Positions 1 through 44,157 of a stretch of DNA of 44,157 bases are shown in pieces. Numbering within the stretch: position 1 is the first letter of the stretch; the number at the start of each line of letters is the position of its first letter. The stretch covers positions 1-44,157 of the forward strand of contig CANFST010000021.1 in assembly GCA_947449695.1 (NCBI GenBank). The letters are read 5' to 3'. The stretch comes from Chitinophagales bacterium (GTDB lineage: Bacteria; Bacteroidota; Bacteroidia; Chitinophagales; CAIODY01). Under the pieces are notes generated by a model that was not told the origin of the DNA, did not search any database, and worked only from the letters and a program-made list of their open reading frames with translations. Position numbers and translations under genes: made by a program.

Positions 1-149
1 CAATAAAACTGGCTATTAAAATGGAAAATAACCCATTAGGTAATAAACTGAAACCAATTGAAGAATTAAAAATTGATGCTCAAGAAAAAATTGATTTACA
101 AAATTGTAAAGAGGCTGCCAACAGAAAAAAATATGGTGATTTTTGGAGC
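1..149. repeat. Terminal direct repeat, left copy
   Basis: These 149 bases recur exactly at 44009-44157. The repeat holds the last two codons of the DUF5131 gene and the start of the gene at 21, so both reading frames run intact through the junction. This is what an assembler produces when it reads past the end of a circular or circularly permuted genome. A real packaged terminal repeat is possible but not needed. Confidence 0.95.
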
Positions 150-575
150 AATCGCCATGATTTAGAGAAGGAATTTGAACGAATGAATTGGGAAAGCCCA
201 CAGCGAATTTATGAAGTAATTCTTCATTGGGAAAATGTACTTGAAAAAGCTGAAAAAAAACATGGGAAAGATTCTGATTCTTATAAAATATACATCAATA
301 CACTGAATTCTTTATGGTGGAGTATCCGAAATTGGGATGCCGTGACGATGTATCATAAACAAGTTGATATTCTTCGCCTTGAAAATCAAGCACTACGTGA
401 TAGGGTAATAATTGCTGAGAGAGAATTACAGAAATATACTACGATTGAAGAATTAATATTTCACGATACACTTGATGATTATAAACGTGCTGTGGTTGAA
501 CGAATGAAAGCTGTTGCTGAAAAAAACCCAGGGCTTGATTTTGGCGCAAAATCAAAAATTAAAGCTAATTATTAA
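21..575 (+). CDS. Hypothetical protein, charged and helical, upstream of the replication helicase
   Basis: A 184-residue soluble protein that I do not recognise. It is rich in Lys, Glu and Asn. Residues about 115-140 look like a short coiled coil, and aromatic residues cluster near 56-106. There is no signal peptide or membrane segment. The ATG at 21 lies in an A-rich context, and the stop is 17 bases before the helicase gene, so the two are probably co-transcribed. Position suggests a replication accessory role, but that is only inference. The first 129 bases are repeated at the right end of the window because the genome is circular. Confidence 0.8.
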   Translation: MENNPLGNKLKPIEELKIDAQEKIDLQNCKEAANRKKYGDFWSNRHDLEKEFERMNWESPQRIYEVILHWENVLEKAEKKHGKDSDSYKIYINTLNSLWWSIRNWDAVTMYHKQVDILRLENQALRDRVIIAERELQKYTTIEELIFHDTLDDYKRAVVERMKAVAEKNPGLDFGAKSKIKANY

Positions 576-592
576 ATTACAAATTATTTATC

Positions 593-2812
593 ATGCCTGA
601 TATTGAAGAGTTAGAAGATTTAACAAGTGAAATATTAACAGAAAAAAAAGCGGAATCAAATCCGCTATTTTTTACGCAAAAATTATTAGAAACGCTGAAT
701 TTAGATGATGCCAAAGCTAAGAGTGAGGCTGTGCAAAAAGTAATTCGTCAGGTGGCAATGGTTCGCAACCCGATTGAAAGGGAAGGATATATTGATCCAA
801 TTGTGAAATTATTGAAAGTGGCAAAAGGCACTTTTAAAAAATTGCTGAAAGATGAAATGACTATTGATGTGATGGGGCATGAGGAAGCCGATGAAGTACA
901 GGCTTTAAAAGAAGAAATGAAAGCCAAGGGAATTACTGATGATGAGGCTTTTGATAATCTGTTAAACTTTGGTGTGTACGCTTTCAAAGGTGTGTATTGG
1001 AGCAAGGGCGATAAACGGGGTGATATTGCTATTACCAATTTTGTGATGGAAATATTATTTCATGTAAATACTGGTAACGATGTGGCTTATAGAATTGTGA
1101 AGCTGCATAATAAATATGGGTTTGAAACAGTCATAAATATCAATACGGATGATATGACAAGTGTTGGTACATTTCGCAAAATATTGGCAAGGCAAAGCGG
1201 TGGTTTCACTTTTAAAGGAAATGATAATGATTTGATTCGATTAAGCGAATGGCTACAAAAAACTGAAAAGCCTACTCGGTTTGTGGGCATTTTGGGCTAC
1301 CAAAGCAAGTATGAGTTTTACGCATTTGCCAATGGTGTGGTGGATTGCTCGAAATTGGATACGGATAAATATTGGCATGCTGTGGATGATTATGGCATTG
1401 TGAAAGTGAATGATGCCGATTATTTTATCCCAGCCATGAGTAAGGTGTATGCTGATAAAGAAGATTTATTTACCAACGATAAAAAATTTATTTACCTAAA
1501 AAAACTGATTGAATTTAAAGAGTGGGCAGCGCAATATCAATTAGTATATGGCGATAAGGCAATGGCTTCTATTTTATTTGCTGTGGCTTGTATCAACCGC
1601 GATGTAATATTTAAGAAGCTGAAACGCATGGTGATGTTTTTTTACTATGGGCAACGTGGAAGTGGTAAGGGTACGATGATTCACAGCTTGATGTATTTAT
1701 GGGGTACGCCACAGGATCAGTTAATGTTGGGCGGTGGTAGCACCATTAAAGCTACGATGCGAAAATTTGCACAGTTTAGAAATGCCATGATTTGGTTGGA
1801 TGAATACAAAAACAATATTGGGCAAAAGCCGATTGAATCGTTGAAAAATTTGTATGATGGAATTGGGTATGAAAGAGCCAACACGGACAATAGTTTAGGT
1901 ACAAATACTACTGCTGTGAATAGCGGTGCGGCGGTAAGTGGGCAGGAAATGCCAACGATTGAACCTGCACTTTTTCAACGATTTATTTTATTGATGTTTG
2001 AGCCGGGAAAGTTTGATGACGCCAAAAGAAATAATTTTAAGAAGCTTCGTGATATGGAAGAAGGTGGTTTGAGCTGCATTACGGTGGAGCTATTGAAGCA
2101 CCGAAAATATTTTGAGCAAAACTATCCGGAACAATATGATGCAGTTGAAAAAGAAGTGATCAAGCAAACCAACAACCCCAACATTGATGATAGAATGATG
2201 GTGAACGTGGCTATGATATTGGCTTGCTACAAAACTTTGGAGGCAAAAATTACATTTCCGTTTACTTATGAGGATGTAAAAAATTGGATGATTGAAAATA
2301 TGAAGCAGCAGCATTTGATATTGGCTGGGAGCGATGATGTACGCAAATGGTGGGAAATGGTTGAATTTTTATTTAACAGTAAAAACTCGAACACAAGAAT
2401 TGTGGAGGGTGTTGATTTTGAATTGAAAGAGGGAAAATTATTTATCAGGGTGCAAAATGTGCATCCGCTATACATGAATGAAATGCGCCAACGCAATGAT
2501 ACTAATGCTTTGACGAAGCCAACCTTGGAAAATTATTTGGCTTTGGACAAGAATATTTATTTGGATAAAGTGAAGCACCAATTTTCTGATGGTAGTTATA
2601 CTTGGTGCATGGTGTTTAAATATAAGCCATTGGGTATTGATTTGATTAAAGTATTCCAAAAGAAACATCAAGATGGAACAGCGGCTGAATCAATTGAAGA
2701 ATTTGAAGCAAGACGAAGGGAAAAAATGAAAGAAATGGGTGTGGATGAACCCGATTTATTTAACCCAAAAAATGAAAGTGGGCAGGTAGAAGATAAAGAT
2801 TTGCCGTTTTGA
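593..2812 (+). CDS. Phage replication helicase/primase-type ATPase
   Basis: A 739-residue protein with a P-loop ATPase core like the helicase half of phage and plasmid primases (D5/SF3-like). The Walker A motif GQRGSGKGT lies at about residues 353-361, and a Walker B-like IWLDE at about 400-404. These are followed by a basic segment ending in ALFQRF, which may carry the arginine finger. The N-terminal 300 residues are divergent; I see no clear primase catalytic motif, so priming activity is unproven. It probably unwinds phage DNA at the origin. It is the only obvious replication enzyme in the window, and no DNA polymerase was found, so the phage likely relies on the host replisome. The TGTCCA repeats just downstream are a candidate origin. 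Confidence 0.85.
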   Translation: MPDIEELEDLTSEILTEKKAESNPLFFTQKLLETLNLDDAKAKSEAVQKVIRQVAMVRNPIEREGYIDPIVKLLKVAKGTFKKLLKDEMTIDVMGHEEADEVQALKEEMKAKGITDDEAFDNLLNFGVYAFKGVYWSKGDKRGDIAITNFVMEILFHVNTGNDVAYRIVKLHNKYGFETVININTDDMTSVGTFRKILARQSGGFTFKGNDNDLIRLSEWLQKTEKPTRFVGILGYQSKYEFYAFANGVVDCSKLDTDKYWHAVDDYGIVKVNDADYFIPAMSKVYADKEDLFTNDKKFIYLKKLIEFKEWAAQYQLVYGDKAMASILFAVACINRDVIFKKLKRMVMFFYYGQRGSGKGTMIHSLMYLWGTPQDQLMLGGGSTIKATMRKFAQFRNAMIWLDEYKNNIGQKPIESLKNLYDGIGYERANTDNSLGTNTTAVNSGAAVSGQEMPTIEPALFQRFILLMFEPGKFDDAKRNNFKKLRDMEEGGLSCITVELLKHRKYFEQNYPEQYDAVEKEVIKQTNNPNIDDRMMVNVAMILACYKTLEAKITFPFTYEDVKNWMIENMKQQHLILAGSDDVRKWWEMVEFLFNSKNSNTRIVEGVDFELKEGKLFIRVQNVHPLYMNEMRQRNDTNALTKPTLENYLALDKNIYLDKVKHQFSDGSYTWCMVFKYKPLGIDLIKVFQKKHQDGTAAESIEEFEARRREKMKEMGVDEPDLFNPKNESGQVEDKDLPF

Positions 2813-2867
2813 TGAAGCAATAATTTTTTTTTTCGAGGTTGAAAACGCTTTTTTGCTCAAAAATTGG

Positions 2868-2998
2868 TGGACACTTGGACATAGAATTAAAGAATGTAGT
2901 AAAATCAATAGTTTCAAAGGATTATAAGTTTAAAAAGTGTGTCCACGTGTGTCCAAAGTACCCTGTTTTTTGTCCAGTAGCATCCACGTGTGTCCAAA
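2868..2998. repeat. TGTCCA repeat cluster, candidate origin
   Basis: The gap 2813-3092 after the helicase gene holds at least six TGTCCA hexamers: inverted at 2868-2873 and 2876-2881, direct at 2940-2945, 2950-2955, 2971-2976 and 2991-2996. The 15-mer CCACGTGTGTCCAAA occurs exactly at 2943-2957 and 2984-2998, 41 bases apart. Clustered short repeats next to a replication helicase look like iterons, but the function is inferred. Short overlapping reading frames here run on both strands and show no protein character, so I treat the gap as non-coding. Confidence 0.55.
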
Positions 2999-3092
2999 CA
3001 TTCCAAGAATTTTTTTGGAAATCGCACTTTTGAGGAGCAAAAAAAAATATTTTTTGAAAATGTTTTTAAAATAAATAATAAGACAGCTAAAA

Positions 3093-3353
3093 ATGAGTAC
3101 GTATAAAATACTAGTAAAACCAATCAAAGCAATTGATGAAATGCCATCGATTGTAAAAGGAAAAACTTTTACAATTGATAACCAAAAGTTGCTATGCCTG
3201 GAGCAACATTTTTTCAGAATGGATATGTTACCTTTGATTTATTGTATTGCTGCTTTCAATAAAAATTTGAAACAATGCCTTGATATGTGGCAAACTGATT
3301 ATGATATAAATGAATGGTGGGTAGTGGCGATGGAGTGTGAAGTTTTAAGCTAA
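3093..3353 (+). CDS. Hypothetical small protein
   Basis: An 86-residue protein I do not recognise. It has no signal peptide. The C-terminal half contains many aromatic residues and cysteines (W, Y, M, C), compatible with a small globular domain. The ATG at 3093 follows an AT-rich stretch without a Shine-Dalgarno motif. Its TAA stop (3351-3353) is part of the TAACG that begins the palindromic cassette site at 3352, so the neighbouring cassette joins directly at the end of this gene. Confidence 0.6.
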   Translation: MSTYKILVKPIKAIDEMPSIVKGKTFTIDNQKLLCLEQHFFRMDMLPLIYCIAAFNKNLKQCLDMWQTDYDINEWWVVAMECEVLS

Positions 3354-3483
3354 CGTTCCGATTATTGCCGCAGTGGCGGATTAAAAAGCAAAAATTTTCA
3401 ATTTAAAAACAAATGTATATGAACAGCACAAATGACCAATTAAGCACTTCACCCGCCATTGACGGCAATAATATGTTGGCGGC
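3352..3483. repeat. Cassette-type imperfect palindrome (unit at 3.4 kb)
   Basis: The arm 3361-3379 (ATTATTGCCGCAGTGGCGG) is matched by its near-perfect reverse complement at 3453-3472. AACG lies at the left end and ATGTTGGCGGC at the right end (3473-3483). The latter is repeated inverted, 11 of 11, at 3780-3790, just after the stop of the enclosed gene. The layout matches other cassette-like units at 5.24, 39.18 and 39.94 kb. It resembles integron attC sites in having AAC and GTT ends and a folded arm, but this is not proven. Confidence 0.5.
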
Positions 3484-3775
3484 TGCCCTTACTTCTCCTG
3501 CTTTAAAATGGCAGTCAGATAGAGGTGGTAGAATGAATTACCCTGCAAACTTTCGGGGGAGAGTTCCGCTAAAGGTGAAAGTCGCAAAAAACGTAACTCC
3601 CGACCTGATGGAGTTTAAAAAGGAATTGGGTATTAAAGATGATACAATTTGCCTTAAAGACAATGAGTATTATGTATGGGTAAATTCCTATGGTGCGGTG
3701 TCTGCCATTTTACCTAATGGTGAAAGGCTTGGTTTGTTGCCGTCCGAATTTGATGTTACCGAGTGGCATTCTTAG
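3413..3775 (+). CDS. Hypothetical protein in cassette-like unit
   Basis: A 120-residue frame of unknown function. The first ATG (3413) lies in the loop of the palindrome, and the palindrome's right arm would encode residues 14-20. A second in-frame ATG at 3473 opens exactly at the end repeat ATGTTGGCGGC and would give about 100 residues. I think the later start is at least as likely, because other cassette genes here begin after the repeat. The C-terminal part looks like a small beta-rich domain. The stop is followed at once by the inverted end repeat 3780-3790. Confidence 0.6.
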   Translation: MYMNSTNDQLSTSPAIDGNNMLAAALTSPALKWQSDRGGRMNYPANFRGRVPLKVKVAKNVTPDLMEFKKELGIKDDTICLKDNEYYVWVNSYGAVSAILPNGERLGLLPSEFDVTEWHS

Positions 3776-3848
3776 GGTTGCCGCCAACATACTAATTGAC
3801 GAATCCCCTTCATTTTCAAATAATTAAATAATTCTTTTCGCAATAAAG

Positions 3849-3947
3849 ATGCCTATGAATAATAACTACCATCCAAGAGTGCAATGGCTAGAAGAATTAT
3901 TTCAGCTATTAGCAAAATTTATTTTGAAATTTTTCAAGAAGAAATAA
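3849..3947 (+). CDS. Small basic peptide (32 aa)
   Basis: A short frame starting ATGCCTATGAAT and ending in a hydrophobic-basic helix with the C-terminus KFILKFFKKK. It could be a membrane-active or DNA-binding peptide, or a chance frame. It sits alone in the 220-base gap between 3775 and 3999, with no recognisable promoter. The amphipathic tail and tight fit to the gap are the only support. Confidence 0.3.
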   Translation: MPMNNNYHPRVQWLEELFQLLAKFILKFFKKK

Positions 3948-3998
3948 TATTTTTGCAGCACCACCACAGCCATAGTCATTTGTAATAATAAATTACAA

Positions 3999-4484
3999 AT
4001 GCAGAAAAATCAAAGTTTATTTTTATTCCCAAAAATTGAATTGCTTTGCCGTCCACATGTTGCAAAGCTTCTTCACCACTTTTCAAAAGAAAATGGTGTT
4101 GATTTATTATTTAGCAACCATTGGACTGGCCGTAATTTAAAACGATCCTTGCAGAAATATAATCCTGATTGGGATTATACTGATATGGCTGAAAAGTATT
4201 CAGTAAAATTTGTAATAAGCATATCGGAGTTTGATTTACAAAAATTTGGTGGTGGCTATTCACCAGCAACTATGATTGAATTGAACAGCGATATTCATTA
4301 TTGGTTTATTAGCAACTTATATTACCAGGCGAAAGCACTAAGAGCTGAAGGTATGAATGAATTGAATGCTATAACAGAGGGGATGAAAACTTTCGGAATC
4401 ACTTTAGATGATTATACTTATGAAGCTGCTCATAGTGCTATTTGGGAGTATGGAAAAAAGTTTGAAAGAAAATTGCAGCATTGA
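3999..4484 (+). CDS. Hypothetical protein (161 aa)
   Basis: A soluble 161-residue protein, not recognised. The N-terminus has a short hydrophobic run but no convincing signal peptide. The C-terminal 50 residues look helical. It ends 53 bases before the promoter at 4537, so it is the last gene of the first early segment. A role in early phage takeover is possible only by position. Confidence 0.65.
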   Translation: MQKNQSLFLFPKIELLCRPHVAKLLHHFSKENGVDLLFSNHWTGRNLKRSLQKYNPDWDYTDMAEKYSVKFVISISEFDLQKFGGGYSPATMIELNSDIHYWFISNLYYQAKALRAEGMNELNAITEGMKTFGITLDDYTYEAAHSAIWEYGKKFERKLQH

Positions 4485-4536
4485 TAAGGGTTTTAAGAAA
4501 TTTTTAAAAAAAAGATAAAAAAAACTTGCAAAAAAC

Positions 4537-4614
4537 TTGACAAGCAGAAAAATAGCATTATCTTTGACCCATCAAATAATCAAATCAGGGGCGAAACTGA
4601 ATAACGGTCGCAAA
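4537..4614 (+). promoter_or_regulatory. Bacteroidota promoter with repeated structured leader, copy 1
   Basis: TTG at 4537-4539, 19 bases, then TATCTTTG at 4559-4566, a good match to the Bacteroidota -33/-7 promoter. The leader 4582-4614 (33 bases) is identical to 31019-31051. It can fold into a hairpin: GCG pairs with CGC and ACTG with CGGT, around the loop AATAA, with a two-A bulge on the 5' side. The leader ends six bases before the ATG of the 36-residue gene at 4620. The same unit at two operons suggests co-regulation by one factor. Confidence 0.8.
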
Positions 4615-4619
4615 GCAAA

Positions 4620-4730
4620 ATGAAAAATCTTACCATTGAACAATTAGCTTGGAATTACTTAGCCATTGAAGAAAGAATTTTGGAAGATGATATGAATAAA
4701 ATGGAAGAGGAGGACGAAAATGATTTTTAA
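4620..4730 (+). CDS. Small acidic protein (36 aa)
   Basis: A frame starting directly after the conserved leader. It encodes a 36-residue peptide whose second half is very acidic (EEEDEND). It overlaps the next gene by 11 bases, which suggests translational coupling. The position right behind a strong promoter and shared leader makes it a credible early gene despite its size. No homolog is recognised; an acidic DNA-mimic or inhibitor role is speculation. Confidence 0.6.
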   Translation: MKNLTIEQLAWNYLAIEERILEDDMNKMEEEDENDF

Positions 4731-5016
4731 TTTCACAACACAAGGTTCGGCGCAGTATATTAATTTTATAGATTCTGATAGTCTATTACTACAAGGGCAA
4801 GTAATTAAAGGATTTGATGCTACTTTATTTTCAGATAAAGTATTTGAAAAAATACAAGATTATAATATTGCTATTGCAATTACCGGTGGAAATAAAATTG
4901 ATATTTCAACCCGACATTATTTGCATAGAATTGCAAAAGCGATGTGTAGCTGGTATTTAGAAAACAAAATTGAATCGAATAAATCTTATTTCAAACGCTA
5001 TTTAGATAAACCATGA
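4720..5016 (+). CDS. Hypothetical protein (98 aa)
   Basis: A small soluble protein with alternating hydrophobic residues in the first half and a basic C-terminus. It is not recognised. The ATG at 4720 lies inside the preceding small acidic gene, and the end overlaps the next start by four bases (ATGA type). These are signs of one coupled three-gene operon driven by the promoter at 4537. Confidence 0.65.
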   Translation: MIFNFTTQGSAQYINFIDSDSLLLQGQVIKGFDATLFSDKVFEKIQDYNIAIAITGGNKIDISTRHYLHRIAKAMCSWYLENKIESNKSYFKRYLDKP

Positions 5017-5240
5017 CTAAGAAAATAATTCAAGCTAATGCTTTAGCTGTATTAGCTGAGGTGATGAAAAAACGTAATTGGCAAAATGGGAAAATCCCCC
5101 GTGAAATTGCTTGGGATAGAAAAAACAAATTGAAGAATAATAAATTGAGCTATAAAATAGCTTTCGAAACCTTGCAAACATTGGGTTGGGAAAAAGTAGT
5201 GGAAGAAACGTGGCAAGCACCTGATTTAAATACTAAATAG
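5013..5240 (+). CDS. Hypothetical small basic protein (75 aa)
   Basis: A lysine-rich 75-residue protein with several tryptophans, last gene of the operon driven by the promoter at 4537. The start overlaps the previous stop by four bases. The composition fits a small nucleic-acid-binding protein, but no motif is visible. The TAG stop is followed by the ATTAACGTT that opens the next cassette palindrome. Confidence 0.6.
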   Translation: MTKKIIQANALAVLAEVMKKRNWQNGKIPREIAWDRKNKLKNNKLSYKIAFETLQTLGWEKVVEETWQAPDLNTK

Positions 5241-5241
5241 A

Positions 5242-5373
5242 TTAACGTTCAAATATTGCTGTCAGGAGGGGATTTATAGCACTACTGCCCAACCGAAGCA
5301 CAAAGTTTAATAGTAGTGCAAATACTGAAATGTGGAACGTCTGCCCCATTTGCAGCAATATATTGTTGGCAGC
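5242..5373. repeat. Cassette-type imperfect palindrome (unit at 5.3 kb)
   Basis: Nested inverted repeats: AATATTGCTG at 5252-5261 with CAGCAATAT at 5353-5361, and GCACTACT at 5279-5286 with AGTAGTGC at 5312-5319. TAACG lies at the left end. The right-end element TTGGCAGC (5366-5373) recurs inverted at 5598-5605 just after the enclosed gene, extending imperfectly on both sides. The layout is as at 3.35 kb and 39.94 kb. Confidence 0.5.
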
Positions 5374-5388
5374 AGTTAAATTCGCACT

Positions 5389-5595
5389 ATGATGGCAAAT
5401 GATAAAGCTGCCGAGCTTGTAAAATTATACGGTAAAAAAATTGCACTTGAAATCGCTAATATGATTTTCCAAGAGCATTATGAATATGCTGACCCAAATT
5501 ATGTTTGGCGAGGTCAATTTCAAGAAAAATATACCAATGCTGATAAATGTAAGTATTGGGGTGAGGTTAGAGATTTGATTGAGCAGTTACATTAA
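5389..5595 (+). CDS. Hypothetical protein in cassette-like unit (68 aa)
   Basis: A small soluble 68-residue protein of unknown function with a charged, mostly helical composition. It starts at the double ATG of 5389/5392, 15 bases inside the right end of the palindrome, and stops two bases before the inverted end repeat at 5598. The whole unit of palindrome, gene and end repeat looks like one exchangeable cassette. Confidence 0.6.
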   Translation: MMANDKAAELVKLYGKKIALEIANMIFQEHYEYADPNYVWRGQFQEKYTNADKCKYWGEVRDLIEQLH

Positions 5596-5605
5596 TTGCT
5601 GCCAA

Positions 5606-5865
5606 TAATTAGTATTAGAAGCCCAATAACACATTTGCATTGCATTTTCGCTACACTTCATTCCAGCAAATAAGTTATTGATGCCTTAATAGGTATGCGG
5701 AGAATCAACATTAAAAGATTTACTACTACACTGCTAAAGCTGGTAGTTTAGTATAACAATTTCCAAGTTGATACACCGCATTATTTATTTTATAAAGAAA
5801 TACAATGGTTTATAATTTATCTAAAACGCTTATCTACATTGCGTTTTAGCGTATAGTTAGTTTTA
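5606..5865. other. Non-coding stretch with hairpins
   Basis: No convincing gene. It contains an imperfect inverted repeat CAATAACACATTTGC (from about 5623) with GCAAATAAGTTATTG (about 5667), like the cassette palindromes, and a small ACTAC/GTAGT hairpin near 5727-5750. There is also a perfect 9-bp hairpin, CTAAAACGC (5821-5829) with GCGTTTTAG (5841-5849), which may be a terminator or processing site. It may be the remnant of a further cassette. Confidence 0.4.
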
Positions 5866-5873
5866 TTGTTTAC

Positions 5874-5893
5874 TTTTTTGACTTGTCAAAAAA
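5874..5893. promoter_or_regulatory. TTGAC palindrome, possible operator
   Basis: A perfect 20-base palindrome with core TTGAC-TT-GTCAA flanked by T and A runs, just ahead of the terminator at 5897. The same half-sites, spaced four bases apart, form the palindrome at 35819-35832 in the repressor control region. A shared regulator is possible. The A/T flanks also allow a plain RNA hairpin. Confidence 0.35.
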
Positions 5894-5896
5894 TGA

Positions 5897-5935
5897 CAAA
5901 AGCCGCATCATTATTGATTGCGGCTTTTGTTTTTG
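5897..5935 (+). terminator. Intrinsic terminator before the head genes
   Basis: An 11-bp perfect stem, CAAAAGCCGCA (5897-5907) with TGCGGCTTTTG (5919-5929), followed by T-rich sequence. It separates the early genes and cassette region from the structural block, and it argues that the protease gene starts downstream of it. Confidence 0.8.
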
Positions 5936-6012
5936 TAGTTTTTTCAACAATAGGTTTCAGGTTGAAGTTGAGCGAATTTTGTACTACAATTTTTCCGATT
6001 CAATCTGAAGCT

Positions 6013-7221
6013 ATGACAAAAATAATTGCACAAATTATAGGATATATTGGAGCCATAAAAGGGGTTCAATCTATTTCTGCATCCAAATTTGAAAAAGATT
6101 TGGTAGCAGCTATTGATGCTTCGGGTGATGCTAAAAGTGCTGAAGTACATATTCATAGCCGAGGCGGTTCGATTGATGAAGGTAATGCCATGATTTCAGC
6201 TATGAAAAAATGCGGTGCAGAAATTATGACTGTAAATAATGGCTTATGCGCAAGCATGGCTGTTGCTGTATTTGCAGCAGGGGATGAAAGATTGGCAGCA
6301 AAGAATTCAATTTTTATGATTCATGGCGGTAGTTGTGAATCAGTTGATAATACAGCTTCTGGGCATCGCTTAGCTGCTGATATGATTGAAGCATATAATC
6401 ATACTATTGCGGTTACACTAGCTGAAGTTTTGAAAAATGAAGATGGTAGCGCAATGAGTGTGGATGATGTGAAAGCAAAATATTTGAATGATGGTCAGGA
6501 CCATTATTTAACTGCTGATGAAGCAGTTGCTTGTGGATTAGCTACTGGCATTGCTGATTTCAGTGCAGAAAACATGCCTACTAATTTAATGGCAATGAGT
6601 GCTACTGAAGTAGAAGCTCATTTTGGCTATAATACACCTGTTGCAGAAGAAACTACCGACATTGAAGGTTGGGATTTGTATTTATGCGGAAATCTTTCAA
6701 ATGCATTCATCCAAATTTTAGGATTATGTGATGACGTAGAATGTTCTGAAAATCCTTCCTTAGCAAATTTTGCTAAAAAAATAAGTGTACAAGCTGCTGC
6801 TAATTTTTCTGAATTAGCCACTTTACTCAATATTAGTGAGCAGGATGATATGCAAGCAGTAGCAACCAAATTGCGTCAACGTATTTCTGCTACATTGAAA
6901 CCACAAAGTAATGTTGTTGCAGTTACTGAATTTAATTCAGTAAAAGCTGAATTAGCTACTTCACAACAAAAAATTACTGAATTATCAGCTAAAGCTGATG
7001 AAGTAACAGCTTCATTAACAGCAAAAGCAAATGAATTGGCTACTGCTCAAACTGAAATTGCTTCTTTGAAAGCATTAATACCAGGTGCAGCAATTAATAC
7101 AGGCAATGCTAGTGAAAAGAAGGATCAAGTAGAAGCATCTGCCACCAATAGTGGATGGAAGAGTTTCCTGACTTCTACAGATAAAGAACGAATAGCTAAA
7201 GGAGAATTGAAATTGAATTAA
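6013..7221 (+). CDS. Head maturation protease fused to scaffold
   Basis: Residues 1 to about 190 resemble ClpP-type (S14) prohead proteases: a beta-strand followed by SRGGSIDEG, the nucleophile serine in NGLCASM (Ser81), and the active-site histidine in FMIHGGS (His104). The C-terminal half is Ala/Glu/Lys-rich, coiled-coil-like from about residue 290, and typical of a scaffold domain. The protein likely assembles inside the procapsid and cleaves the scaffold during maturation. The open frame extends upstream to 5866, but that part overlaps the terminator at 5897; the ATG at 6013 gives a clean N-terminus, 402 aa. The capsid gene follows 42 bases later. Confidence 0.85.
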   Translation: MTKIIAQIIGYIGAIKGVQSISASKFEKDLVAAIDASGDAKSAEVHIHSRGGSIDEGNAMISAMKKCGAEIMTVNNGLCASMAVAVFAAGDERLAAKNSIFMIHGGSCESVDNTASGHRLAADMIEAYNHTIAVTLAEVLKNEDGSAMSVDDVKAKYLNDGQDHYLTADEAVACGLATGIADFSAENMPTNLMAMSATEVEAHFGYNTPVAEETTDIEGWDLYLCGNLSNAFIQILGLCDDVECSENPSLANFAKKISVQAAANFSELATLLNISEQDDMQAVATKLRQRISATLKPQSNVVAVTEFNSVKAELATSQQKITELSAKADEVTASLTAKANELATAQTEIASLKALIPGAAINTGNASEKKDQVEASATNSGWKSFLTSTDKERIAKGELKLN

Positions 7222-7263
7222 TTTTTGAAAACACTTTTATAAAAACACAAAAAAAAATAAAAC

Positions 7264-8172
7264 ATGGCAGCAACACCTGATATGTCAGCAATTATTAACT
7301 CTTTTGTAGAGTTTGGTGGGCAAATTATCAACCAAAAAGTATTGGACTGGAAAAAGGCTAGTGATGGCATTTTAATACGTAATAACGTAACCAGTGGTGA
7401 AACTTTACCAAAAAGAACTGCCAATGGGCAACCTATGCCATACAGAGCGCAGGAAGATTTCACAGTATCTGGTACTGATAATGGGGTTAAGTACCAAGAG
7501 CGTACAATTACTACTTATCAATCTAAATGGGATTTCCAATTAGATTTGGAAAACTTCCGAAATACCGAATTGCATAAGTTTTTAACTGATGGAGGCACTG
7601 AGGCGCAGGCAATTAATGCATTCATGGCTGAAAAATACTTAGAGTACATCATCAAGACAATGGGGAATGGTGTAAGAAATGCATCAGGAACTACTGCGGC
7701 AGACATCTTTAATGGATTTTTAAATGTAATTGCCTCTGAAATCACAGCGCTAACTGTTGCTCCAGTTACAACAGGGGCTACAACTTCAACAAATGCTGTT
7801 GCTGCTTTTGAAAAATTGATTGAAAGCTGTTCAACAGCAATGTTTGAGCAGGGTGGTATTTTATATTGCTCATACAAAGAGTTTTTCAAGTTCAAAAATG
7901 ATTATCGTACTCGATATACATTCTTATTTGATCCAAATAAACGTGAGTTTACAATGGATAGCTACAACTTTACTATTAAAGCTCGTAGCTGGATGGGTAC
8001 AAGTAGCAGATTGATTGCTACAGTTGCGGATAATCTAGTATTTGGCACAGATTCATCTAAGTTGGCTATGTATCCTACTCAAAATCTGAATTTGATTAAA
8101 AACAGAATTCTTTTCCCTGCAGGTTGTCAAATTGCTGATTTGGAAATGCTTCAAGTTGGGGACCAAGTATAA
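7264..8172 (+). CDS. Major capsid protein
   Basis: A 302-residue protein directly after the protease-scaffold gene, which is the standard position for an HK97-fold capsid protein. It has a mixed alpha/beta composition, a helix-rich N-terminal arm, and a middle region rich in Thr and Ala. The C-terminus is compact and beta-rich. No motif is diagnostic by eye, so the call rests on gene order, size and composition. It is probably one of the most highly expressed genes. The stop is followed by a hairpin at 8189 that may terminate or process its mRNA. Confidence 0.8.
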   Translation: MAATPDMSAIINSFVEFGGQIINQKVLDWKKASDGILIRNNVTSGETLPKRTANGQPMPYRAQEDFTVSGTDNGVKYQERTITTYQSKWDFQLDLENFRNTELHKFLTDGGTEAQAINAFMAEKYLEYIIKTMGNGVRNASGTTAADIFNGFLNVIASEITALTVAPVTTGATTSTNAVAAFEKLIESCSTAMFEQGGILYCSYKEFFKFKNDYRTRYTFLFDPNKREFTMDSYNFTIKARSWMGTSSRLIATVADNLVFGTDSSKLAMYPTQNLNLIKNRILFPAGCQIADLEMLQVGDQV

Positions 8173-8188
8173 GCTAAAAAATAATTTT

Positions 8189-8208
8189 ACCTGCTATACC
8201 TAGCAGGT
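8189..8208 (+). promoter_or_regulatory. Hairpin after the capsid gene covering a GTG start
   Basis: ACCTGCTA-TACC-TAGCAGGT is a perfect 8-bp stem with a four-base loop. It extends by TTTT against GAAA, with one G-T pair. It lies 16 bases after the capsid stop and its last bases include the GTG (8207) that opens the next frame. It may reduce read-through or translation so that the next protein is made at a lower level than the capsid. Confidence 0.6.
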
Positions 8209-8716
8209 GAAATTAATAAAAAATACAAATTTTAAAAAGCAAAAATCAAAAGCAGTGGCAAAACAAAAATCAAAAGCAGTGGCAAAAGCAAATAATACTT
8301 CTTCAGATAAAGTAGAAGAATTAAAGTTTGTATTAGATGGATTGCTAAGCCAATTAGCTCCATTAAATGATTCTTTATCTGCCGAACCTACAAACGAAAA
8401 TTTACAAGCTCAGGTAAAAGCCATGCAAGAAAAAGTTGATGCTGCTCAGGCTAACTATGATACAGCAGTTGCAAAAGCTTTAGCTGATGGTTCTGAATCA
8501 TTAGTTACTGTTAATGATGATGATACATTTACACATAGTGATGTACCAGATGTAATGCTTCAAATTGCTGTACCTGCTTTGAATTTTGGTGGTTCAATTG
8601 GCATAGTTTCAAAAGAAGCTATCATGAACAATGAAAAATTATTAGATGCTTTGGTCCAAGCGCAAATGGTGGATGGAAAAATAGTTGAAGGCGGCAGTAT
8701 TAAAATTATTGCCTAA
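8207..8716 (+). CDS. Virion-associated protein with Lys-rich N-terminal repeat
   Basis: A 169-residue protein of unknown function in the head block. The N-terminus carries a tandem eight-residue repeat, KQKSKAVA twice, encoded by two exact 24-bp units at 8240-8263 and 8264-8287. It is followed by a coiled-coil-like segment (residues about 35-95) and a beta-rich C-terminus. No ATG occurs in the first 70 codons, so the start is GTG 8207, or GTG 8255 or 8279 in the repeats. The basic tail could contact DNA in the head. A head decoration or head-tail role is inferred from position. Confidence 0.65.
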   Translation: MKLIKNTNFKKQKSKAVAKQKSKAVAKANNTSSDKVEELKFVLDGLLSQLAPLNDSLSAEPTNENLQAQVKAMQEKVDAAQANYDTAVAKALADGSESLVTVNDDDTFTHSDVPDVMLQIAVPALNFGGSIGIVSKEAIMNNEKLLDALVQAQMVDGKIVEGGSIKIIA

Positions 8717-8768
8717 TAAATATCACAAAACACAAAAAAGAATTTTAACCCAATAATTTCAAATCAAA

Positions 8769-9308
8769 ATGGCTCTTCAAAATCTTAAAAAACGTACAAA
8801 CGCAGCAAGTGGCTTTGGTAAAATTTTCATCGCTCCGTTTAGCGATATTTCTGCCCATGCAACTCTTGGTACTATTACCAGCTTGGGTGATGCTAAAATT
8901 CTTACTACTGCACCAACTTTTAAAACTAGTAAGGGTTGGATTGACTTAGGTATTGAAATTGATTTGAGCAAATTGGATGGTGGTGCTACAGGCGAATTTG
9001 GCTCAGTAACTCGAAATGTAAAATTGGAAGCTGAAGTAAATGGCTTAGATGCACAAACTCTTGATATTTTGGATGAGATTTTGAAAGATGAATTGGCGGT
9101 AGTGGTTTTCCCTCCTGAATTATTGCAAGGTACTGGTAATCCAATGTATATTGGTGATCCTGACAGAGGTGCAAGAGCTACTTGGAAACTTTCAAGTGGA
9201 GCTGTGAAAGGTGGTGGTAAAAAAGGAGCTGTTATTTCATTTGAATATAACGGCGGATTGAAACAAACAAGTTTCAGTTTAACTTATAGCCCTTCAGTTT
9301 TTGCATAA
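8769..9308 (+). CDS. Probable major tail tube protein
   Basis: A 179-residue protein with a beta-rich, Gly/Ser/Thr-rich composition typical of siphovirus tube or other abundant virion proteins. It lies between the capsid-associated gene and a small downstream gene, in a block of evenly spaced genes (about 50-base gaps) that suits high-level virion protein expression. A decoration protein is the main alternative. There is no sequence motif that settles this by eye. Confidence 0.5.
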   Translation: MALQNLKKRTNAASGFGKIFIAPFSDISAHATLGTITSLGDAKILTTAPTFKTSKGWIDLGIEIDLSKLDGGATGEFGSVTRNVKLEAEVNGLDAQTLDILDEILKDELAVVVFPPELLQGTGNPMYIGDPDRGARATWKLSSGAVKGGGKKGAVISFEYNGGLKQTSFSLTYSPSVFA

Positions 9309-9356
9309 GCTGAAATAGTTTTTAAATAAAATTTTTAATTCAATAAAATATTCAAA

Positions 9357-9587
9357 ATGGCACTGAAATTTGATAATGCTGATGTTCAAGCAAAATATTC
9401 TACCAACGAAGAATTGGATAGAAAAGTAAAAGTGATCAATAAAAATGATGACGGCAGTGTGAAAAATGTTGCTGATTGCAACTTTACTGCTATCAGTTTA
9501 GAATCAGCTGATACTTTATACAAAGAATGCCCAGGATTATTGATTTTAAATCCTGCACCAAAAAATAGCAAACCATCAGATAAATAA
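9357..9587 (+). CDS. Hypothetical small virion-region protein (76 aa)
   Basis: A small soluble protein starting MALKFDNADV, 48 bases after the probable tail tube gene, and the last gene before a strong terminator at 9613. No homolog is recognised. Its place at the end of the head transcription unit suggests a virion or assembly role. Confidence 0.6.
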   Translation: MALKFDNADVQAKYSTNEELDRKVKVINKNDDGSVKNVADCNFTAISLESADTLYKECPGLLILNPAPKNSKPSDK

Positions 9588-9612
9588 GCATTTCTGAAAA
9601 CACAAAATTAAT

Positions 9613-9653
9613 AAAAGCCCAATCCGGCATTGAGAAGACTGGGTTGGGCTTTT
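9613..9653 (+). terminator. Intrinsic terminator ending the capsid unit
   Basis: A 13-bp stem from AAAAGCCCAATCC (9613-9625) and GGGTTGGGCTTTT (9641-9653), with one G-T pair, a 15-base loop and a T-rich tail. It ends the capsid transcription unit and lies just before the secreted-protein gene at 9704. Confidence 0.85.
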
Positions 9654-9703
9654 TGTTTAAAATCAGTTCTTTTATTTCATTAACAATCAAAAATTCAAAC
9701 AAC

Positions 9704-9985
9704 ATGAGAAAGCTGTATGCCTTGTTATTGTTGAGTGTTTTTGTATTTGTTGTGAGTTCGCCACACATTTCGTTTGCAAATGATTTGCCTCATAGAGGCA
9801 TTTGTTTTGTAAAGGTTGAAAAGAATCACATTGATTGTGATTTTATTCAATCAAACGAATTGCACCTGGGATATTCAAGCAATTTAATAATTGCTTTTAT
9901 AGCCCCAGCTGTGGTGAATAAAGGTTCTTTCGTAGCTTATACTAAGCCTACGATTCGGCCTCCCAACTTATTACAATTTAGGTGA
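9704..9985 (+). CDS. Small secreted protein (moron-like)
   Basis: A 93-residue protein with a clear signal peptide: MRK, a hydrophobic core LYALLLLSVFVFVV, and a likely cleavage after SFA near residue 26. The mature part is about 67 residues with two cysteines and a hydrophobic stretch near its middle. The frame is open upstream to 9644, but the ATG at 9704 starts the signal peptide. The gene sits between two intrinsic terminators (9613 and 10001) within the structural block, the usual pattern for an independently added moron. I found no convincing promoter. Function is unknown; an envelope role in a lysogen is one guess. Confidence 0.65.
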   Translation: MRKLYALLLLSVFVFVVSSPHISFANDLPHRGICFVKVEKNHIDCDFIQSNELHLGYSSNLIIAFIAPAVVNKGSFVAYTKPTIRPPNLLQFR

Positions 9986-9997
9986 CACTTACAACTA

Positions 9998-11455
9998 ATG
10001 AATGGAGTAGCAGGATTTGTTACTCCATTTTTTTTGATTAGTTATAAAAGCAATAAAATTATTTTGGAAAAAACATCATCAATATTCAGCAATCACGAAG
10101 TTATCGGCGGCAAAAGCCTCCGGAATGATATTGTTTTTCCGCAAGCTGCCTACAATAAAAATTTATATCCTTCCTTTGATGAAACTTCGGTTCAATCACC
10201 ATTAGTTGATAAAAAATATTTACAACTACCTGAGCCTTGGAGCCGTTGGGGCAATAATAATTTGCAGCCTGATGTATTGATGCAGTATGTAAAAAAATGT
10301 GGGTTGCTTGCAAGAGCCATAAGCACGTTGGCCAGTTATACCACAGGGAACGGCGTATTTTTTTATACTATTGAAAATGGCCTGATGAAAGAAGCTGATC
10401 CAAAATGGATGAAAATGTGGATTGCTGCACATGGCCCACGTTGGCTTTATAAATCAACTATTGATTATTGGACTTTCGGATTGCCTTTTACAAAATTTGT
10501 GATGAGTAGTGAAGGCCAGCCGAAGCCACTTTTTATTATTTCAGAATCAACACCTTTTTGTCGTTGGGAAAAACAAGATAAAATTTCACGTTCGATTTTG
10601 AATTGCTATGTGAGCAATCAGTGGGATACGGCTATGGGTGTAAAAACTGTAGCTGAACGCGATGAATACATTGACATTATTCCTGCCTTAGATCCATTTT
10701 TTGCGCAACTTCAGTTGAAAGAAGCAAAAGCTAAATCGTGGATGATTGGTATTGATAATTATACTCCTGGTAATTATTATTATCCTACACTGCCTTGGCA
10801 TTCAAGTGATGTGTTGAAGTATATTGATATTCTTTCAACATTGCCATCTATTGAACAAAGTCATTATGAAAATAGCTTGAGTGCTACTAAAATGATTTTG
10901 ATTGATGAAGATTATTTAGCTAAGCGCTTAGGCTATAAATCGAAAAAAGACAATGAATATTTGACCTGTGCGCCTGAAAAAGTTCAAGCAATGCGCAATC
11001 AAATAAGAGACGAGTTTGATACTAATTTGAAAGGCTCTTCATCAGAAAAGAAAACTATTGTTACGCAAGTAGTTTATGATGAAAATGGCAATAAACGCCC
11101 AGCCTTGGAAGTAGTTGATATAAAAAATTCCAACTTAACTTCTGATAATATTCCAAACTCACAAAATGCTAGTGGTAAATTATTAGAGTCGTTTGGTGTT
11201 GATCCAGCAATGTTGGGTTCAGTAATGAGTGATACTAAAAGCCGAGGCGGTGGTAGCGATAAAGAAGCTGCAATGATTGCTTTACAAAATTGGCTACGCC
11301 CTGACAGAGAAAATTTATTATTCCCTGCAAGAATATTTATGCAAGCTATCGGGATGCCTGATGATATGATGATTGGAATTCGTGATTTTCAATCAGTGGC
11401 TGATGTACCTATGCAGAATGGCCGTCAGTGGGCTACTATTCAACCAACAAAATAA
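9998..11455 (+). CDS. Portal protein
   Basis: A protein of up to 485 residues with portal-like features: a central alpha/beta body, then the segment SFGVDPAMLGSVMSDTKSRG, where phage portals typically carry a lipid-like 'LGVP..LG' turn and a helical stem. It lies downstream of the capsid genes and upstream of a connector gene, as expected. It forms the dodecameric ring that DNA passes through. The coordinates give the longest frame, but ATG 9998 lies inside a terminator. The true start is more likely an in-frame TTG near 10064 or another alternative codon, since the next ATG is not until about residue 95. Confidence 0.75.
   Translation: MNGVAGFVTPFFLISYKSNKIILEKTSSIFSNHEVIGGKSLRNDIVFPQAAYNKNLYPSFDETSVQSPLVDKKYLQLPEPWSRWGNNNLQPDVLMQYVKKCGLLARAISTLASYTTGNGVFFYTIENGLMKEADPKWMKMWIAAHGPRWLYKSTIDYWTFGLPFTKFVMSSEGQPKPLFIISESTPFCRWEKQDKISRSILNCYVSNQWDTAMGVKTVAERDEYIDIIPALDPFFAQLQLKEAKAKSWMIGIDNYTPGNYYYPTLPWHSSDVLKYIDILSTLPSIEQSHYENSLSATKMILIDEDYLAKRLGYKSKKDNEYLTCAPEKVQAMRNQIRDEFDTNLKGSSSEKKTIVTQVVYDENGNKRPALEVVDIKNSNLTSDNIPNSQNASGKLLESFGVDPAMLGSVMSDTKSRGGGSDKEAAMIALQNWLRPDRENLLFPARIFMQAIGMPDDMMIGIRDFQSVADVPMQNGRQWATIQPTK
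10001..10036 (+). terminator. Intrinsic terminator overlapping the portal frame
   Basis: A 9-bp perfect stem, AATGGAGTA (10001-10009) with TACTCCATT (10021-10029), followed by a run of T. It terminates the secreted-protein gene. It coincides with the first codons of the longest portal frame (ATG 9998), so that start is doubtful. Confidence 0.8.
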
Positions 11456-11460
11456 AATCA

Positions 11461-12504
11461 ATGGGAAAAATATTTACAAAAGCGGCAGAACTAAAACCTC
11501 ATTTGAGCTTAATCAGCACAGCAGATACGAATGCGCTGACTTCAGCATCGGATTTGGATGCTGCTTTTCGTGATTTTGTAATACCTGTATTGGGTGATGA
11601 TTTGGCTAATGATTTAGTTGATGCTTATCAAGCTTCTATAGCAACTTCACCTACTGTAATGACTGATCCATTGAAAAGTTTATTGCCAATAGTAAGAGAT
11701 GTGGTTGCACCAATGGGTTGGTTAAAATATTTAGCAAAAAACTATAATACTTCAAAAGATGGTGGTATTACTATTCAAGTAGATGCTGATTCAGGTAGAG
11801 CTAGTTCGCCTTTGTGGGCTTATAATAAATTGGCAAAGCAATTATCTGAAGATGGGATGAGATCCGTTGATGCGCTTTATACTTATTTGGATAAACTGCC
11901 ATCAGGCACTTTTCCTCAATGGGAAAGCAGCGATGCTTATACGCAGTATAAAGATGGATTTATTCAAACTACTGTTGATTTCAATAAGCAGTATTTCATC
12001 AATAATAATCGATATACTTTTTTGCGCTTAAAATCATTTATGAATGATGTGGAGGATTTGATGATGGAAGGAGCAATTGGGAAAGATTTTTACACTTATT
12101 TAAAATCAAAATTAAGTGATAGAACTTTCACTTTCAACAATCACGAAAAAGAGTTTTTACGCTTATTCAAAAAAGCAATTGCATTTCATACTATCAGCTT
12201 TGCAGCTGAATCATTGCCGCTTGTTTTTGAAAATGGATTGATGGCTTTGCCTGAAATACCACGTGAAGAATATGGTGCTGAAATAGGATTGAAAGCAATG
12301 GATAGTGATAGGGTAAAAAAAATAAAATCGGAAGCTGAACGAATTGGGAATATATGGCTAGGGAAGGCTTTGAATTATCTGAATGCTACTGCTAGTAGCA
12401 GCATTTTCCAAGTGTATTTCAATAGCCCAACATATACATCAAATAATAATTCTGACCAGCTGGAGCAGAACAAAAAAGGTAGTGGATTTGGAATGTTTCT
12501 TTAA
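11461..12504 (+). CDS. Head-tail connector-like protein
   Basis: A 347-residue protein that begins six bases after the portal gene and runs to the lysis genes. It is helical with scattered aromatic residues and no signal peptide. Proteins of this size and position in Bacteroidota siphophages often belong to the DUF6712 group, thought to be adaptor proteins; I make that link from memory of the N-terminal pattern and it needs a profile search. I chose ATG 11461 because the longer frame from 11428 overlaps the portal end. Confidence 0.55.
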   Translation: MGKIFTKAAELKPHLSLISTADTNALTSASDLDAAFRDFVIPVLGDDLANDLVDAYQASIATSPTVMTDPLKSLLPIVRDVVAPMGWLKYLAKNYNTSKDGGITIQVDADSGRASSPLWAYNKLAKQLSEDGMRSVDALYTYLDKLPSGTFPQWESSDAYTQYKDGFIQTTVDFNKQYFINNNRYTFLRLKSFMNDVEDLMMEGAIGKDFYTYLKSKLSDRTFTFNNHEKEFLRLFKKAIAFHTISFAAESLPLVFENGLMALPEIPREEYGAEIGLKAMDSDRVKKIKSEAERIGNIWLGKALNYLNATASSSIFQVYFNSPTYTSNNNSDQLEQNKKGSGFGMFL

Positions 12505-12513
12505 AAAAAACAA

Positions 12514-12774
12514 ATGAAAAATCAAAGCATGAGTAATCATAATCATTTTCATCAAGCAGCTATTGATGCTGTTCATTTTGTAGTTAATCACCTGATTGAT
12601 ATTGGATTTTTTGGGGGTGCTATACTTGGCATTTCTTTTTTCGGATTAGTTGAAGAATTAGTACTAAAATTTTTAAGTGTATTGATTCTTCCAGCAATAT
12701 CAGTATGTTCGGCATGGGCTGCAAAGCGATGGTTGTTACCAATTCTTGACAAAAAATTTCCAAAAGAAAAATGA
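12514..12774 (+). CDS. Holin-like membrane protein 1
   Basis: An 86-residue protein with a His-rich N-terminus and two hydrophobic segments, about residues 30-50 and 52-72, with a basic tail ending KKFPKEK. Size, topology and position before the spanin and endolysin genes fit a holin. It overlaps the next gene by four bases. A second Met at 12529 is an alternative start. Confidence 0.6.
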   Translation: MKNQSMSNHNHFHQAAIDAVHFVVNHLIDIGFFGGAILGISFFGLVEELVLKFLSVLILPAISVCSAWAAKRWLLPILDKKFPKEK

Positions 12775-13004
12775 CATTTAGCAAAGACAATATCAATAAA
12801 CCTACACCAAAATGGTTCATCATTTTGGTAGCACTTACTGAATATACATTCGTGAGTGTTGCTGGTGGAATGTTTGTAGTGCCTGAACATTGGACTTGGT
12901 GGAAGTATGTGGTGAGTGGTGCGGCTTTTCTTGCAGGTGGATTGAATAAATTGAAACCCTATATCGGCAATGATTTAAAACCAAATAATCAAGATGAATT
13001 ATAA
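12771..13004 (+). CDS. Holin-like membrane protein 2
   Basis: A 77-residue protein with two predicted membrane segments, about residues 14-36 and 44-62, and charged ends. It overlaps the holin-like gene before it by four bases and the spanin-like gene after it by 11 bases. Paired small membrane proteins in a lysis cassette are often a holin and an antiholin; which is which cannot be seen from sequence. Confidence 0.6.
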   Translation: MTFSKDNINKPTPKWFIILVALTEYTFVSVAGGMFVVPEHWTWWKYVVSGAAFLAGGLNKLKPYIGNDLKPNNQDEL

Positions 13005-13530
13005 ACCAACTAAGGCACAGCAATTTGCTGAATTGATTTTAGCATTGCTTTTTTTATTGATTGTTTTCATGATTGCATCGTGCAATCCTGTAAAGTATGT
13101 ACTGAATAATAATGCAGAATTTGAAAAGATTTGTGCTGAATGCAATGTGCAGCATCCTTGCTACACTAAAACAGAAATTAAATTTAAAAAAGGGGATACG
13201 ATCACTAATACTATCACCCGAGTTGATACGATTACTAAGTATGATTCAGTTGAAAAAGTTTGGACAAAAACTGTCCAAAAATTTGTTACCAAAGACAGAA
13301 TTATTCGAGATACAGTTGAGATTTCACAACCTGATTTAAGGTTGATTAATCAACTGAATATTGCATTGAATAATGCTGAAAAGAAAGCTATTGAAGATGA
13401 AAAAAAATTGCAAACTGCTGAGTATCGTGGGGATAAATTAAGAGATTATTTAGTTGGTGAAAATGTGATTATTGGATTGCTCATCATCATTTATTTTTTA
13501 TTAAAATCAAAATTCAAACTGCCTGTGTAG
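12994..13530 (+). CDS. Unimolecular spanin-like lipoprotein
   Basis: A 178-residue protein. The N-terminus has a hydrophobic signal ending in the lipobox IASC with Cys30 as the likely lipidated residue. The periplasmic part (about 31-150) is beta-rich, then helical. The C-terminus has a membrane segment, IIGLLIIIYFLL, followed by a basic tail. An outer-membrane lipid anchor at one end and an inner-membrane helix at the other is the architecture of one-piece spanins such as T1 gp11, which fuse the two membranes at the end of lysis. Neighbours are holin-like and endolysin-like genes. Its TAG stop lies within the tRNA-like sequence. Confidence 0.7.
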   Translation: MNYKPTKAQQFAELILALLFLLIVFMIASCNPVKYVLNNNAEFEKICAECNVQHPCYTKTEIKFKKGDTITNTITRVDTITKYDSVEKVWTKTVQKFVTKDRIIRDTVEISQPDLRLINQLNIALNNAEKKAIEDEKKLQTAEYRGDKLRDYLVGENVIIGLLIIIYFLLKSKFKLPV

Positions 13531-13604
13531 CTCAGTTGGTTAGAGCATGTGATAAGCCCCGTAAGGTTCTATTTTGGTCGGTGGTTCGAGTCCATCAACA
13601 GGCG
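13521..13604 (+). tRNA. tRNA-like sequence with non-canonical anticodon arm
   Basis: Good tRNA features: acceptor GCCTGTG (13521-13527) pairs with AACAGGC (13597-13603) except the innermost pair; U8-A9; D-arm GCTC-AGTTGGTTA-GAGC (13530-13546); T-arm GGTGG-TTCGAGT-CCATC (13580-13596). The 32 bases between the D and T arms (13548-13579) do not form a five-pair stem with a seven-base loop. They can form GATA/AGCC with GGTT/TATT, with a bulge and a six-base loop. It may be a degraded tRNA, or one with an inserted or altered anticodon arm. The 5' end overlaps the end of the spanin-like gene. No amino acid is assigned. Confidence 0.55.
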
Positions 13605-13619
13605 CATAAATATTTTACC

Positions 13620-14297
13620 ATGAAAAATGTAAAATTTAATCAGCAAGCACTTAATGAAATTCTCGGCGCTAATTTATTGGTTGATGGTGTAGATGGACCT
13701 CAAACTAAATTGGCTGAGGATAGATTTAAGCAAATCTTGACTAATCTATTTTTGAAAAAATCATTTTCAGTTAATAGCAATTCAACCGGCATGATTGGCA
13801 TAAGAATGAATGATTCTTATACTGATAAATTTACCGACTGGGGATTGCTAATATTTGATGCTGGTGCTGAGTTGATATTTTTCCCAATGAGTACAAAGCC
13901 TGCAACTGGTGCTGAAAGTGATGCTGATGTTGCTTGCCTAAAAGAAGGGCAATATGTAAATGCTTTTCAGTACAGCAATACAGGATGGAGTAAGTTGCCA
14001 TTTTTCCAACAGGTAAAGCCAGTCAGCATTTACAGAGACACTTTTGTCGATTGCAGATTGGATAGAAATGCAACTGTTCAAACTGGATTATTTGGCATCA
14101 ATCTGCATAGTTGGTTGAACTGGATGCAAAACATTTTATGGTATAAATCATTGAACAGAAATATTTGCCTTAGCGAAGGATGTCAAGTTGCTCAGGCTGA
14201 TGTTTGGCTGAATTTAGTTTTGAAGAATATCAATAGACGATTCACTGTTGGCGATTTCATGAGTTATACGCTTATCCATTTAGCTGATTTTAAATAA
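13620..14297 (+). CDS. Endolysin-like protein with peptidoglycan-binding N-terminus
   Basis: A 225-residue protein. Residues about 5-40 resemble a peptidoglycan-binding domain, with LLVDGVDGPQTKLAEDRF matching the usual DGxxGPxT pattern. The rest contains GINLH and, about 25 residues later, SEGCQV, a pair of motifs that I associate with cell-wall enzymes of Bacteroidota phages. Together with the preceding holin and spanin candidates this makes an endolysin likely. There is no signal peptide, so release would depend on a holin. The frame is open upstream to 13536 through the tRNA-like sequence; ATG 13620 is the better start. Confidence 0.65.
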   Translation: MKNVKFNQQALNEILGANLLVDGVDGPQTKLAEDRFKQILTNLFLKKSFSVNSNSTGMIGIRMNDSYTDKFTDWGLLIFDAGAELIFFPMSTKPATGAESDADVACLKEGQYVNAFQYSNTGWSKLPFFQQVKPVSIYRDTFVDCRLDRNATVQTGLFGINLHSWLNWMQNILWYKSLNRNICLSEGCQVAQADVWLNLVLKNINRRFTVGDFMSYTLIHLADFK

Positions 14298-14317
14298 TTG
14301 AAGCAAGAAATACAAGA

Positions 14318-15568
14318 ATGAAGTTTACTAGTGAAATATATCAAGAATTAAAAAACAGAGCTTCATCAGTTATTGCTGGTGGAGGATATGCTACTATGAG
14401 TTGGGTTACTTTACAAGGGTATTTAACTTCATCTTCTTTAGTTGGGTATGAAATGCTTTCAAATAAGGGAGTAGCTAATGGTTATGCTCCTTTGAATTCA
14501 TCAGCGCAAATTGATTCTGTTTATCTGCCAAGTTATGTGGATGATGTATTGGAGTATAATAATTTAGCAGCTTTCCCTGCTACTGGGGAAACTGGCAAAA
14601 TCTATATCGATAAATCAAATGGCAAACAATATCGATGGAGTGGCTCGGCTTATATATCAATTACTAATGGATTCATCGCTTCAACTACAGATATTCCTGA
14701 AGGGACTAATTTATATTTCACCAATGCACGTGCTATTGCTGCATTGCCTTCTCAAACAGGTAATGGCGGAAAATATTTAAGTACTGATGGAAGTGCTATG
14801 AGTTGGGCTAATGCGATGGTTATTGGTAATAATATCACATCAGCTACGGCAGGTAGTGTATTATTCGCAGGAACAGGTAGTGTATTATCACAAAATAACG
14901 CTAAGTTATTTTATGATAATACCAATAATTGGTTTGGAATCAATACTGCAACACCTAAGTTGCCTTTACATGTTAGGAATGGCAGTGCCGTAACTACACC
15001 TAACACCTATCCTTCATTTTTAAATACAACTTTTGATGGGTTTTTATTTGAAGGTGCGCAATATAGTTTAATGACATTAATGACGAACGGCACAAATAGC
15101 GCTGAAGCACATTTAATATTCGCCAGTCCATCGAATAGGGCAGCTGCATCTTTTGGCTATCAATACACAACATCCAATCCATTATTAGTTATGGTTCATG
15201 GTGGAGTTGTAAAAGCTACACTAAACAATGCAGGTAATATGTATGTGGGCGGATCATCGGTAGCATCATCAACTTTGCAAACGGCAGGTAGCTTCGCAGC
15301 TCCATTAAATGCTGCAGCTAAGACTGGCAATTTTTCGGTTGCAAGTTCAGATTATTCAATAAAGATGAATGGTACTTCAATTACTGTTACTCAATTAGCA
15401 CCTGGAACATGCGCAGGTAGAATATTGAATTTTATAAATCAAAATGCAACATCAGCAACGCTATCAATTAGTTATGTAACATTTACAGGCATAACATCAA
15501 CCACTATTGCGGCAAATAGTAGTGTATCAATGCAATCGGACGGCACAAATTGGATTCAAATAAAATAA
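14318..15568 (+). CDS. Tail fibre / receptor-binding protein
   Basis: A 416-residue Ser/Thr/Gly/Ala-rich protein. Residues about 48-112 carry features common at fibre N-termini: GVANGYAPLNSSAQIDSVYL and a GKIYIDKSNGKQYRWSG segment. The repeat-like element TNLYFTNARA, common in phage tail fibres, follows at about 130. The C-terminal half is low-complexity beta, probably a trimeric shaft and tip that binds the host surface. It lies after the lysis genes and before small tail genes. There is no chaperone domain or DGR template repeat. Confidence 0.75.
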   Translation: MKFTSEIYQELKNRASSVIAGGGYATMSWVTLQGYLTSSSLVGYEMLSNKGVANGYAPLNSSAQIDSVYLPSYVDDVLEYNNLAAFPATGETGKIYIDKSNGKQYRWSGSAYISITNGFIASTTDIPEGTNLYFTNARAIAALPSQTGNGGKYLSTDGSAMSWANAMVIGNNITSATAGSVLFAGTGSVLSQNNAKLFYDNTNNWFGINTATPKLPLHVRNGSAVTTPNTYPSFLNTTFDGFLFEGAQYSLMTLMTNGTNSAEAHLIFASPSNRAAASFGYQYTTSNPLLVMVHGGVVKATLNNAGNMYVGGSSVASSTLQTAGSFAAPLNAAAKTGNFSVASSDYSIKMNGTSITVTQLAPGTCAGRILNFINQNATSATLSISYVTFTGITSTTIAANSSVSMQSDGTNWIQIK

Positions 15569-15570
15569 CC

Positions 15571-15816
15571 ATGAACAAAAAAATTATTTTACAAAAAGAA
15601 GTATCAATTAATGTAGTTGGGTTTACTACGCCAACAATTACTGATGACAGGTTGAATAAAAAAGTAACCGCTAAATTTAATTATAAACTTGAAAACGAGC
15701 AGCAGCAGGAATGTGAGCCTATTGAGTTATGGGTTGGGGAAGCGTATGATGCTATTGGGCAATATACTGATAGTGATGTTGACCAAAGAATTACTGAAAT
15801 TCTAAACACACTATAA
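15571..15816 (+). CDS. Hypothetical small tail-region protein (81 aa)
   Basis: A small acidic protein, two bases after the fibre gene, of unknown function. The longer frame from 15550 overlaps the fibre gene; ATG 15571 is preferred. Its place behind the fibre gene could suggest a fibre accessory protein, but nothing in the sequence shows it. Confidence 0.6.
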   Translation: MNKKIILQKEVSINVVGFTTPTITDDRLNKKVTAKFNYKLENEQQQECEPIELWVGEAYDAIGQYTDSDVDQRITEILNTL

Positions 15817-15817
15817 A

Positions 15818-16126
15818 ATGGCTAAGAAAAAACAAATTGAAGTAGTACAAGCTGGTGCTATCATTAGTAGATACGCAGATAATAAAGCTGTGAAAAATGT
15901 GATTTTTGAGTTTGATTTAAACAATCAAACTTATTTGGAAAAACGTGCTGCAAAATTGGAAGAAATAAGCAAGCGACATTATACTGCAATGCAGGCGGAA
16001 ATCAAAGCTTATGATGAAAAAACAACCGTAGATATCAATCCTGTAAATGCTGATGATTTAATATTTGCTGAAGCGAATATGTTACCAATAGAAATTTCTA
16101 TTTTAAAAGGAATTTACTGCAAATGA
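15818..16126 (+). CDS. Hypothetical tail-region protein (102 aa)
   Basis: A mixed alpha/beta protein with a lysine-rich N-terminus (MAKKKQ), one base after the preceding gene and overlapping the next by four (ATGA). This tight arrangement before a 285-residue gene is like the paired tail assembly chaperone genes of siphophages. The pair could be such chaperones, but I see no slippery frameshift site. Confidence 0.55.
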   Translation: MAKKKQIEVVQAGAIISRYADNKAVKNVIFEFDLNNQTYLEKRAAKLEEISKRHYTAMQAEIKAYDEKTTVDINPVNADDLIFAEANMLPIEISILKGIYCK

Positions 16127-16980
16127 TTGAGTTGATTATTCAAAATAAAGTGGTGAATCTCCCTGAAAATTGGGATGAAGTGAATGCTAAAGTTTTGGTG
16201 GCTTTGGGTGAGGTTTATTTTAAACCACATTGGAGCGATTTGGATAAACTTTGCCATGTAGTAGTAAAGGGCTGTGGCTTGCAAGTGAGCAAATATCAGT
16301 TTTTTAAAAAACAAAAAATTGATTGGAAATATATTGCTGGGCAATTGATAGATAATGGGATTTTTGAAAAGTTAATTTTTTTATTAGGTGCTCCAGATTG
16401 TGATCAACAATATTTCCCACTGATTGATACTTGGCGTTATACTTTTTATGGCTTGGATTGCAGCAATGCGCCGTTGCAATATATCAGAGTGAAAGAATGG
16501 ATGGATGCTGACCAAACGATGCAGGAATGTTTTGACTTAATTAATGAAAAAGTAGAAGAATCGGTACTAGAAATGAAGCTAAATGCATTGGTAGGTATTC
16601 TTTTTAGAAGACATGGCCATGGTGCCGCTTATGATAAACTTAGTAAAGATTTTAAAGGTGATGAACGTGAGCCTTATAGTGATGTGCTACACCTGAATGG
16701 CTATTATGCTAAAAAAATAAGTAAAATTCCATTTGGCAAAAAAGCGGCAATACTACTATGGTATTGGAGTTGTAGCCGTTGGATGGCTGAAGAATATAAA
16801 CTGGTATATGATGGCGGTGGAAATGGTGGTGATAGCCACCCTGCCGATTTGGTATTGAGTGTGGCCGAATGTGGCATTTTTGGAAATATTGAAGCTGTGC
16901 AAAATGCTTACGTACATGATGTGATGTTGCATTTGCAACGCTGTATAAGAGAAGCTAAAAAAAATGAACGACATGATTAG
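16123..16980 (+). CDS. Hypothetical tail-region protein, possible assembly chaperone
   Basis: A 285-residue soluble protein, rich in Trp, Cys and Lys, with no signal peptide. It overlaps the previous gene by four bases and the next by 17. It may assist assembly of the tape measure protein, as the gene between tail tube and tape measure often does. That is positional inference and the fold is unknown. Confidence 0.5.
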   Translation: MIELIIQNKVVNLPENWDEVNAKVLVALGEVYFKPHWSDLDKLCHVVVKGCGLQVSKYQFFKKQKIDWKYIAGQLIDNGIFEKLIFLLGAPDCDQQYFPLIDTWRYTFYGLDCSNAPLQYIRVKEWMDADQTMQECFDLINEKVEESVLEMKLNALVGILFRRHGHGAAYDKLSKDFKGDEREPYSDVLHLNGYYAKKISKIPFGKKAAILLWYWSCSRWMAEEYKLVYDGGGNGGDSHPADLVLSVAECGIFGNIEAVQNAYVHDVMLHLQRCIREAKKNERHD

Positions 16981-17515
16981 TTATAGCAGAATAGTTGATT
17001 TGATGGAATGGTTTGCGGTACACCATAAAAAAATACAGCATGTGCCATCGGCTGATAACCAGGTGGACGGTACTACCAAATTTGCCAGATACAATGAATG
17101 GCAAGATTTGCAGAAAACGGCTATGGGCTACCCACGAATATTATTGCCTAATTTGATGAATGGTGCAATTGGCTACAACTATGGAGGTATGCACACCGAT
17201 ACTAAAACTATTGTGGTGCAACTGCTTACACATGAAAACCAGTATGAAGTTGAAAATGGATTTGGTGCCGGAATGAACGCCATTGATGACATAGAAAGCA
17301 TTTTGCACGATATAAAAACTAAGATTGTAGATTGGAGGGATAATGACCCAGCAATGGGCAGTTTCCCCGATGTGATTGGCAGAATGGATATTGAACGGAT
17401 TAATTACCGTGAAATTGGTCCACGACAATTGGGTGATGGTTGCTGGGGTATTGAGGTAACTTTTGCTTTTGTGATTAATGTGGGGATTGAGGTAGATAAT
17501 GATAATTGGGGGTAG
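16964..17515 (+). CDS. Probable tail completion/terminator protein
   Basis: A 183-residue soluble protein with several tryptophans. It overlaps the preceding gene by 17 bases. Position upstream of the gp10-like and tape measure genes suits a tail terminator or completion protein. No motif confirms it. The transcription unit ends here with the small TTGGCA/TGCCAA palindrome at 17525, before the promoter of the cargo block. Confidence 0.5.
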   Translation: MNDMISYSRIVDLMEWFAVHHKKIQHVPSADNQVDGTTKFARYNEWQDLQKTAMGYPRILLPNLMNGAIGYNYGGMHTDTKTIVVQLLTHENQYEVENGFGAGMNAIDDIESILHDIKTKIVDWRDNDPAMGSFPDVIGRMDIERINYREIGPRQLGDGCWGIEVTFAFVINVGIEVDNDNWG

Positions 17516-17560
17516 ATTTTAGAGTTGGCAGTTGCCAATTTTGATATAAAAAAACGTTGT

Positions 17561-17591
17561 TTGACATATTGGTGAAAGTGATGTAAGTTTG
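17561..17591 (+). promoter_or_regulatory. Promoter of cargo block
   Basis: TTG (17561-17563), 20 bases, TAAGTTTG (17584-17591), close to the Bacteroidota consensus TAnnTTTG. It lies 17 bases before the ATG at 17609 and would let the block be transcribed in a lysogen while the surrounding late genes are silent. Confidence 0.7.
17565..17581. repeat. Left 17-bp inverted repeat of cargo block
   Basis: CATATTGGTGAAAGTGA, whose exact reverse complement occurs at 19590-19606. The two bound a 2-kb block containing four cargo genes and no structural gene. The left copy lies between the -33 and -7 elements of the promoter at 17561. Confidence 0.7.
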
Positions 17592-17608
17592 TAAAAAACT
17601 TAATACTT

Positions 17609-17947
17609 ATGGAATTTTTAGCTGGATGGGCAGTGGTATCTATTTTTGTAGGGATGATTGGTTCTGATAGGAAATATGGCTTTTGGGGTTCATTTGCGCT
17701 GTCATTTTTCTTATCTCCATTAATTGGCATTTTAATAATTCTATTTACAAAGACAGAAGCAGAAGTGTTGCATAAAACTGAACTTGAAACTAAGCAGCTT
17801 GAGGTGCTTGATTCTATTTCAAAAAATACTGCAACAGATGTAAAACCTACATTGACAGATGAATTAAATAAATTAGCTGAATTAAGAAATACAGGATATT
17901 TAACTGATACTGAGTTTGAAGCTGCCAAAGCAAAGCTTTTAAAATAA
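17609..17947 (+). CDS. Membrane protein with C-terminal SHOCT-like domain
   Basis: A 112-residue protein. Two membrane segments lie at about residues 3-18 and 30-48. The C-terminal 30 residues, ELNKLAELRNTGYLTDTEFEAAKAKLL, match the SHOCT (short C-terminal) domain pattern. It probably sits in the inner membrane with the SHOCT domain in the cytoplasm. It has its own promoter and is the first gene of a four-gene cargo block. Such genes in phages are commonly expressed by lysogens; the specific role is unknown. Confidence 0.7.
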   Translation: MEFLAGWAVVSIFVGMIGSDRKYGFWGSFALSFFLSPLIGILIILFTKTEAEVLHKTELETKQLEVLDSISKNTATDVKPTLTDELNKLAELRNTGYLTDTEFEAAKAKLLK

Positions 17948-17956
17948 ATTTTGGGT

Positions 17957-18535
17957 ATGAAAAAAAATATTTTTTTAGTAATTTTTATTTGTTTGGTAAG
18001 TTGTAAAAGTAAAGAAGATAAAGCGAAAGAAGCTATCAAGCAATTTTTGTTTGAAAACTTACATGATTTTAAAAGCTATGAGACTGTAAAATTTGAAAAG
18101 CTGGATAGTGCATTTATTTTATATAGTAAAAGCGATAGCGCAAAAATTACTTGCCATAAACTATTAGATACTATTAGAGTAGGTGATTCTGTTTTTCAAA
18201 AAATGCTGTTGTATAAAAACTATGAAGACAGCTTGAATAAATTTGTTTACCCTTTTCCAATATTATTAAGCGATGATGAAAAGATTAAACTAATTGATAC
18301 AACTAAGTTTATTGCTAAGTGGGCAAAGGAAAATCAACATTATTTTTACGAAAGATATAGATGCCAAAAAAGAATCAATACAATTGATTCAATTCATGAA
18401 ATGGTATTTAAAGGCTATAAAATGTTACATTCTTATCGATGTAAAACACTGGGGGGGAATACAAGAATATTTACCACAGAATTTTATTTCGATACAAAAA
18501 TGAAAATAACTGGAGAAAAAAATCTTGACGATTAA
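17957..18535 (+). CDS. Lipoprotein, cargo block
   Basis: A 192-residue lipoprotein. The signal MKKNIFLVIFICLVSC ends in the lipobox LVSC, so it would be anchored in an envelope membrane. The mature part is charged, with Lys and Asp, and has a few cysteines. A run of seven G at 18451-18457 inside the gene is unusual in this AT-rich genome and could be a slippage site. ATG 17957 starts the signal directly; the TTG upstream is less likely. It follows the SHOCT protein by nine bases, so the two probably act together in the envelope. A superinfection-exclusion role is speculative. Confidence 0.7.
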   Translation: MKKNIFLVIFICLVSCKSKEDKAKEAIKQFLFENLHDFKSYETVKFEKLDSAFILYSKSDSAKITCHKLLDTIRVGDSVFQKMLLYKNYEDSLNKFVYPFPILLSDDEKIKLIDTTKFIAKWAKENQHYFYERYRCQKRINTIDSIHEMVFKGYKMLHSYRCKTLGGNTRIFTTEFYFDTKMKITGEKNLDD

Positions 18536-18536
18536 A

Positions 18537-18569
18537 TTTGGAAAACAGGCAAACATTGGTATATATTTG
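18537..18569 (+). promoter_or_regulatory. Promoter of pseudoknot RNA copy 1
   Basis: TTTG (18537-18540), 21 bases, TATATTTG (18562-18569). The predicted RNA start, three to five bases downstream, coincides with the first base of helix A. The second copy at 33349 has the same TATATTTG box and the same relation to helix A. Confidence 0.7.
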
Positions 18570-18572
18570 CAA

Positions 18573-18692
18573 TGTCGAAACCAAATTAAAATGTTTAATC
18601 AACAATTTTTACTTCAAACTTTTTGCCCCAACGAATCCGTAAAATCGGGTTACTATTCAATTCATTTTGATTTGGTTCGACACGTTGGGGTA
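18573..18692 (+). ncRNA. Leader RNA with A-B-A'-B' pseudoknot, copy 1
   Basis: Helix P1: 18573-18593 pairs with 18663-18682, 20 pairs with one bulged A and one G-U. Helix P2: CCCCAACG (18626-18633) pairs with CGTTGGGG (18683-18690), plus two weaker pairs. Because one strand of P2 lies inside P1 and the other outside, the two form a pseudoknot, with A' and B' directly adjacent. Between B and A' is a hairpin, AATCCG (18634-18639) with CGGGTT (18646-18651). A' (18671-18682) is also perfectly complementary over 12 bases to 18719-18730, which spans the start codon region of the next gene. The second copy at 33383 keeps the fold with different P1 and P2 sequences. I do not recognise the family. Confidence 0.7.
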
Positions 18693-18717
18693 TTTTTTAA
18701 CAAACAAAATTCTTTTT

Positions 18718-19299
18718 ATGTCGAACCAAAAAGCAAACCAAAACGAAGCCACATTACCTGTTGCATTGAGTGATGAACTCAAAAAATTTATCAAAAAACA
18801 TTTTGAAGAAGGTTCTCCCCTAAAATTTAAAGAAGACTGGAGGCAATTTATCCGCTTTGCTGTATGCAATGAAAAACTGGATTTAGATAAAGAACAATGC
18901 CGAATAGGGTATTTATTTTTTGAAGATCAGATTGATGATTTGATAAATATTTGTCAGCTATTGATAAATCATTTTGAGCTTGATTATTTTACAAATTCAA
19001 AAGCGAAAAATAAATATTTAATATTCGATGAACAGCATATTGATGTTTTGGAAAAAATAAGCGAAGAAATATCAAAATCTACTTTTGAAGACAGATTTAA
19101 CCTGATGACACAAATGCTACAATTGAGATTGACCTTTAAATGGCATAAAGATTGGTCTACGGATGTTTACGACATTGAAAAACTTTTAGATTTGTATAAT
19201 GATACTGTAAGTATTTTCAAATGCTTTTTTGATGGTGGATTTATGGGGTATTCAGATCAAAGTTTTCATACATTTTATTCAAAAATTAAAATTGACTAA
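18718..19299 (+). CDS. Hypothetical cargo protein behind pseudoknot leader
   Basis: A 193-residue soluble protein, rich in Lys, Asp and Phe, with an N-terminal tail of Asn and Gln. It is not recognised. The frame is open upstream to 18667, but I chose ATG 18718: it follows the leader RNA and repeats the sequence at the RNA 5' end (ATGTCGAACCAAA compared with ATGTCGAAACCAAA at 18572). Its translation start can pair with the A' strand of the leader, so expression may be switched by RNA folding. It overlaps no other gene and is three bases before the next one. Its function may relate to host or phage defence as cargo, but nothing shows it. Confidence 0.65.
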   Translation: MSNQKANQNEATLPVALSDELKKFIKKHFEEGSPLKFKEDWRQFIRFAVCNEKLDLDKEQCRIGYLFFEDQIDDLINICQLLINHFELDYFTNSKAKNKYLIFDEQHIDVLEKISEEISKSTFEDRFNLMTQMLQLRLTFKWHKDWSTDVYDIEKLLDLYNDTVSIFKCFFDGGFMGYSDQSFHTFYSKIKID

Positions 19300-19301
19300 T
19301 C

Positions 19302-19574
19302 ATGCGCAAAAAAAATATTTTAGAAGATGTGGTAGATACCAGTAATGAAGTATATTATATCATTGGGCGAATGCGCAGAATTATAAATGAGGATCAGATT
19401 CGCCCATTATTATTCAATGAAATTTCACAAATGACGCCTACTGAAAAAAATGAAATAGTAGAGTTGCTCAATAAGCAGCTTTATCAAACGAATAGATTTT
19501 TGATTCAATGGCAGGAAACCACTAAGAAATTACAAAAAAGCTATGAAAAGCAAAAGCGAAAAAATACTGCTTAG
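19302..19574 (+). CDS. Hypothetical cargo protein (90 aa)
   Basis: A small, very basic C-terminal, helical protein with likely coiled coil over residues about 50-85. It starts two bases after the previous stop, so the two are co-transcribed under control of the pseudoknot leader. It is the last gene before the terminator and right inverted repeat of the block. It may form a complex with its neighbour, as tight pairs often do. Confidence 0.6.
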   Translation: MRKKNILEDVVDTSNEVYYIIGRMRRIINEDQIRPLLFNEISQMTPTEKNEIVELLNKQLYQTNRFLIQWQETTKKLQKSYEKQKRKNTA

Positions 19575-19589
19575 CTGATTATAGTTCAT

Positions 19590-19606
19590 TCACTTTCACC
19601 AATATG
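19590..19606. repeat. Right 17-bp inverted repeat of cargo block
   Basis: TCACTTTCACCAATATG is the exact reverse complement of 17565-17581. It overlaps the start of the terminator stem at 19604. No target duplication was recognised outside the repeats, and no transposase lies in the block. Confidence 0.7.
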
Positions 19607-19650
19607 CGCTAATGATGTTTTCAAAACATTGTTGGCGCATTTTCTTTTAT
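19604..19650 (+). terminator. Strong terminator ending the cargo block
   Basis: A stem from ATGCGC (19604-19609) to GCGCAT (19635-19640) continues inward with A-T and G-T pairs almost to the loop at about 19621, roughly 16 pairs, followed by TTTCTTTT. It isolates the cargo genes from the tail gene at 19656. Confidence 0.8.
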
Positions 19651-19655
19651 AAAAA

Positions 19656-20078
19656 ATGGATTATACAAAAACAAATACTGTGGTGCTTGAATGGTTGGAA
19701 TCAACCGTGATGCTTTTACGGGCTGAAGCTATGGCACTGGGTATTTTTAAAACAGGTGCATTTGCTAATAGCCTGACATATAAATTTAAAATAGTGAGTT
19801 CAGGCGGTAAAGCTAGTTGGCATAAAGCAGGTGATTCACCTGATATGAATAGTGGGTTGATAACTGTAGTAGGGTTTAGCTTTAGAAGACATGGTATTTA
19901 TGTGCATTATGGCTTGGCAGGGAAAGGTGGACAGGTGAAAACAACAGAAAAGCATTGGTACACCAATGTGATGAAAGTACAATTAGAAGTATTACAACAA
20001 TTGCATGCAAGCAAACTGTCAGAAGATATTTCAGATAGATTATTTAACCAATTAACAGTAGGATTAATTTATGAGTGA
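19656..20078 (+). CDS. Tail completion protein (HK97 gp10-like position)
   Basis: A 140-residue soluble protein. The motif pattern GAFANSL...FSFRRHGIYVHYG resembles phage tail components of the HK97 gp10 type, which have a similar Arg-rich, Gly-rich loop. It overlaps the tape measure gene by eight bases, the normal neighbour. Probably part of the tail terminator ring. Confidence 0.6.
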   Translation: MDYTKTNTVVLEWLESTVMLLRAEAMALGIFKTGAFANSLTYKFKIVSSGGKASWHKAGDSPDMNSGLITVVGFSFRRHGIYVHYGLAGKGGQVKTTEKHWYTNVMKVQLEVLQQLHASKLSEDISDRLFNQLTVGLIYE

Positions 20079-22872
20079 TGTAGTTAAAAATACCAGATTA
20101 AATATTTTTATTGGTGAAGAAGAGCATTTGGCGAAAGTTGAACGGCTTGAAACTGCCTATAATGGATTGAACCAAAAATTGAAAACTTTAACAGAAGGCA
20201 CAAAGGAGTATAATGCAACTGTTAAGAAAATGGATGAGGTAGGCGCTTCATTAGGCAAGGCTAGAAGTGAGTATGACAATCAAACCATTTCAATAAAAAA
20301 AGCTGAATCAGCTACTACGAAACTAAGGGAGGAAATAAAAAACTTTACTGGAAGTAGTGATAAGTTGGCAGAAATGACTGGTAAATATCAGCTAATGAAT
20401 GGTGAACTATCAGTAATGAAGCAAGAAGCAGGATTAGTTGGGAAAAGCCTTGAAGGAGCAGCAACGCAAAGTACAGGTGCGTTTACTAAAATGTATGGTT
20501 ATTTGCGTACTGCTGCTAATATTATTCCTGGTATGGGTATTAGTGGGATTATTCTTGCTGTTGGAACGGCATTAGCATACGCTGCAAAAGAAATGGGGCT
20601 GTTTACTGAAAAAATGGATGCTGCAATTGAAAGAAATGAAGCACTAAAAGAAGCAGAAAAAGAGTACACTAAAATATATGTATCTATCCATGAAATGAAA
20701 AATGCTATTAATGATGCTAAAGAGGGACTAATTGAAAAAAATAGTGTGTTGAAAAAGTATAATGAAACCCTTGGGGAAACAATGGGAACTGCAAAATCAT
20801 TTAATGAAGTAGAAGCTAAACTTTCAGATAAAAAAACAACTGAAGCTTACTTAAATATGATGCTCCTACGTGCTGCGGCTAATATTGAATTGGAAAAAGC
20901 ATCTAAAGATGCAGTAGCAGCTGAAGAGGCTAAAATGAAAAAATTAAATAAATTTGGCAGCGTAACAGATTTATTTGGTTCTCTGGCTGGATATGGTTCA
21001 AGATCTGGCGAAGTTGATGAAGAGAGAGTTGCCCAACATAAGCAAAGAGTTTTAGAAGCAGAAAAGAAACGTCAAGCTGATGAAATAAAATTAAATGAAG
21101 AATCTGCTAAGAAGAAGCTTGAAATTAGCAATAAATTCATGCAAGATGCTGAAAAAATTGCAAAAAGCAATCCGGAATTTAAGTTATATGGAGATTTAAT
21201 AAAATCAAATAGTAATGATGGAGAGAAACTGAAGCATGATTTTGAAACTTTTTTAAGTGAATTAGAGAAAATAAAAGGGGATGCCAATGCCGATGAGATT
21301 GCAAAAATTGTAGTGCATTATCAAAAGCTGATGGATGAAGCAAAGAAGTTTGCTAAAGCTAAAATGCTTACTGAAGCAGGTTTGAAAAATGATTTAATCA
21401 TTATCCAACAGCAAATGAATGATGAAATTGCTGCTTTGCAACAAAAGCAATTTAAGCAACGAAGTAGTGATGAATATAAAAAAGCATTGCAGGATAGTCA
21501 GGATTATTATAATCAAGAACGTGAGCAAGCTAATCAATCATATTTAAATAATGAGATAAGCTATGACCAATTGCAGCAGCGATTAAAAAGTATTGATTTA
21601 GCCGCTACAAATGCAAAATTGGTAATTGCTAAAGATTATGAGAAAAATGAAGAGCAAGCTGCAAAAGATACAACGCAATTCAAGTCGGAGCAATTACAAA
21701 AAGAAATTACTGATAAAAAACAAACTGAAGATAATAAAGCAAAAGCGACTAAAGAAGCTTATAAAAATGAGTTGCAAGCCAGTGATGAAAAATATTCTTT
21801 GCTCAAAATGCAGTTGGATAAAGATTATTCAGATGGTTTAATCTCAAGAAAAGAATATAATCAGGAAGATTTAAAACTTACTAATGATGCCAACCAAGAT
21901 AAGTTGGCAATATTAAAAAAGTGGCTTTTAGCCGTACCTGAAGCACAGGATGAAATAAATAAACTACTTAAAAAGCTTTATGCTGAAGATGCAAAAAATA
22001 AAGAAACTTCTGATAAAAGTAAATTTGCTAAATGGTATTCAGAAAATAAGGAAATGATTCAAATAGCTGAACAGGGTGCAGCAGAAGTAGGTAAAATATG
22101 GAATGGCTTAGTAACGATTGCAAATAATAGAGATCAAGCTGATTTTAATAGTTTTAAAACATATCAAGACTATAAATTGAAGGTTCTTGAGCAAAATCAT
22201 AAAGCAGGAAAAATTTCAGACAAACAATATGAAGCTGAAAAGCAAAAAATTCAAGATGAAACTGATAAGAAACAACGCAGGATGGAGCATGATAAAGCTA
22301 TAAGACAAAGAGATTATGCAATATTTGAAGCAGCAATTCAAAGTGCAGAAGCTATCATAAAAGCTTTAGCCACAGGTGGTCCAATTTTGGGGCCAATATT
22401 GGCAGGAATTATTGCCGCAGCTACAGCTGTGCAAATCACTGCTATTTCCTCAACTCCTATTCCTGCCTACGCCCAAGGAACTGAATATGTAGATGGTCCA
22501 GGCACTAGTACAAGTGATTCGATTATGACTAGGTTAAGCCGTGGTGAACGGGTGATTAATGCTGCTGACAATGCTAAGTTGGGTGCTATGAGTAATAGTG
22601 AGGTGGTGAGTAGAATCAGTGCGCCAAGGGTGAATGTGAGCAATACTGCTGCTGCGGTAAAACAGAGCTTTGGAAATGCCAGTATTATTGGTGCTGATAC
22701 TTTCTTCAGCAATATGAGCAGTACGATGTATAAGCAAAGCAATGATTCGGCTGCGGTAATGAATTCTATTTTGGAAGAATTGCGCAAGCCTAAGCCTGCG
22801 GTGATGAGCATTGAACAATTTCACGAAATAAATACACAATATCAAAAACTACTTAAAAGAGCTGGAGCATAA
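20071..22872 (+). CDS. Tail tape measure protein
   Basis: The longest gene, 933 residues. It is mostly charged coiled coil rich in Lys, Glu, Ala and Gln, with hydrophobic segments near residues 151-171 and 765-800. Near the C-terminus the sequence DGPGTSTSDSIMTRLSRGERVI is a signature of tape measure proteins. It sets tail length and marks the phage as a long-tailed, siphovirus-type virion. The start overlaps the previous gene by eight bases; the stop overlaps the next ATG (TAATG). Confidence 0.9.
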   Translation: MSDVVKNTRLNIFIGEEEHLAKVERLETAYNGLNQKLKTLTEGTKEYNATVKKMDEVGASLGKARSEYDNQTISIKKAESATTKLREEIKNFTGSSDKLAEMTGKYQLMNGELSVMKQEAGLVGKSLEGAATQSTGAFTKMYGYLRTAANIIPGMGISGIILAVGTALAYAAKEMGLFTEKMDAAIERNEALKEAEKEYTKIYVSIHEMKNAINDAKEGLIEKNSVLKKYNETLGETMGTAKSFNEVEAKLSDKKTTEAYLNMMLLRAAANIELEKASKDAVAAEEAKMKKLNKFGSVTDLFGSLAGYGSRSGEVDEERVAQHKQRVLEAEKKRQADEIKLNEESAKKKLEISNKFMQDAEKIAKSNPEFKLYGDLIKSNSNDGEKLKHDFETFLSELEKIKGDANADEIAKIVVHYQKLMDEAKKFAKAKMLTEAGLKNDLIIIQQQMNDEIAALQQKQFKQRSSDEYKKALQDSQDYYNQEREQANQSYLNNEISYDQLQQRLKSIDLAATNAKLVIAKDYEKNEEQAAKDTTQFKSEQLQKEITDKKQTEDNKAKATKEAYKNELQASDEKYSLLKMQLDKDYSDGLISRKEYNQEDLKLTNDANQDKLAILKKWLLAVPEAQDEINKLLKKLYAEDAKNKETSDKSKFAKWYSENKEMIQIAEQGAAEVGKIWNGLVTIANNRDQADFNSFKTYQDYKLKVLEQNHKAGKISDKQYEAEKQKIQDETDKKQRRMEHDKAIRQRDYAIFEAAIQSAEAIIKALATGGPILGPILAGIIAAATAVQITAISSTPIPAYAQGTEYVDGPGTSTSDSIMTRLSRGERVINAADNAKLGAMSNSEVVSRISAPRVNVSNTAAAVKQSFGNASIIGADTFFSNMSSTMYKQSNDSAAVMNSILEELRKPKPAVMSIEQFHEINTQYQKLLKRAGA

Positions 22873-24764
22873 TGATTGAAGTAAAAACTAAAGAAGGGCA
22901 AATATTGGAATTGGAAGCTGGTGCAAAATTGGCTTTGCAGTATGTTTCTCCGTTTTTTACTGATTCCTTGGGTAATGCTGAATATAGTTTGCCCATTAAA
23001 TTGGTAGGTAGTGGTAAAAATAAAATTGCACTTGATTTTTTTGATAGAATAAAATCAAGTAATCGGTCAGTAAGTTTTAATGGCGTTACGGTGAAGGATG
23101 ATGGGATGAAGATTGCGCAAGATTTAAATTTGTATATTGATTCAGTTGTAGGGAATTTGAACAGCGGTAATGCAACATTTGAAGGGCAATTGATTGGTGC
23201 TAAAGATGTTTTTTTGCGTTGGTTGGGTAGTGATGAAAATGGTGGTGCTACTAAGAAATTGAGTGATGTAGGATTATTGCAACAAATGATTGCTAGACCT
23301 TCAGTATCAGCGGCAAGTTTTGCAAGCCCAAATGCTGTATCAAGGTGGGCAACTGATGTGGTATTAAACCCAAGTACAACGCCACATATTTGCTTCCCAA
23401 GCTACCATGTACCTAATTGGAATACTTATGGGGAATTTGCAGCAACCCCATCATTAAATATGCATTTAACGTTAAATGGAGTGATAAATGCTTGGGATAA
23501 TGCTAATAACAGGATGCACAGTGAAATACTTTCAGGTACTGATTTATATATTAATGAGGTAGTTCCCATGTTTAAGGTTTATTGGGTTATTGAGCAAATA
23601 TTGGCTGATGCTGGTTATACGATTGGGAATGCACCAATATTAAATGATGCAGATTTTAAGAAAATATATGTGTTCAACAATGTTTCTATAACACCATTTG
23701 ATACTACAAATGGGAATTATGAATATGATGGTTTTTTTGTCGCTCCATCTAATCACATGCCCGATAAGTTGGTTTCAGATTGGTTGAATGAAATATCAAT
23801 TATTTTTGGCTTGAAGTTTTATTTCAAGCCTGATAATTCAGTTGATATATTTCAGTATAATGAATTACTGAATATTTCTGACAATGATGACTGGACAAAT
23901 AAAGTTGATGCAAATTTTATGAAAACTGGTACTGGTGCTGACTTGATTGGGTTAACACTGGGCTATGGTGGGTATGATTCAGAAAATTTACTTGGCGATG
24001 CGTTAAAAAAAGTGGAAAGTATTTATACAGCAATTGATAATGGGACATATACAATTGTTGCAAATAAAGCTGCATTGGGAAGCTATTCAGCAGGTACTGT
24101 GATTTTTGTAAAAAGTGAGAATACTTTTTATCAATCGCAGCCAGATAGTTCAAACCAATTGATTGGAGATAATTTACAACGCATTAAAGTATTGGATGGT
24201 AAAAAATCTATTTTATCAAATACCATTACACATAATAACATCATTAATCCAAATTATGGGGTTACGGCTTGGCAGCCAGTAAGTGATTGCTCAATGAGTC
24301 GAATAAAAGTAAAGGTTATAAGTTATACAATTACTGTCCCTGTACCTGTTCCGGGTACATTTTATAGGTCATACTATCAAGGTGTGGCAATACAACCATT
24401 TGTTTCAGCAATTGGCATTTATCACGGATTTCAAACTGTAATGGCTGGAACGTTCCCATTCGGCTCAAGCAATAATTATGCGCCTGATTCAACTACACAG
24501 CTAAATGCTTGGCATTTGGGATGGGTGGGTAGTGAGGGTTTGTATGAAACATTTTGGAAAAAGTGGGCTGAGTTTTTGGTAAAAATGATTACTGTAAAAT
24601 TCCCAATGTATTTGAATGCAAATGATTTGGCTACGCTGGATTATTCGAAGAAAAAAAGAATTAACGGGGTAAATTATTATTTGAAAAGCCTGAAAGTTGA
24701 ATTCCCATTGAGTGGAGGTAAGCAAGAGGGTGAGTTTGTATTGGCCGAAGGAATTGATTTATAA
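22872..24764 (+). CDS. Large tail tip / baseplate protein 1
   Basis: A 630-residue soluble protein rich in Gly, Asn, Ser and aromatic residues, with no signal peptide. Coming directly after the tape measure, it is in the position of distal tail or tail-tip proteins. The N-terminal residues (IEVKTKEGQILELEAGAKLALQ) look like a beta domain that could attach to the tail tube. Specific function is inferred from position. It is 20 bases before the next tail gene. Confidence 0.65.
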   Translation: MIEVKTKEGQILELEAGAKLALQYVSPFFTDSLGNAEYSLPIKLVGSGKNKIALDFFDRIKSSNRSVSFNGVTVKDDGMKIAQDLNLYIDSVVGNLNSGNATFEGQLIGAKDVFLRWLGSDENGGATKKLSDVGLLQQMIARPSVSAASFASPNAVSRWATDVVLNPSTTPHICFPSYHVPNWNTYGEFAATPSLNMHLTLNGVINAWDNANNRMHSEILSGTDLYINEVVPMFKVYWVIEQILADAGYTIGNAPILNDADFKKIYVFNNVSITPFDTTNGNYEYDGFFVAPSNHMPDKLVSDWLNEISIIFGLKFYFKPDNSVDIFQYNELLNISDNDDWTNKVDANFMKTGTGADLIGLTLGYGGYDSENLLGDALKKVESIYTAIDNGTYTIVANKAALGSYSAGTVIFVKSENTFYQSQPDSSNQLIGDNLQRIKVLDGKKSILSNTITHNNIINPNYGVTAWQPVSDCSMSRIKVKVISYTITVPVPVPGTFYRSYYQGVAIQPFVSAIGIYHGFQTVMAGTFPFGSSNNYAPDSTTQLNAWHLGWVGSEGLYETFWKKWAEFLVKMITVKFPMYLNANDLATLDYSKKKRINGVNYYLKSLKVEFPLSGGKQEGEFVLAEGIDL

Positions 24765-24783
24765 AAATTAAAATTGAATAAAT

Positions 24784-26337
24784 ATGAGTTTGACAATTTT
24801 GGAAGAACCTGGTGAAATGAGTTTGAGCAGAAACCCTGTAAGGATTGCTGTGAATACTTCACTTGGCAACGCTGCTGGTGTGAAAATTGAATTGGGTGTA
24901 TATGTTGAAACGATTGCTTTTAGTGGCAATTTCAGTAAGCTATATGCTGAAGATTTAACCCCCGATACGAATGGCAATGTAGTTTTTCAATTGGAGAAAT
25001 ATTTTGATGATGCTTTGGATTGGTTTATGCCTGAGTGGAGTAAACCAATGGGTAGGGTTGCTGAAGGTGTACGTCAGTTTTATTATGAAGTAATTGAGTA
25101 TAACAATGGCTCCATTCTTTCAAATTATAATCCTTGGGCAGGTGGCCCAGGCACTCCTTTTAAAATAATTTATAAGGGTGGTGTGCCTAAAGAACAATGG
25201 CGCAAAAATTATTTTTTCAGTCATTTTATTACTGGGAATAACGCAGGGTTAAGCAATTGGTGGCAGTATGATATTAAGTATTTGCCAGTGGGTTTATATC
25301 AACCTTATTGGCTGATGATGCAATGTAGAAATGCTACTGGGTATGCTAATCCGCAATTGGTTACAACAGTGTATTGGAATGATGGGACAAATACTGTTGT
25401 GAGTACTAATGTGCCTGAATTAAAAACTGGTGCTACGTTTAAATCGGCTTATGGTGGCTTATATTATTTTGCTGTGGGGATTGATCAATTGCAATTGGAG
25501 GCTTTAAGTAGTACTAAACAAATTGATTATTACACTGTGGAGTTAAACGATGGAGGTACCCAAATTGGCAGCAGAGCATGGTTTAAAGCTATTTATGAGT
25601 TAAGCTCGAAGGATAGGGCTTTGCTTGTAAATAATAGCTTGGGGGGGGTTGAAACTGTACGTTATTTCTATCAAGAACAAACTGGCATTCAGTTAGATGA
25701 AAGCAGGGGCGAATCTATCACTGATGATATTGGCAATGGGCGGATAATTGGGAAGCAATTTTTTAGCAATAGCATTCAAGAGCAGGTGAAACGGGTGGGC
25801 AATACTGGTAATTTGAGTAAGCAAATTATTGACCATTATCGTCAGGTTTTATTAGCTGAAAATATTTATGAAATTATCAGAAGTACTCCTTCGGCACCAA
25901 TTGGTATTGGGAATAGAGGTGTTAGATTTATTCCTATTCAACGTGATAGTATGAAGATTGCTTTACGAATAAAGAATGAGGATTCGGTAATTAATTCAAT
26001 GGTGATGGAGTATAGCTTGGCTTTGAAAAATAGTAGCTATGCGCCTGAAAATTTAGATACTAATTTATTTAGAATGGATGCTGGATATGGTTATTCGTTT
26101 ACTTTCCCTGCCTTGCCTACTGGCGATGCTTATTATATTTCTGCATGGCCTGGGTTCTTTTCTCCATCGCCATCGGGTATTGATTTTAACTCGAAAGAAA
26201 CTTTGTTATTGTGGGTAATTGGTAATTGGGGAACATTTGGCTATTGGTCAATTGATATGGATGGGAATTTGCAATTGGATTCAGATGTAAATTATGGAAC
26301 GCTTGCAGCTACTGCAGTATTTATTCAAACACACTAA
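24784..26337 (+). CDS. Large tail tip / baseplate protein 2
   Basis: A 517-residue protein, beta-rich with many Gly, Asn, Trp and Tyr residues, typical of tail-tip or receptor-contacting proteins. It contains a run of eight G at 25641-25648 within codons for LGGV, striking for this genome and possibly a slippage site that could switch the frame. It is two bases before the next gene. The exact role is not known. Confidence 0.6.
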   Translation: MSLTILEEPGEMSLSRNPVRIAVNTSLGNAAGVKIELGVYVETIAFSGNFSKLYAEDLTPDTNGNVVFQLEKYFDDALDWFMPEWSKPMGRVAEGVRQFYYEVIEYNNGSILSNYNPWAGGPGTPFKIIYKGGVPKEQWRKNYFFSHFITGNNAGLSNWWQYDIKYLPVGLYQPYWLMMQCRNATGYANPQLVTTVYWNDGTNTVVSTNVPELKTGATFKSAYGGLYYFAVGIDQLQLEALSSTKQIDYYTVELNDGGTQIGSRAWFKAIYELSSKDRALLVNNSLGGVETVRYFYQEQTGIQLDESRGESITDDIGNGRIIGKQFFSNSIQEQVKRVGNTGNLSKQIIDHYRQVLLAENIYEIIRSTPSAPIGIGNRGVRFIPIQRDSMKIALRIKNEDSVINSMVMEYSLALKNSSYAPENLDTNLFRMDAGYGYSFTFPALPTGDAYYISAWPGFFSPSPSGIDFNSKETLLLWVIGNWGTFGYWSIDMDGNLQLDSDVNYGTLAATAVFIQTH

Positions 26338-26339
26338 TT

Positions 26340-27464
26340 ATGGTAAACTCTGAAATACAAAATTGGCTGAATGGTGATAGAAATTTCAATAAGGGATTAT
26401 TGTTATTTCAATTTCACGGCAAAACAATTTATCCGGCTAATATGGTAATGGCTGAATGGAAATTGATGAGTGGAAAAGAAGATGCCATGAAAGGTAAACT
26501 GCTTAACTATTTGAAAGAAATATATAATGCTTCAAAAAAAGATTTGCCCAATCAGAATATGAATGTTATGGCAGGTGAAAAAAAAGTTCGCCTGCCTTCT
26601 TCTGATAAAAATAAAATTGTTAGAACTGGGAAAATAACATTGCAATCGTTTGATAATTCTTCCGACAAAAAAGAAATTTTAAAAAATAATTTGTCGGAGC
26701 AGGAAGAAAAGGTTTCCCAAAAAACTGCTCACCGAGAAAATGCTACTGTGAACATTAAATTATCGGATAATTCTGTAATGAAAATTCATCCTGATTTGGT
26801 GGAGAAAGTGAATGGGATGGAAATGCATTTGGGTAGTACTTTGAAAATTGGGATAAGCCAAAAAGAATTTTTGAAGATGCTTTACAGCGGTGAACGATTG
26901 GATTTGGTGCTTTGTAAATTGAATTTGCAAATGAAATCGGGAGGTGAAAGGGAAGAGTTTAGAAATGTGATTTGTACTGTGAGCCGTGAATGGGTTGACC
27001 ATTTGAGCGATGATATTAAAGCTTATCCAGTTTCTACACAAAAACAAATCAATCAGCTCAAGGCTGAATGGTTACCGTGGTGGGCTGAAAAATGTGATTT
27101 GCATAGTAAGCTAAAGGTTACTAATGACAAGAAGCAACGCTATGAATATGCTGAACGGATTGTTTATTTACAAAAATGTTTGGTGCAGGTATGGGATGCT
27201 GTGAACTTCATTAAAAAATTTGGTAGGCCGCCTGCAAATTTTGTTTTACCAACGTTGAAACCAGTTGAAGTGCAGGTTTCAAACAATGATGCTGCAATGG
27301 TGAAGGAGCATGAAAACTTGATTGCGAATATTAGCAAGATGCGAAAAGCTGTGAAAACTTTGAGTGGTACTAAGTTGGAAAAGAAACAAGCTGCTTTGGC
27401 AAAATCAATTGAGCGTAGAGATTTTATTCGTGAGAAATTGGGTTACCCAAAATTAAAAGAGTGA
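26340..27464 (+). CDS. Hypothetical protein between tail and terminase genes
   Basis: A 374-residue protein. Residues about 60-140 are polar and probably disordered. A compact domain follows at about 140-230, and the C-terminal 120 residues look like coiled coil. It is not recognised. It overlaps the next gene by four bases. Its place between tail and packaging genes would fit a virion or injection role, which is inference. Confidence 0.6.
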   Translation: MVNSEIQNWLNGDRNFNKGLLLFQFHGKTIYPANMVMAEWKLMSGKEDAMKGKLLNYLKEIYNASKKDLPNQNMNVMAGEKKVRLPSSDKNKIVRTGKITLQSFDNSSDKKEILKNNLSEQEEKVSQKTAHRENATVNIKLSDNSVMKIHPDLVEKVNGMEMHLGSTLKIGISQKEFLKMLYSGERLDLVLCKLNLQMKSGGEREEFRNVICTVSREWVDHLSDDIKAYPVSTQKQINQLKAEWLPWWAEKCDLHSKLKVTNDKKQRYEYAERIVYLQKCLVQVWDAVNFIKKFGRPPANFVLPTLKPVEVQVSNNDAAMVKEHENLIANISKMRKAVKTLSGTKLEKKQAALAKSIERRDFIREKLGYPKLKE

Positions 27465-28048
27465 GTTTATTTCAAATACATACTACTGAAAAAAATACTT
27501 CTGCAACTGAAAATATTAGTTGCAGAAGTATTGGTGCTATTCAATTTATTCAGGAAAAACAAAAGCTATTACTAGATGAGGTGATTGGTGAATTAAAGAT
27601 GAATGAGCATATTCATTTTTTTACAAAAAATTCATGGACTGTGCCTGATTTGGTTTTATACATTTTATCGCAAACTGGTAAAGCGAATGTATTTATTGCC
27701 AGTTGGGCAATGAAAGAGTTCCCAGCTCGAAGAATTGTTAAAGCCAAGCAGGAAAATTTGATTGAGCAGTTGCATATCAAATTAGATCATCGAGTGAAAA
27801 CGTATGATAACCAGGTTTATCATTTTTTGCAAAAAAATGCTGATACGTTGGTATTGGCTCATTGCCATGCTAAAGTAACAGTGATTGAAAATAAAGAGTG
27901 GGGTGTAGTTATAACTGGTAGTGCTAATTATTCTGCTAATCCAAGAGCAGAAGCTGGTGTGATAAGTTGTGATAAAAAAGTAGCACAGGTGGCAAAGAAT
28001 TGGATTTTGAATATTGATGAAAATAATTTGAATGATGGAATGGACTGA
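27461..28048 (+). CDS. PLD-like (HKD-motif) protein
   Basis: A 195-residue protein with one phospholipase-D type motif: HAKVTVIENKEWGVVITGSANYSANPR, in which His, Lys and the GSANYS segment match the family pattern. Only one HKD copy is present, so a homodimer would be expected, as for Nuc-type endonucleases. The start is GTG 27461, overlapping the previous stop. Placed directly upstream of the terminase genes it may help packaging, degrade DNA or repair ends. That assignment is inference. Confidence 0.65.
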   Translation: MSLFQIHTTEKNTSATENISCRSIGAIQFIQEKQKLLLDEVIGELKMNEHIHFFTKNSWTVPDLVLYILSQTGKANVFIASWAMKEFPARRIVKAKQENLIEQLHIKLDHRVKTYDNQVYHFLQKNADTLVLAHCHAKVTVIENKEWGVVITGSANYSANPRAEAGVISCDKKVAQVAKNWILNIDENNLNDGMD

Positions 28049-28316
28049 TGAAAAACTAAAGGAACTGAAAGGCTTTGGTGCTGCATTTTTCAGCATCAAA
28101 AAAACTGCATTTTGTATGGAATTAGATTATGAAGAATTGAAAATGGAATTGAAAAATGACGAAAGTAAAGCCTTTAAAAATTATTGGGGTGGGTTTTATG
28201 AATCGGAAGTAAAAGTGAATAAAGGGGTAATTGATATGGCAGCAAATGGCAGTAATCCTGCTCAAACATTGGCTATCAAAATTGCTCAAGAAGCTAAAAA
28301 TGAAAATTATGAATGA
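28032..28316 (+). CDS. Small HTH-like protein, possible small terminase subunit
   Basis: A 94-residue protein whose segment about residues 15-40 (AAFFSIKKTAFCMELDYEEL) resembles a helix-turn-helix. It overlaps the previous gene by 17 bases and the next by eight. It and the following gene precede the large terminase, the usual position of the small subunit that recognises phage DNA. Confidence 0.5.
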   Translation: MMEWTDEKLKELKGFGAAFFSIKKTAFCMELDYEELKMELKNDESKAFKNYWGGFYESEVKVNKGVIDMAANGSNPAQTLAIKIAQEAKNENYE

Positions 28317-28944
28317 CGTTTTATTAGATAGAAATATTGCGCTGAATATTCTGCAAAAAATAAGTAGAAGTGCAAAAACGACAGCAGTGGAAGAAATTCT
28401 TCAACCTGCTGAAATGGCTTATAAAAATAAGCTTGATTATGTTGATACTTTGGTAAGAAGTCACCCATCAGCAACTGATAAAACATTGGTGAAGTTGATT
28501 CAATCCTATTTTTCATGTTGCCTAAATACTGCTGATAAACTATTAAATGATACTAAATTTTTTCATGGTTCACAATTGAAAGCACAAAAGAATTATGAAA
28601 AAAGAAAGTTGACTTTAGTACTTCAAGAAGCTATTGAAGATACTAAAAAAGTGATGGAGGCCAATAAATACAAAGATCCTTACATTCAGTTGGAAGGAAG
28701 CAAAACTTTGGCGAAACTTACCGAAGTGCTAGATAAATTGAACCAGTATAATGTTGAAGAAAACGAATTGAATATTGGCAATGAAATAACTGTAGTTTAT
28801 AAATTCAGTACTGACCCTAAGATACTGCCTGAAATGGATGAAGAATCAATTGCAAAAATTGATGCTAAAGTGGATAGAATTATTAAGAATAAGCTTCGCC
28901 GAGATGATATTGAGGATGTAGATTATGTTGAAGTAAAAAAATAA
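28309..28944 (+). CDS. Terminase-associated protein, possible small subunit
   Basis: A 211-residue helical protein just upstream of the large terminase, four bases apart. The C-terminus is acidic and basic in blocks. ATG 28309 is chosen because the longer frame overlaps the previous gene; ATG 28300 is a close alternative. It could be the small terminase subunit, with the 94-residue gene a partner. Confidence 0.5.
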   Translation: MNDVLLDRNIALNILQKISRSAKTTAVEEILQPAEMAYKNKLDYVDTLVRSHPSATDKTLVKLIQSYFSCCLNTADKLLNDTKFFHGSQLKAQKNYEKRKLTLVLQEAIEDTKKVMEANKYKDPYIQLEGSKTLAKLTEVLDKLNQYNVEENELNIGNEITVVYKFSTDPKILPEMDEESIAKIDAKVDRIIKNKLRRDDIEDVDYVEVKK

Positions 28945-28948
28945 ACAA

Positions 28949-30568
28949 ATGGAAACGAAAGAAATTTCAACATATATCAATGAGGCACAGCAAAAATGTA
29001 TGATGGTGCGAAGCCGAATACAAGTGAATGGTATTGGTAGAGCTGGTGGTAAATCAACTATTATTTTCCCTTACAAATTAAATTTGAGGGTGAGTTTAAT
29101 GCCTAGAAGTACTGGGGCATTATTGGCACCCAGTTACCAAAAGATGTTGCAAGATTTGATAAACCCAATGCTTACTGGATTATCAAAGTTTGGCTTAGAA
29201 GAAGATAGAGATTTTGTGATTGGTAAAAAACCACCGAAGAAATGGGGTTGGGTTGAACCTTATTTAAAACTCAAAAACTATGACTATTGTATTGCTTGGC
29301 GCAATGGTGCTGTGCAACGTGTTGTTAGTCAAGATAAATCAGTTACTAGTAATGGTATTGAGTGCCATTGGATAATGGGTGATGAATTCAAATTATTGAA
29401 TGGGAAACGATTTGTAGAACAATTATTACCAGCAATGAGGGGTATGGCTTGGGTTTGGCAGGATATTCCGGAGTATAACTCTTTAGAATTTTTCTCTGAT
29501 TTATATTTTGATAAACGTGGTGGTGATTGGGTTCTCAAGCTTTATGGAGATAAACATAACGATGAAGTGACTGAAGCAATTTATCAATTAGCCATGTTGG
29601 TTGAGCATTTGGAAGAAAATATTCCTACTCATCCGAAATTAGCTTCAATGAAAACTAAGTTGAACATCATGCGATGTAATTCAATTTCAGTAATCAAAGC
29701 GCCATCAACTGCCAATAGATATGTATTAGGTGCTAATTACTTTAAAACTCAAGCTGAATCAATGACAATTCAGGAGTTCAAAGGTTCAATTTTATCAATG
29801 GAAGCTGTTGGTGGTGGTGATTTCTATGCAGCATTTGATGTAGATGTTCATGGATATTTTGCAAAAGATATTATGAACAATGGATTGGCGGAGGATTTGA
29901 AAAAGATTTCAGATAAAGACAGTACAATGGATGATGATTGCGATGCTTATAAACCATTGGATATTGCTGTAGATTGGGGTGGTACAATTAATTGTTGCTC
30001 AGTTTACCAGGAAAGAATTTACTCAGTTGATAAGCTTAACGAATTTTTTACAAAACCACCAGAGAAATATTTAGCACTAGCACGAAAGGTTGCACACTAT
30101 TATCGCCATCATAAAAATAAGGTGTTCTATTTTTATTACGATCCATCAGGTAATTCTGAAAGAGCAGATTCAGTTGAAACATTTGCTGAAGAATTTGCAA
30201 ATGAGCTTCGTTCTAATGGTTGGAAAGTGATTATGATGAGTTTGGGTAAAAAGAATACTTACCATGCCAAAAAACATCGTTTGTGGTCAACTATATTGGT
30301 TGAGCGTAATGGACGATGTACTGATGAACGATTTAAGGTATTCCGCATTAATCGAAATAATTGTCCAAATTCTATTATTTCAATCGCAAATGCTCCATTG
30401 AAAATTACAAACGGTTCTTATGAAAAAGATAAAAGTTCAGAAAGAAAAACAAGTGGTGTTCTTCCAGAACATGCCACACACTTCAGTGATACTGATGACA
30501 TATATATGGTAGAAAAACAGATGCATATACTTGATGATGATTCCAGCCCATTTGGTAGAGTAATATAA
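28949..30568 (+). CDS. terL: Terminase large subunit
   Basis: A 539-residue packaging motor protein. The ATPase domain has a Walker A-like GRAGGKS (residues 30-36) and a Walker B MGDE (Asp145, Glu146). The nuclease domain has acidic residues in DIAVDWGG (about residue 342), YYDPSGN (about 400) and near the C-terminus HFSDTDD (about 515). It cuts and pumps DNA through the portal. It is the last gene of the late operon and is followed by a strong terminator at 30591. Confidence 0.9.
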   Translation: METKEISTYINEAQQKCMMVRSRIQVNGIGRAGGKSTIIFPYKLNLRVSLMPRSTGALLAPSYQKMLQDLINPMLTGLSKFGLEEDRDFVIGKKPPKKWGWVEPYLKLKNYDYCIAWRNGAVQRVVSQDKSVTSNGIECHWIMGDEFKLLNGKRFVEQLLPAMRGMAWVWQDIPEYNSLEFFSDLYFDKRGGDWVLKLYGDKHNDEVTEAIYQLAMLVEHLEENIPTHPKLASMKTKLNIMRCNSISVIKAPSTANRYVLGANYFKTQAESMTIQEFKGSILSMEAVGGGDFYAAFDVDVHGYFAKDIMNNGLAEDLKKISDKDSTMDDDCDAYKPLDIAVDWGGTINCCSVYQERIYSVDKLNEFFTKPPEKYLALARKVAHYYRHHKNKVFYFYYDPSGNSERADSVETFAEEFANELRSNGWKVIMMSLGKKNTYHAKKHRLWSTILVERNGRCTDERFKVFRINRNNCPNSIISIANAPLKITNGSYEKDKSSERKTSGVLPEHATHFSDTDDIYMVEKQMHILDDDSSPFGRVI

Positions 30569-30590
30569 ACATCTAATTAGGTAAACAAAA

Positions 30591-30632
30591 AGGCAGTTGA
30601 GCGTAGGTAATATAGCTCAACTGCCTTTTTTT
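30591..30632 (+). terminator. Terminator of the late operon
   Basis: A perfect 12-bp stem, AGGCAGTTGAGC (30591-30602) with GCTCAACTGCCT (30615-30626), extended by AAA/TTT, then a T run. It ends the late operon 22 bases after the terminase stop. Confidence 0.9.
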
Positions 30633-30964
30633 ATTATTGGTATCAACTTTTCAAGTTGATTTTCATAAGGCATGATTTTGTAGTAAAAACCATACAAAAA
30701 ACGGTCAAAAATGCCTTGCGACTGCCAAAAAATTTAGGACGTTAGGCGTACCCTCAAAAGATAAACTAAAATGCGTATAAAAAACAAGACGCATTTTGAT
30801 GAAATTCAATGAATTATAAAAACAAGTGTTGAGTTTTTAATTTTGAAAAATCAATTGAAATTATTTAATAAAAATAATTTTAAAAACTGCTTGAAAGTAT
30901 TAACAATACTGTATTTTATGTGGATAATTATAATTAAAATCCGCAAAAATAACTTGCATAAAAC
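30633..30964. other. Non-coding stretch after the late operon
   Basis: I see no gene here. It has a perfect 8-bp hairpin with a three-base loop, ATCAACTT-TTC-AAGTTGAT (30642-30660), and a 9-bp inverted repeat, AAAATGCGT (30768-30776) with ACGCATTTT (30789-30797). The element GACGTTAGGCG near 30738 resembles the ends of the cassette sites. The rest is AT-rich up to the promoter at 30965. Confidence 0.5.
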
Positions 30965-31051
30965 TTGACAAAATACATTTTAATTTTGTATCTTTGAAGT
31001 ATCAAAATATCAATAATTAAATCAGGGGCGAAACTGAATAACGGTCGCAAA
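30965..31051 (+). promoter_or_regulatory. Bacteroidota promoter with repeated structured leader, copy 2
   Basis: TTG (30965-30967), 21 bases, TATCTTTG (30989-30996), then a 33-base leader (31019-31051) identical to 4582-4614, ending six bases before ATG 31058. It has the same hairpin with loop AATAA. The two copies lie about 26 kb apart and drive unrelated operons, so they are likely turned on together. Confidence 0.8.
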
Positions 31052-31057
31052 AACAAA

Positions 31058-31441
31058 ATGAGTTCTACAGACAAAACAGCCACAAATGGCAAAGTAGCAA
31101 ACACAGTTTTAAATTCTTCTAAAACTGAAACTAAAAAACCTGAACTTTCAAATTTGGTAATCACTACCAAAAGTTCAGAGTTAACAACAAATCAAAAGTT
31201 GGAAAAACTGAATGAGTTAAACGCAATTAGTGAGCGTTTGACCAGTTTGCAAAACACAAAAGAGAAGTTAGGAAAATTCAAACTTCAATCTGACAAAAAT
31301 TTGGATGTTTTAGGGATTAAAGACGGATTCGGGAATGAATTCAGAACATATAATACTATGTTGATTAAAGATGTTATTGATTTACTGATGAAGCAAACTG
31401 AATTAAAAATGGCTGATACTGAACAGCAGTTAATTTTCTAA
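31058..31441 (+). CDS. Hypothetical protein, partner of the DUF932 gene
   Basis: A 127-residue protein. The first half is Lys/Thr/Ser-rich and likely disordered, and the second half is helical. It is expressed from the promoter at 30965 through the structured leader. It is followed by a terminator at 31454 and then by the DUF932 gene, a pairing I recall from Bacteroidota mobile elements. Function unknown. Confidence 0.65.
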   Translation: MSSTDKTATNGKVANTVLNSSKTETKKPELSNLVITTKSSELTTNQKLEKLNELNAISERLTSLQNTKEKLGKFKLQSDKNLDVLGIKDGFGNEFRTYNTMLIKDVIDLLMKQTELKMADTEQQLIF

Positions 31442-31453
31442 ATTCTTAAAATA

Positions 31454-31490
31454 AAAATGGGCATTGGTTACACCCTTTGCCCATTTTTTA
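31454..31490 (+). terminator. Intrinsic terminator
   Basis: A 10-bp stem, AAAATGGGCA (31454-31463) with TGCCCATTTT (31478-31487), ending in a T run. It lies between the gene at 31058 and the DUF932 gene, so expression of the latter would be reduced or need read-through or its own promoter, which I could not find. Confidence 0.8.
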
Positions 31491-31526
31491 ATTATTAAAT
31501 TTCTTTAACAATTAAACACATTGCAA

Positions 31527-32396
31527 ATGTACAATAAAATTGATACACAAAATTTTAAATCATCAATTCAGAATGATGATATTTTTATAAAAAATGAAGT
31601 GGTAAGCCTTGCAAATATTAGCAATTACCCGACACGAAAAGGACTTGAAAATGCTATTCTTAGCAATGGGCAAATTGTAAATATTGTTTCACAACAATAT
31701 GGACATTTGCCGAATGAAAATTTCTTTTTAAAGGTGGAAAAGAAATTAATTGATGCTGAAATAAATTATATCACCAGGAGCATTAACCGAGACAATAGAA
31801 GCTTTGCAGTTGATTATATTTTAGCTGATGAAAATTTTGAAGTTGAAATAAAAAATGGAGCTGATAAAATTAAACCAATGTTGCGTTTTACAAATTCTTA
31901 TGATGGAAGCTGTAAAACAAGCGGACATTTCGGATTTTTTAGAGAAGTTTGTAAAAATGGTTTGCATGTAGCACATGCTGAAATTGGATTTTCGGTAAAA
32001 CATAAAGGCAACATTGCTGAAATTGTTTTGCCAGAGATAAACCACATTTTGAAAAAATTTATGGATAATGAATTTTTCACTTTGCACAGAAAATTTGAAG
32101 TATTAGCCGAAGCGCCTATTTCAAATGTAAAAGATTTTGTGCAGCAAGTTTGCGGTAAAACTGCTTTATTTCAATTTGAAAGCAGTGAAAAAAATCCAAC
32201 TAATCCAAGCCTGAATGCTCAATTGGTGATTGATGCAATTGAAAGGGAAAGTAATTTTTTGAAAACGCCGCCTAATTTGTGGTTGGGCTACAATGCCTTT
32301 AATGAAGTATTGCATAATAAATTGAAACGCACTTTTGAAAATCAAAAGCGCACAGATGCTCATATTTTTAATAAAATTTTGGAAATGGCAAACTGA
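31527..32396 (+). CDS. DUF932-family protein
   Basis: A 289-residue protein. The central segment RSFAVDYILADENFEVEI followed by RFTNSYDGSCKTSGHFGFFREVC and NGL matches the DUF932 pattern found in many phages and plasmids. Its function is unknown; it may be a DNA-associated protein used in replication or mobility. ATG 31527 is chosen over an upstream TTG. A terminator follows at 32429. Confidence 0.8.
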   Translation: MYNKIDTQNFKSSIQNDDIFIKNEVVSLANISNYPTRKGLENAILSNGQIVNIVSQQYGHLPNENFFLKVEKKLIDAEINYITRSINRDNRSFAVDYILADENFEVEIKNGADKIKPMLRFTNSYDGSCKTSGHFGFFREVCKNGLHVAHAEIGFSVKHKGNIAEIVLPEINHILKKFMDNEFFTLHRKFEVLAEAPISNVKDFVQQVCGKTALFQFESSEKNPTNPSLNAQLVIDAIERESNFLKTPPNLWLGYNAFNEVLHNKLKRTFENQKRTDAHIFNKILEMAN

Positions 32397-32427
32397 CATT
32401 TAAAATAAAATGTTGCATTGAATTGAA

Positions 32428-32468
32428 TAAAAAAGCCCTTGCTGATGAAAATTGGTAGGGGCTTTTTT
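32428..32468 (+). terminator. Intrinsic terminator after DUF932 gene
   Basis: AAAAAAGCCC pairs with GGGCTTTTTT across a loop of about 20 bases, with T residues at the end. It separates DUF932 from the secreted-protein unit. Confidence 0.8.
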
Positions 32469-32525
32469 ACAAAATTTTTCTTTTTGGTTATCCCCAAAAA
32501 GAAACAAAAAGCGATTCGATGCTAC

Positions 32526-32556
32526 TTGGTGGAAAATTTTAAATTGATTATTTTTG
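32526..32556 (+). promoter_or_regulatory. Promoter of secreted-protein unit
   Basis: TTG (32526-32528), 20 bases, TATTTTTG (32549-32556), 17 bases before ATG 32574. It fits the Bacteroidota consensus and gives this gene its own expression. Confidence 0.65.
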
Positions 32557-32573
32557 CAAGAAAAATCCTAAAC

Positions 32574-33347
32574 ATGAAAAAAATAATTTTAGTTGCTGTT
32601 ATTAGTTTGATAGGGTTGCAATGTTTTAGCCAATCTAGCGATTCAGTTAATTTGCAAAAAGTAAATTTTGGATTATTAATGCCAATGAGTTTTAATAATT
32701 CAGCTGTAGAAGAAAGTGGCTATACTTTTTTTGATAATGATAAAAGCTTTACTGATTTCCCTTGGACTTTATATTTAAGATTTCAAACAAAAAAGCTAAA
32801 TTATTACCCATTTTTATCAGCTAGCTTTTCAAAAAATACTTTCCTATTGAATAATTTGAAAGGTGATTTTTTACCCGAAGGAGCCGATCTTTATTTGCCA
32901 TATAAAACAGTGGGAAATGGTTGGACTCTTGGGTATTCTTCTAATTCTTATTTAAGAAACACGTCAGATTATTCACAAAGTCAATTTGCTTTCGGCTCTT
33001 TATTTACACATGATATTGGAAGTGGGTTTGAGTTGGGGTTAGGCATTGCTGCACAGGTTATTCACTATAAAATTACTGACTATCAAGCCTATGATGAATA
33101 TGACTGGGCTTATTCAACTTCTGATTCCAAATATGATGTTTATAGTTATACCAGTACTACAGATTTTGCAAATGATAATCCCAAAATTGATAAAACGATA
33201 ATTAAGCCATACTTGCCTTTATGCTTGATTTATAGAAATGCACCTGGTTATGGAGCAATAGGAGGGATACTTACTGTAAATATCATTACACCAACGCCAA
33301 GCGCAATGATTGGATTTTTATTTGATTTACAAATAAGTAAAAAATAA
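32574..33347 (+). CDS. Secreted outer-membrane-like protein (moron)
   Basis: A 257-residue protein with a signal peptide (MKKIILVAVISLIGLQCFS, cleavage probably before QSSD). The mature part has alternating hydrophobic and aromatic strands with many Tyr, Phe, Gly and Ser and ends in a strand-like FLFDLQISKK, as in small outer-membrane beta-barrels. It has its own promoter and a terminator upstream, so it is an independent unit between DUF932 and the cargo gene. A surface change in lysogens, such as receptor masking, is one possibility. Confidence 0.7.
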   Translation: MKKIILVAVISLIGLQCFSQSSDSVNLQKVNFGLLMPMSFNNSAVEESGYTFFDNDKSFTDFPWTLYLRFQTKKLNYYPFLSASFSKNTFLLNNLKGDFLPEGADLYLPYKTVGNGWTLGYSSNSYLRNTSDYSQSQFAFGSLFTHDIGSGFELGLGIAAQVIHYKITDYQAYDEYDWAYSTSDSKYDVYSYTSTTDFANDNPKIDKTIIKPYLPLCLIYRNAPGYGAIGGILTVNIITPTPSAMIGFLFDLQISKK

Positions 33348-33348
33348 A

Positions 33349-33379
33349 TTTGCTTTTATATTTCGGGCAATTATATTTG
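33349..33379 (+). promoter_or_regulatory. Promoter of pseudoknot RNA copy 2
   Basis: TTTG (33349-33352), 19 bases, TATATTTG (33372-33379), with the predicted RNA start at the beginning of helix A. Its start overlaps the end of the preceding gene's stop region by nothing; the gap is short. Confidence 0.7.
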
Positions 33380-33382
33380 CAA

Positions 33383-33518
33383 TGTTTCGCAAACAACTGT
33401 AATTATAATGATTTACCAACTTCAAAATCTATTTTCAAAATCCGCCGTGCAATCCGTATCCAATCGGGTTAACCTTGTAACTTCATTGTTACAGTTGTTT
33501 GCGACCACGGCGGATTTT
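33383..33518 (+). ncRNA. Leader RNA with A-B-A'-B' pseudoknot, copy 2
   Basis: P1: TCGCAAACAACTGTAA (33387-33402) pairs perfectly with 33489-33504, and AATG (33407-33410) adds four pairs with CATT (33484-33487). P2: AAAATCCGCCGTG (33437-33449) pairs perfectly, 13 of 13, with CACGGCGGATTTT (33506-33518). One base separates A' and B'. P3: AATCCG (33451-33456) pairs with CGGGTT (33465-33470), same sequence as copy 1. ACTTCAAA before helix B (33419-33426) is also shared with copy 1 (18611-18618). A' is complementary over 11 bases to the start region 33544-33554. P2 followed by T-rich sequence could also act as an intrinsic terminator. Confidence 0.7.
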
Positions 33519-33540
33519 ATAATTTATATCTTACCTAAAA

Positions 33541-33816
33541 ATGTCGCAAACAACAGAAACAACCAAGCCAAGCAACCAAGACTTAAATACAGTTGCTGAT
33601 TTCATCAAGTGGTTTATCCAGCCACGATATTCTTGCATTCAAAATGAAGAATTTAAAGAAAAGCATATCGTTGATACTTTGAGTATTTATACTGAAATGC
33701 AAGATATTTTGCAAAATGAAATGATTACAATGGCTGATTTAACTACCTACTTAATTCAACATGATTTTGAATTAAGCGAAACTTCATTATGGATATGCTG
33801 GGCGAAAACTAAATAA
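33541..33816 (+). CDS. Hypothetical cargo protein behind pseudoknot leader (91 aa)
   Basis: A small soluble protein of 91 residues. The N-terminal 15 residues are Thr, Gln, Lys-rich and look flexible. The rest is mostly helical with three tryptophans. It shows no obvious similarity to the gene behind copy 1 except a polar start beginning Met-Ser. The start region repeats the 5' end of the leader (TCGCAAACAAC at 33387 and 33544). It ends one base before the stop of the convergent integrase gene. It is likely expressed in the lysogen; role unknown. Confidence 0.65.
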   Translation: MSQTTETTKPSNQDLNTVADFIKWFIQPRYSCIQNEEFKEKHIVDTLSIYTEMQDILQNEMITMADLTTYLIQHDFELSETSLWICWAKTK

Positions 33817-34992
33817 TCAAATAGAGTTCAATCTATCCATCACTTTTATTGCTTCAGTTTTATCTTCGAGCAACACATGAGCATATTTCATAGTGGTTTT
33901 AATATCGGCATGTGTTGCAAGTTCTTTTGTAATTAATGGAGAGGTATTCAGCTTTAATAGTGTGGTAATAAATGTATGACGTGATGAATGGAATTTTAAT
34001 TCTTTCCCCAACTTACACTTTACACACATTTGTTTGATATGCTTTCGAATAGTTGGCTGTGCTACATAAGGGAAGTTGAACTCCTTTAATTTTTGATATA
34101 GAAATACTGCACCTTCACTTAATGGAATTGAAAATTCTTTTTCCTTACCCAATTGTTGTTTTTTAGGCTTAAAATTCAGAACATTATTTTGCATATTGAA
34201 TGTACCAATCCTAGTAACATCACTTATTCTTAAGCCAGTATGGCAACTAAACAAATAATAATTCAGTGCTACTAAGTAGGAATTATGATAATTATAATTT
34301 TCTAAAGATTCCATGAAGTGATCAATAACCAACTGAAGCTCCCTGATAGATAAAAATTCAATTTTTCTTTCAACCCAATTTGTTCCCAAATCTTCAAACG
34401 GATTAGTATTCAGCTTTACTCCAGTTTGTTTTTGAATTAATTTCCAGTAGGTCCTCACATTTTTAACAATGCTATGGATATAATTTTCAGAATACTTTTT
34501 GCGATATAATTTTTCAATTAACTGTATCATCATTGGCTGCGTAATATCAGCAACTTCAAGTTTCTTGAAATACTTACGAAGTATTTTAGCTGTGTTTAAA
34601 TGTACAGTTCGAGAGCTAGGCTTTAGTTTTATTCTAGTTTTTGCCTGTTGCTCCATATAATCAATAAAATCACCCGAAATATTTTGAATTTCAATTCTCT
34701 TATTAAATAATGAAACTGATAGTTTTATTTTCTCTAAATTAGCATCAGAAGCAATTTTATCAACTAATGATTTGAAATTGTTCAGCGTAGAATTTATTTC
34801 ATGCTGTGATTGACTGGTTGATTTTACTAGTTTTATTTTTTCATCCCAATCTTTTTCATCAATAAAAAAACCTGAATGCTTTTTTATTCTTTCTCCATTA
34901 ATAGAAAGATTAAAATAAATTGGCTGTAAGCCAGTAGTACGGCTTTTGGAATCAGTACGCAAATAAATTTTACAACGAATTCGATTAAACAT
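33817..34992 (-). CDS. int: Phage integrase, tyrosine recombinase
   Basis: A 391-residue recombinase of the Bacteroidota type: an N-terminal arm-binding domain (about 1-110), a SAM-like core-binding domain (about 105-205) and a C-terminal catalytic domain. Catalytic residues seen in order are Arg in TGLRISD (255), His and Arg in HSSRH (335, 338), His in ATHAD (361) and nucleophile Tyr in MKYAHV (370). It inserts the phage at attB. I use ATG 34992; the longer frame to 35058 would run through the repeat TTGGGACA. It ends at the stop of the convergent cargo gene. Confidence 0.9.
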   Translation of the reverse strand: MFNRIRCKIYLRTDSKSRTTGLQPIYFNLSINGERIKKHSGFFIDEKDWDEKIKLVKSTSQSQHEINSTLNNFKSLVDKIASDANLEKIKLSVSLFNKRIEIQNISGDFIDYMEQQAKTRIKLKPSSRTVHLNTAKILRKYFKKLEVADITQPMMIQLIEKLYRKKYSENYIHSIVKNVRTYWKLIQKQTGVKLNTNPFEDLGTNWVERKIEFLSIRELQLVIDHFMESLENYNYHNSYLVALNYYLFSCHTGLRISDVTRIGTFNMQNNVLNFKPKKQQLGKEKEFSIPLSEGAVFLYQKLKEFNFPYVAQPTIRKHIKQMCVKCKLGKELKFHSSRHTFITTLLKLNTSPLITKELATHADIKTTMKYAHVLLEDKTEAIKVMDRLNSI

Positions 34993-35391
34993 ATCGACCT
35001 CCTTGCGTATTACACTGTTGGGACAAACTTCGGGACGATTTCCTAGAATGAGCATCATGGGACAGTAGTTGGGACTGTTTTTTTGTTAAGAAATAAATTC
35101 TTAACCATGACTGAAAGCTGTGGTGGGCTTGATTTAGCGTAATAAAAGTACAAGTAGGTAAATCTTGTACTTTTATTATTGGTTGTCCGACTAGATTTTT
35201 GATTAATTTTTCAAACGCTGACTGCATATAGGCTTTAGATTTTTATTTTATTTTTTGGGACAGTTTTGGGACAAAATGCAACAATTTCCGTATTGCGGAA
35301 ATTTGTCTATTAAATACAACAGGTTATTTTGCATTGTGATAATTTATAAATAATTGATTTGTATTGTTTTCTTTCTTTGGTTTGCGGTATG
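34993..35391. other. Integrase upstream region with repeats, candidate attP
   Basis: TTGGGACA or close variants occur at 35018-35025, about 35031 (CGGGACG), about 35058, about 35069, 35255-35262 and 35266-35273, grouped in pairs as integrase arm sites often are. There are also three perfect inverted repeats: GTTAAGAA/TTCTTAAC (35085-35105), a 15-bp stem at 35140-35154 with 35164-35178, which resembles a bidirectional terminator, and AATTTCCG/CGGAAATT (about 35284-35305). I found no clear core site or tRNA fragment. No gene is supported. Confidence 0.55.
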
Positions 35392-35778
35392 CTATGCGGA
35401 TTTTGCTTTCCGGTTTCCTTTAAGACTGGCAATCATTTCTTTTTGCAACTCAATTGTGTATTCTAAGTCGGCTATACGCTTGTCTTTTGCGTTGCCATAT
35501 TCTACGGGAGGCTCTGATAATATATTATTACTTGCCATTTTCCCATCTAAAAACATTGGTTCACTTGGATTGAATAAGTAATTAATATTCATCTTGAAAT
35601 TATCATGGAAGTACTTTATCGTTTCATTAGATGGAGGCCTACTACCTGTAAACACACTACTTATATACTGCCTAGTATAAGTTAGTTTATTCGCCAATTC
35701 AGTTTGCGAAGGCAACTGATCACTTTGTTTTATTTTTTGGACAACACTAACAAAACGCTTACTGATAGCATCATTCAT
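35392..35778 (-). CDS. Lysogeny repressor, HTH family
   Basis: A 128-residue protein with an XRE-type helix-turn-helix at about residues 18-60: the segment PSQTELANKLTYTRQYISSVFTGSRPPS is the typical recognition pattern. A short C-terminal coiled coil (about residues 95-120) may allow dimerisation. There is no protease-type cleavage domain. It faces the Cro-like gene across a divergent control region with palindromes. ATG 35778 is chosen, as the longer frame from 35832 would run over the putative operator. Confidence 0.8.
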   Translation of the reverse strand: MNDAISKRFVSVVQKIKQSDQLPSQTELANKLTYTRQYISSVFTGSRPPSNETIKYFHDNFKMNINYLFNPSEPMFLDGKMASNNILSEPPVEYGNAKDKRIADLEYTIELQKEMIASLKGNRKAKSA

Positions 35779-35818
35779 ATGTGGATAATTTTGTTGATAA
35801 ATATTGTAAAGCAAATGC

Positions 35819-35855
35819 TTGACTTTTGTCAACTCATTGCTTTACATTTGCAATG
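35819..35855. promoter_or_regulatory. Lysis-lysogeny control region with palindromic operators
   Basis: On the plus strand, TTG (35819-35821), 21 bases, TACATTTG (35843-35850) is a promoter for the Cro-like gene. Two palindromes overlap it: TTGAC-TTTT-GTCAA (35819-35832) covers the -33 site, and CATTGC-N9-GCAATG (35835-35855) covers the -7 site. Binding of a repressor here would block this promoter. The minus-strand promoter is not obvious. Confidence 0.7.
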
Positions 35856-35887
35856 TCAATTAATGCAATTTAATACATTTTAATCAC

Positions 35888-36112
35888 ATGGCAAAATCAG
35901 TAAAAAAACTTAAATCACTAAGTGAGATTAAGCGCAAGGCTTACAGAGGGCTTAGGGTTGATATTGCGAAGCAAACTGGTCTAAGTAAGTATGATGTAAA
36001 TAATGTTTTCTCGGGAAGAAGCAAAAATCCAATTTATGTAACCAAAGTTCGTAAAGCAGGTGGTTTACTTTTAGCGAAACACCAAGCAGAACTTGAAAAT
36101 ATTCAATCATGA
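35888..36112 (+). CDS. Cro-like HTH protein
   Basis: A 74-residue basic protein with a helix-turn-helix at about residues 20-50 (LRVDIAKQTGLSKYDVNNVFSG). It is divergent from the repressor, behind the promoter at 35819, and is the first gene of the early operon. It likely competes with the repressor. It overlaps the next gene by four bases. Confidence 0.75.
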   Translation: MAKSVKKLKSLSEIKRKAYRGLRVDIAKQTGLSKYDVNNVFSGRSKNPIYVTKVRKAGGLLLAKHQAELENIQS

Positions 36113-36342
36113 AATCAATCACCGCATACTACACAGGGTTGAACCCAATGCAAGCTGCAATATTAACTAAAGCAATTGATGATGCTGCTGCACAAATTAA
36201 AGATTGTGAATGCACTATTCGCCCGTTGGTGGAAGTGAGAGAAACACATATTGATACCACTGAAACAGATTTGACGATGGAAGAATTGAAGGATTGGAAT
36301 ATTCACTTAAAAAGAATTAGCCGTGCAGCAAGTTTCTCTTAA
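36109..36342 (+). CDS. Hypothetical early protein (77 aa)
   Basis: A small soluble protein, Thr and Ala rich, with a likely helix at the C-terminus. It overlaps the Cro-like gene by four bases and the next gene by 20. It is not recognised. Such small genes directly after cro often modify host functions or replication, which is inference. Confidence 0.6.
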   Translation: MKSITAYYTGLNPMQAAILTKAIDDAAAQIKDCECTIRPLVEVRETHIDTTETDLTMEELKDWNIHLKRISRAASFS

Positions 36343-36580
36343 ATATAGTATTAAGAAGTGGGTGAAGCATAAGGCTCATGTCATTTATAAAGGGCATGGC
36401 TATGAGGAGAAGAAGGCAGTTTATGAATATGTGAAAACGCATTTAGAAATGACTGATTACAGCCTGAAGATGTTTAAAAATATGGCTGATAAGCTTTGGC
36501 AAATTTTACCACATGAAAGCAACCCAAGTTATTTGAATCAAAAAAAACAATTAGAAGAAATTTTAAACGCAATACCATGA
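36323..36580 (+). CDS. Hypothetical early protein (85 aa), GTG start
   Basis: A small basic, Lys/Tyr-rich, mostly helical protein. It starts at GTG 36323 inside the previous gene and overlaps the next gene by four bases. The basic character would fit nucleic-acid binding. No motif is visible. Confidence 0.55.
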   Translation: MQQVSLKYSIKKWVKHKAHVIYKGHGYEEKKAVYEYVKTHLEMTDYSLKMFKNMADKLWQILPHESNPSYLNQKKQLEEILNAIP

Positions 36581-36834
36581 ATACTCCCAGCAATGAACAA
36601 TTAGAATTTGAAGCAAAATATAATGAGTTTAATGATGCTTTTATATGTGCTGATAAAACTGCTAAAAAATCAATGTTCTGCTTCATGTCGGCGCAATCAG
36701 TTGAAGAAATGGCATTGTTCAGTGTCGAGTATAAAAAAGCTGTAGCCGACTGCGAAGAGCTTATAGATATGATGATTGAGAAATTTATTGGCACTGAGCC
36801 AGTGAAATTTATTCTTAAAAATAATAACCAATGA
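36577..36834 (+). CDS. Hypothetical early protein (85 aa)
   Basis: An acidic, helical protein with three cysteines. It overlaps the previous gene by four bases and ends just before the structured non-coding region at 36843. It is the last gene of the first early operon. Not recognised. Confidence 0.55.
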   Translation: MNTPSNEQLEFEAKYNEFNDAFICADKTAKKSMFCFMSAQSVEEMALFSVEYKKAVADCEELIDMMIEKFIGTEPVKFILKNNNQ

Positions 36835-36842
36835 CTATAGCT

Positions 36843-37108
36843 GTGGTGGCCATAGAGTTAGGTTAAAAATTGAAAATGTCAGGAGGGATTTTTGGGAAAT
36901 AGGTAGCCCAGGTTTTGCCCTCCTGCTTTTCAAAATAAATGTAAATGTTCTACTCACTGAATTCGTAAGCAGTGAGCCAATTATAAGTTGGTGCGGTGGT
37001 TGGGAAATAACCGCACATGGTGGAGGTGTTACGATGAGGTAAGTAACATCGGTTTGGCATAGCCTATCCGATATGGTTCGATTCCTGCTGCCACTACAAA
37101 TAGGCTAT
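36843..37108 (+). ncRNA. Candidate structured RNA with several hairpins
   Basis: No gene fits. Five local stems can be drawn: CAGGAGGG (36880) with CCCTCCTG (36918); CTCACTG (36953) with CAGTGAG (36970); GTGCGGT (36991) with ACCGCAC (37010); GGTGTTAC (37025) with GTAACATC (37043), one G-T; ATAGCCTAT (37059) with ATAGGCTAT (37100). Ends may close by GTGGTGGC (36843) with GCCACTAC (37090), one G-T pair, crossing the last stem. A T-loop-like GGTTCGATTCC (37075) lies near the end, but no tRNA or tmRNA with proper arms results. It could be a phage RNA of a new type, or a relic. Confidence 0.45.
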
Positions 37109-37189
37109 ATCTATTTAGCCACTTAGTGACAATGGTGAAGGGTTGCTACCAACATATAAATGCAGCCCACTTTTTTAAAACTAAATATC

Positions 37190-37270
37190 ATGAAAGAAAA
37201 ATTTGAACACTTACTGGTTGCCATTGGCATTACAATAGTTGCTTTTGCCTTTATGTGGCTAGTTTTTTAA
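37190..37270 (+). CDS. Small membrane peptide (26 aa)
   Basis: ATG at 37190 opens a 26-residue peptide, MKEKFEHLL followed by a single hydrophobic helix, AIGITIVAFAFMWLVF, ending with TAA. The start has the A-rich context of other genes. Such single-helix peptides occur in phage early regions and may alter host membrane proteins; no function is visible. Confidence 0.5.
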   Translation: MKEKFEHLLVAIGITIVAFAFMWLVF

Positions 37271-37465
37271 CAGAATTGAAGCCGTAAGTCGAACGGCAAC
37301 ATTGACCAAGCGCCGAAAGAACTGCAAATATGTGGGTGAACAAGTAGAGTGATTGCTGCCACAATCATTTGTAGATGAAACTTCGAACTTCCCAAAGCAG
37401 GAAGCCACGAATAGCCGCAGTTTTTTTTAACAAGTATTTTATAACAATTAAACACATAAAAAATC
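37271..37465. other. Non-coding stretch with small hairpins
   Basis: Contains GCCGT (about 37281) with ACGGC, CTTCC (about 37387) with GGAAG, and AACTGC (about 37319) with GCAGTT (about 37417), followed by T8. A minus-strand frame of 66 residues is present but looks like chance. The T run after GCCGCAG (about 37413) could be a terminator-like end of an RNA beginning near 37271. No gene is supported. Confidence 0.4.
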
Positions 37466-37747
37466 ATGGATTACAACATTTTAGAAACTCGAATTGAGTT
37501 TCAAGAAAACAAAATTTATAAGGTGATTGTGCTAGTTGATTGCACAGGTTCATCAAGTAAGCCTTATAGTGATGTGAGGGCAATTTATGCCACAACTGAA
37601 CGACATGGAGGTTATATGAACATTCCTAATGGTGCTGAACTCAACGCCGAATTGCTTCAGGAAGTTGCAGCTGCTGGTATGGAAGCAATGGGTAGAGATG
37701 AAATTTTCCCTGACTGGAAAAAGAAATTAAGAATCCTAAACTCCTAA
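37466..37747 (+). CDS. Hypothetical protein (93 aa)
   Basis: A soluble 93-residue protein. The N-terminal part has a VIVLVDCTGSSS run, the rest is acidic with aromatic residues. The ATG lies behind an A-rich leader. It is five bases upstream of the next gene, so they are co-transcribed. Not recognised. Confidence 0.6.
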   Translation: MDYNILETRIEFQENKIYKVIVLVDCTGSSSKPYSDVRAIYATTERHGGYMNIPNGAELNAELLQEVAAAGMEAMGRDEIFPDWKKKLRILNS

Positions 37748-37751
37748 TCCT

Positions 37752-38030
37752 ATGACACAGCAAGAATATAATTCAATCGTGGCGCAATTTAATTTAAAAC
37801 AGGTTCTAAGTAAGCCGATTCAGTTTAAGATTTTCAAGTCATCAGCTAATACAATTCAATTGAACATTCTTTTTTTTGAATTTATAAAAGGCACTGTAGT
37901 AGTTTATGTTATCCATTACATGGATCCGGGCGACATGAATACTTTATATAGAAATGCGCTTGAATTCAAGCACTTTGATACAGCTAATGATTTACTGACG
38001 TTCATCACTTTAATCAACTTTCAAAACTAA
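37752..38030 (+). CDS. Hypothetical protein (92 aa)
   Basis: A soluble protein with alternating hydrophobic residues that suggest a small alpha/beta fold. It follows the gene at 37466 by four bases and is followed five bases later by a small zinc-ribbon gene at 38035. Not recognised. Confidence 0.6.
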   Translation: MTQQEYNSIVAQFNLKQVLSKPIQFKIFKSSANTIQLNILFFEFIKGTVVVYVIHYMDPGDMNTLYRNALEFKHFDTANDLLTFITLINFQN

Positions 38031-38034
38031 GACT

Positions 38035-38184
38035 ATGCCTAGTATAATGCTTTCAATAAAATGCCCTCACTGCAAAACTTGCACTTCTAAGCCACCAAAA
38101 CTATTAACGAATGGCCGAGATAAAATTCAATGTACGAATTGCAGAAAGTACAGCTATATACGTGATTGGAAGGTTGGCTCATAA
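38035..38184 (+). CDS. Small zinc-ribbon protein (49 aa)
   Basis: A 49-residue protein. Two cysteine pairs, CPHC (Cys10, Cys13) and CTNC (Cys34, Cys37), separated by about 20 residues, form the classic zinc ribbon; Cys16 adds a further thiol. The C-terminus is basic and aromatic. It probably binds nucleic acid or a host transcription factor. It lies in the early operon between the genes at 37752 and 38216. Confidence 0.65.
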   Translation: MPSIMLSIKCPHCKTCTSKPPKLLTNGRDKIQCTNCRKYSYIRDWKVGS

Positions 38185-38215
38185 TTATTTCAATAACAAT
38201 TTTAATTAAACACAA

Positions 38216-38611
38216 ATGAAAAAACGAATCTATATCTGCCATCCTTATGGCAATGATAATAATAACTTAAAAGCAGTTCAAGAAATTATCAGGACGCTTG
38301 CAAGCAATGAAGCTTTATTGCCGCTTTGCCCTTAGTATGCCTATACACAGGCATTCAACGATGGTGATCTTAAAGAACGACAAATAGGATTAGGCCTTGC
38401 CTTGCACAGTATTGACCGCCGAATGGTAGATGAGCTTTGGATTTATGGCACTCATATCAGCGAAGGAATGAAGCTTGAAATTGTAAAAGCCCAACGTTGC
38501 GGCATTCAGGTAGTGATTATGAGCCAGAATATTCTTCCTGGGGATTTGATTTCCTTATATAAAGAAAATGGATTGGTGGAGCCTAAAATTATTAAAGGAG
38601 TAATAGCATGA
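38216..38611 (+). pseudogene. DUF4406-like/nucleoside deoxyribosyltransferase-like gene with in-frame amber
   Basis: From ATG 38216 the frame encodes MKKRIYICHPYGNDNNN, an opening typical of DUF4406 and nucleoside 2-deoxyribosyltransferase-like proteins. After 39 codons an in-frame TAG at 38333-38335 falls in LPLCP*YAYTQAF, where the family usually has no break. The frame then continues without another stop to TGA at 38611, with conserved-looking segments RRMVDELWIYG and SEGMKLEIVKAQ. So one base change (for example from CAG) inactivated the gene, or it is read through. Other genes here use TAG as a true stop. A restart at a later codon could still yield the second half. Confidence 0.7.
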
Positions 38612-38676
38612 ACGGTTCTCGGCTTTATTTCAGTGCCGTATTTTAAAACTGAAATTCACAAATAAAAAATAAACTT

Positions 38677-39171
38677 ATGAATAGCGAAAACACTTCCAAT
38701 ACAAACCAAGCGCAGGCATTGAATAAAACCGATGTTATAACTGGTGCTTATAAAGATTTCACTTTAAAATCAATGAGCGATTTTGTTTTAATGCTTCGTA
38801 ACCGAACACTATCAGAATTAGTTAATGATTTTCCAAGAAACTTTAAAATGCCAATTTGGAATGGTAATCAATCAGAAATGGTAAAAGATATGTTAGCTAT
38901 TGATGCTATACAATGGAAACTTACAGGCGAATATGTAAAGTTTTTGAAAACTAGCATTATTGAAAATTTATTTGAAGGAGAAACTTCTTTATTTAAAGGA
39001 TTGAAAATAGTAGAAAAATACAAATGGGGTTTTAAATTAGAAATGTCATTTGAAGATTTTGAAGAAAGAGTTGATGTTATGTACGAAGATACTATTGAAG
39101 ATTTATTGACTTATTCAGTAAATTTTGATTGGGAATTAACCGATTTAGCAATTAAGCGCATTTTCGGATAG
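38677..39171 (+). CDS. Hypothetical protein (164 aa)
   Basis: A soluble protein with a polar Asn/Thr-rich N-terminus, then a mixed domain with Trp and Phe and an acidic C-terminal part. It has no motif I recognise. It ends with TAG just before the ATCAGTTATAACG where the cassette palindrome begins. It is the last gene before the cassette region. Confidence 0.6.
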   Translation: MNSENTSNTNQAQALNKTDVITGAYKDFTLKSMSDFVLMLRNRTLSELVNDFPRNFKMPIWNGNQSEMVKDMLAIDAIQWKLTGEYVKFLKTSIIENLFEGETSLFKGLKIVEKYKWGFKLEMSFEDFEERVDVMYEDTIEDLLTYSVNFDWELTDLAIKRIFG

Positions 39172-39181
39172 CATCAGTTAT

Positions 39182-39254
39182 AACGTTTGCAGCTAACCGA
39201 AGGCGGCCTATGCGGTTAGTTTGTTTGGCCGCTTTTGGTTAGGTGCTGTTAGGT
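39182..39254. repeat. Cassette-type palindrome before the methyltransferase gene
   Basis: Arms: GCAGCTAACC then GGCGGCC (39189-39208) against GGCCGC then GGTTA and GCTG (39227-39248), an imperfect hairpin about 60 bases long. The left end has AACG and the right end GTTAGGT (39248-39254), like an attC right site GTTRRRY. GTTAGGTGC (39238-39246) recurs inverted as GCACCTAAC at 39939-39947 after the gene. Confidence 0.55.
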
Positions 39255-39290
39255 GTCTGTATTTTTTTAAACTTTTAAAATTAGCGTGGA

Positions 39291-39929
39291 ATGAAAATAT
39301 TAATAGCTTGTGAATTTAGCGGAACTGTACGAGATACTTTTGCCGCACTTGGACACGATGTAACTTCGTGCGATTTAGAACCAACCGAGAAGCCTGGAAA
39401 GCATTACCAAGGTAGTGTGTTGGATATTATTAACGATGGGTGGGATTTAATGATAGCGCACCCCCCTTGCACTTACTTAACTGTAACAGGCAACAAATGG
39501 CTAAAAGACCAACCGGCAAGAAAAAGCGGTGCATTGGTTGGAGCAGAACGCAGAGCCGCAAGAGGTGAGGCTAAAGAGTTTTTTATGCTATTGGCAAATG
39601 CACCGATAGAACGAATTGCAATAGAAAACCCAATAGGAGCAATGAGTACTTTGTGGAGAAAGCCAGACCAAGTTATACAGCCGTGGCAATTCGGACACGA
39701 AGCCAGTAAAAGCACTTGCCTATGGCTAAAAAACTTGCCATTGTTGCTGCCTACAAACATTGTAAGCAAGGGGGAATTTGTGGAGTATAAAAGCGGTAAA
39801 AGGTGTACGAAGTGGTATGCTGATGCGGCAAAAGAAACGCCCGAAATGAGAGCTAAAATTCGTAACCGTACATTTCAAGGGATTGCGGATGCTATGGCGA
39901 ACCAGTGGGGAGGAATTTTAAAAGTTTAA
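39291..39929 (+). CDS. DNA cytosine methyltransferase-like protein
   Basis: A 212-residue protein with a methyltransferase-like core: an N-terminal cofactor motif, ACEFSGTVRDTF (residues 6-17), then an acidic CDLEP, the catalytic AHPPC motif (Pro-Pro-Cys, Cys60) and IENP (111-114), which correspond to motifs I, IV and VI of C5-methyltransferases. It is much shorter than normal cytosine methylases and has no clear target-recognition domain, as is common for phage variants. It may protect phage DNA against restriction. It lies in its own cassette-like unit (palindrome on the left, inverted end repeat at 39939). Confidence 0.75.
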   Translation: MKILIACEFSGTVRDTFAALGHDVTSCDLEPTEKPGKHYQGSVLDIINDGWDLMIAHPPCTYLTVTGNKWLKDQPARKSGALVGAERRAARGEAKEFFMLLANAPIERIAIENPIGAMSTLWRKPDQVIQPWQFGHEASKSTCLWLKNLPLLLPTNIVSKGEFVEYKSGKRCTKWYADAAKETPEMRAKIRNRTFQGIADAMANQWGGILKV

Positions 39930-39941
39930 AAAAATATTGCA

Positions 39942-40083
39942 CCTAACGAACAGGTATTGCTTTGCAGTTGTGGAATTGGCAGCACAACTGTTGAATAAAT
40001 AACGAATGATGCCGTATTATTCTACTGCCTAATTATTAACATAAAGCCACAATTGCAGCAATACTTATGTTACCTGCTGCTTG
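39942..40083. repeat. Cassette-type palindrome (unit at 40 kb)
   Basis: Begins ACCTAACG, where the first unit's end repeat joins the second unit. The arm 39954-39973 pairs with 40047-40064 (CCACAATTGCAGCAATAC) with two gaps. The right end ATGTTACCTGCTGCTTG (40067-40083) recurs inverted at 40523-40539 (16 of 17) after the enclosed gene. The sequence after that (CATCCTAATTAACGAATC) resembles the end of the 3.4-kb unit (CATACTAATTGACGAATC). Confidence 0.55.
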
Positions 40084-40121
40084 AAGTCCAAAGGACTTTG
40101 TGGACAAAAAAAAAGTAAATT

Positions 40122-40529
40122 ATGAAACAGCAAGATTTTAGAATTGGCAACTATGTAAAATATGTTGATGGTAGAATTGGAACTATTGAGGCTGGTATTG
40201 GCGGTTCAAAAATTAGAGTAAAACTCGCCCATTCATCTTTAACAACACCACCTGAATTATTAGAACCTGTTTACTTATCAAAAGAAGTTTTATCAAAATA
40301 TGCTGTATTGGTAAATACAGTTTCTGGAACATTTAGAATTGATTTGCCAACAAGAAGTGAAGTTTTGTTTTTGTCATTAAAAGAGGTTGGAAACGGCAAA
40401 CCTTACTTTGTAGATTTATTCAGTTTTGGTACTTCTAAAAGGATAAGATTAGTTCATTATTTACACGATATACAAAACATTGTTTATTGTCTAACAAGTA
40501 ATGAATTGCAGCCTGTGTCCGCCAAGTAG
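40122..40529 (+). CDS. Hypothetical protein in cassette-like unit (135 aa)
   Basis: A 135-residue soluble protein beginning FRIGNYVKYVDGRIGTIE, a beta-strand start like many widespread Bacteroidota proteins that occur in mobile elements. The middle holds a Leu/Glu/Pro segment and a beta-rich end. Function unknown. It lies in a cassette with palindromic left end and inverted repeats on both sides, the last before the second recombinase. Confidence 0.65.
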   Translation: MKQQDFRIGNYVKYVDGRIGTIEAGIGGSKIRVKLAHSSLTTPPELLEPVYLSKEVLSKYAVLVNTVSGTFRIDLPTRSEVLFLSLKEVGNGKPYFVDLFSFGTSKRIRLVHYLHDIQNIVYCLTSNELQPVSAK

Positions 40530-40578
40530 CAGGTAACATCCTAATTAACGAATCACATTAAAAATCAATCAATTAAAC

Positions 40579-41433
40579 ATGGCTACATTACAAGATTACC
40601 GCCGAGCATTCGAAAAGCATCTGAAGCTTCGCAATTGTGCAGTAAATACAATTGATTGCTATGATGGTATTTTAACGCAATTTATCTGCTATTTTAAAAA
40701 AGACCCACGAGCCATCACACCCAGCATGATTGGCGATTATTTGTTGCAGTTGAAAAGTACCCGATACAAACGCCAAACCTGGTACACCTTGGCCTCTTTT
40801 TATGCCAATGTTTTAAATGAAAGAAATTGGATGGATTGCATCCCCAAACCAAAGCAGGAAAAAGTAATTGTGGAAACACTGAATTATGCTGAAGTAAGCC
40901 GCATGATTGGCACTATTCAAAACATTAAGCATCGAAGCATTATTACTTTGATATATGCTTGTGCATTGCGAATTAGCGAAGCGGTGAATATTAAGATTGA
41001 ACATATTGATGGCACCCGATTGCAGTTGCATATTAGAGCCAGTAAGGGTGCTAAGGATAGGATTGTGCCAATACCATTGGAAACGCTGAATTTACTTCGT
41101 GAATATTTTAAGCAATACAAACCAACTGAATATTTATTCAATGGGCAAAACTGTATGCAATACGATGTTCGCAGCATTCAAGCCATATTTCATAGAGCCA
41201 AACGGGCGGCTGGAATTCGGAAGAAAATTAGTGTGCACACTTTGCGCCACAGCCGAGCTACTGAATTACTAAGGCAGGGTGTTGATGCTACTTTGATTCA
41301 GAAATTTTTGGGGCATTCGTCTATTAAAACCACACAAGAATATTATTTGCACACCAACATTAATGATTTGGCACTTGCCATTGGCAGAGCCGATATTCAA
41401 CTAAATTTTTCACAAAAAAAAATTGCAGCATAA
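40579..41433 (+). CDS. Second tyrosine recombinase
   Basis: A 284-residue recombinase, shorter than the phage integrase, with only a SAM-like core-binding domain (about 1-90) and a catalytic domain. Catalytic residues: Arg131 (ALRISE), Lys156, His220 and Arg223 (HTLRH), His246 (LGHSS) and Tyr255. This is the size and layout of XerC/XerD or integron-type recombinases. It immediately follows the cassette-like units, so it could move them, but it could also be a dimer-resolution or shufflon-type enzyme. It overlaps the next gene by one base. Confidence 0.85.
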   Translation: MATLQDYRRAFEKHLKLRNCAVNTIDCYDGILTQFICYFKKDPRAITPSMIGDYLLQLKSTRYKRQTWYTLASFYANVLNERNWMDCIPKPKQEKVIVETLNYAEVSRMIGTIQNIKHRSIITLIYACALRISEAVNIKIEHIDGTRLQLHIRASKGAKDRIVPIPLETLNLLREYFKQYKPTEYLFNGQNCMQYDVRSIQAIFHRAKRAAGIRKKISVHTLRHSRATELLRQGVDATLIQKFLGHSSIKTTQEYYLHTNINDLALAIGRADIQLNFSQKKIAA

Positions 41434-42218
41434 TGACACCACACAAACCAATTTTATTCAGTACCGCAATGGTACAAGCCATATTAAATGGCAATAAGAC
41501 AATCACCAGAAGATTAGTAAAGCCACAGCCACGATTACAAGGGGATGGAGCAAGAACAATATCTATTGAAAGAATTAGTGATGAGGGGGATTTTGTAGAT
41601 TATGATGGTAAGATATTCAAGTTCCCATACGGCAAAGTAGGCGATTTGCTTTGGGTGAAAGAAACACATTATGCATTTGGAACATGGAAAGTAAATGGAA
41701 CTACTAAAAAAGGGAAATTAAAATACAGATTCAAATTGCAAGATGATGAATCAATTGATTTTGATAAGGAAGTTAAAATAATGAAAGAAACTTACACATT
41801 AGATGTACAACCTAATTCGAATAAACTTGGGGCTAATTGGTATAAACGTTCATCACTTTTTTTACAGAAAAAACATGCACGTATTTGGTTGAAAATTGAA
41901 GAAATAAGAGTGGAAAGATTGCAGGAAATAAGTGAGGAGGATGCAAGAGCTGAAGGAGTTGAATTTATTGAGCACTATGAAACCAAAAAGCCATTCTTTA
42001 AAGATTATTCTTATTACACAGATTGTCCATTGAGTGATTGCGGTGGGTTTTACCAAGCAAAACATTCATTTCAATCATTATGGCGAATTATCAATGGCAA
42101 AGAATCATGGAAAGCCAATCCGTGGGTTTGGGTAATTAAATTTTCGAGAACTGCCCGACCTGCAATGAGTGAAGTAAGTATTCCAATAAAAATTGTAGCT
42201 AAAAAAATTGAGCCCTAA
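41433..42218 (+). CDS. ASCH-domain protein
   Basis: A 261-residue protein. The N-terminus KPILFSTAMVQAILNGNKTITRRLVKPQP and the segments YGKVGDLLWVKET, ARIWLKIEEIRVERLQEISEEDA and FQSLWRIINGKESWKANPWVWV match the phage ASCH-type (PUA-like) family. ASCH domains bind RNA or modified nucleotides, so a role in RNA or nucleotide handling is plausible; the exact one is unknown. It overlaps the recombinase stop by one base, so they are co-transcribed. Confidence 0.75.
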   Translation: MTPHKPILFSTAMVQAILNGNKTITRRLVKPQPRLQGDGARTISIERISDEGDFVDYDGKIFKFPYGKVGDLLWVKETHYAFGTWKVNGTTKKGKLKYRFKLQDDESIDFDKEVKIMKETYTLDVQPNSNKLGANWYKRSSLFLQKKHARIWLKIEEIRVERLQEISEEDARAEGVEFIEHYETKKPFFKDYSYYTDCPLSDCGGFYQAKHSFQSLWRIINGKESWKANPWVWVIKFSRTARPAMSEVSIPIKIVAKKIEP

Positions 42219-42220
42219 TC

Positions 42221-42487
42221 ATGACCCAACGCCCCTTTTACCCAGTATTTGTAGATGAAGAGTTTAAGCCTAATATTATTATGATAGGTGGTAATAATAT
42301 GGGCTTATATGCTCAAATAGCTAGAGAGGTTCAAAAATTAGAAACTGAAGCTCCAATAATAATTATTGCACCTGAAGAAGAGCCAAATGAAGAGGAAGTA
42401 AAACGATTAATTGAAAGCTTTCACAATCTGCCTGAGAGAGAAGAAAAACTGCTTCAGCAATTTAAAACCACCAAGGCGACCATTTAA
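42221..42487 (+). CDS. Hypothetical acidic protein (88 aa)
   Basis: A small protein with a beta-rich first half, then an acidic Glu/Pro stretch (PEEEPNEEEV) and a helical end. It follows the ASCH gene by two bases. No family is recognised. The acidic linker could mean it mimics DNA or binds a basic partner, but this is guesswork. Confidence 0.55.
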   Translation: MTQRPFYPVFVDEEFKPNIIMIGGNNMGLYAQIAREVQKLETEAPIIIIAPEEEPNEEEVKRLIESFHNLPEREEKLLQQFKTTKATI

Positions 42488-42559
42488 CAACCGAAAATGC
42501 AAGCAATACAGCAAGCGAAAACAAAGAATTAAAAAAAAATCACGTAAACAAAATAGAAG

Positions 42560-43051
42560 ATGAAATTAAAATTCGTACAACAAGATTGGGGCAAATGCTT
42601 ATTCTATTGCCTTGCAAATATTTTCAACGATAATTCAATTATAGAAAATGGCCATAATGGGGGTTACCACATGGATGCCAGAAAAGTAGTTGAAAGAAAA
42701 ACCAATAATGAATTTTCGGTTGTATATCATGCTTTGGTTCAGAATTATATGAATCCAATTAGTGATGCTAGTGTATTTAAATCACAAAAAAACAACTCCC
42801 AATATTATACAGCTTATATAGTTTCTGTGCCTGGTTCACAGCCTAAAACATATCATTGTCTTCTAGTTTTCAATGATTGCTTATCTGATGAATTAATAGT
42901 TTTTGATCCAATGAAAGTTGATGGAGTAAGAATGTTAGCTACCGATTTTATGAAAAAATATTCTGTATTCGAAATAGAAACAATATGCACTACAGGTGAT
43001 GGAGGTCAGATATTTTTTAACCGTAATTACTTTAACCATTTAGGCCTTTAA
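42560..43051 (+). CDS. C39-like cysteine peptidase-type protein
   Basis: A 163-residue protein. The N-terminal QQDWGKCLFYCLANIF resembles the C39 peptidase active-site motif (Gln, then Cys-G-x-A-C), with Cys13 as nucleophile; His99 (KTYHCL) and Asp116 (DPM) would complete the triad in the right order. There is no signal peptide or transporter domain. A phage enzyme of this kind might process a host protein or act as an anti-defence factor. The order of residues is the only support; a profile search is needed. Confidence 0.6.
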   Translation: MKLKFVQQDWGKCLFYCLANIFNDNSIIENGHNGGYHMDARKVVERKTNNEFSVVYHALVQNYMNPISDASVFKSQKNNSQYYTAYIVSVPGSQPKTYHCLLVFNDCLSDELIVFDPMKVDGVRMLATDFMKKYSVFEIETICTTGDGGQIFFNRNYFNHLGL

Positions 43052-43072
43052 TCAACAAAATCAATACTTAAA

Positions 43073-44014
43073 ATGAGTACAAAAATAGAATGGGCAGATG
43101 AAACATGGAATCCTGTAACAGGATGCAATAAAGTAAGCGCAGGCTGTAAAAATTGTTATGCCGAAACATTAGCAAAACGCTTTTGGAAAGGCAGAAAATT
43201 TACTGATGTACAAATGCATGAGGACAGATTAAGTCAGCCTTACAAATTCAAGCCTGGCACTAAAGTATTTGTGAACTCAATGAGTGATTTATTTCATGAG
43301 GATGTGCCGTTTGAATTTATTGATAAAGTTTTTGCAGTAATGGCTGTAAACGCCGATACAACTTTTCAAATCCTTACAAAGCGACCTGATAGAATGCTTG
43401 AATACTTCAATTTTCAAGCTCCTTTTTATGGTGATTATCCCAATGCTGAAACCGAAAAAAGAGTTTGGGATATTGCCTTAACTGAATACTCAAAATATTC
43501 AACTGAGTGGCCATTGCCAAATGTTTGGCTAGGCGTTTCTGTAGAAAACCAAGCGGCAGCAGATGAAAGAATTCCATTGCTTTTGAAAGTGCCAGCAGTG
43601 GTAAGATTTTTGAGTTGTGAGCCGTTGTTGGGGGAAGTAGTTTTAAGAAAAATAACACGAATTGACAGAATGGAAGTATTAGTTAAATGGATGCACATGA
43701 TTCATTGGGTAATTGTTGGCGGTGAAAGCGGACATGGTGCTAGACCTATGCACCCTGATTGGGTTCGTTCACTTCGTGACCAATGCCAAGCTGCTGATGT
43801 GCCTTTCTTTTTTAAGCAGTGGGGTAGTTGGTATCCTGCATTTGTAAGTAATGCTGCAAATTATATTTCAGAAGGGAATAAAAAATCAAGCTACCAATAC
43901 CATTATGAAAATGAACATAAGGAAGATAAATGGCAGTTCATGAAAAAAGTTGGTAAGAAACAAGCAGGTGCAATGCTTGATGGATTGGAGTATAAAAATT
44001 TTCCTAATCAATAA
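43073..44014 (+). CDS. DUF5131 / phage Gp37-Gp68 family protein
   Basis: A 313-residue protein. The N-terminus IEWADETWNPVTGCNKVSAGCKNCYAE has three cysteines in the pattern C-x6-C-x2-C, and the segments SMSDLFHEDVP, FQILTKRPDRM, WLGVSVENQ, FLSCEPLLG and VGGESGHGARPMHPDWVRSLRDQC are the hallmarks of this family. The cysteine set suggests an iron-sulfur cluster of radical-SAM type, so the protein may modify a nucleic acid; this is inferred. The stop at 44012-44014 lies in the terminal repeat, and the gene is followed after the circle junction by the gene at 21. Confidence 0.85.
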   Translation: MSTKIEWADETWNPVTGCNKVSAGCKNCYAETLAKRFWKGRKFTDVQMHEDRLSQPYKFKPGTKVFVNSMSDLFHEDVPFEFIDKVFAVMAVNADTTFQILTKRPDRMLEYFNFQAPFYGDYPNAETEKRVWDIALTEYSKYSTEWPLPNVWLGVSVENQAAADERIPLLLKVPAVVRFLSCEPLLGEVVLRKITRIDRMEVLVKWMHMIHWVIVGGESGHGARPMHPDWVRSLRDQCQAADVPFFFKQWGSWYPAFVSNAANYISEGNKKSSYQYHYENEHKEDKWQFMKKVGKKQAGAMLDGLEYKNFPNQ

Positions 44015-44157
44015 AACTGGCTATTAAAATGGAAAATAACCCATTAGGTAATAAACTGAAACCAATTGAAGAATTAAAAATTGATGCTCAAGAAAAAATT
44101 GATTTACAAAATTGTAAAGAGGCTGCCAACAGAAAAAAATATGGTGATTTTTGGAGC
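44009..44157. repeat. Terminal direct repeat, right copy
   Basis: Exact copy of bases 1-149, including the start of the first gene (from 44029). It shows that the sequence closes on itself; unique length is 44,008 bases. Confidence 0.95.

Follow-up and report, generated by a model that had tools for sequence, protein, structure and literature searches.

The antisense immunity leaders described previously come from a small number of enterobacterial phages (P1/P7, P4, and Gifsy-1). The c4 RNA of P1 and P7 is a sequence-specific antisense RNA and forms the basis of heteroimmunity (PMC12197685). The linear plan of P1 is promoter-a1-b1-(b'a')-a2-b2-icd, and c4 represses the translation of icd/ant. 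The CI RNA of satellite phage P4 is an antisense which is flanked, on one transcript, by a complementary upstream sequence (seqA) and a complementary downstream sequence (seqC) (PMC4825925). IsrK of Gifsy-1 is a prophage RNA found both as a short form and as an mRNA leader, and it affects the translation of a small ORF (PMC4825925, PMC12197685). Phage gene control is poorly known in Bacteroidota, and the data described here point to an independent, widespread version of such leaders in phages whose Bacteroidota hosts are gut, oral, or marine bacteria or fish pathogens. No earlier account of this leader class was found in the literature covered, with many subscription papers lying outside that coverage.

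The window, which is the whole stretch of 44,157 nucleotides analysed, is a prophage contig from a Chitinophagales bacterium and encodes a DNA primase, a head protease, a tail tape measure protein, and an integrase. It contains two leaders of the same layout, in which a TAnnTTTG promoter, the motif of the Bacteroidota primary sigma factor (PMC7366714), is followed by strand A, strand B, a small hairpin, strand A', and strand B'. An earlier note on this DNA had described the order A-B-A'-B' behind a promoter, with A paired to A' and B to B' in both copies, and had placed a small cargo gene after each. This was confirmed: copy 1 has 20 pairs for A:A' and 10 for B:B', copy 2 has 17+4 and 13 respectively, and orphan genes of 193 and 91 aa lie downstream. 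The features are listed below.

18562..18569, + strand: copy 1 box TATATTTG, a Bacteroidota primary-sigma -7 box, expected to set the transcript 5' end at strand A, a few nt further on
18573..18593, + strand: copy 1 strand A, the expected RNA 5' end and a mimic of the gene start, pairing with A'
18624..18633, + strand: copy 1 strand B, 10 pairs with B'
18634..18651, + strand: copy 1 small hairpin, AATCCG-TAAAAT-CGGGTT
18663..18682, + strand: copy 1 strand A', 20 pairs with A and one bulge; its 3' 12 nt (18671-18682) pair alternatively with the gene start
18683..18692, + strand: copy 1 strand B', directly adjoining A', with T6 next at 18693-18698
18719..18730, + strand: copy 1 site S, from the U of AUG to codon 5, 12 perfect pairs with A' 18671-18682
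18718..19299, + strand: copy 1 cargo gene, 193 aa, orphan
33372..33379, + strand: copy 2 box TATATTTG, a -7 box
33387..33410, + strand: copy 2 strand A, 17 pairs, a bulge, and AATG (17+4 pairs with A')
33437..33449, + strand: copy 2 strand B, 13 pairs with B'
33451..33470, + strand: copy 2 small hairpin, AATCCG-TATCCAAT-CGGGTT
33484..33504, + strand: copy 2 strand A'
33506..33518, + strand: copy 2 strand B', 13 pairs with B, with a U-rich stretch next
33543..33554, + strand: copy 2 site S, from the G of AUG to codon 5, 12 perfect pairs with 33494-33505
33541..33816, + strand: copy 2 cargo gene, 91 aa, adjoining the integrase

Both helices are fully paired in each copy, and their sequences are unrelated between the copies. 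The exact box TATATTTGCAATG occurs twice in the whole window, as does the AATCCG/CGGGTT hairpin pattern, for which 0.00 occurrences are expected by chance. Since A' and B' are separated by 0-1 nt in both copies, the helices A:A' and B:B' can stack on a continuous A'B' strand. Their junction is the expected site of the RNA 5' end, as A starts a few nt after the -7 box.

The fold had been described as free-standing. The fold itself stood; its independence from the gene did not, because A' was found to be complementary also to the start of the downstream gene, with 12 Watson-Crick pairs in each copy. Strand A is in turn a near copy of that gene start (TGTCGAAaCCAAA / aTGTCGAACCAAA in copy 1 and TCGCAAACAAC / atgTCGCAAACAAC in copy 2). 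A' thus has two competing partners, A and S, and this coupling makes the likely function different from that of a free-standing fold.

Further copies were sought by pairing, because fixed-sequence patterns failed. Patterns of the type CTTCAAA..AATCCG..CGGGTT and TTTGCA..AATCCG..CGGGTT gave nothing but chance matches when IMG/VR and 299 genomes were searched. In IMG/VR there was also no match to the L1 pattern derived from the G098 paralogues, and BLASTN with the copy 1 leader gave none. The pattern TTCAAA..AATCCGTA..TTCATT returned one true relative, from the same phage element as L150. The class is defined by pairing; the variable stems were misaligned by MAFFT, and the pseudoknot is not representable in Infernal. 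Fetched DNA was scanned with a promoter-anchored grammar (TAnnTTTG, A, B, A', B', S) and a joint score for A:A' + B:B' + A':S, which is 78 and 101.5 for the two window copies. When both strands of about 2.6 Mb of fetched loci were scanned, 15 scores of at least 65 were found compared with none in dinucleotide shuffles (maximum 60.5), and an additional 0.61 Mb gave 4 compared with none. The maximum in 800 kb of chromosome was 64, so that none reached 65. Scores of at least 65 at L251, L354 rc10110, L304 29220, and L326 22702 were simple-repeat artefacts and were left uncounted, while L292, L358, and L373, which score below 65, were accepted as members on inspection. After removal of duplicates and simple repeats the total is about 20 members. 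The expectation of further copies with conserved pairing was thus borne out by about 18 members beyond the window, in phages and prophages, each with its own stem sequences.

These members occur in Polaribacter phage Leef_1, Flavobacterium phage 6H, Cellulophaga phage Ingeline_1, Porphyromonas phage030a, the Chitinophagales phage contig G098:C268 (3 or 4 members), G361 (one, identical to IMG/VR 3300003406_000174), and the prophages of G399, G493, G613, G772, G449, G088, and G239. The promoter lies 2-9 nt before A across the members, and about half of them have a terminator-like hairpin and/or a U-tract directly after B'. The hairpin AATCCG/CGGGTT, which the earlier note took to be conserved, is present in both window copies and specific to them; other members have other hairpins at that place, and the next relative (L150/L294) keeps AATCCGTA, with CCG pairing upstream instead. 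G098:C268 (L163, L299; MAG contig JAHDIA010000002) is a 43.6-kb phage contig with as many as four leaders, and two of these (L299 rc 344 and rc 659) stand in tandem, 315 nt apart, before a single HNH gene. A second leader also occurs in the phage of copy 3 (L295 rc 13310, IMG/VR 3300003406_000174, also G361); the reading frame that follows it has no obvious start codon, so that it is either a degenerate cargo or one with an unusual start. A different element in IMG/VR, L192 rc 7895, consists of TAATTTTG and then a 20-bp inverted repeat that encloses the T-loop-like hairpin GGTTTGAATCC. It lies before a 218-aa reading frame and shows no start-codon complementarity.

Pairing of A' with the gene start is anchored on the start codon. 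In 13/20 members it begins at +1 to +3 relative to the A of AUG (about 2e-11 under uniform position), and it typically runs from the U of AUG as far as codons 4-6, with a target of 8-18 nt. The duplex energies of A:A' and A':S are alike in size (for example, -26.7 vs. -22.5, -17.9 vs. -21.7, and -14.5 vs. -21.1), and such near-equal values fit competing pairings, as a switch needs. A':S is weak or absent in about 5 of the 20 members (L165, L156, L361, L358, and L292). In the first four of these B' ends 4-7 nt before the start codon, and B:B' itself may do the work there.

Cross-matching of the 20 members found the own A' to be the best partner of A in 20/20, the own B' of B in 14/20, and the own S of A' in 15/20, and none of 20,000 permutations was as high as the observed sums (A x A', B x B', A' x S). 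The score by which the members were selected included A:A', B:B', and the best downstream match, so this matrix test is not fully independent. BLAST with the leaders gave homologous relatives free of this bias, among them a series of six Porphyromonas phages, which was gathered in this way and not by structure. In that series joint changes of A, A', and S occur at 4 of 10 positions (columns 30/149/209, 34/145/213, 35/144/214, and 36/143/215 for A/A'/S). All cells (100%) are paired both for A:A'+B:B' and for A':S, with no broken pair. When the partner was slid by 1-3 columns to either side, 0 compensatory changes remained, and shuffles gave 0-2 of 500. The allele types are CCAACGACA, CCAAAGACA, and GGCAAACTCA, and the gene start varies between MPTTL, MPKTL, and MANSL while the pairing persists. 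Among these six phages the loops diverge most (0.26), followed by A, A', and S (0.16), the gene body (0.09), and B (0.02). The specificity strands therefore diverge faster than the gene they start, with each change compensated. The G098 paralogues L163b and L299a keep the scaffold, and 3/3 variable S positions are matched in A and A'. In the Flavobacterium phages 6H, 2A, FPSV-F7, and FPSV-D15 three A:A' pairs covary; between 6H and 2A, GACTAAA/TTTAGTC/ATGACTAAA becomes GCAAAAA/TTTTTGC/ATGCAAAAA. Here S follows A:A' when the sequences are read, and no tool count is given because the alignment shifts the S column by one. The suggestion that unrelated stems with kept pairing represent covariation was thus upheld by the cross-match and by the compensatory changes, and the earlier reading of a selected pseudoknot leader RNA of Bacteroidota phages, not recognised before, is supported. 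These sequence comparisons establish that the pairings among A, A', and the gene start and between B and B' are under selection, and the co-change of A, A', and the gene start points to an undescribed built-in antisense switch.

The Bacteroidota leaders share with c4 a phage leader under a host-type promoter and a similar linear plan. The roles of a1 and b1, which are complementary to a' and b', are filled by A and B in pseudoknot order, and a site resembling a2, S, occurs in about 15/20 members. A site resembling b2, where B' would be repeated at the target, was not seen by eye in copy 1. The differences are that the P1 order a1-b1-b'-a' is nested whereas A-B-A'-B' forms a pseudoknot, and that P1 has targets of 7-8 nt upstream of the icd start codon whereas the targets here are 8-18 nt long and lie on the start codon. 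Furthermore, the leaders have no conserved c4 core and occur in several different copies per phage. The Rfam c4 models (RF01695, with c4-a1b1 as RF03163) gave no match in the window, in its two leaders at E<=5, or in L290, L326, L163, and L378, while P1 itself scored 68.8 bits with the same tool. No Rfam family matches these leaders. The order A-A'-S on one transcript, found in both window copies and most members, resembles that of P4 CI, and the U-tracts or hairpins after B' are compatible with premature termination of the P4 CI style. P4 CI differs in that it acts by transcription termination and belongs to an enterobacterial satellite, and it is not known to have a second paired strand of the B/B' kind. 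IsrK differs in its structure and as a reported activator of orf45/anrP. Type III toxin-antitoxin systems (ToxI) also place a pseudoknot RNA, a terminator, and a small gene under one promoter. In contrast to these, the leaders pair with the gene start and lack tandem repeats and a ToxN-like protein: a direct-repeat search of the two window leaders found no tandem antitoxin RNA repeats, and the window cargoes P0001 and P0002 had no family-level match in Pfam or PADLOC to the ToxN/CptN/TenpN toxin families. By analogy, the best reading is that the leaders would work like the P1 c4 and P4 CI immunity RNAs without being members of c4, as they match no Rfam family, are pseudoknotted rather than nested, and have the start codon as their target.

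From the sequences, it is probable that each copy is a self-contained antisense leader riboregulator which controls the translation of an accessory phage gene. The RNA would start at strand A, just past TAnnTTTG. A' would serve as the antisense strand against the downstream gene's start, and strand A as a 5' decoy of that start which competes for A'. With A' on the gene start, ribosomes would be kept off the cargo gene; with A' held by A, or by a second leader RNA in trans, the start would be free. B:B' would act as, or compete with, a terminator, releasing a short leader RNA, in keeping with the U-tract often found after B'. Given the hairpins inside B', B:B' could terminate or antiterminate. 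Repression of translation by pairing at S, termination after B', and the trigger are parts of this scheme that we infer. An action partly in trans, comparable to P1/P7 c4 heteroimmunity, is preferred because A, A', and S diverge fast yet are always compensated between close relatives. A wider proposal, which we put forward tentatively, is that these leaders constitute a phylum-wide RNA class of Bacteroidota phages whose members share almost no primary sequence. Each pseudoknotted leader would contain both an antisense to the start codon of its gene and a 5' decoy of that start. Such leaders would diversify under selection for allele specificity, as an RNA code for superinfection immunity or gene exclusion, with several per phage before exchangeable cargo genes.

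A device acting purely in cis, similar to a riboswitch or attenuator, would use the same parts, which all lie on one transcript and are made in the order A, A', S. Co-transcriptional A:A' and B:B' would then be the ON state, and a ribosome, protein, or ligand taking A or B would free A' to close the start codon and let B' form a terminator. The comparable energies of A:A' and A':S agree with this, as do the hairpins inside B' that B:B' would disrupt (L163a, L163b, L299a, Leef, Porphyromonas, and L378). However, the members have no conserved ligand-like core, their sequence being almost free besides pairing, and a cis-only device would not need A, A', and S to diverge so fast relative to the gene body and B, which renders this explanation unlikely. 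The leader might instead be the RNA antitoxin of a toxin-antitoxin or abortive-infection module, silencing a toxic or anti-phage cargo such as an HNH nuclease. Two cargoes are HNH paralogues, of which the one scanned matches the defence models PDC-M01B and PtuB (best 3.8e-7), the cargoes are small, variable orphans, and in P1 the division inhibitor Icd is likewise under the control of c4 (PMC11897509). Most cargoes are without a match to defence or toxin models, and this role is considered improbable.

If the structure served only to stabilise the mRNA, strand A would seal the RNA 5' end at which it lies, and its likeness to the gene start would be a by-product. This is very improbable, as it is contradicted by the triple covariation, in which S co-varies with A' despite the amino-acid cost, and by the anchoring on the start codon. 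The repeats of 12-20 bp, both inverted and direct, could also be features of the DNA, such as operator half-sites, recombination sites, or cassette attachment sites. Such an origin is scarcely credible in view of the two different interlocked pairings, the promoter 2-9 nt before A, the start-codon anchoring, the U-tract after B', and the freely varying sequence. Readings that were ruled out include a target-site duplication left by a transposon, since A:A' reaches past the direct repeat and the three sequences S, A, and A' change in concert; a leader peptide conserved on A, since the reading frames differ between copies 1 and 2; and the Porphyromonas leader as a coding sequence, since its T-run varies in length from 6 to 9.

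Protein searches with both window cargo proteins found nothing, and for the 193-aa protein no Pfam family and no relative was found in 299 genomes of the order, IMG/VR, or INPHARED. The 91-aa protein gave a low-confidence winged-helix model (pLDDT 62) with no match below E 0.08 in the PDB. It is perhaps related to the cargoes of L361, L369, L165, and L156, judging by sequence identities of 15-20%, which are not significant, and a small winged-helix cargo family is possible. The two HNH cargoes of G098 are 63% identical to each other, and an HNH search of genome contigs returned the known contig and distant HNH proteins, and nothing else. Recurrence of the downstream genes, to which the earlier note had also looked, found weak support: the cargoes are small orphans, the two HNH paralogues, and the possible winged-helix family. 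Porphyromonas phage Kyudai3 has the leader and first ~26 codons as in SJD11, while the remainder of the gene differs. In Flavobacterium phage 6H (L325 rc 39024) the leader is intact and the cargo is shortened to 34 aa, running into the tape measure gene; in its relatives 2A and FPSV-D15 the cargo gene stays open over a greater length.

Since the leader sequence is almost free to vary, homology-based RNA searches such as Rfam cannot find the class. The triple code of A, A', and the start makes testable predictions and offers a route to hidden accessory genes and true start codons, and possibly to programmable orthogonal RNA switches for Bacteroidota. In the Porphyromonas phage records BK068106, BK068110, and BK068103 (L409, L410, and L412) the depositors' CDS starts inside or just before the leader, and in Polaribacter phage Leef_1 (L304) the called start of CDS 24539-24991 is the ATG within the TATGTTTG box itself. 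The start codons of these CDS are probably wrong, with RNA annotated as protein. Elsewhere in the window, ARAGORN and Rfam agree on a tRNA-like gene at 13521-13605, of undetermined anticodon, within the phage late region. At 35843-35855, in the immunity region, TACATTTGCAATG is a promoter-like box with one mismatch to the leader box and no leader structure, and it sits upstream of a short reading frame beginning MAKSVKKLKSLSEIKRKAY.

Follow-up and report, generated by a model that had tools for sequence, protein, structure and literature searches.

Can a leader RNA control the gene behind it by a single strand that pairs either with the 5' end of the transcript or with the start codon? This question is raised by two places in a stretch of 44,157 nucleotides from a Chitinophagales bacterium, referred to as the window in the following. 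A sequence-only reading had placed such a switch in the interval 18663-18731, which includes the strand in question, A', and the start; strands A, B and B' and the hairpins H1 and H2, and with them most of the structure, were left out.

Layout of the two leaders

Both leaders are composed of the same elements in the same order: a promoter-like box TATATTTG, strand A, strand B, hairpins H1 and H2, strands A' and B', and the ATG. By the consensus, we take TATATTTG to be the -7-like box of a Bacteroidota-type promoter. It was assigned by motif at 18562-18569 (copy 1) and 33372-33379 (copy 2), and all elements of both leaders are on the forward strand.

The structure of copy 1 as a whole spans 18573-18692. 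Strand A (18573-18585) is located at the expected RNA 5' end, followed by strand B (18624-18633), H1 with the sequence AAUCCG[UAAAAU]CGGGUU (18634-18651), H2 with UCAA[UUCAUU]UUGA (18657-18670), strand A' (18671-18682) as the partner of A or S, and strand B' (18683-18692). The ATG at 18718 opens an ORF of 193 aa without a clear family (18718-19299), and S, the complement of A' in the start-codon region, covers 18719-18730. Copy 2 extends over 33387-33518, with A at 33387-33402, B at 33437-33449, H1, AAUCCG[UAUCCAAU]CGGGUU, at 33451-33470, H2, UGUAAC[UUCAUU]GUUACA, at 33476-33493, A' at 33489-33504, the outer end of which is overlapped by H2, and B' at 33506-33518. Its ATG is found at 33541 and S at 33543-33554, and the ORF encodes 91 aa (33541-33816), again with no clear family. 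Strands B and B' were assigned by the match of a covariance model (R2, see below) together with their pairing, H1 by covariation in relatives, and H2 from the sequence. The main stretch common to both copies is H1, AAUCCG[loop]CGGGUU, and the H2 loop is the same; A and B differ in sequence, with the pairing retained.

A family of pseudoknotted leaders

Both leaders are members of an RNA family characterized by four helices, A/A', B/B', H1 and H2. In the window copies as well as in 25 relatives from phage and Bacteroides genomes, A/A' crosses B/B' and thus gives a pseudoknot. The pairing of A with A' had been recognized before, whereas B/B', the two hairpins, the pseudoknot and the wider family had escaped notice.

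Covariation in the relatives shows the predicted helices. In an alignment covering the contiguous length of the 25 relatives, standard pairs account for 97.4% of 833 cells, and 25 of 35 pairs carry two-sided changes (190 cells), which none of 500 shuffles came near; sliding the partner by 1-3 columns lets the pairing fall to 28-46%. Helix A is the weakest of the four (94.9% paired, two-sided changes in two of six pairs), and the loci L190 and L169 are misaligned there. Few letters are conserved, namely AA..UU at the foot of H1, the H1 loop (mostly U-A-R..A-A-Y) and the G-C pairs of H2; most relatives share GCC in strand A. A second leader of L219 (233-312, reverse strand) has, as a compensated change, G-C instead of A-U at the first pair of H1, which is otherwise fixed.

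R2 was constructed from 12 relatives and holds no window sequence. It matches the window twice, at 18615-18696 and 33436-33519, i.e., at the leaders, with 26.8 and 24.7 bits (E 3e-4 and 1e-3). Since the antisense strands of true copies also reach 21-30 bits under R2, these scores alone are insufficient, and it is the predicted architecture and the position of the putative promoter that make the case for the window copies. A further model, R3, includes the window copies and scores them with 48.1 and 39.8 by construction.

Occurrence in genomes and viral contigs

In the genome of the window, the H1 pattern is found at the two leader places only, and none of five relatives of this genome from the same family has it. 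Among the at least 120 stretches listed for this pattern in viral contigs, two more loci, L118 and L116, carry the full pseudoknot. Patterns and covariance models led to the further viral contigs L154, L193, L201, L203, L204, L209 and L217-L222. An uncultured Bacteroides genome has four copies, of which three follow one another at intervals of about 640-690 nt; in the family of this genome, 18 places were found in 12 of 399 genomes. BLASTN with Bacteroides-type leaders gave no phage match for two queries and no plasmid match; with a third query, one GenBank phage record was found to carry the RNA. Altogether 27 copies including the two of the window were tabulated, some being one locus met twice (e.g., L185 and L209).

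Closer to the window genome, little was found. R2 matched its own genome (copy 2 only) and G827 in 198 genomes of the order; the latter (L173) was dropped as a window-type leader upon inspection by eye, having no promoter, no A and no normal H1. R3 matched the own genome alone in 188 genomes, and in 159 genomes the own genome plus one weak match, G122/L225, which was rejected for want of AA at the foot of H1. R1, which misses the window copies too, had no match in 395 genomes of the class. A pattern search in 395 genomes of the phylum returned the own copy 2 and one chance match; the copy 1 loop is one base too short for this pattern.

Putative promoter, spacing and downstream genes

A TTTG a few nt upstream of A was detected by script in 26 of the 27 tabulated copies, and in the remaining one, copy 2, by reading (TATATTTG). 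Strand A lies at the expected 5' end in all of them. The distance from the end of B' to the ATG is 8-16 nt in 21 of the 25 relatives and 20, 24, 45 and 114 nt in the other four, the last being L171, where a gene is possibly absent. With 27 nt (copy 1) and 22 nt (copy 2), the window leaders are outside the common range.

The genes downstream are mutually unrelated and often defence-like. Above the Pfam cut-off, HIRAN domains are encoded behind the leaders of L168, L203 and L220, putAbiC behind L226 and, just above it, MACPF behind L190. Trypco2 was found just below the cut-off in L151 and L182, and L166, L170, L186 and L220 look like these two by eye. Others are, as judged by eye, small winged-helix-like proteins with a C-terminal membrane segment, and proline-rich mini-ORFs also occur behind leaders. 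Among the proteins of eight relatives, PADLOC matches only the HIRAN protein of L168. For the window proteins, Pfam (no match above threshold), PHROGs, PADLOC and NCBIfam gave nothing convincing, the 193-aa protein reaching only E 0.02 in PADLOC; protein relatives of both ORFs were absent from viral contigs and phages, and single-sequence structure models have a mean pLDDT of 39.8 and 56.4.

As side observations, convergent genes for small membrane proteins are located behind proline-rich mini-ORFs in L116 (6158-6748, forward strand), L118 (1766-2317, reverse strand) and L151 (1560-2127, reverse strand); the one in L151 matches PycTM weakly (E 0.032, below the cut-off). L151 also shows another promoter-like TTATATTTGCAGTG at about 2185-2285 (forward strand), behind which a possibly structured stretch and a T run are located.

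A tape measure gene begins at 20071 in the window, and an integrase gene is located at 33817-35058. The contigs of L209, L203, L154 and L116 likewise encode a tape measure protein, that of L203 an integrase as well. From these neighbours, the leader genes look like extra genes set into late regions of prophages. Phage moron cassettes have their own promoter and are located among late genes; for the leaders, a tape measure gene on the contig is found in the window and these four loci, and the promoters are predicted from the motif.

The leader can be retained while the gene behind it is exchanged. L185, L186, L193, L203 and L209 have a near-identical leader from A to about the ATG with three kinds of genes behind it, and the upstream DNA differs among them, save for L185 and L209, which represent one locus. 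Similarly, L217-L222 share a near-identical leader in front of two kinds of genes, Trypco2-like and proline-rich. Near-identical leaders with differing neighbours indicate that the leader is the unit that is kept while its neighbours change.

The position of A and the variety of genes would also suit a protective function, in which a 5' end tied into a pseudoknot blocks decay from this end, whatever the gene. This leaves both the conserved H1 loop and the near-constant distance to the ATG unexplained, and we consider it quite unlikely. Transcription attenuation is a further candidate, with B:B' and a U-run as conditional terminator. A TTTTT is present at most 10 nt after B' in 10 of the 27 copies, copy 1 among them; for an intrinsic terminator attenuator, the U-run would be expected after the stem in all members, but it is missing from 17 copies including copy 2, and where relatives have the run, the adjacent stem foot is A+U-rich in most cases. 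Such a terminator is very unlikely in our view.

Alternative partners of strand A'

For copy 1, A' was claimed to be complementary to 18719-18730, and indeed 12 pairs are formed without a mismatch, including the UG of the ATG. The alternative partner is strand A at the RNA 5' end, with one bulged base. In copy 2, the 11 pairs proposed between 33494-33504 and 33544-33554 are present and extended to 12 by the additional pair 33505:33543; with A, A' forms 16 pairs. In both copies A' complements A and S alike, so that the gene start repeats the 5' end of its leader, and because A:A' and A':S draw on the same A' bases, in two leaders of different sequence, both pairings are mutually exclusive, as had been suggested.

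A 12-nt match was reached by none (copy 1) and one (copy 2) of 1000 shuffles of the start region. The window has 60 ORFs that begin with ATG and encode 80 aa or more, and a leader-start complementarity of 12 nt is seen for these two genes alone; the longest elsewhere is 9 nt, for an antisense ORF. The duplex energies are -17.8 (copy 1) and -19.1 kcal/mol (copy 2) for S:A' compared to -22.7 and -25.6 kcal/mol for A:A', a difference of 4.9 and 6.5 kcal/mol, respectively, in favour of A. Folding in silico of full-length and truncated leaders had been named as a check. In a folding that ignores pseudoknots, upon removal of A, the mean unpaired probability of the start decreases from 0.50 to 0.23 in copy 1, but increases from 0.63 to 0.72 in copy 2; the predicted closing of the start upon loss of A is thus supported by folding for copy 1 only.

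The relatives give a different picture of the two partners. With A' placed by alignment columns, a start-codon partner S is found in none of the 25. The longest match between A' and the start region has 3-5 nt, which is at the level of shuffles (the lowest value is 32 of 1000, for L186, uncorrected). Hence the claim of two partners divides: the A:A' helix covaries in 25 relatives and is strongly supported, whereas A':S is known from two sequences, both of them window copies. It follows that exchange of A' is not the general mode of action of the RNA family, nor the trait for which the family was selected. The putative exchange is a local addition in the window copies, and S arose either twice with different sequences or once and was then kept in step.

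The leader may be a real cis-acting pseudoknot and S a by-product of gene conversion between 5' end and gene start or of a shared ancestral cassette, without being a switch. Besides the lack of S in the relatives, this would fit the fact that both window genes begin with ATGTCG. However, the strands A, A' and S fit each other in either copy although their sequences are not the same in the two, and a single inherited event would need matched later changes; we regard this by-product as possible, but on the unlikely side. That the A/S repeat stems from an insertion with target duplication was rejected, as A' of the relatives has no match to the starts. Finally, a released leader could function as a trans-acting small RNA with other transcripts as targets. 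The presence of several copies in one genome or contig would be compatible with this, but both the fixed position just upstream of the start codon and the missing match between A' and the relatives' own start regions argue against it and render it extremely improbable.

Upstream ORFs

In Bacteroides-type copies, strand B contains an ORF of nine codons, on which a pausing ribosome would open B:B'. Its sequence is mostly M-x-P-F/L-S-x-R/C-N-P/T-stop, with the ATG at the start of strand B and the stop within the H1 loop. It is found in L116, L118, L151 (two copies), L154, L165, L166, L168, L181, L184, L201 and L204, where L184 differs in the middle of the peptide and L181 has UGA as stop instead of UAA or UAG. 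The window holds upstream ORFs of another kind at 18591-18773 and 33408-33599, which overlap the main start out of frame and comprise 42 and 44 codons before it.

A leader peptide from the strand B ORF is possible. The nine-codon ORF is present in 12 of the 25 relatives, with one more copy stopping earlier, and in both window leaders the overlapping upstream ORF exceeds 40 codons, a length that 38 and 34 of 2000 dinucleotide shuffles reach. In the other 12 relatives, though, the ORF is absent or out of frame, and the upstream ORFs of the window resemble neither each other nor the nine-codon peptide. Regulation by ribosome pausing thus appears unlikely to us. A leaderless mini-ORF at the very 5' end, starting from an NTG in A, was dismissed, given ACG in L182 and TAG in L189.

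Relation to known RNA elements

Rfam 15 was applied to the window, where only a tRNA at 13521 reaches the gathering threshold; this tRNA-like gene (13521-13605) lies in the phage region and has an unclear anticodon. For eight relative loci and both leaders, nothing comes near the threshold, RF03085 included. An HDV-like ribozyme was discarded, since A' and B' are directly adjacent and no P4 lies between them.

SAM-II and other H-type pseudoknot riboswitches have a pseudoknot between promoter and start codon. The leaders resemble them in this respect, but differ in having no Rfam match and two extra stacked hairpins. Behind a riboswitch, genes of one pathway would be expected; the tabulated downstream genes do not share a pathway.

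Two systems linked to phage defence are described in excerpts of PMC12373285. The abiF RNA motif (RF03085), or RCd22 in C. difficile, is an element in the 5' leader that sets the expression of AbiF, a phage-borne abortive-infection gene, and here, too, phage-borne genes are preceded by a leader RNA; according to these excerpts, abiF RNA consists of a motif of 36-37 nt occurring twice plus a terminator, whereas here one four-helix pseudoknot precedes each of several unrelated genes. ToxI of type III toxin-antitoxin systems is, as in our case, a pseudoknot RNA adjoining phage-defence genes, but is given there as a tandem repeat of 34-36 nt before one kind of toxin, in contrast to the many kinds of genes observed here; a tandem short repeat of this type, as expected before a ToxN-like toxin, is absent from the two leaders. 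Structured RNA candidates from gut Bacteroidetes, some near phage genes, are outlined in PMC8040213 and PMC2864571, and those of them represented in Rfam do not match the leaders. No title or abstract listed in literature searches names such an RNA, and an unnamed earlier prediction may be among the 3161 supplementary candidates of PMC8040213. We file the element as a new leader RNA family.

Proposed mechanism and biological meaning

The location of the element suggests that it acts in cis and on translation. That it is a leader of this kind and that, in the window copies, exchange of A' between A and S serves as a switch is a reading to which we assign an even chance; for the switch itself, the arguments are about balanced.

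Transcription presumably starts at or beside A. During RNA synthesis, B, H1 and H2 would form before A' emerges and pairs with the 5'-terminal A; B' would then close B, resulting in a pseudoknot that ends shortly upstream of the AUG and may set the translation level of the downstream gene. In the window copies, where the gene start S repeats A, B:B' could persist while A' moves, since A', located between these two strands, is able to reach upstream to A or downstream to S. A:A' would leave the start free (ON), and A':S would close it (OFF). As A is made first and has the better pairing energy, the default state is most likely A:A' with a free start. Removal of A by a bound factor, an RNA or 5' trimming would shut the gene off. 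A binding partner, if any, would be sought at the conserved letters, i.e., the foot and loop of H1, the G-C pairs of H2 and the GCC of A. It counts against this model that H2 of copy 1 has only 4 bp and overlaps the extended A:A' pairing.

In a broader scenario, which we put forward tentatively as one possibility, the leader is a mobile regulatory RNA module, a pseudoknot closed by the 5' end that is passed among unrelated defence or conflict genes of Bacteroidota phages under one signal. In the prophage of the window, it would have become an exchange among three strands, with a gene start that copies the 5' end and a gene that is silenced once this end is lost.

To our knowledge, little is known on how accessory genes of gut Bacteroides prophages are silenced or activated. 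Conservation of one leader in front of changing genes points to a regulator common to all of them, and offers a handle for finding it. If the exchange of A' works, the window copies would represent a minimal switch that can be tested by point changes, and would allow a cell to sense the state of an mRNA 5' end, intact or bound.

Follow-up and report, generated by a model that had tools for sequence, protein, structure and literature searches.

The window, by which we mean the whole stretch of DNA that was analysed, is one entire contig (G000:C21) of 44,157 bases. Because a perfect 149-base direct repeat lies at its two ends (positions 1-149 and 44009-44157), the contig is probably a complete phage genome, either circular or terminally redundant. 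It encodes tail genes, TerL, an integrase, a repressor-like gene, and two orphan genes, each of which is preceded by a leader of the same plan (copy 1 and copy 2; Table 1). The phage genes and the promoters point to a host in the Bacteroidota. Elsewhere in the window, there is a duplicated leader of another type (4506-4614 and 30945-31051), each directly 5′ of a different ORF; this pair shares a box resembling TTGACA, followed in our description by TATCTTTG and by 40 nt with 98% identity (AATAATYAAATCAGGGGCGAAACTGAATAACGGTCGCAAA). A tRNA-like gene (13521-13605), with an anticodon unnamed by ARAGORN, overlaps the start of the ORF at 13536-14297.

Table 1. Positions of the leader elements, their predicted target genes, and other phage genes in the window
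Feature	Position	Strand	Remarks
Copy 1 promoter, TTTG - 21 nt - TATATTTG	18537-18569	+	Read from sequence
Copy 1 arm A	18573-18593	+	20 pairs with A′, one bulged A
Copy 1 arm B	18624-18633	+	Pairs with B′
Copy 1 hairpin P3	18634-18651	+	Same stem as copy 2
Copy 1 arm A′	18663-18682	+	B′ follows directly
Copy 1 arm B′	18683-18692	+	Followed by TTTTTT
Copy 1 arm C	18718-18733	+	Lies at the start codon; complementarity to A′ over 12 nt
193-aa orphan gene	18718-19299	+	Predicted copy 1 target
TerL	28949-30568		Phage relatives mostly from Porphyromonas, Flavobacterium, and Cellulophaga phages
Copy 2 promoter, TTTG - 19 nt - TATATTTG	33349-33379	+	Bacteroidota type, read from sequence
Copy 2 arm A	33387-33402	+	5′ end of predicted RNA; mimics C
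Copy 2 arm B	33437-33449	+	Pairs with B′
Copy 2 hairpin P3, AATCCG..CGGGTT	33451-33470	+	Stem common to copy 1
Copy 2 arm A′	33489-33504	+	Partner is A or C
Copy 2 arm B′	33506-33518	+	Followed by T-rich sequence; P2, possible terminator stem
Copy 2 arm C	33541-33556	+	ATG and initial codons of the 91-aa gene; a repeat of A
91-aa orphan gene	33541-33816	+	Predicted copy 2 target
Integrase	33817-35058	-	Pfam Phage_integrase, Arm-DNA-bind_5, and SAM-like domains
Repressor-like gene	35392-35832	-	Match below the Pfam cut-off

The original prediction described copy 2 as a leader with two long, interleaved, perfect helices, and we recovered this geometry in full. Arms A and A′ form 16 pairs without mismatch (P1), extended by AATG (33407-33410) and CATT (33484-33487); B and B′ form 13 pairs, also without mismatch (P2); and a single base separates A′ from B′. 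The leader lies, as had been claimed, behind a promoter, here TTTG-N19-TATATTTG (TTTG at 33349-33352 and TATATTTG at 33372-33379), which ends 7 nt 5′ of A. Its label as "Bacteroidota-type" follows what we take to be the consensus, and a sigma-70 promoter scan found none. It had also been argued that such repeats would hardly arise by chance, and across 150 versions of the window shuffled with dinucleotides preserved, the mean number of interleaved pairs in which both arms reached at least 11 was only 0.013, and that of single perfect repeats of at least 16 was 0.007. When perfect inverted repeats of at least 10 within 160 nt were considered, the copy 2 leader was the sole interleaved site in the window, with two such pairs: A/A′ with B/B′, and B/B′ with A′/C. 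The nested fold of 33382-33570 (-39.5 kcal/mol, z -3.8) displays only P2 and P3, because nested folding cannot hold both pseudoknot helices. Judging from the sequence, P1 and P2 may form jointly as a pseudoknot, in which case P1 need not exclude a P2 terminator.

What the original prediction overlooked is the third arm, C: 12 nt at 33543-33554, beginning at the G of the ATG of the 91-aa gene, repeat A and are complementary to A′. Since C repeats A, A′ of copy 2 has two possible partners, A and the start codon region, and when each state was forced, P1 gave -42.0, P2 -44.9, and A′-C -43.3 kcal/mol, all within 3 kcal/mol of one another. This bears on the suggestion that the leader is an attenuator, in which P2 would end transcription when P1 is not formed. 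A promoter-proximal leader that can form a pseudoknot, with P2 as a likely terminator, fits all of our findings; a U-run lies 3′ of B′ in 29 of the 32 parsed relatives of type Y (described below). However, a switch governed by P1 leaves arm C out of account, and with it the antisense relation of A′ to the start codon region; given that the A/A′/C triple co-varies, the element is better read as a C4/CI-type antisense RNA that carries a decoy of its own, probably combined with attenuation.

The first copy, to which the prediction had alluded, was found at 18562-18735 (blastn, 18562-18700, 64.5%, E 3e-6). Moreover, a covariance model built from copy 2 alone recovered copy 1 with 41.5 bits (E 1e-7); apart from this, the window gave a strong match only at the reverse complement of the element itself. 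The arm sequences of the two copies differ, whilst the promoter, loop pieces, and the letters of the P3 stem are kept, and both retain the A/A′, B/B′, A′/C, and P3 plan in spite of their different arms. The duplex of copy 1 A′ has an energy of -18.6 kcal/mol with its own C versus -11.3 with that of copy 2, and copy 2 A′ gives -21.7 with its own C versus -8.0 with that of copy 1. The forced states of copy 1 (P1, -33.4; P2, -27.1; A′-C, -31.0 kcal/mol) spread over about 6 kcal/mol, and the bulge-free score of its helices, 42, is barely higher than that of the best chance match, 41 (L204). Both A arms carry a short ATG frame resembling the beginning of the gene that follows (33380-33402, 6 codons; 18571-18590, 5 codons).

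Copy 2 adjoins the integrase gene and the repeats occur in both orientations, as might be expected of a DNA element, such as attP or integrase arm sites, operators, or invertible repeats. An own-genome search for short matches, made with attB in mind, returned another 42, the shortest of 14 bp. We nevertheless regard a DNA element as very improbable. Copy 1 lies 15 kb away from the integrase and has other arm sequences; a common protein would keep the arms and vary the loops, which is the reverse of what is observed; and the positions of the promoter, U-run, and start codon would be left unexplained.

Searches for relatives by sequence were largely negative. The exact A..B pattern of the window leader had no match in viral contigs; a looser pattern matched at least 120 stretches, and a structure check of 109 contexts added no new leader; and the TTTGCAATG pattern matched 1 viral stretch and 51 stretches in genomes, all of which lack the helices. 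Besides its own genome, covariance model R1 gave 10 weak matches (E 0.04-1) in 198 genomes, and in the six of these inspected as alignments the helices were broken or partial. A blastn search against phages returned short chance pieces only, and among prophages beside TerL relatives no leader was recognised in the 17 stretches retrieved (of 18). In these searches, no near-sequence relative of the window leaders was found, and what links them to the Bacteroidales leaders described below is their plan, promoter, and placement of the arms rather than sequence homology.

A looser detector (A, its reverse complement, and A again), run over 2.07 Mb of loci gathered for other purposes, gave two further leaders of the same plan, in L227 (contig G097:C268) and L148. 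The first belongs to a related phage contig that carries three leaders of the A/B/A′B′/C plan, two of which precede HNH-like genes (below the Pfam cut-off) and have loops in common. Within this pair, the changes in A, A′, and C are matched (CAATCGCTGACA/TGTCAGCGATTG/CAATCGCTGACA versus CAATCACCGAGA/TCTCGGTGATTG/CAATCACCGAGA). A pattern of the G097 type matched 1 of 396 genomes, which was G097 itself. At L260, on the same phage-like contig, a CRISPR-like array with the repeat end CCAGTTTGGTACGATTAAAAC (about 5770-6100) lies a few hundred bases 5′ of the leader, and an additional GTTGTAGGGGAATTTGCCCCGTTTTTTT stretch (about 6254-6320), perhaps a remnant of another leader, is found immediately 5′ of it.

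L148 has three leader-gene units in tandem, adjoining a tRNA and an integrase, and between units b and c the three arms A, A′, and C have again changed in step (GATCTCC/GGAGATC/GATCTCC versus GTTCACC/GGTGAAC/GTTCACC). Small tandem genes at 2468-3300 of this locus have 3′ ends that run into the promoter of the unit that follows, an arrangement that looks like unequal duplication of the entire unit. With the small L148 protein as query, we obtained nine viral loci, and leaders, of two sub-types, were present in all eight with upstream sequence inspected. A motif scan then gave 37 stretches which, with previously collected loci, amounted to 35 distinct type-Y leaders (Bacteroidales viral). In sub-type X (L262, L268), C matches A′ over a long stretch and the differences in A mostly read as G-U pairs, as if the two pairing states were balanced.

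Thirty-two of the type-Y leaders were long enough to be parsed (three are truncated), and 29 of them have a distinct A′. The AnnTTTG (-7) box is found immediately 5′ of A, at near-constant spacing, in all 32, and an ATG lies inside or adjoins C in 28 of the 29, as well as in copies 1 and 2. The best duplex partner of A′ was the cognate A in 26/29 cases, and the longest exact A′-C complements averaged 9.2 for cognate and 5.7 for non-cognate combinations. Summed over leaders, the A′-C complements reached 266 (maximum of 203 over 20,000 permutations), the A′-A complements 278 (permutation maximum 193), and the B/B′ complements 209 versus 178 in permutations (28 distinct pairs), the excess over permutations being inflated to some degree by kinship among the type-Y leaders. 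The near-paralog comparisons (b vs c; L260 vs L261) are free of this inflation. Across five multi-leader replicons (two or three leaders each), cognate A′-C complements were 9-16 nt long in 12/12 cases and non-cognate ones 4-7 nt in 18/18. The cognate C was the top partner by duplex energy over a 150-nt stretch in only 8/29 leaders; when ranked by exact match, it stood alone at the top in 10, shared the top rank in 12, and was outranked in 7. It is often not uniquely best because A′/C alleles are reused among phages. We consider A′-C and A-A′ pairing as good as shown by co-variation.

A strict detector gave 18 matches in 248 loci (2.19 Mb) and 0, 0, and 0 in three shuffled sets; 14 of the matches fall in loci picked for type Y and 4 elsewhere, and the three on the G097 contig, which had been chosen through a looser-detector match, are not independent. 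The detector misses copy 1 because of the bulge in P1. Weaker interleaved pairs do occur elsewhere in the window, as chance inverted repeats in AT-rich DNA would, but with copy 1 recovered by the copy 2 covariance model, and with counts near 0 in the shuffles and the shuffled detector sets, the probability of a chance origin is negligible, and we rejected it on the basis of the A/A′/C co-variation. The element is real, beyond chance, and a member of a wide set of leaders.

Because many leaders of gut viruses keep this design with different matching sequences, we propose a self-recognition switch, in which each copy would be the leader of a phage gene and would encode an antisense RNA against that very gene. 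Transcription would begin at A, and the transcript would form helices P1 (from A and A′) and P2 (from B and B′), giving a pseudoknot with P3 in between. At the U's after B′, some transcripts would stop as a stable RNA of ~130-150 nt, and the remainder would continue into the downstream gene. Once released from A, A′ would pair with C, either in trans on other copies or in cis on the read-through mRNA, and translation would be blocked. In a lysogen, the RNA would hold the gene off (an antirepressor in several relatives), and a phage would be affected only if its A′/C allele were identical, as in C4 (P1/P7) and CI (P4). The sequences, their complementarities and co-variation, the positions of promoters and U-runs, and the antirepressor-type genes of four relatives are direct observations. 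We infer transcription, termination, the pseudoknot as such, and the silencing, and, from the layout and the known behavior of C4 and CI, the short RNA, the translation block, trans action, and immunity. Overall, we lean towards a C4/CI-like antisense RNA, combined with an attenuator, that silences the downstream gene with allele-specific pairing.

The main rival is an attenuator that acts in cis only: A′ would pick either A (gene on) or C (which would conceal the start codon), P2 would serve as terminator, and ribosomes, a protein, or a ligand would decide, with no trans action. Every pairing indeed sits on one transcript, the states are close in energy, A′-C pairing in cis alone would yield much the same co-variation, and the ATG mini-ORF over A in both window copies could allow ribosomes to melt A. 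Such mini-ORFs are, however, absent from relatives such as L268; leaders within a replicon do not cross-match (at most 7 nt in 18/18 non-cognate combinations), which a cis switch would not need; and genes of the antirepressor type lie downstream in four relatives, as for C4. We therefore think a purely cis-acting switch rather unlikely, albeit a serious contender.

The antisense RNA reading gains from comparison with C4 (P1/P7, RF01695). In both, the antisense segment lies within the leader of the gene silenced, pairing is in two parts (a′/b′ resembling A′/B′), targets include antirepressor genes, and allele changes of a few bases stay complementary. The window A′ is complementary to an upstream copy (A) and to the start of the downstream gene (C); in C4, the upstream complementary copy is a1/b1. 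One account has the C4 antisense RNA of P1 block an operon that contains icd and the antirepressor ant (PMC8198154). Another describes loops a′/b′ as binding upstream of and over the ribosome site of the target, which is occluded, and C4 as being cut by RNase P, with a 4-nt difference that distinguishes P1 from P7 (PMC5320573). The leaders differ from C4 in that they would form a long P1/P2 pseudoknot, rather than three stem-loops with a′/b′ in loops, as outlined in the same passages (PMC5320573). C4 also has an RNase P site, GGW. The arms of the window leader sit in long helices, and the U-run suggests that the 3′ end is a terminator. They also belong to another phylum, C4 being listed for Proteobacteria and phages in the relevant part of Weinberg et al. 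(2010; PMC2864571). No Rfam family, C4 included, matched the leader. The C4 model had no match at E ≤ 10 in the genome to which the window belongs or in 33300-33700, and none over the cut-off in 14 control genomes either, so that these supplied no positive control; neither the window nor any of six type-X/Y loci contained a match at the gathering score. Since the model does not match, we do not class the leaders as C4, although they would appear to work like it.

Two further systems are similar in part. In P4, the partners of CI are an upstream site, seqA, and a downstream one, seqC, so that one antisense segment complements two sites on the same transcript, as set out in passages of PMC4825925. 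The order seqA-seqB-seqC corresponds to A-A′-C in both copies, on what would be a single transcript; CI, however, works via transcription termination, whereas C here includes the start codon. IsrK of Gifsy-1 (Salmonella) is, in the same passages, an sRNA with a leaky terminator and a read-through mRNA that includes an antirepressor-like gene (PMC4825925), but the mechanism is not alike, as IsrK activates anrP translation in trans.

Ten downstream proteins were compared with Pfam, and one matched AntA (L296, 7.6e-21) and three Phage_pRha (L292, L272, L294). Three of these four AntA/Rha proteins were submitted to PHROGs, where all matched anti-repressor and Rha-like families. The remaining downstream proteins tested, both window genes included, had no family at E 0.001; the 193-aa protein had a weak PHROG match to a function-unknown family. 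Searches for protein relatives of the 91-aa and 193-aa genes found none, and neither is recognisable as an antirepressor with Pfam or PHROGs. Several leader targets are small proteins that, by eye, look membrane-bound.

Small orphan genes of this appearance, together with a structured RNA and a terminator-like U-run, would also suit an RNA toxin-antitoxin system (type I or III), in which the RNA before the terminator guards against a downstream toxin. In type III systems, the antitoxin is made up of tandem repeats and binds to the toxin protein, whereas the RNA here is antisense to the gene start; there is no whole-unit tandem repeat within the leader, and neither window target had a Pfam match that would indicate a ToxN-like gene. 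As several targets are antirepressors, we consider a toxin-antitoxin system improbable.

The C4/CI-type layout is known from P1 and P4 and is apparently undescribed in Bacteroidota; our search of open-licence papers found no description of such an element in this phylum. Bacteroidota phages are major phages of the human gut and, to our knowledge, their immunity and superinfection rules are poorly known. At about even odds, in our estimation, Bacteroidota phages and islands may harbor a large and rapidly diversifying repertoire of antisense RNAs for immunity, with a fold independent of C4. Their 7-20 nt A/A′/C "password" would be rewritten in step at three places, with two or three orthogonal ones per phage before different genes, including antirepressors, which would amount to RNA-coded heteroimmunity readable from sequence. 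Through their three-way matched changes, the leaders also provide a clean natural test of divergence in RNA pairing specificity. Should they act like C4/CI, the orphan genes downstream of them become candidate antirepressors or killing genes, and the immunity group of a prophage would be predictable from a few bases.
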